From assembly GCA_928724745.1 (NCBI GenBank), contig CAKMXJ010000008.1, positions 310,001-374,000 of the forward strand: 64,000 nucleotides of DNA, written 5' to 3'. This DNA comes from Anthracocystis setariae (Eukaryota; Basidiomycota; Ustilaginomycetes; Ustilaginales; Ustilaginaceae). Made by a program: the position numbers and the translations under genes. Under the pieces are notes generated by a model, which did not search any database, was not told the DNA's origin, and saw nothing but the letters and a program-made list of their open reading frames with translations. This document shows, piece after piece, positions 1-64,000 of this stretch. The first letter of the stretch is position 1. Each line of letters begins with the position of its first letter.

Positions 1-1950
1 GAGATCGCAAAACTCTCAGGTGCCATCCAGATACATAAGCAGCAGCACCATCATCAGCCATCATACTCGCCCTATGCCTCTGGCTATCCTTCGCGAGGTC
101 GCGGATACTATCCGTCAGCAGCTACATCATCCTTCCGTGGCGGCTATAGCAGTGCTCGAGGCGGATACCATGCACCGTCCACAACTGGAAGAGGTAGAGG
201 ACGAGGTGCAGCAGTTGCTCCCATCCGTAATCGTACCCTGATCCTCAACGAATCTAGCTCGAAACCAGCGTCAAGCAGCTCTTCCACAGACGACATCAAA
301 CCGGACAAAGAAGGCGCAACTTCGACCGACACAAACAACACTGGCTCGGCTTCCGCCAAACCCACGGATGGGTGGATCAAACGCAAGTCAACCCACAACA
401 TGTCACTGGTCAGCACATCTACGTTCCAGCGCACCGAACCTGCCCGCCTAGCAGCGCTCGAGGCTACCCGCAAAGCCAAAGCGCAAGCCAAAGCCGCCTC
501 CTCCTCTTCGGCTACTGCTAACAAATCAAAACGCGGCAAATCCAGCAAATCCTCTTCTTCCGTCCGAAGAGGAGACAACATGGGTGAAGTGGTGATCGAC
601 GGCGTGGTGTTCGAGTTCGATCCATCGGGCACCAAATTGGTCAAGAAAGCGGTCCAACCCTCGGCCTCGGATGCTGCACCCGATCAACCCTCGACCTCCT
701 CCTCCTCCAATACCGCCCCTACCTCAGCTGTGCCGCTCAAGACCTCGATCAACGGCCAAGACTACATCCGCACCAAGCGCGGCAACCTCATCTCGGCGGA
801 TCTCCTCGCCAAACGACGCGCACAACGCCAAGCCGCTGCCAAGATGGGCCGACTCGACAAGATGGTCGGCCAGATCTCGGCGATCCAAGCCACACGCAAT
901 GGCGCTGCTGCTTCGCGCTCGCGCAAAACCGACGTCCAAAAGGCTCGGACGCTTTGTACGTTTTTCAACAAGACTGGGCAGTGCAAGCGCGGGCTGTCGT
1001 GTCCGTATGTGCACGACGCGACCAAGATCGCGCTATGTACCAAGGTGCTCCGACCTGGTGGTTGTACATTGCCGAAGGGCACGTGTCCACTGTCGCATAC
1101 GGTGAGGCCAGAGAGGGTGCCGCATTGCGTGCATTACCTGCGCACGCGAAACTGTAGGAATGGCAATCAGTGTCTGTACACGCATTCCGATGAGGTCGCA
1201 GTGCCGGGTAGGATTTGTCGCGAGTTCAGCGAGTTTGGATGGTGCGAAAGCGGGAGAGCGTGTAAGGAGAGGCATACGTATGAGTGTCCCGATTTTGTCG
1301 AGGCGGGCAAGTGCGAGAGGAAGGGGTGTAAGCTTGTGCATATCATCCGGGCGACTGATGTTGGTGAGGAGAGGAAGCAAGGCGGAGCTGTGGACGAAGG
1401 TGGGGAGGGGGAGGGGGAGGCGTTGCAAGATGCAGATTTGTTTATGCGCGATGATGCCGCAGCCGCAGCCGCAGCGCAGGAGGAGGAGGGGGAGGGGGTG
1501 CGGGGGAAAAGAAAGCGACCGCTTATGCAGACCGAACTAGACGATGCCCAATTGCTCCCGCACGACGACGACGACGATGAGGATGCGGAGGAAGATGCGG
1601 GTGGAGAGCTCAATTTTGCAAATCGAAATGTGAGTCGTTCCACAAAGAGGAGAAAGGCAAAGGCGTTTACACAGCAACTCGATTTCATCTCTTTCAACGA
1701 CGACGATCAAGGTGAAAGTGAAGCAGAAGCGGAGGAGGAGGACGACGACGACGACGATGAGGAAGGGGAAGATCAGCATTCAGATGTCGCAAGTGTCCAC
1801 AGTGACGAGTTCGAACTCTCCGACACAGAGGAGAGTGCTGAGGAGGAGATTGGTCATCAAGCAGAAGAACACCCAGATATGGATGACGATGACGATGACG
1901 ACGATGATGATGATGATGATGATGATGATGTGGTCGACCGCGATCTCTAA
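1..1950 (+). CDS. CCCH zinc-finger protein, ZC3H3/Red5-like (5' end outside window)
   Basis: The frame is open from base 1 to the TAA at 1948-1950, so the start lies to the left; an internal ATG at 400 is probably not the real start. The N-terminal part is rich in Arg-Gly-Gly and Ser. Five CCCH fingers follow in tandem (about 950-1345), beginning CTFFNKTGQCKRGLSCPYVH, with the spacing and order of human ZC3H3 and fission yeast Red5, nuclear factors in polyadenylation-linked RNA surveillance and export. That role is inferred from the finger array only. The C-terminus is strongly acidic and ends in an almost pure aspartate run coded by GAC/GAT repeats (1884-1931). It converges on the DUF2235 gene. 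Confidence 0.85.
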   Translation, partial: EIAKLSGAIQIHKQQHHHQPSYSPYASGYPSRGRGYYPSAATSSFRGGYSSARGGYHAPSTTGRGRGRGAAVAPIRNRTLILNESSSKPASSSSSTDDIKPDKEGATSTDTNNTGSASAKPTDGWIKRKSTHNMSLVSTSTFQRTEPARLAALEATRKAKAQAKAASSSSATANKSKRGKSSKSSSSVRRGDNMGEVVIDGVVFEFDPSGTKLVKKAVQPSASDAAPDQPSTSSSSNTAPTSAVPLKTSINGQDYIRTKRGNLISADLLAKRRAQRQAAAKMGRLDKMVGQISAIQATRNGAAASRSRKTDVQKARTLCTFFNKTGQCKRGLSCPYVHDATKIALCTKVLRPGGCTLPKGTCPLSHTVRPERVPHCVHYLRTRNCRNGNQCLYTHSDEVAVPGRICREFSEFGWCESGRACKERHTYECPDFVEAGKCERKGCKLVHIIRATDVGEERKQGGAVDEGGEGEGEALQDADLFMRDDAAAAAAAQEEEGEGVRGKRKRPLMQTELDDAQLLPHDDDDDEDAEEDAGGELNFANRNVSRSTKRRKAKAFTQQLDFISFNDDDQGESEAEAEEEDDDDDDEEGEDQHSDVASVHSDEFELSDTEESAEEEIGHQAEEHPDMDDDDDDDDDDDDDDDDVVDRDL

Positions 1951-2212
1951 CCAAGGTGGACATTGGTCATTGCCATTTCAGTCGACAGCAGAGTCGCAAA
2001 CGGTGTTTTCGTTTGGATCTCAAAGGGAAAATGAAAGAGAGAGCTTTCCGTTTCCATTGCAAAAGAAAAAGAATGTGAGGGAGAGAGTGTGTGATCTGTA
2101 CGCAAAAGAGAGAGAGTGTGTGTGACTTGATCGGGAAGCATGACAGGTAAGTTATCGACGAATTCCGGTTGCGGGCACAAAACTATCCAAACCGGTTGGA
2201 AGTTCGGGGAGA

Positions 2213-4657
2213 TTACAAACTAGCCTCCCTCGCCTCGAGATCCGCTTTGGGGATGACGTACGGTACCCTTCTCATCACCTTTTTGGGCATGTTGGGCCTC
2301 TTGGACTTGCGTGGGATACCGGCGGTCAGCGCACGAAGCTTGTCTTGGTCCGAATAACCGCCGAGCTTGTCTCCGAACTTCCACACCCAGCTTTGCAAAA
2401 ACGTCTGGTGAAGATAAGTCCGAGACACAAGACGACGGTTGAGGACGTCGACGATCACACAGAATGGGATCGACGCAGTCGAGTACAGGACGGGCCAGAC
2501 CGAGTGGAGCGTTGGGTGAGTTTCCGGATTGACTGGGTTTTCCCCGAGTTCGTATGACGGGATGATGGGCCAAGTTGGTGCTGGCATTGTGGTGCTGTTT
2601 GTTATGGGTGGGGGTGCAGCTCCGCGCAGACCTGAGTTCTGAGTGGTGTCCGAGTCGAGTGAACCCCATCCATCGACAGCTTGGTCATCCACATCACCAT
2701 CACCATCGCCCAGGTGATCCAAACGACCACCAGTCGAATCATAGTGTCCCTCACGACCTTCATCAACATCGCCCGATTCCGCCTTGACAGCAACATCGAA
2801 CACCGCATTCCTAACGTCCAAGCTAGCATATTCGGGGATATTCCACCCACCGCTGATCACATCCGGAACAGTAGTAGGGTTCTTGGATGGATCACCCACC
2901 GGAGGCACCCACGGATACGGCCCACGTTGAGTCCATCGCAAAAGCTTCTCGGTCGGACGCAACGACTTGTCCAAATCCTCCTCTGCATCCGTCCAAACTC
3001 TGTCCAACCACTGCGGATCATTTTTGCGCACAAAGTTGAACACAGGATGGTCGCGCGTAATACGACCACCGCGCGGAACCGAAGGATGGATCGATTCGTT
3101 CGTCAGTCCCGTCGCTGCCAAGTCGGCCCACATCCTTCGATGAGGGAAAAAGTTTCCACCACACGGATGGACGGTGCGAGTCTTTTGGAAGTTGAGCGAA
3201 AGTCGAGATCGATGCGGGATCTGTTGCGCCCATTCGCGACGTCGATCCAGCACAGTTTGGAGCAAATTGATGTCAATATTGAGCAACGGTCTGGTGGTTT
3301 TGGTTTGATCGGGAAGGATCTGTTCATCGACAAGCTGCGACACCATCCAGATGAGCGCAATGTCCGACAGACCATGGTACTGGTATCCTCCACCCACGTC
3401 GGTGTGAACTCCCTGGAACCAGCATTGCTTGAGCACCTGGTTGCTCTTCTGGAACTCCTTCTTAGATCCCGTTCCGTCGCCCGTCCGATTCGCACCATCC
3501 GCTCGGGTGTCTTTCGGCTGATACCACAGAGTCGGCAAGAAATCCTTCCTGTCCTCTTCCAAGCTCAACGCATGGAACGCAAACTCAATGTTGGCTCCCA
3601 AACCCGGGTCGTAGAAATCGAAGAACTTGAACGAGATACTACTCTCGAAGAACCCAGGGTAACCCAAAGCTGCCACCGTATCCCAAACGCCGACAACCTT
3701 GATCAAGGGTGGAACGACCTTGTTCGATCTCCTCGTGCACTCCTGCCTTCTCAGCTCCATCAATGCACTGCGGTCGTTGTCTTTGAGGCTTGAGTTGTCG
3801 CGAAGATTCGCCTCGTATGCTGCTGTGGCGGTCTTCTCGCTGTCCGCACTTGGGTATTTGTGTGTGACTTCGTGGAGGATGTTGGCTGCTCTGCGTTCGG
3901 TGGAGATTTGGTCGGGATCTCGACTCTGGTAGGCGGCCCAGATATCGGCAAAGTGCGTCATTTCGACCTTGGTCAGGATTCCGCACCAATGGATCAGACC
4001 CGAGATGCATCTGGCAGTATAAGCGCCTCGCGAGAAACCGAACAGGAACAATTCATCTCCCTTCTGGTAGTTGTCCGAGATGAACCCGTACGCTTCGGCA
4101 ACTTTGGCTCCCAGACTATCGCCAGTACCTCGATCGTAGATGTTCTGCGCCCAGCCTGTAGTGGTGCCGACTCCGGACTGGTAGAAGACGATCTGTTCCA
4201 TAACGTCTTGTTCCGAGGACGTAGACTTGTTGGTGTTATCCGCGTCCGGTTTCGGTTCGGCCAGACCGCTGCCTTGCAAGACTTTGGCGAGCAAAGCGAC
4301 GTTGGTGAAAAAGTCGCCTGACTCGGCGGCGTCGGATGCATGTGCGATCGGCTTCTTCTTCTTCAGATTCGCCTCGAGCACCGAACGCCTCTTATTGCAG
4401 TCCTTCTTGCCAGAAGGGTACATCTGATTCACGATGGATCCAACGAATCCTTGGTTGCCGCCGGTGTTAGCTTCGAGCGAGGTTTTCACCCAGTTACGTT
4501 GTTGTGCTGTGCCGTCGCAGAGAACGATGATACGAGCGGGCGGACGCGGCGTAGACGCTTGAGCGGGAGCGACCGGTAGGGCATCGTTGCGTCGGTCGAG
4601 GACGGGCACTTCGTTTGGGGTGGACGCATGCTTGTTGACGGTGGCGGAGACAGCCAT
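2213..4657 (-). CDS. DUF2235 (Tle1-like) alpha/beta-hydrolase, 814 aa
   Basis: The domain opens near residue 42 with the strand motif IIVLCDGT and has the nucleophile elbow GFSRGAYTAR near residue 204, both hallmarks of DUF2235, the fold shared by the bacterial Tle1 phospholipase effectors and many fungal proteins of unknown substrate. A further conserved block (VGVWDTVAALGYPG) lies mid-protein, and HTDVGGGY near residue 415 supplies likely catalytic Asp/His context. The C-terminal 250 residues are acidic and low in complexity, then basic. There is no signal peptide. The start is the first ATG of the frame, with a TATATA element about 105 nt upstream. The hydrolase fold is certain; the substrate is not known. 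Confidence 0.85.
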   Translation of the reverse strand: MAVSATVNKHASTPNEVPVLDRRNDALPVAPAQASTPRPPARIIVLCDGTAQQRNWVKTSLEANTGGNQGFVGSIVNQMYPSGKKDCNKRRSVLEANLKKKKPIAHASDAAESGDFFTNVALLAKVLQGSGLAEPKPDADNTNKSTSSEQDVMEQIVFYQSGVGTTTGWAQNIYDRGTGDSLGAKVAEAYGFISDNYQKGDELFLFGFSRGAYTARCISGLIHWCGILTKVEMTHFADIWAAYQSRDPDQISTERRAANILHEVTHKYPSADSEKTATAAYEANLRDNSSLKDNDRSALMELRRQECTRRSNKVVPPLIKVVGVWDTVAALGYPGFFESSISFKFFDFYDPGLGANIEFAFHALSLEEDRKDFLPTLWYQPKDTRADGANRTGDGTGSKKEFQKSNQVLKQCWFQGVHTDVGGGYQYHGLSDIALIWMVSQLVDEQILPDQTKTTRPLLNIDINLLQTVLDRRREWAQQIPHRSRLSLNFQKTRTVHPCGGNFFPHRRMWADLAATGLTNESIHPSVPRGGRITRDHPVFNFVRKNDPQWLDRVWTDAEEDLDKSLRPTEKLLRWTQRGPYPWVPPVGDPSKNPTTVPDVISGGWNIPEYASLDVRNAVFDVAVKAESGDVDEGREGHYDSTGGRLDHLGDGDGDVDDQAVDGWGSLDSDTTQNSGLRGAAPPPITNSTTMPAPTWPIIPSYELGENPVNPETHPTLHSVWPVLYSTASIPFCVIVDVLNRRLVSRTYLHQTFLQSWVWKFGDKLGGYSDQDKLRALTAGIPRKSKRPNMPKKVMRRVPYVIPKADLEAREASL

Positions 4658-4762
4658 GATGAGCAGACAAAGTCAGACAAGAAGCGCTGATGGGGGATGG
4701 TTTGCCTTTCTCGGCGGCTATCTGTCAAGCGGAAGGAAAGCGCATCGAAGGCACAAGTTGAG

Positions 4763-4770
4763 GGTATATA
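4763..4770 (-). promoter_or_regulatory. TATA-like element upstream of the DUF2235 gene
   Basis: TATATA on the minus strand lies about 105 nt before the start codon at 4657. Just beyond it (4795-4811) is a copy of the recurring intergenic motif GTACAGTACAG. Confidence 0.4.
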
Positions 4771-4968
4771 TGCGGCAAACGGCATCGACAACTAAAGTAC
4801 AGTACAGCACAGCGATCGTATAGTACATTGAAGCCTTGCTTCGGTTCGGTGGCCAAAGGCCAGCCACTGCGAACTACATGCTGACTTGAGCTCATCCGCT
4901 TTCTGAGAATGCAGTGCAGTAGAGTACGATCAGGTTGGTGGAAGGTGCATCAAGGACCCTGTTCTCGA

Positions 4969-5000
<32 letters not shown>
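4969..5000. repeat. (GCT)n trinucleotide microsatellite
   Basis: About ten uninterrupted GCT units lie in non-coding DNA, 311 bp upstream of the DUF2235 start codon. Confidence 0.9.
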
Positions 5001-6005
5001 ACTTACCCGGCAAGCGGGACGAGGCGGATAAAAAAAGAAAAAAGAAAAAAGAGGAGCATTTTCTGTTGATCTTGATGCACTACTTGACTGCCTCTGTTCC
5101 ACGGCACGGACCAATATACGCAAGTGATACTGCACTTTACCGTATGTTGGCTTCCATACACAGTTCACTAATCACTCGTTCGAACCACTTTACCGCCTAA
5201 GCGCACAATGTCCTTCGATTGCCATTGTCACCACCGTTGTCACCAGCTCCTTCCTTTCTTGACCCTGACGTACCGTCCCGAGGCAACACAATGCGACTGC
5301 CGTTCGAGAGTGCATAGCAGTTGGAAAGTTTGGCGAGAACCAACAATGGCCAGCCACTACTAGTGGCAAGTCACGCTTGCTTGCTTGCTTGCTTCTACTT
5401 TTTTCATTTTTTTTTTCTTCCTCAATTATTGTTTCCTTCTCCCCGCGTGGGATACAGGAAGGACAGCACTGTAGGAGCGTTTGTAGAGAAAAGAACACGC
5501 ACGCGCTAAATTGACAGTCCGCCTTTGTCAACCAACTTCTAGCTCAGCGCCTCCCGCGTGCGACCTAGCATCAACAAAGAGTCACACTGCATACAGGTAC
5601 AGTACAGTTGCTCGTATATCTGCATCGACTTGAACTTGATTTGCTCAAAGGCATCGGGGTCGAAGTTGTCTTGGTGACCAACTTAGCTTGTCTGGCAATG
5701 CACGGCGATTGAATTGACAGGAAAGGGAGCATCGCAACAGAGTTTCGCTACAACTCGATTGAGCGCTACTTGTCGTTGACAGACGTGGCTGAACCACTTG
5801 AGCAACCTGCAGCTGCTCCTTACACAATCACATCGTCCAGAGACAGTTCGGCTACATCGTGTTGCGAATCCGGCTGATCCATGCGGTTCTCGAGACCTGG
5901 ATCTCGAGCTTGTTGACCTTCCTGCGGAGCACTTTGTGTCTCAGTCGTCGAGACGGCAGTGCTACTTCGCGCCTCAGTGGCCTCGACCATTGTCGTTACA
6001 CCTTC

Positions 6006-7985
6006 TCAAATCTGAGCTGCAGTGATTTTGCTCACCTGCTTGGCGGCTGTCTCGATATTCTCGCTTGGCACCAACATCGATTGCTTGGCAGACCTACCGG
6101 CATCGTGCCAAGGCTTACCGTCGTTGGTGCGATGTTCGACAGCGGCGACCTTGTCAACCGCTTCAAAAGCTTCCTGCTTGAGTGGCACCACGAGTGTTTG
6201 CCCGAGCAGATCTGCAGCTGCGTTTCGTGTCTCCTCTGTAACCTTATCCGTGCTTGACTTTTTGTCGCCTAATGCAGTGTCCAAAGTGGCGTACGCTGCA
6301 CTTTGAACAGACAAAACATCTTTTGAAGTCACATCACCTCCTGCTGATCCCTTCTCCTCCAAGTCGACTTGGCTCGTTTCGACTTTGTTCCCAGCCTCGT
6401 CTTTTCCTTTGTCTTCCTCGCTGAATGACATTTGTGCCACATGCTCATGCTGCCCCGAGACGGTGTGTGCGAGCTGATCTCCTTGAGCATGCGACCCATG
6501 TTCCATCGTTTCTCCCCTTGGCACCGGCTTCTCGATGCTCGCTTGCAGGTCGGCAGCCTGGACGGTCTCGACAGGCTGTCTTGCTGAAGCAGACATCTCC
6601 TCCACTTGAATCACATCAGGTTCGATCTGAGTTTGCGACTCGTCCACGACGCTTTCAATTTGAGCCTGGTTTGACGTCTTGGAGATCGGCTCGGGGTCTG
6701 TCCGCTTGCTAGCTTGTCCTGTAGCCGGGAATGGCCTTTCAGTTGGGCGAACAGGAAGCATCAGCTCGTCATGCGTATCTTGTGTTCCGAGCTGACTTTC
6801 CTGGCTGATGCCAACAGCAATCTCTTTCTTGGTCTCGCTTGCACCACCCTTAGTCATGCCATCGTCCTCCCCACGAGCTTTCTTGCTTGCTGGCTCTCCC
6901 TGGGCTGCTTCGGTGGGCTCTTTTGCATCAGGTTCGTGGTCCCTTTTGACACTTTTAGGTTCGATCAGGTGGGGGTCCTGTGCGAAAGATGGAGAAGTAG
7001 GCGGTGAGGTCGAATGGAGACCTGTCAAAGCCGTCTCAGCTTCACTGTTCGGCGACGATCCCCTCACCGCCGAGTCGGCGACATGGTGCTTGTCGACCCA
7101 ACGCTTCGCATCAGCAGGCGTCGCCATCGTTTTGGAGGAATAGAGCCCAGCATGGATGCCGAGCGGATGGTTGCTGCTGATATCCAATCGAGAATAGAGG
7201 CTTGACTTGCAGAACGAAGCCATTCGGCCACTAACCTCAGCGACAACCTGTAGTACTTTTCGAGCTACAGAAGAGTTCCAGACGTTTCTGAAAACGACAT
7301 CGATCCCGAGAGGCATATCGTTGACATGTCGTGCGGATGCGGAAGAGCGTGAAGTGCTCCGACGGCCAGAGAGATTCTTCTTACGCTTTGAGCCACTTGC
7401 GTGAATGTCATAAGTATTTTCAGAGAAAGGCAGCATGCGTGCACGCAAAGCGACGATACCACCATGCTTCTTGAGCTCTCCTGAAGCGAGACTTTTGGCC
7501 AGCAGTCCAAAAACGCGATCGATGTCCTGCACTTTTACCAGCATCGTCCACTTTCCCTGGTCCCACAGCGGATGCTCGACGGCCATTTGCATGATGTCGT
7601 TATGAAATCCTTCCTGTACTTCGGTCCTACACTGTTTCTTGCTTTTTGCTGCCGTCCTGCCAGTGGCGCGGACAGGGATTTCATCGTCGCCCTGTATTTT
7701 CAGCACCTCGTCGGCTTTCTTGTGCGTCAACGTGAGAGCTTGTTTGAAGACTGCATCAGAAGTGACATCGGCCAGCTCAGCAACCTGGTTGAGTGAACTG
7801 ACGGCTAGGATCCATAGTGGGTCAGCTCGTCTTCCGTTGTTGAACGCAGCTGGAGTCCCGAGACGGTTGGAAGGATGCATGGTCAACCATCCTTCCAAGT
7901 TGGTGCCCTGATCAAGGATGCATACTAGCGGCTTGAGGGTTTCCGAGGTAGACGATTCCGATGTCATGTTGAGCAAGACCATCAA
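6006..7985 (-). CDS. Unrecognised protein with acidic, low-complexity C-terminal half, 659 aa
   Basis: I do not recognise this gene with certainty. The first 260 residues look folded: they contain DQGKWTMLVKVQDIDRVFGL, a basic patch (GSKRKKN) and a hydrophobic segment ending SNHPLGIHAGLYSS. The order of these blocks faintly recalls DUF1917/C11orf68-type proteins, but that is weak. Residues from about 300 on are disordered and rich in Glu, Gln, Ser and Thr. There are no membrane segments or signal peptide. The first two codons are both ATG; ATG at 7967 is an equally good start. The long open frame in normal codon use supports a real gene. Confidence 0.65.
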   Translation of the reverse strand: MMVLLNMTSESSTSETLKPLVCILDQGTNLEGWLTMHPSNRLGTPAAFNNGRRADPLWILAVSSLNQVAELADVTSDAVFKQALTLTHKKADEVLKIQGDDEIPVRATGRTAAKSKKQCRTEVQEGFHNDIMQMAVEHPLWDQGKWTMLVKVQDIDRVFGLLAKSLASGELKKHGGIVALRARMLPFSENTYDIHASGSKRKKNLSGRRSTSRSSASARHVNDMPLGIDVVFRNVWNSSVARKVLQVVAEVSGRMASFCKSSLYSRLDISSNHPLGIHAGLYSSKTMATPADAKRWVDKHHVADSAVRGSSPNSEAETALTGLHSTSPPTSPSFAQDPHLIEPKSVKRDHEPDAKEPTEAAQGEPASKKARGEDDGMTKGGASETKKEIAVGISQESQLGTQDTHDELMLPVRPTERPFPATGQASKRTDPEPISKTSNQAQIESVVDESQTQIEPDVIQVEEMSASARQPVETVQAADLQASIEKPVPRGETMEHGSHAQGDQLAHTVSGQHEHVAQMSFSEEDKGKDEAGNKVETSQVDLEEKGSAGGDVTSKDVLSVQSAAYATLDTALGDKKSSTDKVTEETRNAAADLLGQTLVVPLKQEAFEAVDKVAAVEHRTNDGKPWHDAGRSAKQSMLVPSENIETAAKQVSKITAAQI

Positions 7986-8381
7986 CCTCTTTCTGTTGTG
8001 TCGGTGATGCGGTCAGGGGAAGAAGCGAACCTGGGCGCGGCTCTTTCCGAGGGTTCTTATATTCGAAAAGCAGTTGCGTCGGATAGAAACGTTCAGCTCC
8101 ATTGTGCTCTCATGCCTAGTCAGGTCACTACACGGATGGAGCGGATCGAGCACCAGGCGGCTGCTTGATCCGCCTTTTTTGTGCGGTGCGCGAGTATCAC
8201 AAAGGCGTTGCGTGGTGACAAAAAGATGATTGACAGTTGTTTTGCCTTTTTCGGCGCGGCGGAGGAAATGCGCAGCGTAAGGAAAGCGCGGCACAGCATG
8301 CAAAGTCAGAAAAGGTGCGCAGCCGTTTCAGTTCGGCCCATGCTTCTTGTACTGGGCAGGATCTCTCTTCTTTAGGATCTT

Positions 8382-8422
<41 letters not shown>

Positions 8423-8566
8423 CCCTAGAAAGGTTTCGTGCGTCAATCTGGTACACATCCGCACAAGCATTGTTCTGAAGCATCACCTTGCATTGAAGTC
8501 TATAAGTTCTTTCGTCGTAATCATGTCCGCTGAGGGAAGTTCATATTTCAGAGCGCAGACCTGCTG
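7986..8566. other. Intergenic region with (CT)n tract
   Basis: No gene is seen. It holds a (CT)n microsatellite at about 8386-8419. The motif ACTGTACTGTACGGTACTGA (8571-8590) sits at its edge and runs into the last codons of the next gene. Confidence 0.6.
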
Positions 8567-9946
8567 TCACACTGTACTGTACGGTACTGACCATCGTGAG
8601 GTCTTCCTGGAATCCAGCAAAGGACTTCGAATGACGCCGCTGAGCACTTCATCAGTCCAATCGGCATGGGGCTGTCTTGCAATCGGATTGGAGTCGCTGC
8701 TATCGATGTCCGAGTCGAGGTCGTAGTCGGGGACGTAGACACTATGTGACGATGCTGAACTGGAAGGCGAAGGTGGTCGACCTGTGGTGGGGAGCGTTGG
8801 GGCTGGCTTGCGACGCGAAGTAGACTTGTGTGAACGCCGGCTTTTCCTATCAGCGACGCACATGTGACCATGACGATACAGACTCCAACCGACGCCCATC
8901 ACAGTGGTGAGAATACAAAGCATCATAACGATCAACACGCCAATCCTATCTTTCCTGTCCATCACCTGCATGGCGTAGAGCACAAGAGAGATGAGCTGCA
9001 ACACTACGCCCATGCTAACCATGAAGCCACAGGCGCTAGGCAGACCTTCCAACGCTGCCAGGCGAGCACTTCCCGTCTGCGTTTTTCCGCGACTGCTGCC
9101 TATCAGCAGACCGGTCACAGCGACGAAGGCGGCATAAATTTCGACCAAGATCGCAGAGAAGCTCAACGTTGAACTAGTACCACTTTTGCTGGGATCGTAC
9201 AAGCTCAGCAAGCTCCCCTGCGCTATGGCAAGGAGACTTGCGAGCACTGCCCAGATGATGAGTTTGCCGATCACCGTCGGAGGTTCTCTGCCCGACCTAC
9301 TCACAGCTGCCATCGAGGCGCGGCTTTGATTCGATACTGGACCGTGTCGTTTCATACTTGGCCCTGTGGATCCGCTCTCTGAAATTTTAATGGAGTCAGA
9401 GTGGCTCTCGACCAGACCCATCGTGGCGACAGTCGAACTCGTCGAGCACCCAGCTACAAGCCTACCGGACCTGTCTAACCTTTCGTTGATTGGTACCTCG
9501 AGCGAACTTGCCCTATATCCCGGCGGTGGGATGTAGAATCCTGGACCGTACCGCAGTTTTCCTTGCGTATCAGGAAGCGTGCCAGTCTCGCGTAAAGGAT
9601 CTCGGATCGATGCTTGCGGGTTGGTCTGCGTCGGTGTCCAAGAAGCTCTCCTTGGTGCATCCTGGCTGTACTTGGATGCGATCTGTGGTGGATCTTGAAG
9701 CACAACCGGCGAGCGCGAGTCTATGACGGGGTCTGAGAATGTAACATAACCATCAGGACTGGACCCGATCCTGGTCGAGGAGTTCGCCATGGTCTGCCGG
9801 GGTGCAGAGGAAGTTCCGTTGTTACCTTGACCAAACGCAATTCGTGTCGAATTCGGCGAGACCCTCACGGCGACATCTCGAGATCCTGTGTTGGTGGTTG
9901 ACATCCTGGATAAAATCGTTGCAATCGATTCTTGTAGGCTCGCCAT
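8567..9946 (-). CDS. Four-helix integral membrane protein, unknown family, 459 aa
   Basis: The first 220 residues are Ser/Thr/Pro-rich and polar. Four hydrophobic helices follow at about residues 225-247, 258-278, 305-328 and 333-355, beginning LIIWAVLASLLAIAQGSLLS. The C-terminal tail is basic and then Ser/Asp-rich. I cannot assign a family; the layout resembles small MARVEL-like or fungal-specific plasma-membrane proteins, but no motif confirms this. The start is uncertain: TATAAATGG overlaps the first ATG, so ATG at residue 15 (position 9904) may be the true start, with TATAAA as promoter. Confidence 0.6.
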   Translation of the reverse strand: MASLQESIATILSRMSTTNTGSRDVAVRVSPNSTRIAFGQGNNGTSSAPRQTMANSSTRIGSSPDGYVTFSDPVIDSRSPVVLQDPPQIASKYSQDAPRRASWTPTQTNPQASIRDPLRETGTLPDTQGKLRYGPGFYIPPPGYRASSLEVPINERLDRSGRLVAGCSTSSTVATMGLVESHSDSIKISESGSTGPSMKRHGPVSNQSRASMAAVSRSGREPPTVIGKLIIWAVLASLLAIAQGSLLSLYDPSKSGTSSTLSFSAILVEIYAAFVAVTGLLIGSSRGKTQTGSARLAALEGLPSACGFMVSMGVVLQLISLVLYAMQVMDRKDRIGVLIVMMLCILTTVMGVGWSLYRHGHMCVADRKSRRSHKSTSRRKPAPTLPTTGRPPSPSSSASSHSVYVPDYDLDSDIDSSDSNPIARQPHADWTDEVLSGVIRSPLLDSRKTSRWSVPYSTV

Positions 9947-10339
9947 TTATACTGAACTCTTACCTCTCCGCGGAACTGACGATCTCGAAAGACCACAAGA
10001 ACCTCACACGAACCTAGCCATCGGATCACATTTTTGGCTTCTTTCATTTAGACGAGCTGTGGGTCTAAGCGTTATGCATCCTGCACAAAGAGCGTCTGCA
10101 CTACCGCTCGAACGGCCCAAACTGCATCAAGGTGGCGCGACCAGCTACTGACAGGAGACACATGCATAACTTTATTCACATCCATCCCAATCACCGACCC
10201 TCCCCCCCCCCTCACTAAGTGCTTATCACACTGCACACACACACACACACACACCTTGTCGAACCGATCTTGGCATCAAATAGATTAAGTGTCGATAGAA
10301 AAACCCCCCCTCTTCTGTATCTCCCCCCCCCATTGTAAC
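9947..10339. other. Short intergenic region with C-runs and (CA)n
   Basis: It contains cytosine runs at about 10201-10211 and 10322-10331 and a (CA)n tract at about 10234-10255. No gene is seen. It is the promoter side of the membrane-protein gene and the 3' side of lrg1. Confidence 0.6.
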
Positions 10340-13300
10340 TCAATTGGAATTCTGCTCCACTCCATTCGCATTCCTATAAAACCCAGCGGGCGCGGGCCTA
10401 CTGTACGCAGCGTAATCCTGGCCCTGCTGCTGTTGCTGCTGCTGTGCATACTGCAACTGCTGCGGCTGACCGAAGCTGTTCTGGCTCTGGTTCGGGTTGA
10501 TCATCTGGACCGGAGCCTGTTGCTGAGCGTAATACGCCTGCTGACCTGCATACATCTGGCCACCGTTCTGCAGTGCGTTTGCATACGGATTTTTAGCCTG
10601 CTGTCGATCCGTGGGAGAATTGGCAAACTGGTTGTGAGGAGCCACGGCGCCTGCCGACCACGGACTCGAGATCGAGCTGTCAGGGCTGCGCGAAAACTCG
10701 TTCCGCATCGGCGACGCGTTCGACGAATACTGACGATGCGACTGCTGCTGCTGCTGTGATTGCTGGTGAAGTAGATGCTCGCGTTGTTGAACCTGCCTCA
10801 TAGTCGTGGGCGGATGAACGTCGATTCGATGCCGATTCTGAAGCTCGCCCGAATGCAGCGGCCCCCCTGCACTACTACTACCATTCCTGCCCATCGCCAC
10901 TCCACCGCGCTGTTGCCGCAGCCGAGCATACTTTTCGCACTTCTTCAGAATATCCCTCGACGTAAGATCCGCCGACGCATTCATCAAATCCTTATCCTGC
11001 AGAACCGCCTCCAACTCCTCCGGCACCTTCCAGATCTCATCCTGATGCTCCAACAAGTACGATACTGCCCGGTTGGCCAAGAACGTCTCGTCCTTGGTCG
11101 GATCACTCCCCTTGCTGTACAAAATGTTGGGACAGATCACCGTCGCCAAATTCGGCAAATCCATCTTGCTTCCCGTCTCCTCGTCAATGTGCGAGAAGCT
11201 GGCCACCCACTTGAGGAACGCAAACAACACCTCCATCGTATCCCTGTGCCCCTTGGGCAACAAGATGGTAACCATGTGCAAAATGCGACGCCTTTCCGCC
11301 TCGGACTCGAGCTTCTGCGACATGACAAACAGCTTGTGCAACTTGAACGTCATCAGAGGATCCGGAAGTTCGCGCAAAAACTTCTTGAGCAATGCCGCAA
11401 GCTGCACCGGATTGTCGTCGAGTAGATTCACCGACGAGCTGTCTCGATCCAACGCTTCCGAAAGCTCCTTCAACCGACGGATGTTTCCGTTTTTGCGGAA
11501 GATTCCTTCGACAGAAAGGTCCATCTGCTTCATCGCCGAGATCACATCATCGATGAACGAAGGAACCCGAAGGTGAGCTGCGCTGGCACCCAGAGTAGAA
11601 TCAGCTCCGTTACGCTCGACGAGGATCTCAAGAGGGATACCAAACACGCCCTTCTTCTTGATCTCCTTCTTGTCCTTGCCACCCTTGAAGATCTTGCCCC
11701 AGAACGTGTTCTTCCGGGTCTCGATGAACTCGATCAGATCGTCCAAGTTGACATGATCCTTGAGCGCAGATTGCTGCAAAATCATCACAGCCATGTGCTT
11801 GACGATAAACAATTCCAGTGCTGAAAGCTCCGAGATGCAGCGAGCGCCTTCGCTGGGCAAGGGACGGTGCTGCTCTCTCGCCTGCTCCGCTTCGAGGAGG
11901 TGCGGGATGTCAGCCAGCGTGATGCCATCCTCACTACGACCATCGCGTTGCAGCTCATCGCCAGAGGGCTGCCTCATAGGACCATCTTCGCGGATCTTGA
12001 CGTCTGTATTGTGACGAGCAAACGCAGGTCGAATGGGAATGATGGAGCCGGGCTCCAGATTCGAAGGCGATCCAGCTCGGCCTGCATTGATGCCGAGTTG
12101 AGGAGGCTGATGATGGGGCATGCTCGGACCACCAGGAAGGGCGAAGGGCAAGTGCTGCTGCACGGGCTGGAAAACCTGCTGTTGCACATGAGGTGGCTGC
12201 TGTTGCTGTTGCATGTGACGCGGCTGCTGCGGCGCTGATGCGCCTCGGGAAGGCGAGGGCTCTCGGGAAGATCCTCCTTCGCGCTGAGAATGCAAGGGCG
12301 AGCTGGGTTCTCTCGGTGAAGAACCTGGGCTGGAGTGACGCGGCGAGTGCCTGCTGTCGGTCTGCAAGCCCGCGTCCGATGGAGAGGATCGCTGTGTATC
12401 GGAGGTCTGCGTCTGGCGACCGGAAGGACTGCCTACCACCGTAGAGATGCGCGGCACCTTGGCTTTGGTGGAGAGCTTGCGGTTGAGATTGACCGATTTC
12501 ATACGCTTGATGTCTTGCGAGTCGCGGTAGGCTTCGTGCATGGAGACCTCTTCACCATCGTCGACTTGGGCGGCTTGGGTCGAACCCGATGCACTCTGAT
12601 CACCGGTCACGCGAGAAGCAGTGACGGGTGGCGAAGGCGGAACGACGCCACGCTTGCGCAGCAGCGCAAAGAGGCGGTTGAGCGCAACACGTAGGAGGAA
12701 TGCATATTGCTCCAGCCTGGTGACTGACTCGAATCCGGTGCGGAAGTTGACGCCGTTGGTGCAAGTAGGGCAGTAGCAGGCGTGCGACCAAGACGAAGCG
12801 GACACCTGGCGCTGGCCATTTTGCATCATGGCACCCGTGTCGGCCCCCCGTCGCGTCGAATCGAGGCCGAACTGAGACGCTGGCAATGGTTCAGGAACAC
12901 CGGTGACGGGTTCGGGCTGTTTCTTGCTCGAAGCGCCTTCGCGAAGGGCCGGTCGCTGGCAAGTTGCGCATTTGAGGCAGTTGGAATGCCATCGGAGGTT
13001 GATTCCCATGCGCAAACACTCTTCCTCAACCGTCGCGCCACAAGCGACACAAAGATCGGTGGCGGCTTCGCCCGTCTCGCTAGAGCCAGAGCTGGTGGAT
13101 CGGGGCAACGACCTGAAACCGTAGCACCTGCCATCAGGGCCGATGGTGTTGGTGTTGGGAGGCTTTGTACCCTGCTTGTCGTCAGCAGTGATGCTACCTA
13201 GCTTGGCTGAGAAAGCGAGCTGGCTCAAGAACCAGTTCAAGGCCTCCTCGTTGGCATATTCGCGATCGAGCCTGAGGGCGCCGGTAAGAGCGATGCGAAT

Positions 13301-15250
13301 GAGAATCTTGAGATAGTGCGCCAGACCTGTGACGAGCGAAAGGAGCTCCTGCGTGATTTCCATCCTCCTCGCACCGGTCTCCTGCGTATTTGAGAGAAGG
13401 GAGAAGAAATTGACAATCTTTTTGCAGAGCAACCTTGCTTCACGGATGTGAGAGATGCCCTTAGCCTCCTCTTTGCGGAAGTTGGCCTCGAGATCGTCGA
13501 TTGCTGAGAAGAGGATCTCAACATGAAGGATAAACTTTTCCGCCATCCTTACGCCACCGAGATATCGGCCGCTACTGACATGGCGAAGCATCTCGGAGAT
13601 GCACGCTGCCGAGCTCTCTTCAAAGGCGGAAAGAACGGTCCAAATGCGGTAGACGCGTTCCTCCATCTGCTTTTGCTTCTGCTTGAGACTCGAGGGCGTT
13701 TCGGAAGCCTCGATTTCGGTGGCATCAGGTGAAGGTTCGGTGAGGGCAGGCGCTGCTTGACCAGGCGAGGATTCGACAGCGTCGGCGGCAGCAGCAGCAG
13801 CAGCGGCGTCGGACGTAGGTATAGAACCATCTTTGGGCGTTGAACCGGTGGGGCAAAGCTTGATGTTCCAAAACTTGTGAATCATGTAGCATTCTGGATG
13901 CCAGTGTTCATCGGTGTTGTTGCGGTTGATTTCGACAAATTGCTTGAGAATGGCGGTCTTGCATCCGGTACACTTGATGGCAAAGCGTGTGCTGTAATGG
14001 AAATGGCAAAAGACGCTACCGTCGTGCTCGTAGTAGCTGTCTTGCGGGCCGAAGACGGTGGGGCAGACGGAGCAAGTGAAGTGCTCGACGTGAAACTTGC
14101 GACCCAAGGCGGTGATGTAACTGCCTCGAAGGGCGCCATTGCATTTTGCGCAGATGAGGTCGAGACGACGGAAATAGTCGGTTTCGCAAAGAGGGAAGAG
14201 ACGGCCTGTGCCAGCCGAGTCGACCATGTCGTCGGTGGCGGGGAAGAACTTGGCGGCGACAACCTTGTTGCAATCGTTGCAGCGGAAGCAATCGAGGTGG
14301 TAGACGCTTCCGAGCGCGCGAACAAACTGGCCGGTCATGACCTTTGCACACGCCTGGCAAGTCTGATCACGCCGCTTGGAAGAGGCAGAACCGGTTGCAG
14401 AGGTGTGCTGGGGTGATTTGGACACTTGATTTTGGGGTGTGGAATTGACTTGACTGGACGGAGGAGGGTCGGTTGGAGTGGCGGATGTTGGCGGTAGGGT
14501 TGCGGTTGTTGGTGCTGGTCGATCATATGGCGCGGTGGTGTTGACAGGGTTGGCGGGCGTCTGTGCGCTTTGGGGAGAAGCGACGTGAGACGAGATGCCG
14601 GCACGAGCGTAGGATGAGTCGCTGGTATCGGAAGTTCTTGGTGGACCGCTGGTATCGACACGCGGACTTGGACGCGAAGACTGACGCGAGGGCAAGCTTG
14701 GTCTGGACTCGGTACTGTTGGAGCGACTGGTACCGGCAGCCTCGTACTTTTCCCTTTCCTTCTCCCAGCTCCAACCTGGATCGACGGCGCGGCTCTTGAT
14801 TCGTTCCATGTCTGCACGGTTGCGCGAAGAGTTGGGATCAGCACCAATACCATTGGGAAAGGAGGGAGAGGGACGTAACGCCGATTGATGTGCGCCATCT
14901 TGGGATGATGATGGTGCATCGTTGATGGGAGAAGCAGTGGCGCGAGACGAGGGCTGGGACATGGATGCAGTGGAGCCGGACGCAACGGGAGCGCGGTAGA
15001 AACGCTGCTGGGATGCAGACGGAGACGGAGCGTCGTTGGTTAAACTGATCTGTGCTGTAGCATGGTAGATGTGGTTGATGTCGGGCTGAGAGTGATGAGA
15101 GCCGCTACCTTCTGATTCAGCTGTATTGGAACGCTGTGTTTGTTGCAAGTGGTGGTGGTGGTGGTGGTGTGACGGCGGCGGCGGCTGTGATCGTTGCGCC
15201 GAGCTGGACGCTGTGGGGTTGGAACTACCTGTATGTTGGGCGTCGGACAT
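10340..15250 (-). CDS. lrg1: LIM-domain Rho GTPase-activating protein, Lrg1-like, 1636 aa
   Basis: A Ser/Pro-rich N-terminus is followed by LIM domains: the first starts TCQACAKVMTGQF near residue 296, the second LICAKCNGALRGSYITALGR near 360, and a third, partial one near 425. A further LIM-like unit (CVACGATVEEECLRMG) is near residue 735. A RhoGAP domain spans about 1190-1400, with the arginine finger in GIFRKNGNIRRL near 1250 and the helix LLKKFLRELPDPLM. This order is that of yeast Lrg1, a GAP for Rho1 that restrains cell-wall glucan synthesis and shapes polar growth. The C-terminal 200 residues are Gln-rich. The frame is continuous with no intron needed. Confidence 0.92.
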   Translation of the reverse strand: MSDAQHTGSSNPTASSSAQRSQPPPPSHHHHHHHLQQTQRSNTAESEGSGSHHSQPDINHIYHATAQISLTNDAPSPSASQQRFYRAPVASGSTASMSQPSSRATASPINDAPSSSQDGAHQSALRPSPSFPNGIGADPNSSRNRADMERIKSRAVDPGWSWEKEREKYEAAGTSRSNSTESRPSLPSRQSSRPSPRVDTSGPPRTSDTSDSSYARAGISSHVASPQSAQTPANPVNTTAPYDRPAPTTATLPPTSATPTDPPPSSQVNSTPQNQVSKSPQHTSATGSASSKRRDQTCQACAKVMTGQFVRALGSVYHLDCFRCNDCNKVVAAKFFPATDDMVDSAGTGRLFPLCETDYFRRLDLICAKCNGALRGSYITALGRKFHVEHFTCSVCPTVFGPQDSYYEHDGSVFCHFHYSTRFAIKCTGCKTAILKQFVEINRNNTDEHWHPECYMIHKFWNIKLCPTGSTPKDGSIPTSDAAAAAAAADAVESSPGQAAPALTEPSPDATEIEASETPSSLKQKQKQMEERVYRIWTVLSAFEESSAACISEMLRHVSSGRYLGGVRMAEKFILHVEILFSAIDDLEANFRKEEAKGISHIREARLLCKKIVNFFSLLSNTQETGARRMEITQELLSLVTGLAHYLKILIRIALTGALRLDREYANEEALNWFLSQLAFSAKLGSITADDKQGTKPPNTNTIGPDGRCYGFRSLPRSTSSGSSETGEAATDLCVACGATVEEECLRMGINLRWHSNCLKCATCQRPALREGASSKKQPEPVTGVPEPLPASQFGLDSTRRGADTGAMMQNGQRQVSASSWSHACYCPTCTNGVNFRTGFESVTRLEQYAFLLRVALNRLFALLRKRGVVPPSPPVTASRVTGDQSASGSTQAAQVDDGEEVSMHEAYRDSQDIKRMKSVNLNRKLSTKAKVPRISTVVGSPSGRQTQTSDTQRSSPSDAGLQTDSRHSPRHSSPGSSPREPSSPLHSQREGGSSREPSPSRGASAPQQPRHMQQQQQPPHVQQQVFQPVQQHLPFALPGGPSMPHHQPPQLGINAGRAGSPSNLEPGSIIPIRPAFARHNTDVKIREDGPMRQPSGDELQRDGRSEDGITLADIPHLLEAEQAREQHRPLPSEGARCISELSALELFIVKHMAVMILQQSALKDHVNLDDLIEFIETRKNTFWGKIFKGGKDKKEIKKKGVFGIPLEILVERNGADSTLGASAAHLRVPSFIDDVISAMKQMDLSVEGIFRKNGNIRRLKELSEALDRDSSSVNLLDDNPVQLAALLKKFLRELPDPLMTFKLHKLFVMSQKLESEAERRRILHMVTILLPKGHRDTMEVLFAFLKWVASFSHIDEETGSKMDLPNLATVICPNILYSKGSDPTKDETFLANRAVSYLLEHQDEIWKVPEELEAVLQDKDLMNASADLTSRDILKKCEKYARLRQQRGGVAMGRNGSSSAGGPLHSGELQNRHRIDVHPPTTMRQVQQREHLLHQQSQQQQQSHRQYSSNASPMRNEFSRSPDSSISSPWSAGAVAPHNQFANSPTDRQQAKNPYANALQNGGQMYAGQQAYYAQQQAPVQMINPNQSQNSFGQPQQLQYAQQQQQQQGQDYAAYSRPAPAGFYRNANGVEQNSN

Positions 15251-17583
15251 GGTGGGTAGCTACAACGACGGGTGAGGGGGGGAGGGGGGAGGAAGAGGGA
15301 TGTGCTGGTGGATGCCAGCGGCGTTGGAGACGAAGCTGGATGCTGGTGGTGTGCTGGACAAGACGAAGCGAGGTGAAGGAGGGGTTGTGCAACGAGGTTG
15401 AAAGGAACAGGATGTGGAGATTTGGCTGTAAGAGCGATCGTCAAAGCGCATAGGAGGGTGGAGAGTAATTGGGAGTGGGACCGTGCTTGCGGCAGGAGTA
15501 GATGAGTGTGATGCGGTACAGAGAGAGGTGCTGGGCAAAAGATCCGAGGTTGCAAAACACAAATGGGGTGTGTTTGACGAAAAGAGCAAGGCTAGGTACG
15601 ATGAATCTGCAGCGCTGATGGCGAGATCAGCTTAGGAAAAGCATGCCACGCACTGGGGCTGTACGGTGATGATGGCAGGACGCAGAGAAAGCTTAAGCTG
15701 CGTGCGGATCCAGAGTTGATGAGCTTGGCCGGTTGATTTGAGAGGGTGAAGAGATTCGTACGACGTGGCGTGTGCGATGACGCTTCTAGCTGGATTATTG
15801 GAACACAAAGTTGGAAGCCTAGATGTACAGAGACGAAAAGGAGATGACTACCGTCGACCTGGGATGGGATGGGATGAGGACGAGGATGAGGATGAGGATG
15901 AGGAGGAGGAGGATGGATTTCGCGATGGAGAAAGCGTTGGTGTGGCAGCGGTGAATGCCAATAATGCCAACGCCAATGCCAATATGCCAATATGCCAATG
16001 CGAGGTTGCGCAGAAAGCGTACCGAGACACTGAAGCGACGACGCAACGACAAAGACCGACCGACCGACCGACGCAAGCAAAGCGTGTGTGGGTGTGAGCC
16101 AGGCGAGGTCCAAGCGGAAAAGCAGCTTAGGCCAGCAGCAGTTAAAGCAGCAGCAGCAGTTAAAACAGCAGACAAGTGCTGCCACTCGGCTGCGCACTTT
16201 GTTGCACAGTGCAGTGGGCGCGGCTGGCCGATCGAGATCGAGCAAAAGACGTGCGATTTGCGTTTCGCGGGGTCAACGCTCAGAAAAGAGAAAGAAAAGA
16301 AAAATAAAAATAAAAAAAAAATAAAAAAAGAAAAAGAGGAAAAGGAACACAACACAACACACAAAAAGATTTCTACATTTTGGTTAGGCGAATGACCTCA
16401 AGATCGACTGCCCAGCATCTCTCGCGCTCTTGTGCCCCTTTTCGACTGAAATTAGAAAAAAAAAATCACCCAAAAAAAAAAGAAATCCAACTCGCCTCGC
16501 CTCGCCTCGTCCCCTTTTTCCCCTTCCCCCTATCCTATTATAATACTGTCCTCCAAATTGTCTTTTTTTCATTTCTTCGTTTTGAACGCTTGGGCAGCTC
16601 AGTTTGGCAAACACGATTAGATTGATTGCATCGCGCCGATCGATACAAAAACTTAAATTCAAGAGACTTGGTACACTCTCGCTTCCAGTTGGAACTCACT
16701 TCTACAATACGTCGAAAATCTGCAGCTACATGCATAGTTTATTGAAAGTCTGCAGCTGACCCACCGCGCACAATTCCACAGCACAATTCAATCCACCCAT
16801 CCTCGGTGTGTTGGATGGAAAAGATCAAACAATTAATTCCCTCTCTTGCTTCACGGTTTTAAACAATTATAACTATGGGAGACCGGATGATGTTTGCTTC
16901 AGCAACACCCATACACACACTCACACACACTCACACACACACACACACTCTCTCTCTTGTGTCTTTGCATTCTTGCTGTAACGGTCACTGTACGGGAATG
17001 TCAAAAAGATAAACAATTATTTTGCGCCAATCAAGTAAAACGTCAACACACCTCGACTATGCTTCTGACATTGAAAATCTCGTTTGCAGTGGATGTTGAG
17101 GTCTTGCTCGAATTCAACAAGAACAGAGAGAGTGAGTGGCCTTTGACTTTGACTTGACTCTTTCCATCACGACAAACTTATAAAATAATACTCTTTGTTG
17201 TATGGGCTTCGGTTTGCATGGATCATGCAGAAAATTCCAGAGATTATTGGCCTCGACTTTGCTCGCGAGTTTGCATACCACACAAGCCTGATCCCACCAT
17301 ATCCTATATTCCAGCTGTCGCATCAACCCTGCGCAACTCAACTCGGCTCCTACATTGACTTGCTTCCCATCCACCTCGCCTACAGTACTCACTAACACAT
17401 CCTACTTCCCCCTCCCACAACGCCGTACAGTACAGCACAGAACAATAACGAACCCCTTTCCACCCTCGCTTGGACAACACCACATTGTTCTCTACACCGC
17501 ACACATCAACTCTCACCACCATGGTTTCATCTCTAATTTATTAATTTTGATTGCACCTTGCTAACAATACGATATGACTTAAC
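15251..17583. other. 2.3-kb intergenic region upstream of lrg1
   Basis: Open frames here are low in complexity and none resembles a protein. The stretch holds GAGGAT repeats (about 15878-15912), GCCAAT-type direct repeats (15957-16000), an A-rich tract (16290-16330), a CACACT/CACA microsatellite (about 16906-16949) and GTACAGTACAGCACAG at 17425-17440. It is long for this gene-dense segment and is probably the 5' leader and regulatory region of lrg1. Confidence 0.55.
16906..16949. repeat. (CACACT)/(CA)n microsatellite
   Basis: Repeated CACACTCACACA units run into a pure CA tract and then (CT)n, in non-coding DNA. Confidence 0.85.
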
Positions 17584-19443
17584 TTAAGCACGTTCAACAT
17601 AGTTGGCAGGGAACAGACCCTGCGCACCCGTTCGCTCGTTGGTCCCGCTCCACCAGTCATCGCTGATCTTGTCGTCTACATGAATAATCACATCGCCCTC
17701 GGCGAAGCCCAGCTCGTTGTCCTCGCTCGCCTCGAAATCGTACATGGCGTTGCACACCAAACCGCGTGACTCGTGAGCTGCAGCCGCTGGTGCACGAGGT
17801 GCGGGAGGCGGCGGTGGCGGTGCCGCCACTTCTTCCTCCTCCTCCTCCTCCTCCTCCTGGTGAGCCGCAGCTACCACGGGGGGTGCGGGCGGCGGAGGTG
17901 GCGGAGGCGGGATCTCGTGTTCTTCTTCGTGCACGGGTACTGCAGGAGGCGCTGGCGGTGCAGGAGGTGCAGGAGGTGCAACTTCTTGCGCCTCTTCACC
18001 CTCAATCAGTTCGACGTACGAGGCAGGGAACAGACCCTCATGACCGTGCTCATCAACACCGGACCACCAACCTTCGTCAATCTGTTCGATGTTGCAAATG
18101 ATGCCACCTTCCACCAGAGTCAACTCGTTATCCTCGGCCGCCTCGTAGCCCCATGCGACACGCCCTCGCAGACCACCACCACCACCACCACCACCAGCAG
18201 TCGAGATGTGCGTCGATTCGAGCTGTTGCGTTGCTTGCTCCACCTCGGCTTTCTGCTCAACCGCGGGTGCAGGTGGAGCAGGCGGCGCAGGCGGAGCTGG
18301 AGGCGCTTGCTCCTCCTCTTCTTTCTGAACAGCTGGTGCAGGAGGGGCAGGAGGGGCGGCAGGTGATGGGGGAGCAGCAGGTACACTTGCTGCACCAGCT
18401 CCAGATCCACCAGTACCGAAGCTAGCTGTCCTCATACCAGACGAGAGCTGCTTGACCCTCGCCTCTTCCTCTTCTTTCTCCTTGCGCGCAGCCTCCTGCC
18501 GCTGACTCCAAGTGAGCTTGCCCGTGGCCCCACCCAAAGGTGCGCGCGGCGTAGCAGCTGGCGCAGACGAATCATTGTCCTGCTGTCCGAAGGGGAAGCG
18601 GTTCGCCATGTTGAGCTTGCCCGGCTTGCCCAGGTTGACGGGCTGGTACGCTGTGCCTACCGGCTGGATTCGATCGTCCTCAGCAGGCTTTGGCGGTTCA
18701 GCGGCGGGTTCCGGGCGCGGCGCAGGAGGCACAGACGCAGTATTGACCGGCTTGGGAGTGGGCGCGGCAGCAGGTTTGGGGGCGGAGTCGAATGCGGGGG
18801 CAGTGACGCGAGGGGCACTGGGCATCTGCGGTGTAGGAGCGGAGCCCGATCGAATTTGAGACAATTCGTCCTTTTTGGAAGTGTAGTTGGTGCCGACAGG
18901 GGCGATGGTGTCCTTGGGCGCCGACTTCTGCATACCCTTGATGTCAGGTGCACCGATAGGCTTGTAGTTGGTTCCGACGCTTCCAATCGGGCCCCCGGAC
19001 TGCGTGTTGGCGGCTTTGCCAGCGGCTGAGTAGTTGGCACCGGAAGACTCTGCGATTCGACGCATGATGAGCTTTGGATCGACATCGGTCTCGGATCGTG
19101 CATTGATGCTGACATGGTACGCTTTCAAGTACTGCGCAACAGCCGACGAGTGAGTGGCGAAGAGACCCTTGCGGTTTTCCGGCACACCGTCACCGCACCA
19201 GTTGATGAGGGCAAACTTGGGAAGTTGGGTGTTGGGGTCCTTGACGCGAACGAAAGCGTATTGGATGCGACCGTCAGAGAATTCTTCGTTGAGATCGTCG
19301 AGATCACCATTTTCGACCACTTGGACTCGCAAGTCGTTGGAAGCCTTCTCGTAAGTGAGCACCAGATAGTCTTTGGCACCGTCGAGCACCTTTTCGTAGG
19401 CGTCGCGGATCGCAGTCGATGAGAGATTGACGTTGAGCGACAT
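17584..19443 (-). CDS. abp1: Actin-binding protein Abp1 (ADF-H plus two SH3), 619 aa
   Basis: Residues 1-135 form an ADF-homology domain of the Abp1/drebrin type (MSLNVNLSSTAIRDAYEKVL, later KFALINWCGDGVPENRKG). A central linker repeats short APVGTNY/QPVGTAYQP-type motifs and long proline runs of the kind bound by SH3 domains. Two SH3 domains close the protein, at about 426-483 (ending EGLFPASYVELIE) and 561-618 (ending GLFPANYVERA). Yeast Abp1 activates Arp2/3 and recruits kinases and scission factors to cortical endocytic patches. It is divergent from the phosphoglycerate mutase gene across 1.1 kb. Its partner Sla1 is coded 7 kb away. Confidence 0.93.
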   Translation of the reverse strand: MSLNVNLSSTAIRDAYEKVLDGAKDYLVLTYEKASNDLRVQVVENGDLDDLNEEFSDGRIQYAFVRVKDPNTQLPKFALINWCGDGVPENRKGLFATHSSAVAQYLKAYHVSINARSETDVDPKLIMRRIAESSGANYSAAGKAANTQSGGPIGSVGTNYKPIGAPDIKGMQKSAPKDTIAPVGTNYTSKKDELSQIRSGSAPTPQMPSAPRVTAPAFDSAPKPAAAPTPKPVNTASVPPAPRPEPAAEPPKPAEDDRIQPVGTAYQPVNLGKPGKLNMANRFPFGQQDNDSSAPAATPRAPLGGATGKLTWSQRQEAARKEKEEEEARVKQLSSGMRTASFGTGGSGAGAASVPAAPPSPAAPPAPPAPAVQKEEEEQAPPAPPAPPAPPAPAVEQKAEVEQATQQLESTHISTAGGGGGGGGLRGRVAWGYEAAEDNELTLVEGGIICNIEQIDEGWWSGVDEHGHEGLFPASYVELIEGEEAQEVAPPAPPAPPAPPAVPVHEEEHEIPPPPPPPPAPPVVAAAHQEEEEEEEEEVAAPPPPPPAPRAPAAAAHESRGLVCNAMYDFEASEDNELGFAEGDVIIHVDDKISDDWWSGTNERTGAQGLFPANYVERA

Positions 19444-20581
19444 CGTTGGTGAAGTGTGTCTCTCAGCTCGAGATCAATGTCAGCGTCATAAGGAAACCTT
19501 GAATTGGTGGCCACCCTGTGCAACACGACACGTTCCGCTCGAACAGGGGCTGTGCTCTCGGCTGAGCTGCAATCTCCGTCATCCGATTCATTTGTGGAGT
19601 TACAAAACTCTGTCCACATTGACCCTCGCAGTGCACGGTGCAACACTGGATTAGTATAGAAAAATTCACTTTCAAGTTTCATAAATGTCGGCATAACAAA
19701 GATTTACATGTTTTCCGAAACTCGATTTCAACGTGGCCTGAGATCATCAAAGCACCCCATCGGGCGGCATCCGATCGACAAAGCTCTTGTCAAGTGTTCG
19801 GTACAGTACTGTACAGTGCTGAGACAATATGTCGATCTTGCCAAGCTTGCATTGCGTATGGCTCCGGTGGAGGCACGGAAGAAAGCCTCGAAAGCCGCCA
19901 GTAGCCGGCGCTTCCGGAGCTTCGGAGGGCTCCGGCTTTGAAAGCGTGTTTGAACTGTAGTCCTCTGTGCGGTTCTGTCCATGTTCGGAGAGCGGAACTC
20001 CCCGCTTTCACCCCGCATCTGCCTGTGCCTCTGCCTGTTGATGATGATGATGATGATGATGATGATGAGCTCACACGCTCATCGGAACCATCTCAAAGTA
20101 TCTTGACATGCGGTCCGGAATGCCATGTATTGTGATTGTCTTCAAGGCTGCCTTACTGTGCTGCACTGTCTATTGTGGTTCTGGCGACATGTTTCTAACA
20201 CGGCCGGAAACGCGACTCTCCTTGCCTCCATGGCGTGCCCACAGCGGAGAGAGTACAGAGCAGTAATGAGATGTTTGAGAAAGCGGCACCATTTCACTTT
20301 GCAGCACCGTGTGTGTTGTTTATCGATCGATTGATCTCGATTTGGACTGTGCATTTTCACACGAGTAGAGTAAGGGTGATTCTGTTTGATTCCAAAAATC
20401 AAACCAATCGACCTTGACGTTGGGGCCAACACTTTAGCGCAACTCGAGAAAATCCTCAAGGGCTCATGCATCAATTTGGCTCGCTCCATGCTATTCCACC
20501 TTGTCCAGTTCTCCCACCTTCTCTTTTCTTAACCCCATCATCGTCAATTTCCCAAAGTTCTCCCTAGAGAAGAATCAAAAA
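19444..20581. other. Divergent promoter region of abp1 and gpm1
   Basis: No gene is seen. It holds a perfect 14-bp palindrome GTACAGTACTGTAC (19801-19814) and a (GAT)n tract (20039-20068). Confidence 0.6.
20039..20068. repeat. (GAT)n microsatellite
   Basis: About ten tandem GAT units lie in the abp1-gpm1 divergent region. Confidence 0.9.
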
Positions 20582-21285
20582 ATGGTTGGAACTCTCGTCC
20601 TCACGCGTCACGGTCAATCCGAGTGGAACAAGCTCAACCTGTTCACTGGTTGGAAGGACCCTGCGCTCACCGAGCTCGGTCGCGAGGAGGCCCTCACCGG
20701 GGCCAAGCGCATCAAGGCTGCCGGAATCAAGTTCGACGTCGCCTTCACCTCGGCACTTCAGCGTGCTCAGACCACACTCGGCATCCAGCTCAAGGAGATC
20801 GGTCAAGAGGACATCACCATCCACAAGGACCAGGCTCTCAACGAGCGTGACTATGGCGAACTCTCGGGTCTCAACAAGGATGACGCCAGGAAGAAGTGGG
20901 GTGACGACCAGGTTCACATCTGGAGGAGGAGCTACGATATCCCGCCTCCCGGCGGTGAGAGCTTGAAACTCACCGCTGAACGTGTCTGGCCTTACTACCA
21001 CAAGGAAATCCTCCCTCTCGTCAAAGAGGGCAAGAACGTCATCGTCGCAGCTCACGGTAACTCGCTCCGTGCCATGATCAAGGACATTGAAAACATCTCG
21101 GACGACGACATTGGTAAGTTGACTCGCGCCTCGTGAACCGTCAAACTCGATGAAACAACTCTCTCGCTAACATCAATCCCTTCCTTCTTCCCTCAGTCGG
21201 CCTTGAACTCGCCACCGGCGTCCCCATCCTCTACAAGCTCGATCACGACGGCAAGGTCGTCTCCAAGCAAATCCTCCAGGGATAA
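20582..21285 (+). CDS. gpm1: Phosphoglycerate mutase (cofactor-dependent), 206 aa, one intron
   Basis: It interconverts 3- and 2-phosphoglycerate in glycolysis through a phosphohistidine. The phospho-acceptor motif is TRHGQSEWN near residue 8, the catalytic Glu lies in [10 protein letters not shown], and the second catalytic His in [11 protein letters not shown]. Exons are 20582-21113 and 21197-21285; the intron 21114-21196 has GTAAGT at its 5' end and CCTCAG at its 3' end, and splicing continues the frame into a normal C-terminus ending in TAA. Without splicing the frame stops a few codons into the intron. The length is typical of the short fungal dPGM form. The ATG lies in an A-rich context (AAAAAATGG). 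Confidence 0.95.
21114..21196 (+). other. Spliceosomal intron of gpm1 (83 nt)
   Basis: GTAAGT donor, CTAAC-type branch site (GCTAACATC, about 21167-21175) and CAG acceptor. Removing it keeps the frame. Confidence 0.92.
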
Positions 21286-21516
21286 AGAAGAAATTCCCAT
21301 TCCTTTTGGCAATCGTCTCTTTTCGTCGTCCATTATAAACCCGTTTTAGATTGAAATCCAAAATTCCACGTCCTCCATCATCATGATCCCACTCAGGGAT
21401 GGCGGCGACCCGATCGAAGATGCATCCGAGACAGTCAACTAGACGGGTTTCTGAGGACAAGGTATAGAGTTTTACAGTTACATGGGACATTGGGGGGGGG
21501 GGGGGTGGCTAACGTT

Positions 21517-24500
21517 TTAGGATGTCGCTTTTTCAGCTTCGGGTGCGGTGCTGGTTGCGACCGTGTCGGCGGTGGAGACGCCTGTGCTTAGACTTGTACT
21601 GGAGCTGACTGCGCCACCGCCGCCGCCGCCGCCGTTGGTGGTGGTGGTGGTGGTGGTGGTGGTGTCATCCTTGCCGACCTTCTGCATAAAGTTGGCTACG
21701 CGGGCGAGGTCTACGTCGGGACCATCGCTTTCCATGGCGGTTAGTAATTCGTCGAGCATCGCCTCCACCTTCTCTTGCGCGATGTTGGCGCAGATCGCCA
21801 CCACCTGCTGACATTGCGACTCCTTCTTGGCGCTCGCCTCTTGGAGCGTCGAGATGGTGCTCGAAAGCGTGTCGAGTGAGCTCTGGTAGAAGGAGAGCAG
21901 GAAACGCAAGCGTACCAGTTCTTCTTGGTCCACCAACTCGGACGACACAGAACTCGCGCCCAGAGCTTTGAGGTCGATCTCGATTCTCGACGAAGAAAGC
22001 AATTCCGAAATGAACGAGTCGAGACTAGACGGAAGGATCGGCTTGACATCTTCAGCGCCATCGACTTCCATCGCATTCGCATCAGCCGGCTTGCTCAGCC
22101 CCTCGGCCGCCGCCGCCGCCGCCGCCGCTTCAGCTTCGAGCTCGTCGATCTTGGTCTCAGCCTCAGTCTCGTCCAAACCAAGCTGTGCAACGATAGCACG
22201 ACGCAGATTCTGTACACGTTGACGAGCCTCATCCTTCTCTGCGAGCTTTGCCTGTGCGGCCGACACAGTCTTTCGACGAGCCGCAAGGTCTCTGGTCGCC
22301 GCCTGCAGATGCGACTGGACGGTCGAGATGGCGTCTTGCTTCTCCTTGAGCTCTCGTTCAAACGTAGACTGCAGATCGTCAAGCGTAGAGCTGAGCTGGT
22401 CGCGCACATCAGAGCTCTTCATCACAGGCACCTGCACCGGCCGTGTAAGCGCCGAGATGATGTCCGATGGATTCTGCGATGCAAGATCGGCGGCTGTGAG
22501 CGGTGGCAGCGAAGAGATGGTGCTGGCACCGGCAACGGAGCCGCCATCTTGTTGAGACGAAGCCTCTCCGCCCGACTCGATGCCCCAGTCCGCTGGACGA
22601 ATGCCAAGAGCATTGGGCAAATCTTTGCGGGCGCCAACATCGAGCAGCATGCGAACCATGCTGGCGTTGCCGAGACGTGCCACGATACCAAGCGCCGTTT
22701 CACCGTCTTCGTCCTGAGCATCGATAAGGCCCTTGTACTTGGAGCTCTTTTCAGCGGCAATGTGCTCGAGCACGCAAGCAAGATAGTATCTTGCCGACGC
22801 AGCACGACCCTTGAGGGCTGCAACGAGAGCAATGTGGTGCAACACCGTACGTTTCTTGAAGTCGCGTGTGTTGAGCGAAGAGGCGAGGAGGTCGAGCAGA
22901 ACAGCAAATGACGAGGAGTCATACGAATTGGTGACGAGCACCGAGCGGTGAAGAGCTGTCTCACCGGCGTGATTACCGGCGTGGACGTTGGCTCCGCCCT
23001 GCCACGGTGGACGCGCCACGAGTGTCCGAACCAACTTGAGACGGCACAGAGCCGAGGCCCAGTGAAGAGCGGTGTGGCCATGGTCATCCGTGACGAGATC
23101 AACAGTAGCCTTGGGGCCGTCGGATCCGCTGGTGCCGAGCCCACCAAGACTGGCCTTTTCCCGCAATTCGGCAAGCAAGCTGTCGAGCTTGGCAACATAC
23201 GCGTCTTGATCGTCGCCAGCAGCGTCAGTTGCACGTGTTGTAGCCTGTGCAGATGTGGATGCGCCCAGCTTTGAAGCTTGGCTTGGGGAGGAGCTGGTTG
23301 CTGCGGTCTCGGCGGCTCCCGACAGGACGCTTTCGTCTGCGAAAAGGCTGATGAGGTGATCCCGCATTCGCTTCTCGCCCTCATCGTAAGGTTTGGGTGG
23401 AAGCGCACGATCGGCGTAGCGAGGGACGCTGCCGTCGCGACCGGCAGCATCGGGAGGGCCGACAGCCATGCGGTGACCTCGCGGTGCTGAAGCAGCGCGC
23501 AGCGATCCACCGGCAGGCCCGAGGGCATTGAGGTCCTTGACTGGCGAGGGGCCAAGCAGGAGACCAGAGTCGCGTTGAGGGCTAGTGACGCGTGAGCGCT
23601 TGGCAGCAGAGGCGCCTTGGTCGTCATCATCACCAGCTCGTTTTTGCGCAGTAGCGTTGAGTCCGTCTGGTGCGCCCAAGGAGGGCAGCGGTACGCCTTG
23701 CGGTTTGTAGCCGTAGACGTTGTAGCTGCGTAGAGCGTTTTGCTCAGCCTGAGTGGATCCAGGGGGAATAGCCTGAGGGCCGGAAGCGGGGACGGCATCT
23801 GCTGTGAAGCCGCCGAGGAGGCCGTTGGCGCCCGGTGGCATGAAGAGCGCGGGGGAGATCTCTCGCTTTTGAACATCCTTGGGTGGACGGAGCGACAAGA
23901 AACGCGGCTGCTGGCTGGGACCTCCGACATTGGAGGGCGCAGGCGAGTAGAGCTTGCTTGGCGTGGCGCTCCTGCCATCGTTGATGGCCGAGGCGGTCGA
24001 GTTGCGTGCAGAAGAGGCTGGCTTCTTGCGCTGGTAGAGTTTAGGGATCTGATCGGCAGTGGATGGGTCAAACTCGAGAATGGGCTGAAGAAGATGCGAG
24101 ACGTTGTACTCGGCAGCGACCTCCTGAGCACGCTGCAGAGGGATCCAGGTTCCCTGGAACTTGCCGTAGCCGCCTTGAATCTTCTCGTGTTCTCCGGTGA
24201 GAATGCTCTTTTCGAGGATCTTTGTTCGACGAGTCTTTTCGATGCCGGCGATCTTGAGGATCTGAGTGGCATTGAGCCAGCCATCGCCCCTTCTTCGCAT
24301 GACGGCGATGCCGCGGACGGTGATCTCGTAGACGGGCACGTTGGAGTACGTGGCGAGGTAGACGGTGGGAACGTTGCCGACAGGATTCTGCAGAGCGGCG
24401 TTGGCTTGTGCTGGGGTCATGTTCTTAAGCTGTGCGGGTGTGAGGGGCCCAGCTTGAGCCGGAGTGGAGGCGCCGTTGGCAGCAGCACCTTGACTCATGA

Positions 24501-24825
24501 TTCGCTGGAGAGTCTCGGAGGCGGCAGAAGCGCCAGGACCGGTTGCAGTGGTCATGATGTGAGTGCCGGTGGTGGAGGCGGAAGAGGGAAGCAGACCGGC
24601 ACGTTGGAGAGCGGTAGTGGTGAAACTGTTGCTTGCGCCAGTTTTGAGGGCGGAGTGAGGAGACGAAACGCTATCGACCAGCGAATTGGCAGCGACCTCC
24701 TGCACGGGCTGAAGAGGATCGACGGGAAGCAGGTGGGGATGGGCGGTATGAGTAGAAGAGCTCGGTTGGTGTGCGTGTGTGGGAGGAGCTGTTGGGATGT
24801 CGGAGGTGGCCGAGTTGATAGGCAT
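21517..24825 (-). CDS. mbp1: APSES/KilA-N and ankyrin transcription factor, Mbp1/Res type, 1102 aa
   Basis: An APSES DNA-binding domain lies at about residues 155-250 (YEITVRGIAVMRRRGDGWLN, then the recognition helix region TRRTKILEKSI and GGYGKFQGTWIPL). Ankyrin repeats follow at about 570-745 (GHTALHWASALCRLKLVRTL). A coiled-coil (about 800-900) and a helical C-terminus come next. This is the architecture of the MBF subunits Mbp1/Swi4/Res1, which bind MCB boxes and drive G1/S genes. The protein starts with a Ser/Thr/Pro-rich tail. It converges on gpm1 with 231 bp between stops. A (GGT/CCA)n run codes a Thr tract near its C-terminus. Confidence 0.92.
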   Translation of the reverse strand: MPINSATSDIPTAPPTHAHQPSSSTHTAHPHLLPVDPLQPVQEVAANSLVDSVSSPHSALKTGASNSFTTTALQRAGLLPSSASTTGTHIMTTATGPGASAASETLQRIMSQGAAANGASTPAQAGPLTPAQLKNMTPAQANAALQNPVGNVPTVYLATYSNVPVYEITVRGIAVMRRRGDGWLNATQILKIAGIEKTRRTKILEKSILTGEHEKIQGGYGKFQGTWIPLQRAQEVAAEYNVSHLLQPILEFDPSTADQIPKLYQRKKPASSARNSTASAINDGRSATPSKLYSPAPSNVGGPSQQPRFLSLRPPKDVQKREISPALFMPPGANGLLGGFTADAVPASGPQAIPPGSTQAEQNALRSYNVYGYKPQGVPLPSLGAPDGLNATAQKRAGDDDDQGASAAKRSRVTSPQRDSGLLLGPSPVKDLNALGPAGGSLRAASAPRGHRMAVGPPDAAGRDGSVPRYADRALPPKPYDEGEKRMRDHLISLFADESVLSGAAETAATSSSPSQASKLGASTSAQATTRATDAAGDDQDAYVAKLDSLLAELREKASLGGLGTSGSDGPKATVDLVTDDHGHTALHWASALCRLKLVRTLVARPPWQGGANVHAGNHAGETALHRSVLVTNSYDSSSFAVLLDLLASSLNTRDFKKRTVLHHIALVAALKGRAASARYYLACVLEHIAAEKSSKYKGLIDAQDEDGETALGIVARLGNASMVRMLLDVGARKDLPNALGIRPADWGIESGGEASSQQDGGSVAGASTISSLPPLTAADLASQNPSDIISALTRPVQVPVMKSSDVRDQLSSTLDDLQSTFERELKEKQDAISTVQSHLQAATRDLAARRKTVSAAQAKLAEKDEARQRVQNLRRAIVAQLGLDETEAETKIDELEAEAAAAAAAAEGLSKPADANAMEVDGAEDVKPILPSSLDSFISELLSSSRIEIDLKALGASSVSSELVDQEELVRLRFLLSFYQSSLDTLSSTISTLQEASAKKESQCQQVVAICANIAQEKVEAMLDELLTAMESDGPDVDLARVANFMQKVGKDDTTTTTTTTTNGGGGGGGAVSSSTSLSTGVSTADTVATSTAPEAEKATS

Positions 24826-25604
24826 GTGGAGAGATGGTGAGGAAGCTTGAGTCGTCCGCGTTGCAAAGGATCAAGCGCCTGAAGAACGAACCTGCGATCC
24901 GGTTGTCGATGAGCTAGGTGGTGTTTGTAAAGCAAGACTGGTGCGCAGAGCTGTTGAACGGCGTTGAGACGATGGTGGCTGAAACCGTCGTCGGAACGCG
25001 TGTGTGTGTGAGAGCTGTTGAAGGAGGAAATGTGGACACAGAGATAGGGGATGGGGGCCGCTAAGTGAGCCACTGCCGATCCTCTGCAAGTTGTATCTTG
25101 AAGGTGAGAAGGACAAAAAAGGAGGAGCTGGAGGATGAGAACACAGCGGATTTGCGAGCCACGAGCTACGAGCCACGAGCGTCGAGCGTCGAGCGTGTTG
25201 GCGAAAGTGTTGGATTATTTGCCGTTCAAAAGATGCACTTTTGCTTAGCGCGTGTCGATTGCAACAGAGAGCTGCTCTTTGCCTTGTCTTGTGCCATTCA
25301 GTGTCGCCTGTTGGTGCGGTCGCCCTTTGGAGTGGCATTCCCGAATGTGCTTCGCTCACACGCCCCCAAGAAAAAGACGCATCGCGCGTCGCATTTCAAG
25401 TGTCGGTCATCGATCGAATTGATTGTATAGGCATAACTCAGATCAACCAGTAGTTCGTCACACTGTGACTTGGGCATGATAGTACAGAGTGTGAGACGCG
25501 TGCGGTATCTCTTCGCTCCGCTGTGACCAAGCCAACTTGGAGGCAACTGTTAGTTTAAAGTGGCCTCGCGCCAGCCGAGCGCGTCGCGCCTTTTTTTCTT
25601 TCTT

Positions 25605-25637
<33 letters not shown>

Positions 25638-25780
25638 CTTTTCCTGTCAGAAAGGAGCGTCCAATTACTGTGTTGTACTGTATTGTTGCGGCGACAAATC
25701 ACATCGATCGGTGCATGGCTTGGCCCGGTTCCGCTTACTGTACCCGCCAACGATGCAATCACTCAAGACACTTGCCTCGA

Positions 25781-25819
<39 letters not shown>

Positions 25820-25866
25820 CTCCTCCAGTAGCGCGACGCGTTGATTGTCCCGTTCTCCAAATCAGC

Positions 25867-25914
<48 letters not shown>

Positions 25915-26058
25915 CGGTCTTCTTTGAGATCGCAAGTAGGCCGTGAACAAACATGGTTCATGGGATCGATTGAATCAACACCATACAGCGTCAAAAGTAC
26001 ATATGCAGAGTGACACAGAAGCACAGATATGAGCTTGCCCAGCATCATCGGAATCAGC
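24826..26058. other. Intergenic region with T-tracts, mbp1 promoter side
   Basis: No gene is seen. It holds two long T-tracts (about 25607-25637 and 25782-25819) and a (CT)n microsatellite (about 25870-25910). Confidence 0.6.
25590..25910. repeat. Cluster of poly(T) and (CT)n tracts
   Basis: Two T-runs of roughly 30 and 38 bases and a CT tract of about 40 bases lie within 320 bp. Such runs also carry a risk of length error in the assembly. Confidence 0.85.
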
Positions 26059-29000
26059 TCAGTACCCACCAAAGCCTCCATATCCATTATGCGGATACCC
26101 TTGCTGCTGAGGCTGCTGGCCAAAGCCCATCCCCGTGAATTGAGGCATCACGCCGCCCGGCTGGAATCCAGTCGGCTGCGGTCGAAGCGCGTCGTACTTG
26201 TCGCTCGACTGCGGTGCCGCGTTAGGATCCTTTGCAAACGCTCCTGTCTTCATCTGCTGGAAGATGTTGGTTGCGTTGAACTTGTCCTTGTCCTCCTGAG
26301 CAGCTTGCTGTTGCTGCATCTGCTGCTGCGACCCAATTCCAAACCCAGTCTGTTGCGCCATCATCTGCTGAGGATTCTGTCCAAAGTTGTTGAACCCAGT
26401 CGGCTGTACCTGCATGCCCGCGTAGCCCGTTTGCTGGCTGCTGATCTGACCGCCGGCAAATGGAGAGCTGTTCATACCACCCATCCCATTGCCAAAGCCG
26501 CTACCATTGTGCATGCCGGTGGGCTGCATGCCCATGTTCATCCCGCTCACGCCAGTCATCTGGTTCATCCCGCCCATGCCATTGTTGAAGCCCGTCATTT
26601 GTGGCTGCATACCTCCCATCCCCTGCATGCCCCACCCAGTCTGTTGCGCTTGCATCCCCTGCATGCCTGTCATCTGCATGCCCATCATACCCGTCTGCTG
26701 AGGCTGCATCTTGGTAGGCACAAACTGACCCGTGCCTGACGTGGGCACCAGAGGCTGCAACAAGCCTTGATTGGCTGGCACAGGAGCGAATGGCCCTCGA
26801 GGCGCATTCGGATTGTACTGCTGTTGAGCCTGTCCCATGAACGAAGATGCCGGAGAAGGACTCGCGCCAGGCCGGGGGCTTGCGCTCGCCGAAGGAGGCT
26901 TCATTGCCGCCAATTTCTCGAACAGCGCCGAGTTGGGGTCAGCCGGCGGGGCAGACGTTGCAGGCGACGCCGCTGCCGATGCAGGAGGCGGGGTAGGTGC
27001 AGGTGGAGCAGCCACGACTGCTGGAGCCGGCGATGCAGCCACGGGTCGAGCTGGAGTGGCAGGCTTGGTGCTTGGCGGTCGCGGGGTCCAAGCGTCGTCA
27101 TCAAAGCCGTTGGCAGCCGCAGAGCCAGAGCGGACAATCGTCGGACTCACCGTACTGGTTCGAGCAGGAGGCGATGTGGTGCGAGCGAGGGACTCGGACG
27201 CGGCGGCCAAAGAGGCAGCGTCCACATTGCTGCCCATCGTCGACTTGGGAGTAGGTCGACCGCGTCGCGTGTTGTTCTTGAGAGTACCATCGCGACCGGA
27301 GAAAAGCTGGGGTGGCGCGGGGCTGATCGAATCGCCACGACGTGCCGCGCTTTCCTGCTCCTGCAGCTTGCGAGCGAGGTCCTCGTCCGCTTTGATCTGC
27401 CTTTCCAGGTCGGCGGCAGTGTTGGCATTGGCACGGCCCGACTGGCGCGAAGAAGAGGTGCTGTGCGACTTGTCCCTGCGATACTTCTTGTCGATGAACT
27501 TGGATACACGAATGACGTCGCCCTCGCGCAGACCGAGACTGCGCAAAGTGCTACTGTCGAGGTCGCCCAGAACCGTCTCGTCGATCTTGTCACGCTCAAA
27601 GGCACTTGCATAGCGGGTGCAGTCGTCCACATCGACACCTGCAGCGAGGAAGAACTCGAACCAGTCGACGTTGCGCTTGGGTCCTGATCGTCCCTGTTCG
27701 CGACGACGCTGCTCTCGTTCCTTCTCCTTGCGACGCTCTCGCTCTCGCTCTCGATCTTCGCGCGGCGTGGCACTACCGGAATTGGCCCGTGTTTGGCGTT
27801 CTCGCTCGCGTTCGCGTTGACGTTCCCTCTCTCGTCGACGATCGTTGGAGGCAGCGATCTCGGCATCGGTGGGATTGAGCTTCTTGCCGGTAATGTCCTC
27901 GAGGAACTTGATGTCGCCATCCGACATCTTTTCGACGGCGACCTCGATGACGACACCATTCATCTTGTGAAGACGAATCTTGCCCTGGTTGAAACCGAGG
28001 AACTCGGCCTCCACTTTGAACTGGCCGGTGCGATCGGTCCACATGCGTGTGTTGTTGGGCGAAGGCTTGGAACGTCCACCGCCATCCTTAGGACGCTCGG
28101 GCGCGCTACGGCCTGTGGGGATCGAGACGTTCTTGGCGGCACGGCTGACCTCGGTAGTACTGGGTCGCTGAGTGAGCTTGGGAGGAGCTGGGGCCGGCTG
28201 AGCCTTGAGGGCCTCTCTTCGTGCCCTCTCTCTCTCCTCCATCTTGCGGCGCTGTTCAGCCTGTAACGCAGCTTCAGCGGCTTCACGCTGACGTTCGGCC
28301 TCGGCGACAGCTTCAGCCTCTTCTTCCTCCTGACGACGTCGTTCCCTTTCCTCTTCTTCGGCAACGAGGGCGGCTGCCGAAGCCGCAGCAGCGGCACCGC
28401 CAGTGGCTGCAGTCGCTGTACTTGCGTCGGTCGCTTCGACGTAGCTAGCGGGGACAACACCTTCCTGGCCAGCATCGTTCCTGACTTTCCACCAGTCGTC
28501 GTTCTCCTTTTCAAGGATGATGAGGTGCTCGTTCTCGGTGACGGTGAGCTCATCATCGCCTTGGGCTTCGAAGTCGTACATTGCGATACCGTGTTCGAGA
28601 TGTGACTCTGGTGCAGCGGCAGCCTCTTGCTTTTGGGACTGGAAAGAGACGGTTTTGCGCATGGGTGGTGGCAGAATGGCGCTGCTAGTGCGCGTAGGTG
28701 GTGGCAAGGTCGAGGTAGCAGCAGCGGGCGCTGCAGAAGGTGCAGGAGGAGGGGGAGGCGGCAGAGGGATGTGTGTTGAAGCAGCGGCGGGGGCAGCGGC
28801 GGGAGGGGCAGGGGATGCAGAAGGAGGAGGCGCAGCCGCGGCCGTGAGTGCATTTGCCTTGCTGATTTCGATTTTAGCTACGATTTGATTGGTGGCGTCT
28901 TTGGAGCCAGTGTGAAAGTCGAGCGTGGATTCGGAGAGGCCGGCCTCAGAAGACAGCTCGAGGTGGAGTGTCTTGCCCTTCTCGATCGAGTGGCCGGCGA

Positions 29001-29706
29001 TGTGAAGGACGCTGATCTTTTGGACGGGCGTCTTATCGCTTTCGGAAGCGAAGAAGAGCGAGGCATTGCCGATGCCGAGTGTGCCCTTCTTCTTCTTCTT
29101 TTTGCTGTCAAGAGCCGAAACAGGCCACATCTTGATCTCGTCGCCTTTTCCGAGATGCGCAGTCTGTGGCATCTGGATCTGCGGAACAGCCGCAGCTGTT
29201 CCGGTGGTAGTATCTGCTTCGTCATCTTCCTCTTCTTCTTCAACCTCGTGTTCGGTGATGGGTGCAGCGCCAGTGTCGACAGCCTCGGCGTCATCGACAT
29301 AGTTGGCAGGAACGTATCCGAGCCTGCCTTCACCGCCGCTGAGAGGATCGTTGCCTTGCTTCTTGACAAGCAGCCATACGCCATCCGATTCGTAGACTCG
29401 GAGCAGCTCATCCTCGGTCATGGACAGCTCGTCTTCGGTCTGCGCTTCATAGTCGTAGAGGGCACGGCTGAGACGAACGGGTTCGGCTTCTTCGACGTAG
29501 TTGGCGGGGACGAGGCCGACGGTGTCGTCATCAGGTGTGTCCTGGATGGGAGCGCCGTTGTCGTCGAGCTTGCGAAGCTTAGCCTTCCACCATTCAGGAT
29601 CGTTGGATTCGAGAATGTAGAGGTAGTCGTCTTCGGTGAGGTTAAGCTCGTCTTCAGCCTGAGCAACGTAGTCGTAGAGCGCCTTGCAGAGCGCTACGTA
29701 GGCCAT
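26059..29706 (-). CDS. sla1: Sla1-type endocytic adaptor, 1215 aa
   Basis: Three SH3 domains are present: two at the N-terminus (starting CKALYDYVAQAEDELNL and SRALYDYEAQTEDELSM) and a third near residues 369-425 (GIAMYDFEAQGDDELTV). SHD1, the NPF-cargo binding domain, is at about 549-609 (RTGQFKVEAEFLGF), followed by a SAM-like SHD2 (about 674-742, VDWFEFFLAAGVDVDDC) and a charged coiled region. The C-terminus repeats short QPTGF/QQTGM units, as in yeast Sla1, where they are phosphorylated by Prk1-type kinases. Sla1 couples cargo, clathrin and actin assembly at endocytic sites. The start is set at ATG 29704-29706 (MAYVALCKALYDY); the frame also has an earlier ATG at 29739. Confidence 0.93.
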   Translation of the reverse strand: MAYVALCKALYDYVAQAEDELNLTEDDYLYILESNDPEWWKAKLRKLDDNGAPIQDTPDDDTVGLVPANYVEEAEPVRLSRALYDYEAQTEDELSMTEDELLRVYESDGVWLLVKKQGNDPLSGGEGRLGYVPANYVDDAEAVDTGAAPITEHEVEEEEEDDEADTTTGTAAAVPQIQMPQTAHLGKGDEIKMWPVSALDSKKKKKKGTLGIGNASLFFASESDKTPVQKISVLHIAGHSIEKGKTLHLELSSEAGLSESTLDFHTGSKDATNQIVAKIEISKANALTAAAAPPPSASPAPPAAAPAAASTHIPLPPPPPPAPSAAPAAATSTLPPPTRTSSAILPPPMRKTVSFQSQKQEAAAAPESHLEHGIAMYDFEAQGDDELTVTENEHLIILEKENDDWWKVRNDAGQEGVVPASYVEATDASTATAATGGAAAAASAAALVAEEEERERRRQEEEEAEAVAEAERQREAAEAALQAEQRRKMEERERARREALKAQPAPAPPKLTQRPSTTEVSRAAKNVSIPTGRSAPERPKDGGGRSKPSPNNTRMWTDRTGQFKVEAEFLGFNQGKIRLHKMNGVVIEVAVEKMSDGDIKFLEDITGKKLNPTDAEIAASNDRRRERERQRERERERQTRANSGSATPREDRERERERRKEKEREQRRREQGRSGPKRNVDWFEFFLAAGVDVDDCTRYASAFERDKIDETVLGDLDSSTLRSLGLREGDVIRVSKFIDKKYRRDKSHSTSSSRQSGRANANTAADLERQIKADEDLARKLQEQESAARRGDSISPAPPQLFSGRDGTLKNNTRRGRPTPKSTMGSNVDAASLAAASESLARTTSPPARTSTVSPTIVRSGSAAANGFDDDAWTPRPPSTKPATPARPVAASPAPAVVAAPPAPTPPPASAAASPATSAPPADPNSALFEKLAAMKPPSASASPRPGASPSPASSFMGQAQQQYNPNAPRGPFAPVPANQGLLQPLVPTSGTGQFVPTKMQPQQTGMMGMQMTGMQGMQAQQTGWGMQGMGGMQPQMTGFNNGMGGMNQMTGVSGMNMGMQPTGMHNGSGFGNGMGGMNSSPFAGGQISSQQTGYAGMQVQPTGFNNFGQNPQQMMAQQTGFGIGSQQQMQQQQAAQEDKDKFNATNIFQQMKTGAFAKDPNAAPQSSDKYDALRPQPTGFQPGGVMPQFTGMGFGQQPQQQGYPHNGYGGFGGY

Positions 29707-29739
29707 GGTGGGCGAGGGAAGCAGGCGTGCCAAGCACAC

Positions 29740-31356
29740 GCAAGACGGCAGCGTCTATTGATGGATGGACTGAAGCTGCGTCGCACTCTGTAACCGCAAG
29801 TTCAGCCTTACGCCCTGGAAGATGCAGCGTTGGTGTGCAGAGGGATGGAGAGGTTGTCGTTCGTGTGATGGAACGAGGGGATCGAGGATGGGAGTGTGGA
29901 AGCACCAAAGGTGAAGCAGAAGCAGGATGACGAGCCGACTTGGAAGGTCAGGTTCGGCAACTGTAACCTGGTTGATGCTTCTCGGCTGGGGCAGCAGCTT
30001 GCGACAGGACAGGACAGGACAGGACAGGACTGGACAGGGGACCAGGGCTGACGATAATGATACAATACTGTAGTAACGACGCTCAGGCTGGCGATGAAAT
30101 CCAAATCAAGGTGGGGAAACGGCGAGAGCGAGAGGCAGAGGCAGAGGCAGAGGCAGAGGCAGAGGCAGAGGCAGAGGCAGAGGCAGAGGAGCTGTGAACG
30201 CTGAACAGAGACTGAAACTGGCTGTGATGCCGCTGCACAGTGATTCTCTACAGTCACAACGCAGTACCGCACCAGTTCAATTCTCTGATGCAGTTACGCT
30301 GGCAGCCTGCGAGCAACAACCGTCTGGACACGAATGGAGCGAGAGGGCGTGTGTGCGTGCGTGTGGAGGCCATTTTGGAACGAAATTGGGGACTCATTGT
30401 TGATGCGTCGACAAGTGCGTGTGTGCTCTGTGCACGTACTGTACAGTAGCAGCAGCAAAGTCGCAAAGGGTGACCGTGCGAGCGCTCAATCATGCTGACT
30501 TCCGATCGAGGACCCATGGATCGCTGTAGCTGCTGGCCTCTTTCGCATATGACTTGTTACTTACTACTACCTACAAACTACTGTTAAGTGGCCCCCTTCC
30601 GCAACGCACGATTGATCCGCATCCAGCTATCCAGCCAGCCGCTACCAGGCGATGTTAGCAACTTACTCTTTCCTCGCTCTGATACTATTCGCAATGCTAG
30701 AGCACACTGTCTCACCTTCTCTATTGAACTGTGTTGCTCTCTTTATGGCGACGCAGAATGCAATGAGCTTCTCACAGTTGGAAGAATCCGGCCGGCAAAG
30801 AGCTTACGCGCTCGCTCGGCGGGCTAGCAGTGTTAGACCTGCTTTGTACAAGTGCGTGCTGAATTTTCACGCAAGTGAAAGCAATCAGTAGAGTGTGAGT
30901 AGAGTAGTTGTAATTCGAATTCGCCCTTGTCGCAGAGGAGTCAAGGGTTGAAGAAATTGAATTTTCGCTCAGTCCAGCCCGAATGCAGATCGCTTGAAAT
31001 CGGGCTAATGTCCGCGCATGCTGTTTTCGGAACCGTTTCAGGCCGAGAGTTGACAGATTGGCAGTCTCGTCACGATCAGCAAGCACACCGCCAAGCAACG
31101 AGCCTAGTCGCCATCACCCTTTCCTGCTTGACCACACCATCACCTTTCTTGAACCTACATCTTCGAGAACACATCGTCACAGTGAGTGTCTAACACCTAC
31201 TGGGCTGTCCGACCAAACCTCATCGTCCATCTACCTCCCGCCAAACAGCCAACGCAACGAATTCGCCCATTCTCGGTTCCGCCTTCAGAGCTCTTCTTCT
31301 GACTCCATTTGCATCTACTACCTTCGTTCGTCTCTTCTTGCCGTTTGTCATTTCAG
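29740..31356. other. Divergent region between sla1 and cox9
   Basis: No gene is seen in about 1.6 kb. It contains ACAGG pentamer repeats (30004-30034), an AGAGGC hexamer repeat (about 30131-30190) and the palindrome TACTGTACAGTA (30437-30448). The last bases (TCATTTCAG directly before the cox9 ATG) look like a 3' splice site, so a 5'-UTR intron of cox9 is possible. Confidence 0.55.
30004..30190. repeat. ACAGG pentamer and AGAGGC hexamer tandem repeats
   Basis: About six ACAGG units at 30004-30034 and about ten AGAGGC units at 30131-30190, both in the sla1 upstream region. Confidence 0.9.
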
Positions 31357-31673
31357 ATGCCCGTCGGATCCATTCCTGCTATCACCGGAAAGTTGCGCAA
31401 GCGACTCATCCTCGACCTTAGCGTCGCCCTGGGTGGTGGTACTGCTCTCGGCTACGCCTACTGGTGCGTATCCATCCTTCCTACCAACTCCTCCAATCTC
31501 TCGCATCCAACTCTGCACAAAACTCAGCAGTCTTACTGACAAAGCTTTCTCACTGCGACTCGATCTATTTGTCCCCTTTGCGTATGGACGAAAACAGGTA
31601 CGGTGTCCACATTCCCCAGGTTGCCCGTCGCGATGCCTTCTACGCCAAGCTCCAGGCTGAGCGCTCCGAGTAA
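31357..31673 (+). CDS. cox9: Cytochrome c oxidase subunit 9 (VIIa family), 60 aa, one intron
   Basis: The product is a single-helix inner-membrane subunit of complex IV. Exons are 31357-31463 and 31598-31673; the 134-nt intron has GTGCGT and ACAG ends. The spliced protein begins MPVGSIPAITGKLRKRLILD, has a hydrophobic helix ending in GYAYWYG, and a soluble tail VARRDAFYAKL, all typical of fungal Cox9. Exon 1 ends two bases into a Trp codon that exon 2 completes. It converges on rtf2. Confidence 0.9.
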
Positions 31674-32228
31674 CTTTTCTTCCCACCAACAACTTTTCAC
31701 GCCTACCATGCATCGATAGTAACAATATAGCTGCTGTCGCTCCTCATCGTTGATCCCGTTGCAATCTGGTGCATGAAAGAACCTTGAAACGACACTTTTC
31801 ATGGCTGAGGATCGTCTGCAGACTCCTCGACTGTCTTCACGTATTCCATCCCGACGCTCCATCGCAGTACGACAATCGCCGCCCTTTGCACACAAAATAC
31901 AGGCTGTGAAGAAGCACCATTCTCTGCTGCTGTACAAGCCTGAACCCACAGTTCATGCGCGGACCGCGGAAGGGACACTGGAAAACAATGTAGGATTGCA
32001 AGGGTATAAATAGGCCGGGCATGGCCCCTGTCGAGGAAGGCGACATATGGATACAGACGATGGTGGAGTATACAGTGAGGGTGGAGAAAAGATGGGATGA
32101 ACCAGCGCTGGACTCAACTCTCTAGTCAGTAAGTGAGGCCAGAGTGCTTGTGGACAGTGAATGATTCGGCTTGCGCTTGTGAACTAAACCTAGTCAGGAT
32201 GATCAGTGCTTCATGTTCTGCTGGCTGA
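31674..32228. other. Intergenic region between cox9 and rtf2 (convergent)
   Basis: No gene is seen; it is expected to hold the two 3' UTRs. No clear terminator signals beyond A/T-rich patches. Confidence 0.5.
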
Positions 32229-33147
32229 CTACTGTTCGGCAGCAAGCTCAGCGGTCAAAGCAGCGATGCGTGCGCTTCTCTCGGCCTTGTGCTCGGCTTT
32301 CCTACGCTTTCGATCCGCTTTGCTCTCGCCATCCTTGTCCTTGTCTGCAGCCTCGTCAGCTGGCCTGGTTCTTGACTTGGTCTTCTTCTTCGCCGCTTGT
32401 TCTGCTCTTGCCTTTTCCATCACTTGCCTCATCTCTGCTTCCTCCACCTCGTTCGGGTTGATGGTAACTACGCTTGCTACCATCTCAGCTTGCTTGCCTT
32501 TGGTCAAGCCAGCTGCGTTGAACTCTTTCCCACACACGGGACACGGTTGGTAGTGTGGTTTGGCCTCATCGCTAGCTTTTGGTGCCGCAACAGTGGTGCG
32601 TAGGCCGGTGAAGCTCATTACGCACCCGCAGTCGGCAATGTAGACAAAGCGTTGCTTGCCATCCATCTGCTTGGACGACAGCGGACACATGAATGGGTAG
32701 ACCGAGTGCTCCGTGGCTGACGCGGTGGTGGATGAAGGCGGTTGGTGGAGCGTATTGGCAGTGACGTTGAGTTCCTTGACGTCGCGAAGACCTCGGATAT
32801 GTGGAATAGGATCTGAGGGTCGTAAAAAGTTGTCTGCGACTTCTTGTTGGCGTTGAAGAAGATGCTGTACGACGGCATCTTTGTTGTATAGCCGCCCGAG
32901 CGCATCCGATGCTACAGGTGCTCGAAGTGGTTGGCGGGAGAGCGTGCAGACGGTCCACAACGATTGACGCAGCAGTTCCGGATCGACCTTTTCGTGAGAA
33001 GCCTTTGTACGGACCATCTCGTCCCGCTTGGCTATGGAACCTCCATCGTTACCCTACAAAGTTGGGAGGGGAGGAAGGAGCATCAGTACTAGTTTGACGA
33101 TTGCGGTCAACCCTGGTCAGAATCAATCCATCGAGCCCACTTACCAT
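32229..33147 (-). CDS. rtf2: Replication termination factor Rtf2, 275 aa, start codon alone in exon 1
   Basis: Rtf2 is a nuclear protein with a RING-like fold that acts at stalled replication forks and in splicing. Exon 2 (32229-33053) reads on from GNDGGSIAKRDEMVRTKA, the conserved N-terminal block of the family, which lacks a Met directly before it. The ATG is supplied by exon 1 (33145-33147), joined through a 91-nt intron with GTAAGT and TTGTAG ends. The RING-like part shows CPLSSKQM, CGCVMS and CPVCGKEF. The C-terminus is a Lys/Arg/Glu-rich helix. The internal ATG at 33017 would drop the conserved N-terminus, so I reject it as start. Confidence 0.92.
33054..33144 (-). other. Intron of rtf2 directly after the ATG (91 nt)
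   Basis: On the minus strand the start codon is followed at once by GTAAGTGGGC, and the intron closes with TTTGTAG before GGT AAC GAT. The phase is 0. Confidence 0.88.
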
Positions 33148-33811
33148 GGTTTCCAGTGTATACCGTCGGACCTCAAAACAGAGAGTAAGTGCCGGTGAGA
33201 ACGATGATGGTGATGATGATAACGGTGACGACTAGCACGCAGTGCACGAAATGTGTGGAATGGTAGGATGCAAGGGTTCACAGCCAAGCTTGCCCATAAA
33301 TGGCGACACGTGACCCGCGCATTTGATATAGGCAACTCGCGGTCAAGAGTGGAGAAGATTGCAATCTGCAATTCGCATCATCATCAGCACATGCGCTCGT
33401 GCCTTCTCTAGATCCTTGCTTCCTTCGTTTCGTTCACCACCACATCTGCCGTTGGCATCCTCAACTCGCCTCGCCTCTCCGGACGTGTATCCAGCCTGCT
33501 CTGATTTGTGGCGAACTCCAACCTTGCGTACCTTGCGTCACTACATTGCAGCGATAAAGGACACCCGTAACAGTTTAAGACCCATCTGGCAGTCGTTGCA
33601 ATCTCTACTTGGCGACTGCAAGAGACGCTCGTATTCTGCAAGCCGACGCTTCAACTCGACCTGAGTTGAGGCTTTTGGTTGGTCGGAAGGCCTAGAGGAG
33701 GATTCAGGCTGGCGACGGCAGGGAAGTTTGTTCGGCATCGGGAGCTTTCCAACAAGTTTCGTACTTCTGCGCAGAAGCTAGTCGGAGCATCCGATCTCCT
33801 ATTCCGCCAAG
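33148..33811. other. Divergent promoter region of rtf2 and rpb7
   Basis: 664 bp with no gene seen; it must carry both promoters. A GAT/CAC-rich patch lies near 33200-33230. Confidence 0.6.
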
Positions 33812-34324
33812 ATGTTCTTTCTCAAGTACCTTACGCACAAGACTGAACTGCATCCATCCTACTTCGGCCCCTCCATGGTCGAATTCCTCAACCAAAAGCT
33901 TCGGGATGATGTTGAAGGAACATGCACGGGCAAATACGGCTACATCATCAAAGTGGTCGGTCTAATCGATGTTGGTCAAGGCAAAGTCGTTCCCGGCTCC
34001 GGTCTTGCCGAATTCAACTCCACCTACCAAGCCGTCGTCCTCAAACCGTTCAAGGGAGAAGTGATGGATGCAAAGATCACCAATGTCAACAAGATGGGCT
34101 TCTTCGCCGAAGTCGGTCCACTCAACATCTTTGTGTCGTCGCACTTGATACCGATCGAATACAAGTTTCAGCCGGAAACCAACCCTCCCGAGTTCGTATC
34201 CGCAAGCGATCGACTCGTCAAGGGAAGGAAGGTAAGGATCAAAATCGTCGGTACAAGAGTCGACGCAAACGAAATCTTTGCCATCGGTACAATGAAGGAA
34301 GATTACCTAGGCCCCTTCGACTAG
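33812..34324 (+). CDS. rpb7: RNA polymerase II subunit Rpb7, 170 aa
   Basis: Rpb7 forms the stalk of RNA polymerase II with Rpb4 and contacts nascent RNA. The protein begins MFFLKYLTHKTELHPSYFGP, the family signature, followed by an N-terminal RNP-like half and a C-terminal S1/OB half with FKGEVMDAKITNVNKMGFF and ending EDYLGPFD. The length equals the family norm (about 171 aa) with no gap. There is no intron. It converges on the Rpp40-like gene at 196 bp. Confidence 0.96.
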   Translation: MFFLKYLTHKTELHPSYFGPSMVEFLNQKLRDDVEGTCTGKYGYIIKVVGLIDVGQGKVVPGSGLAEFNSTYQAVVLKPFKGEVMDAKITNVNKMGFFAEVGPLNIFVSSHLIPIEYKFQPETNPPEFVSASDRLVKGRKVRIKIVGTRVDANEIFAIGTMKEDYLGPFD

Positions 34325-34519
34325 CTCCGCCCCCATCCTCATCGCAGCCCCTCCCTCTACAACAATAAAATCGTATTTGTACCTCGCATCGGATGCAGCC
34401 GATGATGTCAGAAAAAGAGAAGAAGCACTAGCTGCAGTTATAACTCTCAAGAAGAAAAGGAGGCTGTTCGGACTCGGTCCGGTAACTGTACTGGCTGTGA
34501 ACTGGGGTTTGGTTTGCAT

Positions 34520-36304
34520 TCATGAGCGGGTATCAGTTCCGATGAGTTCGACAAACACCCATCGAGAAGACTTTGTCTCTTTAGCTGGCTGTTGAGATCC
34601 GAGGCAGAATGAGATCCATCCAGACTCTCCCGTGCTCGGCGTGAAGGTGTGTTCGGTATGGTTCTTTGCAATGTTACGCTTTGACCTCTTCTTCGCCTTT
34701 CGCCTTGGAACGGCATGTTCTCCGAGATCCAGTGACGATGAATCGCTATCATCGCCTTGCTCTTCTTCGTAGGAAGAGGCATCATCCGTCATGGACGCAT
34801 CTGCCACGGCCTCTTGCGCATCCATCGGCTTGGGCAATGCCGTTTTGTTGCCGGGTAACTCTTTTGCGCCGTACAACGAGCTGAAAGCAACTTTGGCGCG
34901 CCAAGTCAAAGGAGCGTGAGGGAATCCAGAGCACGACAACGTGGCCCACTCGAGCTTCTCCGCCGTTTCACTGGACAATGACAGGTTCGGATTCGAGATG
35001 ATTCGGTCCACTTCCGAAGCGATCTGCGAGATGAAAAGAGGACTGAGCAGAAGCGAGCTGCCCTGCGACGCTGCCCAACTGAGCTTGATCGTTCTACCTG
35101 CCACTGACGGCGTGGGCGCACTGTAAACGCATGTGGGATCCGGTTTGGAGAATGTGCGGATGGTGGTCGTCCCAAGACTCGCAAGTCCTGCCCATTCGAC
35201 AGCTTGCTGCAATCCATCCTGGAACTCTGACCACGAGGCTTGGTCAGACTCGACGCAAGGTTCCAGCTCGGAAAAGTGTCTCTGGGACTCTTGCCATGGC
35301 TTCGCAAGTGCGTGTTTGGCCACCTCGTTCAACGTTGGAATCCAGACCGAGTCGGTGATCACGGACTCGGAAGCCTGTAGGTGCAAGACCTGTACGTCTT
35401 GAGGCCGTACGAGATGCTCGGGGAAGCGGATTTCGGTGTCGAGGATGGATGTCGAACCCGAATCAGCGATAGCGTTTGCTGTAGCTCTGCTAGGCGACCA
35501 TGCGAACAACATGTCCCAAGTTGCATGTTCGCTGGTGACAGAAATGTTGGAAGTGGATGCCTGTATGCTGGATGAGGCATGAGATTGTGCGAGAGTTTGT
35601 TGTTCAGAGAGACGTTGAGCTCGATCGAGATCCCAGGCTCGAAGTCGGTCGAGTGCGTGTTGATATCCTTTCTTACCCGGCACAAACGAGGGTGACAGCA
35701 AAGGCAGCTCAACGATAAAGCGAGAGTGCGGCCCACTTGTACGATCGGCCGCCCTTCCTGAAGCGAGGCGCGAGAAGTGGCTGGCCCTGCCTGTGAGACC
35801 CAGCGTTTGATATGTGTCTTTGCAAAGAGACAGTACGAGGGTGCCTTGGCCATCGATACAGACGCTATCCTCCAAGTCTGGACTGAGACCGGGTGCGTTT
35901 GACTGATCGCTGAGTGCTATCAAAGATCCGGTCTTGAGATATGCAGTGACAAAGATGGGATCGAGCAGCAGGCTAATCGGAACGCGAGCCCGATAGGATC
36001 GATGAGACGAAGCAAGGCGATTTGTCCTGCTGATCAAGGTTCGTACTTGCGCAGGAATCGAGTTGGCCTGCAAATCTTCATGCTGTTTGACGCCACTAAG
36101 AGGCAGTATCAGCTCCAGAGAGCGGTTGAATGGGTGCGAATCGACCAAGTTTTCGAGCCGCTTGTTCTGAGGAGGCCGATCGACAAGTTGGCCTAATGCT
36201 GGCGGCACCACATTGACGATCCATCGAGCTGGCCCGAGCTTGCGCCCCTTGTCGGAGCGAGCCGAGCTTCTCTTGCGCTTGTGAGTGCTCTTGGGAGCCA
36301 GCAT
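34520..36304 (-). CDS. Rpp40-like RNase P/MRP subunit (tentative), 594 aa
   Basis: A basic N-terminus (STHKRKRSSARSDKGRK) precedes a folded region. The segment RVPISLLLDPIFVTAYLKTG followed by TLVLSLCKDTYQTLGLTGR matches the pattern of the Rpp40 family, a subunit of the RNase P and MRP ribonucleoproteins that process pre-tRNA and pre-rRNA. The C-terminal half carries a basic stretch (RRKAKKRSKRN), a likely nuclear signal, and ends in a Trp-rich segment (GWISFCLGSQ, then SSRWVFVELIG). I chose ATG at 36302-36304 because the longer frame (to 36421) begins by translating a poly(A) tract as phenylalanines. The family call is moderate. Confidence 0.62.
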   Translation of the reverse strand: MLAPKSTHKRKRSSARSDKGRKLGPARWIVNVVPPALGQLVDRPPQNKRLENLVDSHPFNRSLELILPLSGVKQHEDLQANSIPAQVRTLISRTNRLASSHRSYRARVPISLLLDPIFVTAYLKTGSLIALSDQSNAPGLSPDLEDSVCIDGQGTLVLSLCKDTYQTLGLTGRASHFSRLASGRAADRTSGPHSRFIVELPLLSPSFVPGKKGYQHALDRLRAWDLDRAQRLSEQQTLAQSHASSSIQASTSNISVTSEHATWDMLFAWSPSRATANAIADSGSTSILDTEIRFPEHLVRPQDVQVLHLQASESVITDSVWIPTLNEVAKHALAKPWQESQRHFSELEPCVESDQASWSEFQDGLQQAVEWAGLASLGTTTIRTFSKPDPTCVYSAPTPSVAGRTIKLSWAASQGSSLLLSPLFISQIASEVDRIISNPNLSLSSETAEKLEWATLSCSGFPHAPLTWRAKVAFSSLYGAKELPGNKTALPKPMDAQEAVADASMTDDASSYEEEQGDDSDSSSLDLGEHAVPRRKAKKRSKRNIAKNHTEHTFTPSTGESGWISFCLGSQQPAKETKSSRWVFVELIGTDTRS

Positions 36305-36354
36305 GTCGGATGAGGCGAGCGAGGCGATGATGATTGCGTGAGCTGTTGACAGGA

Positions 36355-36376
36355 AAAAAAAAAAAAAAAAAAAAAA
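36355..36376. repeat. Poly(A) tract upstream of the Rpp40-like gene
   Basis: About 22 adenines on the plus strand, 50 bp upstream of the start codon (a T-tract on the coding strand, common in fungal promoters). Confidence 0.85.
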
Positions 36377-36421
36377 GAAATCTTCCACAAAACAGAAAAG
36401 AAGCGTGACTTTAGAGTACAA

Positions 36422-37391
36422 AAGGATAGAGTGATATGTGGAGGCTCAACCATCATCCGATACAGGAAGCTGTTAGCTTCTGCGTGCGTCTAATCACTAT
36501 TGCGTGGTGGGTAGACGTTCGAAGATGACTGCAGACACGCAAGGGCGCGTGTTCGCCGCGTTCCTTGACTGACTTCAAGCTGCGATCTTGGAAGTGTGTT
36601 TTGGAATCACTAAGTCAATTGTCAATCCACTTCGGCGATAGAGCCAGTAAGAGCGAAGTGATATTGACCGCACTCGTCCGAGTGGGCGCTGTAGACTAGG
36701 AAGCTTGGTAGGTTACTACGTGAGAGACAAACACGCAAGCCTGCGTGTTGGTATGTTTGGTTGTACGTTAGGGACACACTTTGTTGGTTGATGATTCGAT
36801 GTGTTTCCAATTACCACACAGTGAAATGCAACCTCTATATATACACATGGCGTGGGCAAACGTATACGGCTAAGTGACGACCATCGTCGCTATAGCGTTA
36901 CTCCAGAAGGTCCCATGACCGACGAGTGTTCGTTGCTAAACACGCAATCCTTGCGTGTCTTTCCTCCTCGTTGAGGACATCGCCGTGTATCTCGTTTTGT
37001 TGTCCTTCCTCTGATTGGTTCGGTTCAGCGTGGTCCGTGAATGGGGCTCACCCTTAATTATGAGGGTTGCCCATTGTTGTCCCGGCGTGTAATCTTCCAT
37101 CATACCCTGTTCTGTGATGGTTGGAGAGGATTCGAGGGGATGGTTGCTGTTGCACACGCAAGCTCGCGTATGTGGTCACCAGCTCGCTTGGGTGTTCGGC
37201 AACAATGTGTTTTCAGGGTCCATCCCTCGATATTCCGGAAAATGTGTAACGTTTGCCTCCCTTAATTGCACGCGCGTGCATTTCGCAGGGATCGACGCGT
37301 TAAAACACGCAAGCTTGCGTATTCAGTGCCGTCGAGTGAGATACTCTGAGTGCGAGATGACTCTCGGATCGCTGAGATCCAACAGAAGCGA
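36422..37391. other. Gene-free boundary region with spaced palindromes
   Basis: No protein gene is seen. The stretch contains five imperfect palindromes of the form ACACGCAAG...TGCGTGT at about 36535, 36731, 36940, 37154 and 37304, a perfect palindrome TGCACGCGCGTGCA at 37267-37280, and TATATATA at 36836-36843. It marks the change from genes to retrotransposons and may include an old repeat or solo LTR that I cannot delimit. Confidence 0.55.
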
Positions 37392-37396
37392 CCCCT

Positions 37397-37536
37397 TGTT
37401 GCGGGACGCGCATAAGGAAAATTTTTGTAACCCAGCTAAAATCACGGATATATAACCCGGCCGGGAAGGGCCAGGAAAATCCCCCAGAAATTCAACTTTC
37501 ATACTTTCTTCATTGCGCACTTTCAGAAGCGCAACA
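37397..37536 (+). repeat. 5' LTR of the Copia element (140 bp)
   Basis: Starts TGTTGCGGGACG and ends GCGCAACA. TATATAA lies at 37449-37455, so the promoter is inside this very short LTR. It is identical to the 3' copy at every base I compared. Confidence 0.96.
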
Positions 37537-37548
37537 GGTTATGAGCCC
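37537..37548 (+). other. Primer binding site, initiator tRNA-Met anticodon arm (half-tRNA type)
   Basis: GGTTATGAGCCC begins directly after the LTR. It is complementary to GGGCUCAUAACC, the anticodon arm of initiator tRNA-Met (CAU anticodon inside), not to the tRNA 3' end. This is the half-tRNA priming known for Drosophila copia and yeast Ty5. Confidence 0.85.
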
Positions 37549-37657
37549 AACTGCGCACGCATAACTCACCCACTTTACATCAAGAACTGCGCACAGCGCA
37601 CTTACGCACTACGCACTTTTACGCACTTGCGCACTTGCGCACTTTACGCACTTCAAG

Positions 37658-40600
37658 ATGGACAAGGACAAGTACTCGCAGCTGCCTCAGCTTACTGGAT
37701 GAGATGGATACTTTGAGTGGGCAGAGCAGATGCGCTATGTGCTCATGCGCAAGGGAAGAAAGGTCTGGCTAGCTGCGCAGGGCGATTATGTGCGCCCTGG
37801 TTTCGCGCAGGAGACAGACATCAAGGTTATCAGCGGAGATGCGCTTGATGCGCAGATGCGCAAGCTTGATGAATGGGAGGATGCAAACAATTCTGCACTT
37901 GCCCTCATTGGCAGCTGCGTGGCGCCGCACTTGCGCCACATGCTGCGCGGTGAGGAGAATGCGCACAAGGCCTGGTGCGCACTCAAGACGCACTTCCAGG
38001 AAGGTTTGGTGCGCCGCATTGAGCAGCTTCAAGAAGCGCTCAGGAATGCGCACCAAGTGCGCGGCGCAGAATCCTTTGACAGGTTTGTTGCAGAGATTAC
38101 TACACTTGCAGACAAGTTGGCTGCAGTGGGGGTTGAAGTCAGCGCACTTCAGAAAACAACTGCGCTGATCAGGGGTGCGCGCAAGGAGCTGCTCCCCTGG
38201 ACAGCTGCGCTGGAGGTGGAACTGAACAGGTACCACATGGAGCGCGCAGATGGTAAGGATACCATGGATGGATCTGTATTTGACCGCGCAGTGCGCACAC
38301 TGCGCGCAGCAGATCAGGGACTGCCTCAGCAGTCAACTGCGTTGGTTGCGCACAACAATGTGCGCAGCGGCAACAGCGTAGGGAGACGCAGGTGCTACAC
38401 CTGCGGGGAGCAGGGTCACTTTAAGAAGGATTGCAAGAAGCGCGCGCAGGTGCGCACTTCTGAAGTCATCCAGGGAAGTGGGACGCCGGGAAGCCAGGGT
38501 GCGCAGCAGGGTGCAGGGTTAACTGCAGCTGCGCTTGGCATGGCGCACTTCCAAGAAGGATGGATCCTGGACAGCGGTGCAACTGCGCACATGACTGGGC
38601 GCATTGGCGCATTCAAGACCCTGGAGCCATATGATGACACTGTAGTCATCGGGAATGGTGCGCACCTGCGCGTGCGCGGAAAAGGAGAAATCTGGTTAAG
38701 CGCAGATCTAGGCGCAGGAAAGACCAGGGAGGTTTACCTCAGGGATGTCTGGTATGTTCCAGACTTGAAGGTCAACCTACTATCTGCAGATAGGGCGCAG
38801 GCCCTTGGCGCAGAGGTGCACCTCACCAAGTGCGGCGCAACAATTACGGATTGCGCAGGCAATCTCATCTGCACAGGTGTGCGCAGGAACAATGCAACCT
38901 GGATCAACGCAGTTGAGATCTGCGCAGGTGCGCACAATGCGCAGGACTTCAGAACTATTGGTTCTGGTGCGCAGGTTGCGCAGGCTTTCAGCACTGTTGG
39001 TGCAGCTGCAAATGCTGCCCAAGGTGCGCAGAAAGGGGAAACTATGGATGTGTGGCACAAGCGCCTGGGACACATCAGCAAGAGGGCAATTAAAGGTGCG
39101 CAGGAACATGTGCGCGGCCTGGACATTGCAGATAGCGCAGAAGAGGAGGACATGCGCACATGCGAGCCCTGCATTGCAGCCAAGCATGCGCGCAGTCCAT
39201 TCCCTCCTGGGCAGGGGCGCGCAACTGCGCCTTTGGAACTCATCCACAGTGATGTGATGGGCAAGCTCCCTGATGCAACTATCAGTGGAGAGGAGTACGC
39301 CATCACTTTCACAGATGATGCGTCGTGCGCAACCTGGGTTGCGCTGATGCGCAACAAGTCAGAAGCGCTTGCGCACTTCAGGGACTTCAAGGCGCACGCA
39401 GAGACGCAGTATGGTGCGCAGATAAGAAGGCTGCGCACAGACAATGGCTCAGAGTACCTGAACGCACCTTTCCAGGAATACCTGCGCCATTGTGGTATTG
39501 CGCACGAGCGCACTACACCCTACACTCCACAGCAGAATGGAGTGGCAGAGCGCACCAACCGGACCCTCATGGATATGGTGCGCAGCATGCTGATGCATGC
39601 GCAGATGCCCAAGTCATTCTGGGGAGATGCGCTGCGCTATGCAGCATGGATCAAGATGCGCACACCAAGGCGCGCGCTGAAGGGAGGGACGCCCTATGAG
39701 GTTCTCAATAAGGAGAAGCCTGACATCAGCTGCGCGCGCACCTTTGGTTGCCGCGCATGGGTGCACATCCCAGAAGAGCGGCGCAAGAAACTTGATGCGC
39801 GCTCTGCACCATTCATCTTCATAGGCTTTGAAGATGGGATCAAGGGCGCAAAGGTGTGCAATCCTCTCAACATGCGCACTTCATATTCCAGAGATGTTAT
39901 CTTTGATGAGCGCACTTTGGGCATTCAGGAGGTAGATGCAGATGCATTCCCTGAAGAAGAGGATGAGGAAGCGCAGGTGGAGATGCAGCTTGGTGCGCAG
40001 GTTGATGCGCAGCCAAGCGCACCTGACCTGGGTGCGCACCTGGACTCTGATGAAGAGGATCTGGAGGTGGAGCGCGCACTTATGGCACATGCGCATGTTG
40101 CGCAGCAGGTTAGTCAGGATCCGCGCAGCATTGATGAAGCGCGCAGCAGGCCTGACTGGATGCAGTGGGAGGTGGCAATCAAGAAGGAGCTTGCCAGTCT
40201 GGAGAACAACAAGACTTGGGAGCTTGCGCACTTGCCACCTGGACGCGCACCTGTAGGGTCTAAGTGGGTCTTCAAGATCAAGCTCAAGGCAGATGGCGCA
40301 GTTGACAAGTACAAAGCGCGTCTGGTTGCGCAGGGGTTTACGCAGCGCGCAGGCATAGACTATGAGGAGACTTTTGCACCAGTGTTGAAGTTTGCAACAC
40401 TGCGCCTCCTCATTGCACTTGCTGCGCGCAACAACTGGTATGCGCACCAGATGGATGTTGAAACTGCATACCTCAATGGCGAGCTGGAGGAAGAGATCTA
40501 TATGCTCCCACCACCAGGATATGCGCAGGACAACAGAGTTTGCAAACTGCGCAAGGCCCTGTATGGGCTAAAGCAGGCTGGGCGCACTTGGTACATCAAG

Positions 40601-41650
40601 ATTGATAAGTGGCTCAGGGATCAGGGCTATGTGCGCATTGAGTCAGACCATGGACTCTATGTGCGCATGCGCCCTGCGCACATCATCATTGCCCTGTATG
40701 TTGATGATGTGATCATCCTTACACAGGATGCGCGCGCACTTGCAGAGGCAAAGCGCGCACTTTCATCTTCCTTCAAGATGACAGATGGAGGCGCACTTGA
40801 GTCCATCTTGGGCATGCAGGTGACGTGGGACAAGGCGCACATCAAGATTGCACAAAGCGCATACCTGCGCAGGATCTTGGAGCGCAACCAGATGCAGGAC
40901 TGCAATGCAGTGGGCGCACCCATGGCCAGTGGGGGTTGCGCAGAGGGGCAGTTGCTGGGCGCAGAGGAAGCTGCGCAGTATCAGTCCAACATTGGCGCAC
41001 TTCTGTATGCTGCGCGCATGACTAGGCCTGACATTGCATACGCAGTTCAGTACCTGAGCCGCAGCATCAGGGCACCAACTACTGCGCACGCAGCTGCGCT
41101 GAAACATTTGCTGCGCTACATCAAGGGAACGCTGGAGCTAGGGATCCACTATCCCAGAGGTGTGCGCGCAGGGCTGGAAGCATGGAGTGACTCTGACTGG
41201 GCTGGAGATGCGCAGAGCAGGAAGTCAACTACTGGGTGCGCACTTATGTACGACTGCGCACCAGTGAACTGGATTGCAAAGCAGCAACCCATAGTTGCGC
41301 TCTCATCTACAGAGGCAGAGTACATTGCCATGACAGAGGCAACCAAGGAGATCCAGTGGTTCAGGGAGACACTGAGCGCACTTGGGCAGGAGGAAAGTGC
41401 GCGCACGCAGTTGTTTGTTGACAACAATGGTGTGCGCCTGCTGGCGCAGGACGCCAGGTTCCACCCGCGCACAAAGCACATTGGGGTGCGCTTCCACTAC
41501 ATCAGATCGTGCGTTGCACAGGGCATAGTGGAATGTGCGCAGGTGGGTACACTTGACCAGGTTGCTGATGCGCTGACCAAAGCGCTGGGACCAGTCAAGG
41601 TGCGCGAGGCCAACATGAAGTTGTGCCTTGTGGCTGAAACTGCGCACTAA
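37658..41650 (+). CDS. Copia gag-pol polyprotein with one in-frame stop near the N-terminus
   Basis: The natural start is ATG 37658; TGA at 37700-37702 breaks the frame after 14 codons, inside the gag block that continues with DGYFEWAEQMRY. The next ATG in frame is 37730, from which 1306 codons are open. Counting from there: CCHC knuckle CYTCGEQGHFKKDC (about 222), aspartic protease WILDSGATAHMTG (277), integrase zinc region (HKRLGH, CEPC, 443-480), integrase core D-D-E (HSDVMG, TDNGSEY, NGVAERTNR), reverse transcriptase (VDVETAYLNGE-type block; catalytic YVDD at about 990) and RNase H (SDSDWAGD, SSTEAEY). Ala-Gln, Ala-His and Val-Arg pairs are strongly over-used because of the TGCGCA-rich DNA. 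Confidence 0.93.
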
Positions 41651-41853
41651 GTGCGCAGTGAGATGGGGGCACGTGATGGGTTTCATGCGCAGATACTCTG
41701 GAGGGGCGTTAAGGATAACTGCAGAGCGGCAGAGTAGACACAGAACATGGTGTCCTGCACCTGGATGCGCCTGGAATTTGCGCAGAGACTGGCAGGAATT
41801 AAAATAAGGGGCTAAAATGCGAAAAGCAGGATTTCCGGCCAGGGTAAAAGGCA

Positions 41854-41859
41854 TATATA
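41854..41859 (+). promoter_or_regulatory. Internal TATA box before the Copia accessory gene
   Basis: TATATA lies 50 nt before the ATG at 41909, downstream of pol and outside the LTR. It sits in a non-coding 258-bp gap, so it could drive a separate transcript of the accessory gene. Confidence 0.5.
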
Positions 41860-41908
41860 CAGGGCCCCAGCAGCTGGGAATTCCGAATTTCCCCAATTAA
41901 ACCCCAAG

Positions 41909-42625
41909 ATGTCAGGTGCGCATGCGCAGAACTTGCAGCCAGGCGCGCAGGAGGCACCAGAGCAGTCTCAGGATGCACAGGAAGCGCAGCTAGGCGCGCA
42001 GGGGGCACCAGAGCAGCCTTGGGAAGCGCAGGAAGCGCAGCTAGGTGCGCAGCAGGGACAGGAGCAGTCTCTGGAAGCGCAGAGTGCGCAGAAGGCACCA
42101 GAGCAGCCTGCTGCAGGTGCGCAGGACAGTGACGATGTGCCTAAGGAAATTGCGCACAATGCGTGCATGGCATGCAAGGCTGCAGAGAGAGATTGCGTGC
42201 GTCCTGCAGGCACAAAGCAGATGCGATGCGACGCATGCGCACTCGGGCATCGGACCTGCAATGCAGACTTTGCAGCGCAGGCGCAGAAACAAACGACACC
42301 TGTGCGCGGTCTGCGGCTCAAGCGCCTTGCAGATGCAAGCCCAAGCGCAGATGCGCACAGTAGAAAGGGTCCGCAGCTCATGCAACGTGCGCATACAAAT
42401 GCGCAGCGGACCCAGGAACTCTTTCAGGCACCTCAGCAGTCTGGCTGGAGGTTTCCTGGTGAAGAAGAGGCACGCGCGCGCGCGCAGATTGCAGAACAGC
42501 GCATTGGAGGTGCGCTTTCTCAGCTTACACTGCTCCAGAAGCAGATCCCACATATGGGTATCCCGCATGCAGCTGCGCAGATGATCAATCTCAGCCTGGA
42601 TGCAATTGCGGATAACCTCAAGTAG
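41909..42625 (+). CDS. Copia accessory protein with Zn2Cys6 binuclear-cluster motif, 238 aa
   Basis: This gene lies between pol and the 3' LTR, in sense orientation with its own ATG. The first 75 residues repeat Gln/Ala/Glu units (EAQLGAQ, EAPEQ). Residues about 89-120 give C-X2-C-X6-C-X10-C-X2-C-X6-C (CMACKAAERDC, then CDACALGHRTC), within the spacing rule of fungal Gal4-type Zn2Cys6 DNA-binding domains. The second half has a basic patch (GLRLKRL) and ends in amphipathic helices (GGALSQLTLLQKQI) that could dimerise. A Gal4-like role is inference. Its base composition is the same TGCGCA-rich type as the rest of the element, so it has resided there a long time. No Copia function requires it. 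Confidence 0.85.
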   Translation: MSGAHAQNLQPGAQEAPEQSQDAQEAQLGAQGAPEQPWEAQEAQLGAQQGQEQSLEAQSAQKAPEQPAAGAQDSDDVPKEIAHNACMACKAAERDCVRPAGTKQMRCDACALGHRTCNADFAAQAQKQTTPVRGLRLKRLADASPSADAHSRKGPQLMQRAHTNAQRTQELFQAPQQSGWRFPGEEEARARAQIAEQRIGGALSQLTLLQKQIPHMGIPHAAAQMINLSLDAIADNLK

Positions 42626-42649
42626 ACTCTTGCAGTGCCCTTATGCACG

Positions 42650-42657
42650 AGTGGGGG
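42650..42657 (+). other. Polypurine tract of the Copia element
   Basis: AGTGGGGG lies directly before the 3' LTR, the expected place for plus-strand priming. Confidence 0.7.
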
Positions 42658-42797
42658 TGTTGCGGGACGCGCATAAGGAAAATTTTTGTAACCCAGCTAA
42701 AATCACGGATATATAACCCGGCCGGGAAGGGCCAGGAAAATCCCCCAGAAATTCAACTTTCATACTTTCTTCATTGCGCACTTTCAGAAGCGCAACA
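42658..42797 (+). repeat. 3' LTR of the Copia element (140 bp)
   Basis: Identical to the 5' LTR; followed by the target duplicate CCCCT at 42798-42802. Confidence 0.96.
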
Positions 42798-42965
42798 CCC
42801 CTAAGGTCGGTTTGCTGGTCCTCTACACAGTCCGCTCCTCAGCATCTACCAATCAGGTACCCTTCTCAACTCCCACGACAAACACCCCAACACCCCAGCG
42901 GCATCGCGGCCAAGTTTCAGTTTCATATTGAAATTATAACGCGCATATAGCCGAGCTTGTTTATT

Positions 42966-44246
42966 ATGACTCCGCCAGACACGGGCGAAACGGCCGCCAG
43001 ACCCGCCTCTCCGGCCAGCTCGGAGGTCACCGTTACCGGCGTTCAACCCCAGGGAGATGCTCCTACGTTCATGTCGGCCGCCGAGCAAATCCTGAGTATC
43101 GCGAGGAAGATCCATTCCATGCATACCAACAAGGGGCGATGCAGCAAGGCCACCACGGCAAACCTTGCCAACAACATCGTCTCACTCATCCAACCTCTCA
43201 TCCGAGAACATGAGCTTGAGCGGAAGATCGACAATCTCACCTGCGAGGTGAGGCAATGCAATGCGAAGACCCTGTCCGGCATCGGGGCTCTCATCAACGA
43301 GAACGTGCGGAGCTACGCGCAGATCGCCAAGACCGGTATCCAAGCGACCGACAAGGCTACCCCGATCACCGCAGCCGCTACCAAGCCATCCCGCCCTGCC
43401 TGCCAACACCGAGTCGTTCTCGGCTGCCACCACCCCACTCCAGACAGCAGCATTCTCGGCCTATCCAACCCTAGACTTAAGGAAATCCTCGCCCCGGCTG
43501 TCTTATCTGCCACTGGAGTCCAAATCCAAGATGTCCTGCGACTCGCCAGCAAAGACCTAGCCATCATCCTGGGCAACAGGGACGATGCCGATACGATCCT
43601 CACCTCCGATGACGGTTGGATCCGCACCGCTTTCCCATCGGCGAAAGTCCTCCCCAGACTCAACTGACCCAGCATCATGGCGAACCATGCAATTGTGGTC
43701 CACGGAGTGCCAGCCCCGGGCACCCTGGAGGAATCGGACGCCCATCTTGCTCAGATCCAGGCTAGCATCGAGTCCTGCAACGAAGTCAAATTCAGCGCCG
43801 CCAGATGGCTCCTTGGACCCGCCAAGGCCTCAGCCCGCCGATTCACCAGCCTTGTCCTCCAGGCGGACTCCCGCCAGGCCCGTGATGACATCCTCAAACG
43901 GAAGACATTCAGCCTCGACCACCGGGTCCTGGCAGTAGAAGAGTATAGGGCCATCGAAGGTCGGCCCCAGCAGTGTCTCAACTGCTGCCGCTTTGGGCAC
44001 ATCGCGCGGAACTGTAGGGCACCTCCCTCGTGCGGCCTATGCGCAAAGCCGCACCGCACCGCAGACCACCGCGTTTGCAGTGGCTGCAAACCCGACAGCA
44101 CGGACAAGGGAAACACCTGCGTCCACCAACACCAGGTGTGCACCAACTGCGGAGACAGCCACGAAGCCACTAGCGTTTTCTGCAGCGCCCGCATTACGTA
44201 CCTTGCCAACTTCGAGCACCGAGACCACCGCCACCTCCGACACTAA
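42966..44246 (+). CDS. LINE ORF1 (gag-like), one in-frame stop
   Basis: The frame runs from ATG 42966 to the TGA at 43665-43667, and the same frame is open again to 44246 with no base lost. The two halves together make one ORF1 of normal length. The C-terminal part holds the knuckle CLNCCRFGHIARNC followed by two more Cys/His units (CGLCAKPHRTADHRVC and CTNCGDSHEATSVFC), the triple-knuckle layout of fungal and insect LINE ORF1 proteins. The part after the stop could also start at ATG 43677. ORF1 ends two bases before the ORF2 ATG. Confidence 0.82.
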
Positions 44247-44248
44247 CC

Positions 44249-46335
44249 ATGAAAGTCCTGCAGTTCAACGTACATAGATCAGCGGAGGTCACCCACAGCC
44301 TTCTCAACGATCCAGCCACACAAGATTATGACGTCCTTTGTATTCAAGAACCATTCGCCTCTCTCCCCAACACCGTCGGCCACCCTCGTTGGTCAGTCTT
44401 TGGTGATCCCGCCAACACGCAATGGTCCATCCAGCCGGGCAACCAACTGGCCGGCCTCCGGCTCCCCGACCGCCGCCACACCCTCATTTACGTCAACCGT
44501 CGAATAGCCGCCACTTCCATAACACTGCTAGACGTCAACCATCCCGACGCCATTGCCATCAGACTTTCCGTGTCCCCAGAACAACACCTGTGGATCGTTT
44601 TGGTATACAACCCACCCCTCACATGCGACATCGACGCTCCACTCAGGGCCTTCCTAAACTCAATAGGCAACGGTCCCCGCCTGGTCGTCGGCGACTTCAA
44701 CATTCACCATCCGGCGTGGGAAAGCGATACACACACGACCACCGCGGCAGCTTCCACCATCCTACAGCGCCTCAACACTGCCGGCCTCAATCTCATCACT
44801 CCAACAGACCTGGGCACGTACCTTGGCCACTCAGGGCGATGCACCACTATCGACCTCGCCTTTGCTTGCCCCGTAGTGACAGAGGCGCTCCTCCGTATTC
44901 ACAGGCTCAGCTCAGACCACGGCTCCGACCACTTTGCCGTCAGCATTGAGCTGGATTGGTCACCACCTCCTCCAGCTGTCCCCATTCTCTCCCTCCGCGC
45001 TAAATCCGAGGAGGACTTTGTAGAAGCAGTCAAGGCCTCGTGGTTCTCCAACCCGGCCCACCGCCTCAACCTCACGTGCCCCGCCAACCTGGATACCGCC
45101 TCAATTGCCCTCACTAATGCAATCCGAGCGGGGTTCGAACAAACAGCAAAGCCAAGAGGTGAAGGCCCAGCGTGCAAACCTTGGTTCACGGCACGCCTCT
45201 CCGGACTGAGGGCCGACTCCAATAAGGCTAGGCGCGCCTTCCAGAACGGAACTGACTCACACGATGCCTGGATCAGCAAGCAACGGACATACAAGAAAGA
45301 AATCCGGGAAGCCAAACGGGCACACTTCAAAGCCTCCTTTGCGGCAATCTGCAGCCCTAAGGAGCTTTGGAAACTAGCAAAACTTTTGTCCAACCGGCAA
45401 GCGGCAGGCAAGATAGCCCCGCTCAGGCTTCCTGACGGAGGCTCATCCACCTCCCTGGCCGACAAGGAAGAGGTGCTTGCAGCCGAATTCTTGCCGGCCA
45501 GGGAACCCGACGCCCAGCCGCCCCAGTCCCCCGTCCCACGGCTTACCACCTCCAGCATCAGCCAATCGTGGGTCCCCTTCACCGAGGACGAGGTGTGCCA
45601 CCGCATCAGAGCCTCGAACAGCAGGTCCGCCCCAGGGCCAGATGGCATTTCTTGGCGCCTCCTCAAAATCTTGGCCTCTGTCTGGCCACAGTTCGTCGGC
45701 ATCCTCACACGCCTCTTCAATGCCTGCGCCCTACAGGTCGGCCACCACCCAGCGTGCTTTAAACAAGCCACCGTAGTCATATTACGCAAACCAAACAAAG
45801 CGGACTACAGCAAGACAGGGGCCTATCGGCCAATCAGCCTCCTCCCAGTCCTCGGCAAACTTCTCGAGGGCCTAATCGCAGGAAGGATCTTAGCAGCGGC
45901 CGAAACGGATCCACGTCTCATCGCGCCCGAGCACTTTGGAGGACGGCCCAGCCGCAGCACGGAGGATGCTCTCATCAAGATGTACGAGTTCATTTGCCAT
46001 GCCCAGCGCAACGGCCTCCACTGCGCTCTCGTGGCCATGGACGTTAAAGGCGCCTACAACACAGTCCGCGCCGAGAACCTGGAAACATCTCTCCACAATG
46101 CAGCGCTGCCACCACAAATCATCCAATGGGCCACCTCGTTCATGCACCTACGGAAAGCGAGGTTCAGATTGGAGGGCAGTTACCTGGGCCCTCTCCGCGA
46201 TGTCACGGTCGGCCTCCCGCAGGGCTCCCCGATCTCCCAGCTTCTCTGGCTCATCCACAGCCGAGGCATGGTTGAACTGGGTACCCCGCCTTCGAGCAAG
46301 TCATTGAGCATCGGCTGGGTCGATGACAAGTCCCT
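44249..46335 (+). CDS. LINE ORF2: endonuclease and reverse transcriptase, truncated by insertion
   Basis: The N-terminal apurinic-type endonuclease is seen in MKVLQFNVHRS, CIQEPFA, GDFNIHHPAW and SDHGSDHFAV. The reverse transcriptase follows (YRPISLLPVLGKLLEGLIA, HFGGRPSRSTEDAL, AMDVKGAYNTV, GLPQGSPISQLLW) up to the catalytic block GWVDDKS, after which the chromovirus LTR starts and the frame runs into a stop at 46378. The thumb, C-terminal region and 3' UTR are displaced beyond the window. The Tad1/I-like superfamily is the best guess from ORF1 and endonuclease. Confidence 0.88.
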
Positions 46336-47180
46336 TGTCACAGGACGATGTGGGGTCCACGTTAAGGTGGGGTTATAATTAACCTCACTGACATGCACGA
46401 TAGCCTCGTGTTAACGTGGATGAGTATCGGGACCCATACTGACGTACGAGTGAGCAAGCGCGGGTGAGCTTGTACACACGGATAACGTACAGTGTGGACA
46501 CAGGCATTACGAGGAGCTAGCCTCCGATAGAGGAGGAGGACTGGATGCTCGCGGCCGGGTCGAGAGGTCAGTCTTATGTAAGTACGCGCGGGCCCTTGTA
46601 CACACGCCGGTCGTTATAGTAGCGGGCTTGCTCATGACGGCAACAAGGGTTGAGCCCGTGCTGCCAGGAGGGTATATAGGATCACACTCGTTGACGGGTG
46701 GATGAGCTGGAGACTCATCCACTCTACCAAATCTCTTACAGTTAGTACGTTCTCCGTTCCGCACGTTCGTTGTCTCGGCAAGTAGCAATCACAGTACGGT
46801 TGCTACATCTTAGTGTGATTCCGTTCGAGTCGGCGAGCACTACGTAACAGCAGACCCGCTAGTAACACAGGCAGCAAGCTGTGAGCACTAGCAACACCAT
46901 CTCGGTTAGAGACTCCGACGAATACTAGCATTCGCGTCGACGTCTCCCACAACAATTCCCATAACTCGTCATCGACGCTACAACCACTTCAGCAGGTAGA
47001 CTTGTTCGCCCTCTACCTACGGGAGGTGTCCTCACCGTTTGTTGTACCGCACGACCTCTGAGTGGGGCGACAACAGCGCTCTGTCGACACTCACGTTAGG
47101 AGCGACTAACGTGGAACACCCTGAGATCTACGTTAACCGTGCATAAACGTGGATCTTGCTGTCTGGCGCCCGCGCTGACA
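46336..47180 (+). repeat. 5' LTR of the outer chromovirus (about 845 bp)
   Basis: TG start at 46336; the end is placed at GCTGACA (47180) because the PBS begins one base later and the inner element has the same arrangement. TATATA lies at 46673-46678 and the self-priming segment ATCCACTCTA at 46717-46726. Confidence 0.85.
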
Positions 47181-47181
47181 T

Positions 47182-47191
47182 TAGAGTGGAT
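47182..47191 (+). other. Self-priming PBS of the outer chromovirus
   Basis: TAGAGTGGAT is the exact reverse complement of ATCCACTCTA at 46717-46726, 44 nt past the TATA box, where the transcript should start. This is the Tf1/sushi self-priming layout rather than a tRNA primer. Confidence 0.75.
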
Positions 47192-47217
47192 CACTCAAGT
47201 AGTGCCCTACAACAAGT

Positions 47218-48642
47218 ATGCCGCCTACCGAACACTCGGAAGGGGCTCATCTCCACGCTGTGGATATGGGCATCATGGTCCAGCTGCTTCAAGACATGCA
47301 AAAGCAAATGGAGGAAGACCGGAAGCAGCGGCAGCAGGAGCAAGCCGAGCAGAGACGCTGGCAACAGACTCTGATGGCCCAGTTCCACATGTCTCAAAGG
47401 CCGGAGCCGGCGACTCCGAGTCCCTTCCCTAACCTAGGCGAGGCGGCGTCCGCCGCCAGGGCCGGATTGGCTGCTCCGGGACCACACACTACCAGAACTC
47501 CGAGTCCGATGGCTACCTGGTCTACGGCGTACGAGGATCCAGACCCATACGCCACTCCTACGGGGAGACGTCAGGATCGGCCGCCGCTCAGGCCGATTGC
47601 CATGCAGGACCCTGGGGCGCAGGAACCCAAGATCATCAAGGCCGACATCAAGCTCGCATTTCCCAAGTTAGACACCAGAGATGTTGAGCTGTTCCTCATC
47701 AAGGCGAACAATTGGTTCAACCAGCACAACATCATGGACCATCAGCACCGAGTGGCCATTGCCTCTGAGAAGCTTGAAGGCTCCGCTCGAGAATGGTGGG
47801 ATTCCAAGTTAAGGGTCGATCCTCACATGCAAGGCCAGCTCTTCCATGACTGGAATCTATTCGGTACTCGCTTGCGTGATCAGTATGGTCAAACCCTTGA
47901 TTCATTCACTTCATACAATGAGTTGATCACACTCCGTCAGGGTTCAGACGAACCAGGGTCAGCAACAAGGTATTGCGAGAAGTTCAGGGACCTGGAGAGT
48001 CGGGCGGGGATTGGCGAATTCCACCCCTCAGTTCAGATCGGCATCTTCAAGAACGGTCTCACTAAGGCAATGCGTATGAAGTTCGAGCGTGATCCTCCAG
48101 CTACACTACGAGCTTGGGTGCGAGAGGTCGAGGCTTTGGACCGCAGCCGTATGCAAGAGGCTCACACCGCTCGTATACTCGGCGGTGTTCAGGCGAGGGT
48201 CACTGCAGCTACATCGGCGAGCGATAAGGGAAGGGAGAAGGAGATCCAACCCCCAGCGCCACAACGAGGCGGAGAATGGACCTCAGTACCCAGAACGCCG
48301 TCACTCATTCCGCGCAGACCCTTGCCGCCACATCTAGCTCAAAAGCTTCCGCCAGTCACGCCCACGACCCCAATCAAGAAGGTGGAAGAGAATCAGTGCA
48401 AGACATGCCTCGGCTATGGTCATTGGTCACGCGAATGCCCTCGGAACAAGCAACTAGGAGGCACTCCGCGACCCAATGGACCCCGTCGCATCTACTTCTA
48501 TGACTCCGTACCAGAAGAGTTCGAGGATGAAGAGATACAGGAGGCACCTAGCGAGCAACTTAGCCACCACGAAACAGATGAGGTGTCTCCCGAACCACTC
48601 CCGCCTACGGACCAAGAAGAGACGGAGGGAAATGGTCAGTGA
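47218..48642 (+). CDS. Gag of the outer chromovirus, 474 aa
   Basis: It starts MPPTEHSEGAHLHAVDMGIM with a Gln-rich coiled segment, then a capsid-like domain (DVELFLIKANNWFNQHN, REWWDSKLR, LRDQYGQTLDSF). A single CCHC knuckle, CKTCLGYGHWSREC, lies near residue 398, and the C-terminus is acidic. The stop overlaps the pol frame, which is in the -1 register and open from 48552. Confidence 0.92.
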   Translation: MPPTEHSEGAHLHAVDMGIMVQLLQDMQKQMEEDRKQRQQEQAEQRRWQQTLMAQFHMSQRPEPATPSPFPNLGEAASAARAGLAAPGPHTTRTPSPMATWSTAYEDPDPYATPTGRRQDRPPLRPIAMQDPGAQEPKIIKADIKLAFPKLDTRDVELFLIKANNWFNQHNIMDHQHRVAIASEKLEGSAREWWDSKLRVDPHMQGQLFHDWNLFGTRLRDQYGQTLDSFTSYNELITLRQGSDEPGSATRYCEKFRDLESRAGIGEFHPSVQIGIFKNGLTKAMRMKFERDPPATLRAWVREVEALDRSRMQEAHTARILGGVQARVTAATSASDKGREKEIQPPAPQRGGEWTSVPRTPSLIPRRPLPPHLAQKLPPVTPTTPIKKVEENQCKTCLGYGHWSRECPRNKQLGGTPRPNGPRRIYFYDSVPEEFEDEEIQEAPSEQLSHHETDEVSPEPLPPTDQEETEGNGQ

Positions 48643-48669
48643 GCAGCGCACTGATGGCGTGCATTGCTC
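48627..48669 (+). promoter_or_regulatory. Candidate -1 ribosomal frameshift site at the gag-pol junction
   Basis: The heptamer GGGAAAT (48627-48633) is in the gag phase G GGA AAT, as the X XXY YYZ rule needs. After 7 nt comes a hairpin: GAGCAGCGCAC (48641-48651) pairs with GTGCATTGCTC (48659-48669) with nine Watson-Crick pairs, one G-T wobble and one mismatch, loop of 7. A -1 slip here enters the pol frame 9 nt before the gag stop. Confidence 0.7.
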
Positions 48670-51521
48670 AAAACCCTTCACTGCCATCACACTGTACATA
48701 TCAAGACTGTCTTTTCTGTTTCACGGCAGCATCACGGAGACCAGTACTCGAGCTGGATGGTACCATCTTTGGGCATCCTGCGCGAATACTGGCCGACACT
48801 GGTGCTGGTGTGTCTATAGTTTCTCGCTCGTTCATTCTAAAAATCAAGATTCCTACAAAGCCTATATCGAAACGAAGCATACATGGTGTCACCGGACACC
48901 ATCTCCACATCGATAGCGCGGCAAGCATTACGGCCGGCCTCGGTGGCTATCTCATCGGACCATTCGATGCGGAGGTCACTGATATCGACGAGTACGACCT
49001 TATTATAGGCTATGACCTGCTCAGGCAGTTCAAGCCCAGAGTAGACTGGGATACCGGGACTCTCGACTTCCGACCCAGTCGTGAGATCCGGCATAAGGAC
49101 GCATTAACGTTGGGGAAAAATGACGTGCACGTTAAAGCGCCGTTGACGTCGACCTCGGGTATGCGCCTCGTGGCTCACGGCAACGAATTCGTGTCCGCAG
49201 AAGAACTCATCGAGGCAGCTCACGATGATGCCCCTATTGGCATCATCCTACTGGACCTAGACCTTGTCAGTAAGGACAGGCCAATCCTAGGGTTCGTTCC
49301 CACCGGCAAGGATAAGGGTATCGAGATGGAGGTCGGGCCAGAAGAGCCGGCAAAGGAGGTGACTATTCCTGAGCCCTACCGGGACCTCCACAGGGTTTTC
49401 TGTGAAGTGGAAGCTGACAAGCTACCTCCGCGAACAGAGCACGATCTGCCCATAGAGCTGGTACCAGGCACCTCTCCGCCGTTCGGGCCTTTATACCTCA
49501 AGGGGCCCAAGGAGATGGAAGAACTGCGGAGGTACCTCAACGAGAACCTCAGTAAGGGGTTCATACGCCCCTCGCAGAGCCCTGCTCGGTCACCGGTTCT
49601 CTTCGTACCTAAGAAGGATGGTGGTCTCAGGCTCTGTGTGGATTACCGAGGCCTCAATGAGGTCACCATCAAGAATCGTGCACCGCTTCCTCTCATTGAC
49701 GAGCAACTCTTCCTATTACGCAATGCCAAGATCTATAGCAAGTTGGACCTCAAGGCCGCATACAACCTGGTGCGGGTAGCAGAAGGTGACGAATGGAAGA
49801 CAGCGTTCGGCACACAGCTTGGTCTGTACGAGTACCTCGTCATGCCGTTCGGGCTGGCCAATGCTCCCTCACACTTCCAATCGCTCGTAAACGGCATCTT
49901 CCGAGATATCATTGGCATGTACGTAGTGGTGTACTTGGATGACTTCCTCATTTTCAGTAACGACCTGTCGGAACACATTCTACATGTGCGGGAGGTCTTA
50001 ACCCGGCTACAGAGACACCGATTGTTTGCCAAGCTGTCCAAGTGTGAGTTCCACACCACCAAGGTGGAATTCCTGGGGTACGTCATCACACCGGACGGCG
50101 TCGAGATGGATGAGGCGAAGGTTCGCACCATCAGGGATTGGCCGATACCAACGTGTATACATGACATACAGCGTTTCTTAGGCTTCGCCAACTTCTATCG
50201 ACGGTTCATTTCTCACTTCGCTCGGATTGCGAGGCCTCTCACCTCCTTGGTCAAGCCGACCGAGCGCTTCAAAAAGTTCGAACTGTCGGACGAAGCAGCC
50301 AAAGCCTTCCAGAGCCTCATCGATGCCTTCACCTCTGCTGGAGTACTACGGCATTTTGATTATCACCTTCCGACGCGGGTAGAGACTGACGCCAGCGATT
50401 TTGCTATAGCGGGAGTCCTCAAGCAGGAGTACGACAAGCGCTGGCATCCTATTGCGTTCTACTCGAGGAAGATGACTTCGGCTGAACGCAACTATGAGAT
50501 TCATGATAAAGAACTGCTGGCGGTGGTGGCCTGTTTGGCACAGTGGCGGCACATGCTAGCCGGCTTACCTTCACAGTTCCTCATACTCACAGATCATGAG
50601 GCGCTCAAGTATTTCAAGTCGCAGCGGAGAATCAATGGTAGACAAGCTCGCTGGGCAGTACTGCTCGCTGACTTCGACTTCAGTCTACAGTACCGACCGG
50701 GCAACAAGGCTGGGGAGCCGGATGCACTCACCCGCCGACCAGACATGCACCCAGCGGAGGATGAATCGCAGCACAACATGCACCAGTTGTTGCCGGCTCG
50801 ACTATTCGCCGAACCAGAGGAGTTACCCACGTCTACGTTATCCGCGAATTACCGTGGACAAGTGCCTACCGCTACAATAAATGCAGTTAAACGTCAATCT
50901 CAGGTACCGAATCAGGGGAACGAGGTTGCCGAGTCGACTCCGACGATGGCTGACGTCACCTCAGGAGGCCTGGTGGAGCTTGCCCGTACGTTTCAACCCC
51001 TTGATGAGGAGTTGGTGACAATTCACAAGAGACAGCCGTTTGAGGCCAAGGACGGACTATGGCATAAGGACGGCCGCCTGGTCATACCCAAGGTCAAGCT
51101 CCCAGGACGGCAGGGTAAGACAGATACTCGCAGTGCTCAGATAGTCGAAGAGAGATCCCTCTCTGTGGAGCATCTACGGTACATGGTCATGTCGCAATGC
51201 CATGACGGACCTACGGCCGGCCACACTGGCCGCGATGCTACACTCGAGTTAGTCCGTCGATTCTATTGGTGGCCAAACATGTCAAGCTGGGTTGCTGATT
51301 ACGTTGCTAGCTGCCCTGTCTGTGCCCGGTATAAGACTCCTCGCCACCGTCCATATGGCCTGTTGCAGCCCTTGTCCACCCCACAGCGGCCCTGGGGATC
51401 CATCTCCATGGATTTCGTGGAGGGGTTACCGCTCTCTGATGGATACGACTCCATCCTAGTAGTTGTGGATCGCTTAACCAAATACGCGGTCCTCCGTCCC
51501 AGTAAGAAGACAGCAACATCG
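48639..51521 (+). CDS. Pol of the outer chromovirus, 5' part (protease, RT, RNase H, start of integrase)
   Basis: The frame lacks a convincing ATG at its beginning and overlaps gag by about 90 nt, in keeping with frameshift expression. Protease: ARILADTGAGVSIV. Reverse transcriptase: KKDGGLRLCVDYRGLNEV, then catalytic VYLDDFLIFS near 49933. RNase H: ETDASDFAIAG and YEIHDKELLAVVAC. The integrase zinc region ends CPVCARYK, and the first core Asp is in SISMDFVEGLP. The frame is broken after codon TCG (51519-51521) by the inner element, 40 residues into the core; it resumes at 60151 in phase. Confidence 0.94.
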
Positions 51522-52026
51522 TGTTACAACTGGACAGATGTTCCCAGCCAGCGCGCCACCGGAACACTGGCCAAAGGCCGTGTAGGAGAGTGAGCGTGCC
51601 GCGCAGCATAGGCCATTAGGAGCGCGCCGCGCGGGACGTTCTGTGAATGGAGGGGCGCGCCGCGCGTCGCCCCCCGAAGACGGGAGCGCGCCGTGTAGTG
51701 CTCGACACAGGGGTCCACCCCAGGTGTCGCGAGTTGAGGTCGCGCGCGGCCCACGCGTCCCAGGAGGGGGCGCGCGCCGCGTGGCACGCATGATGCCTTA
51801 TAAGGGGGAAACCGCGCGCCGCCCTCCTGTAGTCCATCGTCGATTGTATTCTTAGTTACCTTGAGTAATAGCGAATATCAGACCCAACGGTAGAACCGTT
51901 AACCTCAGGATCGTGCCCGGTGACTCTCGTGGCCACCACTCCCGCCACGCGCCCTCAAGCCCAAGCCTCGCACACCGCGTGCCTCGCCGCACAGTCAGGA
52001 GGTTGTCAGACCCTTGGCGCCTAACA
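51522..52026 (+). repeat. 5' LTR of the inner chromovirus (505 bp)
   Basis: Starts TGTTACAACTGG, ends GCGCCTAACA. U3 holds five blocks of GCGCGCC type (about 51632, 51656, 51687, 51769, 51813). TATAA lies at 51799-51803 and the self-priming segment GTCGATTGTA at 51839-51848. Confidence 0.96.
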
Positions 52027-52027
52027 T

Positions 52028-52037
52028 TACAATCGAC
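52028..52037 (+). other. Self-priming PBS of the inner chromovirus
   Basis: TACAATCGAC is the exact reverse complement of GTCGATTGTA (51839-51848), 40 nt past the TATA box, and starts one base after the LTR, as in the outer element. Confidence 0.75.
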
Positions 52038-52064
52038 CTACCCGTCACCCCGCACGCTCAAACA

Positions 52065-53456
52065 ATGCTCCCCATGCCGGTGACTCGCAGCCAGGTCGCC
52101 AACCAAAACCCCTTGGACGACTGGTCCTCCGCCGGGGAAGACCCTCCCATGGTCGCCGCACCCTCCTCGGCGAGCGCGACCACCACCAACTCCCCCGCGC
52201 CCACCCCGGAGGCCGCCGTCCCGCTGATGGCGGTGCTCCAGGAGCAAATGGCCGTCCTACAGGAATTGGTCCTGGAGATGCGCGCGTTGCGCCGCGAGCA
52301 AAGGGGCCAACCACCCCCCGCGGCTACCCCCTCCCAGCGCTCGCCCAGGGCCGCCGAAGCGGAGCCCCCCAGAGAGGCTCCCAACCCGGTGACGGATCGC
52401 GAGACATCCGAGCAGCGCTACGAGCGAGCCACCCGCCGGATGGAGCAGGACCCCCACCACGCCCGCGAGTCGCAGCCCGGGTACTCCCTCCCGGTCCCTC
52501 CTCTGGTGCCGTGGACCGCTCCCCTGGACGCGAGCCTCGACAAAGCTCCCGAACTCCGCATCGCTGCCCCCGACTGGGACGGTAAGCGGGAAGAGCTGGA
52601 GGCCTACATTGAGCAGTGCGAGCTGCACTTCGACCTCAACCCGGCACGCTTTGCCACAGACAACCGCCGGGTCCTCTGGGCCCTGGCACACGTGGGTGGC
52701 GCGCCTCGCGACCACCTGCGCAACATGCGCCAGGCGAGCCCCCACGACCCGATCTTCCACGACTGGCCGCGCTACTGCGGTTCCCTACGCCGCACGTACG
52801 GCGATCCTCACCCAGGACATACGGCCAGGATGCAGCTGCAGAAGCTGCGTCAAACCGGGAGCGTCAGCCGCTTCGCTGCCGAGTTTCAGGCGCTGGCCAC
52901 GCGAGCCAACGCTACCGACAAGCAGCAGCTGCTCACTACGTTCCAGCTGGGACTCCGGGAGACGTTCCGGCGCCACCTCCTACATGTGCAGACCCACGAC
53001 CTGCAGGAGTACATCAACGCTGCTGTACGCACCGAGCAGCAGATGCTCGAAACCGGCCTCGACTCGGCCGGAACCGCCCACATTCCGGGCCGCGCTACGG
53101 GCCGCAATGACGAGCGCCCGACCGGAGCCCGGTACGACCCCGACGGGAGCCCCGACTGGTGGGCTGAACGCCGCCCGCCCCGCCGCCGCCCCGGCCGCCG
53201 CGCGCCCAACTTTCCATGCTCCGGCCCGCGCCAACACGGCTTTGCAGAAGCTCACGGAGGACACACGCCGCTACCGGCGCGAGAACAACCTGTGCTACAC
53301 CTGTGGCGAGAAGCACCTCGCGCGCGATTGCCCACAGGCCACGCAGGAGCGCGCGCTGCGCGCTAATGTCATTACGGTTGAGCCCACTACAGGCAACTAC
53401 CTCCTGCCGCCCGAAGGAGAAGATCCCGCTTCAGACCACGCGCCTACCGAGTGCGA
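52065..53456 (+). CDS. Gag of the inner chromovirus, one +1 frame break
   Basis: From ATG 52065 the frame codes a Pro-rich leader and a capsid-like domain (LEAYIEQCELHFDLNP, FHDWPRYCGSLRRTYGDP, FQLGLRETFRRHL). Within about 53160-53205, a run of CCG/GCC units, the reading passes to the +1 frame, where the knuckle CYTCGEKHLARDC (a CX2CX3HX4C variant, one residue short in the middle spacer) appears. The unshifted frame ends at 53366 in Arg/Pro-rich nonsense. It is either a real mutation or an extra base in a GC-rich stretch. Confidence 0.8.
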
Positions 53457-56400
53457 CCCCCCCGGCCGAAAGGGATGCCTACGACGAAGCGGTCTACGAC
53501 CCCACCCTCGACCCCCTGGGTTTTGAGGACGCCCTTTTCCCTCTCCGCGCGGCCGTGGCTCAACTACTGACTCACCCCGATTGGTTCCCACTCCGCACGC
53601 ATGTCGCCGCACTGGAACCCATCGCGGAGCCATCTGTTCAGGGCGACCACATCCGTGTGAGTCGCCACCCCAGCATTCCGGCCTACGAGTGCTGGGTCAC
53701 CATTGACCACCTGCGGGCGCGCGCTCTCATCGACGGCGGCGCTACCGCGTCCTTCGTGGCGAAGGATCTCCTCGAGGGCGCGGGCATCGACCTGCACGGG
53801 TTGGCCACTCCGGTTAAGACAGCAACGTTTGACGCAGCCTCGGAGCCCATCACTCATACCTGCAGGGCAGCTGTGGGGCTGGCGGGCCTCACTGTCGCCG
53901 TCCACCACCGCTTCTTCGTGGCCCCGCGCATATCGAGCTACGACGCCATCTTAGGCTTGGACTGGATCGAGGCCACGCGCCCCGTCCTTGACTACGAGGC
54001 TCGCGCTATGCGATTTCCACTGCCCGAGCAAGGCGAGCACGAGGCCGTGACGCCCCCGGCCGGGGCCATCCCCTCGCTGCCGTTTGCCGACAATACCGCC
54101 GAACACTGCGTCCTCGTCCAGGCGCACGCGGACGAGCTCGCCGCCGTACCATCGCCTAAGGACATCCCCGCTGCGTACCAGGAGTTTGCGGAGGTGTTCA
54201 ACGAGGCCAACGCCGACATCCTGCCGCGCCCGCGCCCCCAGGACCACGAGATCAACCTCCTGCCGGGAGCCAAGATCCCACACAGGCCACTATACTCTCT
54301 GTCCGCACGCGAGCTCGACGAGCTCAAGAAGTACATTGACAAGATGCTCGCTATTGGGTTCATTCGGGAATCGCAGAGCCCCGCCGCGGCCCCTATCATC
54401 TTTGTACCTAAGAAAGACGGTCGCCTCCGACCATGTGTAGACTACCGCGCGCTCAACAGCGTGACCATCAAAGACAAGTACCCCATACCCCTCATCGCCG
54501 AACACTTGGACTGCCTCGCGCGAGCGCGCGTCTTCACCAAACTCGACCTGAAGGGAGCGTACAACCTCCTCCGTATCAAGGAGGGGCACGAATGGAAAAC
54601 GGCATTCCGCACGCGCTACGGTAGCTTCGAATACATGGTAATGCCATTCGGGCTGTGCAACGCGCCATCTACGTTCCAGCGCTTAATGAACCACATCCTG
54701 CACGACCTGCTCGACGTGTCCGTGGTGGTGTACCTGGACGACATCCTCGTGTTCTCCCGCGATCCCGCCGAGCACGACACCCACGTGCGCGAGGTACTCC
54801 GCCGGTTGCGCCATAACCAGCTGTATTGCGCTGCCGACAAGTGCGAATTTGGGGTCACCTCGGTGGAGTTCCTGGGCTACCGAGTCAGCCCGGCCGGCAT
54901 CTCCATGGACCCGGCGAAGGTCGAGGCCGTAACTACCTGGCCGGCACCCACGACCATTCGTGACATCCAGGTATTCCTTGGCTTTGCCAACTTCTACCGA
55001 CGATTCATCAAGCACTATTCGCGCGTGGCTCGCCCGCTCACAGACCGCCTCAAGGGCAAAGCAAGCGGGCGCATCTCCTTAGAGCCCTCCGAGCTGGCCG
55101 CATTCGAGACCCTCAAGCGCGCATTCACCACGGCTCCTATCCTGCAACATTTTGACCCAGCGCTGCCCACGGTAGTGGAAACCGACGCCAGCGACTACGT
55201 TGTGGCGGCCGTCCTGTCCCAATGGTACCCAATCAACCCCGCCACTACAACAGCGCCGCGCCCGAGCACGCACCGTCTCCACCCAGTGGCATATTGGTCA
55301 CGGAAGATGCAACCCGCCGAGCGCAACTACGAGATCCACGATAAGGAGCTCCTGGCCATCGTCGACTCCCTTCAAGCGTGGCGCCACTACTTACACGGGC
55401 TGCACGCACCGTTTGATGTCCTCACGGACCACCAAGCTCTCCAGTACTTCCAAACCAAGCGCCAGCTCAATCGCCGTCAGGCCCGTTGGGGCATTGCCCT
55501 GGCAGAGTTCGCATTCTCCATCACCTACCGCCCGGGCACAGAGGCCGCGCGGCCGGACGCTCTGTCACGCCGATCCGATGGTCACCCAAACCTAGCGGAC
55601 GCCCAACGCCACGGCGACCCCGCTAATGTAGCTACCCTCTTGCCGCCCTCCCTGTTCATCCACCCCGAGACAACCGGCGTCGACCCCGTCGACTTCCCGG
55701 CCCCGGCCGCGCGCCGCGCGGCTCTCCTCCCGGCGACCGTCCTTCCGGCCACCCCTTCCAGCGCGGCTGACATCGCCGCCATTCTGTCCCGCTATCATGA
55801 CCACCCCACCGCGGGGCCCCCCGGCGTGGCCACTACCACCGCGCTCGTCCGCCGCCACCACAGCTGGCCCACCCTTGCGCAAGATGTTGTCACCTACGTC
55901 GCCACCTGCTCTGCCTGCAAGCGCGCCAAAGCCCCGCGCCATAAACCTTATGGGCTGCTACTCCCGTTGGGCGCGCCCGACCGGCCGTTCGGGTCCATCT
56001 CCATGGATCACATCGAGGGCCTCCCGCGCTCGCGCGTGGGCGGCACACTCTTCGATTCCATCCTTGTAGTCGTAGACCGCCTCACCAAGTTTGTGATTTT
56101 CATCCCAGCACGGCAATCCGACACCGTTCCCGACCTCGCACGCATGCTCTTTACAAGTGTGTTTTGCTATTTTGGATTGCCTGACCAGATTGTCTCCGAC
56201 CGCGGGCGCACTTTCATCGCCTCCCTCTGGCGAGCAGTGCTGCAACAACTCCAGGTCCGCCCGGCGCTATCCACCGCCTATCACCCTCAAACCGACGGCC
56301 AGACCGAGCGCACCAATCAAACCCTGGAGGTCTTTTTGCGCCTCTACGTCAACTACCAGCAAGATGACTGGGCCGCGTGGCTCCCGCACGCGCAGCTCGC

Positions 56401-57062
56401 CATCAACAACCGCCCCGCTGGCGCTACCGGTCTCCCATCCACCCTCCCCCCTTTTCGGGTTTACGCCCAAAACGCTCCCGGGTTCCCCCGCGCTCGCCCC
56501 CGATGGTGCGCCACCCTCCCCGGCTTCCCTGCAAATGCTCATCGCGTTCTGCCAAGACAACATCGCGCGTGCCGCGCGCACCATGGCGAGCCTCGCAAAC
56601 CGATCCAGGACGGATCGGTCTTACACCGGGGGTGACCAAGTACTGCTGCGCACCAGACACCTGCGCCAGGACAGACCGTCCAAGAAGCTGTCCAACCCCC
56701 TCGCCGGACCATTTACGGTTCTAGAGGCCGTGGGCCAGCGCGCGTACAGGTTGGACCTGCCAGCAGGCTCCCGCGTTCACCCGGTGTTCCATGTGAGCTT
56801 GCTCGAGCCATACCCAGCGGGCGCGCGCCCCACGGAGCACGCGCCACAAGCCACCAACCTCCAAGACGACCGCCAAGACTTCGAGGTGGAACGACTGCTG
56901 GAGGCACGAACGAGCAGACGGGGCCTCGAGTACCAGGTCAAGTGGGCCGGTTATGACGAGCCCACATGGGAGCCGGCGCATCACCTCGCCAATAGCCAAG
57001 AGCTGGTGGACGAGTTCCACAGGTCACACCCAGGAGCGCCCACGGGACGAAGGCAGGCCTGA
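53457..57062 (+). CDS. Pol of the inner chromovirus (protease, RT, RNase H, integrase, chromodomain), two +1 frame breaks
   Basis: The frame changes by +1 at a C7 run (53457-53463) and again at a C6 run (56446-56451). Protease active site reads ALIDGGATASFV, with Gly where Ser or Thr is usual. Reverse transcriptase: CVDYRALNSVTIKDKYPIPL and VYLDDILVFS (near 54730). RNase H: ETDASDYVVAAVL. Integrase: CSACKRAK, SISMDHIEGLP, VSDRGRTF, HPQTDGQTERTNQ. After the second break come HPVFHVSLLEPY and a chromodomain, FEVERLLEARTSRRGLEYQV followed by KWAGYDEPTWEP, at about 56880-57010. Chromodomains of this class steer integration to H3K9-methylated chromatin. Confidence 0.9.
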
Positions 57063-57494
57063 CGGTGGCCGGGGGCAAGCGGCAACCTCATAATGCCGCG
57101 CGCTCCCTCAGGGCGAGCTCCTAACCCGCCTCGCGTCGTCCTACTCATGGCGCGCTCGCCACCCGTGTTGGCGCGCGCACCCCCAGAGCGAGCTCCCAAC
57201 CCGCCTCGCGTCGTCTCGCTCACGGCGCGCTCGCCACCCTTGCGGGCGTGCCCGACACCCTTACACAGCCCCCCAATACCGCGCGGCTCACCAGAGATCC
57301 CGCAACCCCGCGCGCCACAGCACCCACTGGATCCCGCCATGTTCAAGCCTCACTTTTACTCAGACACGAACGCGAGGGCACAAGCACAACGACACGGGGA
57401 ACATTTCGGATTTCAAGGCCGACTACGGGGTTACCGGAGCCGGCCAACAGACATTGGAGTAACAGAGCAAGGGGCGCGCGGTACAACGAGAGAC
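57063..57494 (+). repeat. Non-coding spacer with a 75-bp tandem duplication
   Basis: GCGAGCTCCTAACCCGCCTC at 57113 recurs with one change at 57188, giving a period of 75 bp over about two units. The spacer separates the pol stop from the stop of the antisense gene. Confidence 0.6.
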
Positions 57495-59363
57495 TCAGGC
57501 CGGGCTCGCGCCTTCTCCACCATCAGGGAGTGCTTGCCGGCGCGGACGCTTGGGCGTGCGAGGAGCCTCCGCCGCCAAGGGAGACGAGGGCGACGCGCGG
57601 CGCGCGGGCACCACAGCGACGGGAGAGCCAGCGGCCGGGTGCGAGGCACCAGCCGGCGGCGCGTGGTCCAAGAGGCGCCCAACACGCTCGCGAGCGGCGG
57701 CAATGTGGGACGCGCTGTCCGAGTCCGACGAGTCCGAGGCCACCAGATATGCGGGACCGCTCACCCGCCAGTAGTCTACGAGCTCGTGCAGCGTCGTTCG
57801 CAGGGCAGCGGGCGTAGACTCCAGCATCATCAGGTGCCGCTTCATAGTGGACGACTGCACGTCCATACCCTCCAGCAGGCCAGCGGCGGCGCACTGCCGA
57901 ATCGTAACCTTGAGGTCGTCGAGCGCGCGCTCGATAGCCTCCGTGCTGCGCTGGAGATGCACCGCCTGTTTCCGGTACGAAGCCGATGGCGCCGGCGGAT
58001 TGGACACCAAGGACGACGAACCCCCAGCGTCCTCGTCACGGTTACGCGGCGTCGCGCGAACGGTAGCGCTCAGGCCCCCCGGAAGGGCGCTGAGCGGCTT
58101 ACGCGCAGCATTGCGGCGGGGACGAGGGGCCTTGGGGGGAGCCCAGAGGGCGGGGACGGTCGGCAGCGCGGCCTCGGGTGGTACGGGTAGCGCGGGGACT
58201 GGGAGTGGCGGGCTCGCGCCCCCCCTCCACAGACTCACCATCGCTCTCACTGCTCTCGTTGTCGTCGTCGTTGTCATCCCTGGTTCGACGGCTGGCACGC
58301 GGCCAGCGACGCCGGGCGTAGCGCTGTGCCACAGCGGCGCGCTCGGTCTCCATGTACGGCGGGAGCGCACCTACCGGCACCATCGACGGGGTCAGGGCGG
58401 GATTGGGACGATGGCCCAGAACGCGCATCCAGAGGTAGGCTTCCATCAGCCACGGGCCCTCAAGCCGATTCCCCAGCCACGGAATCCGGCCGCGCCAGTC
58501 GCACTTACGTTTCGTGCCGCACGCGCTGCAGGGCGTCGGCATGCCCTCGAAGGCTTGGGCGATCTCGTCGGGGATCCTGGCGCCGGCGTCGCGCCTGCCC
58601 GTCACTGCGCCCACGCTCGGGATCCGCGTGGCACGCCGCGGCGTCGCAGCCCTTGTGCTCGCACGCGTAGCAGGGCGCCATGAACTCCTCGCAGTCGGGA
58701 TCGCTAACTACCAGGGCGGCCTTGATGAGACGTACGACGAAAGGGACATCGCCGATAGGCTGGTCCTTGCGCTCGCGCATCAAAGAGTCGACGATGGGGC
58801 AGCTCCGCTCGCCCCACGGCAGGACCTCCCACACCTGGTAACGGAATTGGCTCTGGTCGGCCTGATCGCTGGTGGGAGAAGGCGCTCGATCGCGAGCCTC
58901 AGGGGAAGACTGACCGCGAGCCTCGGGGGAAGGAGCGCCGTCGCAGGCCTGGGGCGGCGGCGAAGAAGGGATTTCGATTACCGTAGCGCTTGTGGGTGCG
59001 GGTGCTGCCAGATAGTGGAACCCCGCCGGGAAAGTCAGAGTCAGTATGCGTGCCGCGTCAACGCACCAAGGAAAGAGATCACTCACCGGTCTCCTCGGTC
59101 GGAGAGGCTGTGGATGGCGGGGCCCCGGTCACGGCTACCGCCGCGGGCGAGGCAGTGGTGTCGTTGGCCACCCGGGGGTCGGGGACCACGGCCAAGATCG
59201 CGCGGAGGGTGGACGCAGCCTCGGCCTCAGCGCGCGCTTTCTCACTTGAGGGCTTGTCGGCTAGCCAAGCACAGGAACGGGAAATTCAAAGTTACGCGTC
59301 AGTCAACACCTTACCGCCGGCGCCGTACCTCAGAACGTGCCCATACTCACTGTTGGAGGTCAT
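57495..59363 (-). CDS. Antisense accessory gene of the inner chromovirus, three exons, Cys-cluster protein
   Basis: Exons on the minus strand are 59363-59351, 59260-59087 and from 59004 down. Both introns have GTGAGT donors and AG acceptors, and the phase (1 base carried over) matches at both junctions. Exon 3 continues in one frame through the helix-like block DVPFVVRLIKAALVV and CYACEHKGC, shifts +1 near 58610-58625, continues with PCSACGTKRKCDW, shifts +1 again at a G6 run (58134-58139), and ends as a helical region (STEAIERALDDLKVTIRQ; LHELVDYWRVSGPAYLV) to a stop at 57495. Each part reads like protein; the two shifts may be errors of sequence. The Cys cluster matches in layout that of the antisense gene of the outer element. 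Function is unknown; DNA binding is inferred. Confidence 0.75.
59005..59086 (-). other. Intron 2 of the antisense gene (82 nt)
   Basis: GTGAGT donor, TACTGAC branch site about 35 nt before the end, and CTGGCAG acceptor. All three are of normal fungal quality and exist only on the antisense strand. Confidence 0.78.
59261..59350 (-). other. Intron 1 of the antisense gene (90 nt)
   Basis: GTGAGTATGG at the 5' end, GGCTAG at the 3' end, ACTGAC as possible branch site. It follows exon 1, which is only 13 nt long. Confidence 0.7.
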
Positions 59364-59625
59364 GGTCGTCCAGTTTTCTTGGTGACCCAGCGTGGGGGTC
59401 GAGGGGTAGTCGGATGGTGGAGAGAAGCAGAAAGGTAGACCCCCGTAAGTCAGCCATTGCGAGCCGCAACACCCCAAATGAGGCTGAGCCCCATTGCGCA
59501 ACGCTTTGTGTGCGCCCGGTGATCGACGCGTGCGCTCGCGCCACGCCCCACAAATGGAAAATTCTGGGGACCACTTTCGCCCACCACGGCCGGTGGGCCT
59601 GCGCGCTCCGGAGTGCGCGCACCCC

Positions 59626-59640
59626 GAGGCGGGGGGGTAA
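59626..59640 (+). other. Polypurine tract of the inner chromovirus
   Basis: GAGGCGGGGGGGTAA lies directly before the 3' LTR. The outer element has the same ending, GGGGGGTAA, before its LTR. Confidence 0.75.
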
Positions 59641-60145
59641 TGTTACAACTGGACAGATGTTCCCAGCCAGCGCGCCACCGGAACACTGGCCAAAGGCCGT
59701 GTAGGAGAGTGAGCGTGCCGCGCAGCATAGGCCATTAGGAGCGCGCCGCGCGGGACGTTCTGTGAATGGAGGGGCGCGCCGCGCGTCGCCCCCCGAAGAC
59801 GGGAGCGCGCCGTGTAGTGCTCGACACAGGGGTCCACCCCAGGTGTCGCGAGTTGAGGTCGCGCGCGGCCCACGCGTCCCAGGAGGGGGCGCGCGCCGCG
59901 TGGCACGCATGATGCCTTATAAGGGGGAAACCGCGCGCCGCCCTCCTGTAGTCCATCGTCGATTGTATTCTTAGTTACCTTGAGTAATAGCGAATATCAG
60001 ACCCAACGGTAGAACCGTTAACCTCAGGATCGTGCCCGGTGACTCTCGTGGCCACCACTCCCGCCACGCGCCCTCAAGCCCAAGCCTCGCACACCGCGTG
60101 CCTCGCCGCACAGTCAGGAGGTTGTCAGACCCTTGGCGCTTAACA
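59641..60145 (+). repeat. 3' LTR of the inner chromovirus (505 bp)
   Basis: Same as the 5' copy apart from T at 60140; followed by CATCG (60146-60150). Confidence 0.96.
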
Positions 60146-60150
60146 CATCG

Positions 60151-61083
60151 AAGGATACGGCCATGCTCCTTCATATCCATGTCTTCACCTGTTTTGGAGC
60201 ACCGGATCACATCGTGTCTGATCGTGGTCGTCAGTTCATTTCCGCCACTTGGAGAGACTTCGTGGCCAGGTTCCACATCAATCATTCGCTCAGCACAGCA
60301 TACCATCCACAGACGGATGGACAAACTGAACGGGTTAACCAGGTGATCGAACAGTACCTCCGTATGTATTGCAACTACGAGCAGAACAACTGGTTGGGGC
60401 TCCTACCTATCGCTCAGTTCGTGTATAACAATACAGTACATTCGACACTGGGAGTCTCACCGTTCTTTGCCTGTTATGGCTGGAACCCTAAGTCTCATCC
60501 AGAGATCCCGGCCATGCTAGGTGTTCTCGACCCCAACGGGGCGGAATTTGCGTCACAAACTCCCGATAGAATCAAATACCTTCAAGAGGTCATCCGACAA
60601 TCACAGGCACGCACAGTAGAGCAATACAATCGTAAGCACAAGGACGTCGAGTTTAAGGTCGGCGAGTTGGTTTATATCAATCGCAAGAACTGGAAAACCC
60701 GCCGACCCAGTCCAAAGCTCGACACTCGCTTCTCGGGCCCTTTCCCCATCCTCGAGAGGGTAGGTAGACGGGCATATCGACTACAACTACCAGCGACACT
60801 GCGAGTTCACGACGTGTTCCATGTCTCCATGCTGGAGAAGAAGGCTTCAAGTAAACTACCGGGTCGGGAGGACCTTCCGATCCAGCCTCACCTTCACGAC
60901 GATGACCTCGAGTTTGAGGTCGAGCGAATCCTCTCCCACCGACACCGCAACCGCCAACTCGAGTATAAAGTCTTGTGGAAGGGCTACTCGGAAGAACAGG
61001 CATCCTGGGAACCGGTAGGGAATCTCAACTGCTCAGACCTCATAAGGGACTATGAGGCTATGGCGGGGGAAGGCTCTCAATAG
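60151..61083 (+). CDS. Pol of the outer chromovirus, 3' part (rest of integrase, chromodomain)
   Basis: The reading continues in phase with the part ending at 51521 once the inner element and one CATCG copy are left out. It holds the second and third integrase acidic residues (HIVSDRGRQF and HPQTDGQTERVNQ), the GPF/Y-like module (FSGPFPILERVGRRAYRLQL, HDVFHVSMLE) and a C-terminal chromodomain (FEVERILSHRHRNRQLEYKV, LWKGY, SWEPVGNL). No stop or shift is seen in it. Confidence 0.93.
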   Translation, partial: KDTAMLLHIHVFTCFGAPDHIVSDRGRQFISATWRDFVARFHINHSLSTAYHPQTDGQTERVNQVIEQYLRMYCNYEQNNWLGLLPIAQFVYNNTVHSTLGVSPFFACYGWNPKSHPEIPAMLGVLDPNGAEFASQTPDRIKYLQEVIRQSQARTVEQYNRKHKDVEFKVGELVYINRKNWKTRRPSPKLDTRFSGPFPILERVGRRAYRLQLPATLRVHDVFHVSMLEKKASSKLPGREDLPIQPHLHDDDLEFEVERILSHRHRNRQLEYKVLWKGYSEEQASWEPVGNLNCSDLIRDYEAMAGEGSQ

Positions 61084-61347
61084 GGCATGACAATTGGGCC
61101 AGTGACATTCACGTTAGAACTGTGTTAACGTGATTCTCCCCGACATCAGCTGTAACGCACTGTTCGGGTTTGAGTCATCCACGTTACGATGGGCTAAACA
61201 TGGGTGTCAATGACGTCAACTGTCACACGCCGTTATCGTCAATCTCAAGGCCCAGAGACATGTACGCACGGGAATCAACAATCGCTCAAGTATCGGTGAC
61301 GCAGTTCACCAGGCACAGAAGAGGTAGGGGTACACAAGTTGCATTGC
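61084..61347 (+). other. Spacer between pol and antisense gene of the outer element
   Basis: No gene is seen. It carries three CACGTTA/TAACGTG motifs (61110, 61126, 61180), the same motif as in the LTR and leader. Confidence 0.5.
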
Positions 61348-63183
61348 CTAGACTGACGGAAGCGCGATGTGATCAAAATACTCAAGGTCATCGTTGTTGC
61401 GACCTAGGGCATCGACGGCAGGACTGGATGGATCAGCAGGTGGTGGAGACAAAGGACTAAGGACGGGCGAATTCTGCCCAGCAGCCATACGAGACTTGTG
61501 AGGCTGACGCTCGGTCTGCAGCAGCAAACGCAGTTGCTGGTAACGACGGATGGCCTTACTGATATTTTCGAAGAGCTTCTCATCTTCGATACGCCAGTAA
61601 GCCTCCTGAGCCACTAGCCAGAACGGGTCTCGACGACCAAGACGATCGTTACTGCGCACCTCGCCAGTACCATACTCACCTTGACGAGGGGTGATATTGG
61701 CACGCTCTGTGGCCCTTCGGCCACGCTCATGGTGCTCGGCAGACAGATCACCATGGTAGGCTACTGCAGGGTGGATAGGAAGGGTGCGTTGGCATTTACC
61801 CATTCCAGCGACGTGGCAGTTGGTGCACACCGTCGGCATTCTTCCACGCTGGGCGTAAGGATCGACGAACAGCGACCGAAAACATGGTACGCCCAATCTC
61901 CAGCACCTCTCGCAAGACCATGTTGGCCACGGTGAACATCCCTCGGACAAACGCTTCTGGATGACGGCACGGATCCGTTTGTCCGTGGCGCCGCCTTTCG
62001 GAACCATCCAGTGCTCTGGCACACGCTCTCCTACGGCATAGAAGACCAACAAGGAGAGCGCGAAGTAAAACGACGTCCAGTTAGCGATGTCGTCGTGGGT
62101 GGGGTCCACAGGAGCAGGCGGAATTGGTGGAGGAGTCGGGCAAGGAGGTGGTTCAGGAGTATACCTGGTGTCCGAGGGAGTGTCCAATCGCACTCGACCA
62201 GGGACATCAGGCTCGGCAAAGGCAGGGGTGCCTTGCCGACTACCAGGGGGACCGCCGAGGAAGAGGCTACCTCCGTCGTCGCCAGCGGTGGGGACAAACA
62301 AATCTCCCGCCAGTTCGTCGTAGGGGCTGAAGGAGCGGCGGAGCTCCGCTTCCCACTCAGCCTGGCGCTCCTCGGAGAATGCCCGAGAGACAGGAGTCAA
62401 GGGCTGCTCCTCGTCCACAAGGGGGAATGAGTTGTCCTGCACACTGGCAGGAAGGAGAGGAGGAGTGGTGGGAGCAAGCGGCTCGACCACTGGCGCGGGC
62501 CAACCTTCGGAGACCCGCAGTAGAAGATGCGCAGCCTCGTCGTCGAGGACTGCAGGGTCAATTGTTGGCTGCTCGGCAGGACGGCTCAAGCGTGCAGAAC
62601 GGCGCTTTGGGGAAGCCGAACGCCGTAAGGGAGAAGCCGCACGGGGCTGGGCTTCGGTAGAAGAAGACGCTGGCGGCAGGGACCCAGCCAGGCGAGCAGA
62701 ACGGCGGGTAGGCTCCGGGGTGTTCTTGATGGTCTTGCGAACAGCCTTAGCGGTAATGGCTACAACGTCGGAGGTGGACAGCTCTGCGGAGCGAGTTACG
62801 GGTGGGACAGACTGGAGTCTCGGAGAAGCCGAATGCCGTGATGGCGAAGCTTCGGGGGGCTGTCCATCGGAGAAGGTAGTAGTTGCCGCCGGCGGTACGG
62901 ATCCAGCCAGGCGAGCAGAACGGCGGGTAGGCTCCGGGGTGTTCTTGATGGTCTCGAGAACAGCCTTATCGGCAAGGACTGCAACGTCAGTGGAAGGCAG
63001 CTCTGCAGAGCGAGATACGGGAGGAACCAACTGGAGTCTTGGAGAGGCCGAACGCCGCGAGGGCGAAGCTTCGGGGGCCTGTCCATCGGAGAAGGAAGGA
63101 GTCGCAGCTGGCGGCACGGACCCAGACAGGCGAGTCGAACGACGAACGGTTTCTGAGATGTCTCTGACGATCTTGCGGGGCAT
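61348..63183 (-). CDS. Antisense accessory gene of the outer chromovirus, 611 aa, Zn-cluster-like
   Basis: A single intact frame of 611 codons runs against pol between the pol stop and the 3' LTR. The N-terminus has three 73-residue repeats, each opening with RRSARLAGS-type sequence and containing SASPRL and SAEL. The middle is acidic and Pro-rich. A hydrophobic helix (FYFALSLLVFYAVGERV) precedes a cysteine cluster CERCWRLGVPC and CTNCHVAGMGKC, giving C-X2-C-X6-C-X18-C-X2-C-X7-C, like Zn2Cys6 with a long central loop. A helical segment (FWLVAQEAYWRIEDEKLFEN) and a Ser/Pro tail follow. It starts at ATG 63181-63183. Function unknown. Confidence 0.82.
   Translation of the reverse strand: MPRKIVRDISETVRRSTRLSGSVPPAATPSFSDGQAPEASPSRRSASPRLQLVPPVSRSAELPSTDVAVLADKAVLETIKNTPEPTRRSARLAGSVPPAATTTFSDGQPPEASPSRHSASPRLQSVPPVTRSAELSTSDVVAITAKAVRKTIKNTPEPTRRSARLAGSLPPASSSTEAQPRAASPLRRSASPKRRSARLSRPAEQPTIDPAVLDDEAAHLLLRVSEGWPAPVVEPLAPTTPPLLPASVQDNSFPLVDEEQPLTPVSRAFSEERQAEWEAELRRSFSPYDELAGDLFVPTAGDDGGSLFLGGPPGSRQGTPAFAEPDVPGRVRLDTPSDTRYTPEPPPCPTPPPIPPAPVDPTHDDIANWTSFYFALSLLVFYAVGERVPEHWMVPKGGATDKRIRAVIQKRLSEGCSPWPTWSCERCWRLGVPCFRSLFVDPYAQRGRMPTVCTNCHVAGMGKCQRTLPIHPAVAYHGDLSAEHHERGRRATERANITPRQGEYGTGEVRSNDRLGRRDPFWLVAQEAYWRIEDEKLFENISKAIRRYQQLRLLLQTERQPHKSRMAAGQNSPVLSPLSPPPADPSSPAVDALGRNNDDLEYFDHIALPSV
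62684..63140. repeat. 219-bp tandem repeat inside the antisense gene
   Basis: The phrase CCAGCCAGGCGAGCAGAACG starts at 62684 and 62903 and a diverged copy at 63122, a constant step of 219 bp (73 codons). Confidence 0.85.
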
Positions 63184-63271
63184 CTCGTCGGCGATACAGA
63201 GTTGATTGGTGTGGTGGAGGAGTTGGGGCCGAGGCCTGTCTCAACTGTGTCCAGACTCCGACAATCACCAG

Positions 63272-63291
63272 TAAACTCTATGTAGAGTTTA
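63272..63291. promoter_or_regulatory. Inverted repeat upstream of the antisense gene
   Basis: TAAACTCTA and TAGAGTTTA, 9-bp arms with a 2-nt gap, lie 89 bp before the antisense start codon and 37 bp from the 3' LTR. It is a possible site for a dimeric DNA-binding protein. Confidence 0.4.
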
Positions 63292-63312
63292 ACCCTTGCA
63301 GGAGCTCGGGTC

Positions 63313-63327
63313 TTAGGAGGGGGGTAA
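63313..63327 (+). other. Polypurine tract of the outer chromovirus
   Basis: TTAGGAGGGGGGTAA lies directly before the 3' LTR. Confidence 0.75.
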
Positions 63328-64000
63328 TGTCACAGGACGATGTGGGGTCCACGTTAAGGTGGGGTTATAATTAACCTCACTGACATGCACGATAGCCTCG
63401 TGTTAACGTGGATGAGTATCGGGACCCATACTGACGTACGAGTGAGCAAGCGCGGGTGAGCTTGTACACACGGATAACGTACAGTGTGGACACAGGCATT
63501 ACGAGGAGCTAGCCTCCGATAGAGGAGGAGGACTGGATGCTCGCGGCCGGGTCGAGAGGTCAGTCTTATGTAAGTACGCGCGGGCCCTTGTACACACGCC
63601 GGTCGTTATAGTAGCGGGCTTGCTCATGACGGCAACAAGGGTTGAGCCCGTGCTGCCAGGAGGGTATATAGGATCACACTCGTTGACGGGTGGATGAGCT
63701 GGAGACTCATCCACTCTACCAAATCTCTTACAGTTAGTACGTTCTCCGTTCCGCACGTTCGTTGTCTCGGCAAGTAGCAATCACAGTACGGTTGCTACAT
63801 CTTAGTGTGATTCCGTTCGAGTCGGCGAGCACTACGTAACAGCAGACCCGCTAGTAACACAGGCAGCAAGCTGTGAGCACTAGCAACACCATCTCGGTTA
63901 GAGACTCCGACGAATACTAGCATTCGCGTCGACGTCTCCCACAACAATTCCCATAACTCGTCATCGACGCTACAACCACTTCAGCAGGTAGACTTGTTCG
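63328..64000 (+). repeat. 3' LTR of the outer chromovirus, cut by the window end
   Basis: Matches 46336-47008 base for base as far as compared. About 172 further bases are expected beyond the window. Confidence 0.95.

What the first reader, a model, noticed from the sequence alone, without database searches (positions are those of the whole stretch)
57495..59363. Spliced antisense gene inside a chromovirus
The inner Gypsy element carries a gene on the strand opposite to gag-pol, between pol and the 3' LTR. It has two introns with GTGAGT donors, a TACTGAC branch site in intron 2 and AG acceptors, and both junctions keep the frame. An LTR element copies its sense RNA, so introns survive only if they are antisense; their presence is direct support for a functional antisense transcript. 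Antisense extra genes are known in plant Tat/Grande elements and spliced ones in HTLV-1 (HBZ), but I know of none described in smut chromoviruses.
Basis: partly seen in the sequence, partly recalled or inferred. Interest (0 to 1): 0.93.

Follow-up and report, generated by a model that had tools for sequence, protein, structure and literature searches.

The report
Spliced antisense gene in fungal retrotransposons
Two related families of copy-and-paste DNA elements in a fungal genome carry, on the backward strand, a split gene that natural selection has kept intact, which suggests that these elements depend on a further, unstudied protein besides the ones that copy them.

Summary
The observation largely holds. 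The window's own copy is broken in exon 3 (spliced frame stops after 228 codons). In the same genome 18 of 18 near-full-length copies, in four subfamilies up to about 15% apart, keep the GT-AG sites of both introns; 10 of 18 read open for 563-567 aa. dN/dS between subfamily representatives is 0.15-0.28 (4 of 18 copies used). A second chromovirus family (pol 68% identical, about 40 places) carries a homologous antisense gene (32-45% identical in the core) with a 7-nt first exon, phase-1 intron and TATA box in 37 of 37 starts examined; its dN/dS (0.13-0.26) matches that of its gag-pol (0.13-0.28). One public homologue was found (Sporisorium reilianum, uncharacterised); no Pfam or PDB match. Antisense genes in LTR elements are known in plants and in fungal Boty elements (brtn), so this is a new variant of a known kind: a spliced antisense gene family of chromoviruses, probably coding a zinc-binding nuclear regulator (inferred). 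No transcript was seen.

The parts
51522..60145 (+). Inner Ty3/Gypsy chromovirus (family F1): LTRs 51522-52026 and 59641-60145 (505 bp, one mismatch), flanked by the 5-bp duplication CATCG (51517-51521 and 60146-60150), inserted in the integrase region of an outer chromovirus
51924..53366 (+). Sense frame with gag (about 50% identical to the gag region of family F2)
53168..56635 (+). Sense pol frame: aspartyl protease, reverse transcriptase, RNase H, integrase
56097..57062 (+). End of pol: SH3_Tf2-1 domain and chromodomain; lies in another frame than 53168-56635 in this copy
59351..59363 (-). Exon 1 of the antisense gene (13 nt, start codon at 59363)
59261..59350 (-). Intron 1 (90 nt, GT-AG, phase 1)
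   Evidence: sites kept in 18 of 18 copies
59087..59260 (-). Exon 2 (174 nt)
59005..59086 (-). Intron 2 (82 nt, GT-AG, TACTGAC)
   Evidence: sites and motif kept in 18 of 18 copies
57495..59004 (-). Exon 3: Cys/His-rich core, acidic Ser/Asp-rich and basic stretches, C-terminal part; frame broken in this copy, open to the end in 10 of 18 copies
59599..59643 (.). Polypurine tract next to the 3' LTR and an adjoining palindromic block identical in the four subfamily representatives aligned
61348..63240 (-). Antisense open frame (630 codons; 611 aa from an ATG) of the outer chromovirus (family F3), same relative place; Cys-pair motifs but no significant sequence similarity to F1/F2

Best explanation
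It is a real, spliced protein-coding gene carried antisense between pol and the 3' LTR by two related chromovirus families of this genome, most simply kept since before the two families split. It is transcribed towards pol from its own promoter between the 3' LTR and the ATG (in family F2 a TATA box about 89 nt upstream), spliced at one (F2) or two (F1) GT-AG introns, and translated to a protein of roughly 560-615 aa. The introns survive because the RNA that is reverse-transcribed is the sense strand, in which they read as CT-AC and are not removed. The protein has a conserved Cys/His core (C-x2-C ... C ... H ... C-x2-C-x5/6-C-D-W), acidic Ser/Asp-rich stretches and a basic, nuclear-signal-like end. 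I think it most likely works in the nucleus as a zinc-binding, nucleic-acid-binding regulator of the element's own life cycle (transcription, silencing or RNA handling), comparable in role to HTLV HBZ or to what is proposed for Grande gene23. Shown: gene structure, conservation, purifying selection, presence in both families. Inferred: transcription, splicing in vivo, zinc binding, nuclear location, regulatory role.
For: F1: 23 DNA matches in the genome; splice sites in 18 of 18 near-full-length copies, 10 of 18 frames open; length differences that separate subfamilies are 15 and 27 nt in the exons, single-base ones lie only in the introns or upstream of the ATG; dN/dS 0.145-0.283 for 6 of 6 pairs of representatives, variable sites by codon position 67/52/188, intron 2 diverged 27-31% in 5 of 6 pairs; LTR sequence upstream in 18 of 18 and pol end downstream in 16 of 18 copies. 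F2: about 34 places at 32-45% identity to F1, about 40 found with an F2 query; 4 of 4 fetched elements show LTR repeats, sense gag-pol frames and the antisense gene in the same place; TATA box, 7-nt first exon, GT donor, AG acceptor and CTGAC/CTAAC motif in 37 of 37 start regions; dN/dS 0.134-0.264 for 3 pairs against 0.134-0.280 for 3 pairs of gag-pol; variable sites 61/51/165. Public homologue S. reilianum SRS1_10703, E 2.4e-35, 34% identical to F1 over 353 aligned positions.
Against: No RNA evidence. 7 of 18 F1 copies including the window's are broken or truncated, though many of the small differences lie in homopolymer runs and two of them recur in different subfamilies, as expected of slippage or assembly error. 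In F2 the strand opposite the gene is open too (sense frames of 790-832 codons in three of four elements, 642 in the fourth); but in that frame dN/dS is 1.09-1.46, and it shares the gene's codon boundaries, so I read it as a shadow of the gene. No TATATAA or TATAAA within 300 bp upstream in four F1 representatives. One of four fetched F2 elements (L058) has an interrupted antisense frame. No Pfam or PDB relative and only a low-confidence model (mean pLDDT 43), so the molecular role rests on motifs. F1 and F2 align poorly outside the core.
Confidence: 0.62

Rival explanations
1. The protein is a structural or replication accessory factor: a second Gag-like, zinc-bearing nucleic-acid chaperone or nuclear import/export factor that works on the particle or the genomic RNA rather than on transcription.
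For: Cys-rich pairs and basic stretches would suit RNA binding; selection as strong as on gag-pol; the review PMC7264820 discusses nuclear import and accessory-factor roles (passages).
Against: A separate antisense transcription unit (TATA box in F2) would make production independent of gag-pol, which I think more usual for regulators than for structural parts; no Gag or zinc-knuckle Pfam match.
Confidence: 0.22
2. The antisense RNA itself is the functional product (dsRNA or interference with sense RNA, limiting copy number), the reading frame being secondary.
For: Gene and pol are convergent and the sense RNA must run through the whole gene; the host has one Piwi-domain and three RdRP matches (Dicer not searched), so dsRNA might be processed.
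Against: Codon-level purifying selection in two families and subfamily exon indels in multiples of three show that the protein matters; conserved splicing is not needed for an interfering RNA.
Confidence: 0.1
3. A host gene captured recently in antisense and only hitch-hiking with the element.
For: Introns are a host-gene feature; gene capture by retroelements is known (PMC7264820 passages).
Against: Present in 18 of 18 F1 copies and about 40 F2 places whose pol proteins are 68% identical, so not recent; the three protein searches of the genome showed no match that I could recognise as a stand-alone host gene, though only 4 F2 places were read with their surroundings.
Confidence: 0.04
4. Chance open frame and splice-like sites in GC-rich DNA.
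For: Long open frames are common in this window in all frames, and F2 has a long shadow frame on the other strand.
Confidence: 0.02

Closest known systems
[quoted passage not shown] 2011, seen only as cited in PMC7264820 and PMC8365987)
   Same: Fungal Gypsy element with a chromodomain (PMC4227169 passage); extra gene antisense between pol and the 3' LTR
   Different: Ascomycete hosts; its sequence and intron state were not available here, so homology could not be tested; the paper itself is not held
Plant antisense aORFs: Grande gene23, RIRE2, Retand TRP28 (PF04195), PvRetro13
   Same: Same relative place and strand, kept in most copies of a family; gene23 has its own promoter and a nuclear product (PMC7264820 passages and section 5)
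   Different: Retand is a non-chromovirus lineage (abstract start); no TRP28 or other Pfam domain here; the passages of the two reviews that I saw report no introns in those genes
HBZ of HTLV-1 (antisense; nuclear, passage; splicing and bZIP recalled)
   Same: Antisense gene near the 3' LTR, spliced, proposed nuclear regulator
   Different: No bZIP domain found; in F2 the TATA box lies between LTR and gene, not inside the LTR; no sequence relation was seen
S. reilianum SRS1_10703 (uncharacterised, 402 aa)
   Same: Homologue: core and C-terminal part align to F1 (34% over 353 positions)
   Different: Shorter; its genomic setting (element or host gene) is not known here

Membership tests
Antisense additional ORF between pol and 3' LTR (aORF-3R) | Gene between pol and the 3' LTR, opposite strand | tested here: met
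   F2 in 4 of 4 fetched elements
Antisense additional ORF between pol and 3' LTR (aORF-3R) | Kept in most copies, conserved like the other element proteins | tested here: met
Antisense additional ORF between pol and 3' LTR (aORF-3R) | Antisense transcription from its own promoter | not testable with these tools
   TATA box in 37 of 37 F2 starts; none seen in 4 F1 representatives
Chromovirus (Ty3/Gypsy) | RT-RNaseH-integrase order with a chromodomain at the end | tested here: met
brtn (Boty) | Sequence homology to brtn | not testable with these tools
   sequence not available; paper not held
Retand TRP28 | PF04195 domain | tested here: not met
   not among Pfam matches at E up to 10
HBZ-like antisense retroviral gene | bZIP domain | tested here: not met
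   not among Pfam matches at E up to 10
HBZ-like antisense retroviral gene | Spliced antisense transcript started in the 3' LTR | tested here: inconclusive
   introns conserved; F2 TATA box lies outside the LTR; no RNA data
F1/F2 antisense gene family, membership of the outer element's gene (F3) | Significant sequence similarity to the F1/F2 core | tested here: not met
   hhalign probability 15%, E 0.0018 over 23 columns; BLASTP with one F2 protein E 0.014; core HMM: E 11, rank 38 of 707 window frames (the look-up used a wrong frame name and showed nothing)

The most novel reading that the evidence does not exclude
A lineage of basidiomycete chromoviruses has a standing second transcription unit, antisense and spliced, older than the split of its families and shared with S. 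reilianum, coding a new zinc-binding nuclear protein family. In a host with Argonaute and RdRPs this protein could be an element-encoded anti-silencing factor that offsets the dsRNA its own gene must create: a retroelement counterpart of retroviral regulatory genes.
Probability: 0.25. Interest if true: 0.87.

Novelty: new variant of a known kind. Interest (0 to 1): 0.68.

Why it matters
Antisense accessory genes of LTR retrotransposons are known but their function is an open question (PMC7264820, passages and section 5). Here the gene has a built-in reporter of antisense expression (introns), codon-level selection like that on gag-pol, two divergent families for comparison, and a homologue in a sequenced smut, so existing or new RNA-seq could test it directly. 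It also shows what element annotation by Pfam domains cannot see: the protein has no Pfam match, and a smut study of LTR elements that used Pfam domains, and took elements with the domains on one strand for its ancestor construction, does not use the word antisense (PMC9603552, passages).

Tried and rejected
Pfam, PDB and protein-database searches for function: none, or one uncharacterised homologue; weak Pfam matches below cut-off (DUF2267 for F3, SOG2 for one F1 copy) were not followed. Search of viral contigs: 56 pattern matches, none a relative. Structure prediction of the S. reilianum protein with a two-row alignment: mean pLDDT 43, too poor, so no fold search was run. A word shared by F1 and F2 upstream regions in opposite orientation was dropped: only 9 nt are common to the representatives. 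F3 as a third family member: not supported by sequence tests, kept as a lead only. A sense gene opposite the F2 antisense gene: rejected by dN/dS 1.09-1.46. Antisense-RNA-only and chance: see rivals. Selection in F1 used 4 of 18 copies; in F2 the gene test used 3 of the 4 fetched elements (L058 left out, frame interrupted) and the gag-pol test 3 of 4 (L055 left out, split in two frames). L056 fell out of the 37 start regions because my string search missed it; a few of the F2 places do not reach the start and were not fetched. A first alignment of copies in mixed orientation was discarded and redone. One search scored only the 7992 best word-sharing candidates and missed the homologue that one search found, so absence of other homologues is weak evidence. 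The literature searches cover open-licence papers only.

Full report
WHAT IS THERE. The window lies in an unnamed 21.5-Mb genome (G000, contig C8). The inner element spans 51522-60145: two 505-bp LTRs with one mismatch and a 5-bp duplication CATCG on both sides. On the plus strand it has gag (by similarity to F2), protease, reverse transcriptase, RNase H, integrase and a chromodomain. It sits in the integrase region of an outer chromovirus whose LTRs start at 46336 and 63328. Between the pol end (57062) and the 3' LTR (59641), on the minus strand, lies the gene of the finding, with exons 59363-59351, 59260-59087 and 59004-57495.

IS IT REAL. The genome holds 23 DNA matches, 18 of them near full length, in four subfamilies (L001-L004, L005-L006, L007-L013, L014-L018) with pairwise identity down to about 85%. 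All 18 keep GT[AG]AGT donors and AG acceptors at both introns and TACTGAC in intron 2. Ten of 18 are open from ATG to stop after splicing (563 or 567 aa), one more (L010) is open over an altered stretch, and seven, the window copy (228 codons) among them, are broken or truncated. Unspliced, the ATG frame ends after 19, 23 or 25 codons in 18 of 18. Length differences that separate whole subfamilies are 15 nt (exon 2) and 27 nt (exon 3); single-base ones lie in the introns (three) or upstream of the ATG (two). With one representative per subfamily (4 of 18 copies), dN/dS is 0.145-0.283 for all six pairs with no stop in frame; shifted and reverse frames have stops or dN above dS, except one sense-strand frame, which has a low ratio but 8-12 stops. 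Many copy-private breaks lie in homopolymer runs, and two recur at the same run in different subfamilies, which fits slippage or assembly error; I cannot tell which.

IT IS A FAMILY. A search with the spliced protein found, besides F1, about 34 places at 32-45% identity. I fetched four: each has LTR repeats 7.8-7.9 kb apart, sense gag-pol frames (one frame in three, split in the fourth) and the antisense gene in the same place. The pol protein is 68% and gag about 50% identical to F1, the antisense protein 27-30% overall. One search lists about 40 places for this family, F2. In 37 of 37 start regions read (34 fetched from full loci) there is a TATA box (31 TATATAA, 6 CATATAAG), a 7-nt first exon, a GT donor (31 GTAAGT, 5 GTGAGT, 1 GTAGGT), a CTGAC or CTAAC motif and an AG acceptor. 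In both families the first intron is in phase 1 after a tiny first exon (13 nt in F1, 7 nt in F2). F1's second intron has no counterpart in the F2 elements read, where the frame is open from the first intron on. F2 antisense dN/dS is 0.264, 0.251 and 0.134 for three pairs of three elements, gag-pol 0.239, 0.280 and 0.134 for three pairs. Against this stands a long open frame on the opposite (sense) strand of the F2 gene (790-832 codons in three elements, 642 in the fourth); it has no stops over the gene in the three elements compared, but evolves with dN/dS 1.09-1.46, and it shares the codon boundaries of the gene, so I take it as a shadow. So selection on the antisense protein is about as strong as on the copying machinery.

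The only public homologue found in a database of 5.8 billion proteins is SRS1_10703 of Sporisorium reilianum (402 aa, E 2.4e-35; found again, alone). It is nearer to F1 than to F2 (best 156 against 61 bits), so the F1 and F2 genes probably parted before that gene and F1's did; faster evolution in F2 could mimic this. Such searches can miss relatives: one search missed it.

The outer element (F3) also has an antisense frame of 630 codons in the same place (61348-63240), with three copies in the genome, each open for 611 aa from an ATG; the window's differs from the other two at 18 and 19 bases, 10 and 11 of them synonymous, too few for a test. By eye it has two Cys-pair motifs and a WL..EAY-like stretch, but sequence tests do not make it a relative. 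It may be a very diverged member or a separate case.

WHAT IT DOES. No Pfam domain or solved structure matches. Conserved in F1, F2 and the S. reilianum protein are a C-x2-C, a second C-x2-C-x5/6-C-D-W, and an EAYL...R..G.RPNP stretch. The rest is Ser/Asp-rich, Pro/Arg-rich or of other make-up, with basic motifs near the end (KRPRR in F1, PPRKKRR in one F2 element). I infer a zinc-binding nuclear protein that binds nucleic acid. The mechanism I favour: an own promoter beside the 3' LTR drives an antisense mRNA towards pol; it is spliced and translated; the protein returns to the nucleus and regulates the element. Shown: gene structure, conservation, selection. Inferred: transcription, splicing, location, binding, role. 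The genome has one Piwi-domain and three RdRP matches (Dicer not searched), as described for Ustilago bromivora, which also has Dicer (PMC5106213, passages), so the host can probably process dsRNA. An element that keeps convergent transcription in such a host should gain something from it; this makes an anti-silencing or dosage role worth testing, but is no evidence for it.

KNOWN OR NEW. Antisense genes between pol and the 3' LTR are known in plants and in the fungal Boty elements (PMC7264820, section 5 and passages; PMC8365987, PMC4227169 and PMC5987419, passages). The original brtn paper is not held. Term searches for introns or splicing in PMC7264820, PMC11963269 and PMC5408684 showed no introns reported for antisense genes. 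Searches aimed at such a gene in smuts, basidiomycetes or fungi listed no paper that I could recognise from title or abstract start as describing one in a basidiomycete; a study of LTR elements in smuts (PMC9603552) does not hold the word 'antisense' in its main text. This covers open-licence papers only. I therefore call it a new variant of a known kind.

Noticed in passing
window 61348-63240 (-): The outer chromovirus has its own long antisense frame in the same place, with a 219-bp tandem duplication (62656-63093) inside it; three copies in the genome.
   Followed up: partly
window 59599-59643: A palindromic GC-rich block next to the polypurine tract is identical in four F1 subfamily representatives although their surroundings differ; function unknown.
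   Followed up: no
L063, L077, L078, L080, L089, L091: One F2 subfamily has a T-run of varying length inside the antisense intron, shortly before the acceptor.
   Followed up: no
G000:C11:421877-422797; C20:365967-367769; C3:1018875-1020653; C34:363373-365331: The host genome has one Piwi-domain and three RdRP matches, so RNA silencing genes are present.
   Followed up: partly
window 53168-57062: In the window copy the chromodomain end of pol is in another frame than the rest of pol, although the LTRs differ at one base only; slippage or assembly error not distinguished.
   Followed up: no
L055-L058, strand opposite the antisense gene: F2 has a 642-832-codon open frame on the sense strand over the antisense gene; the selection test says shadow frame.
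   Followed up: yes
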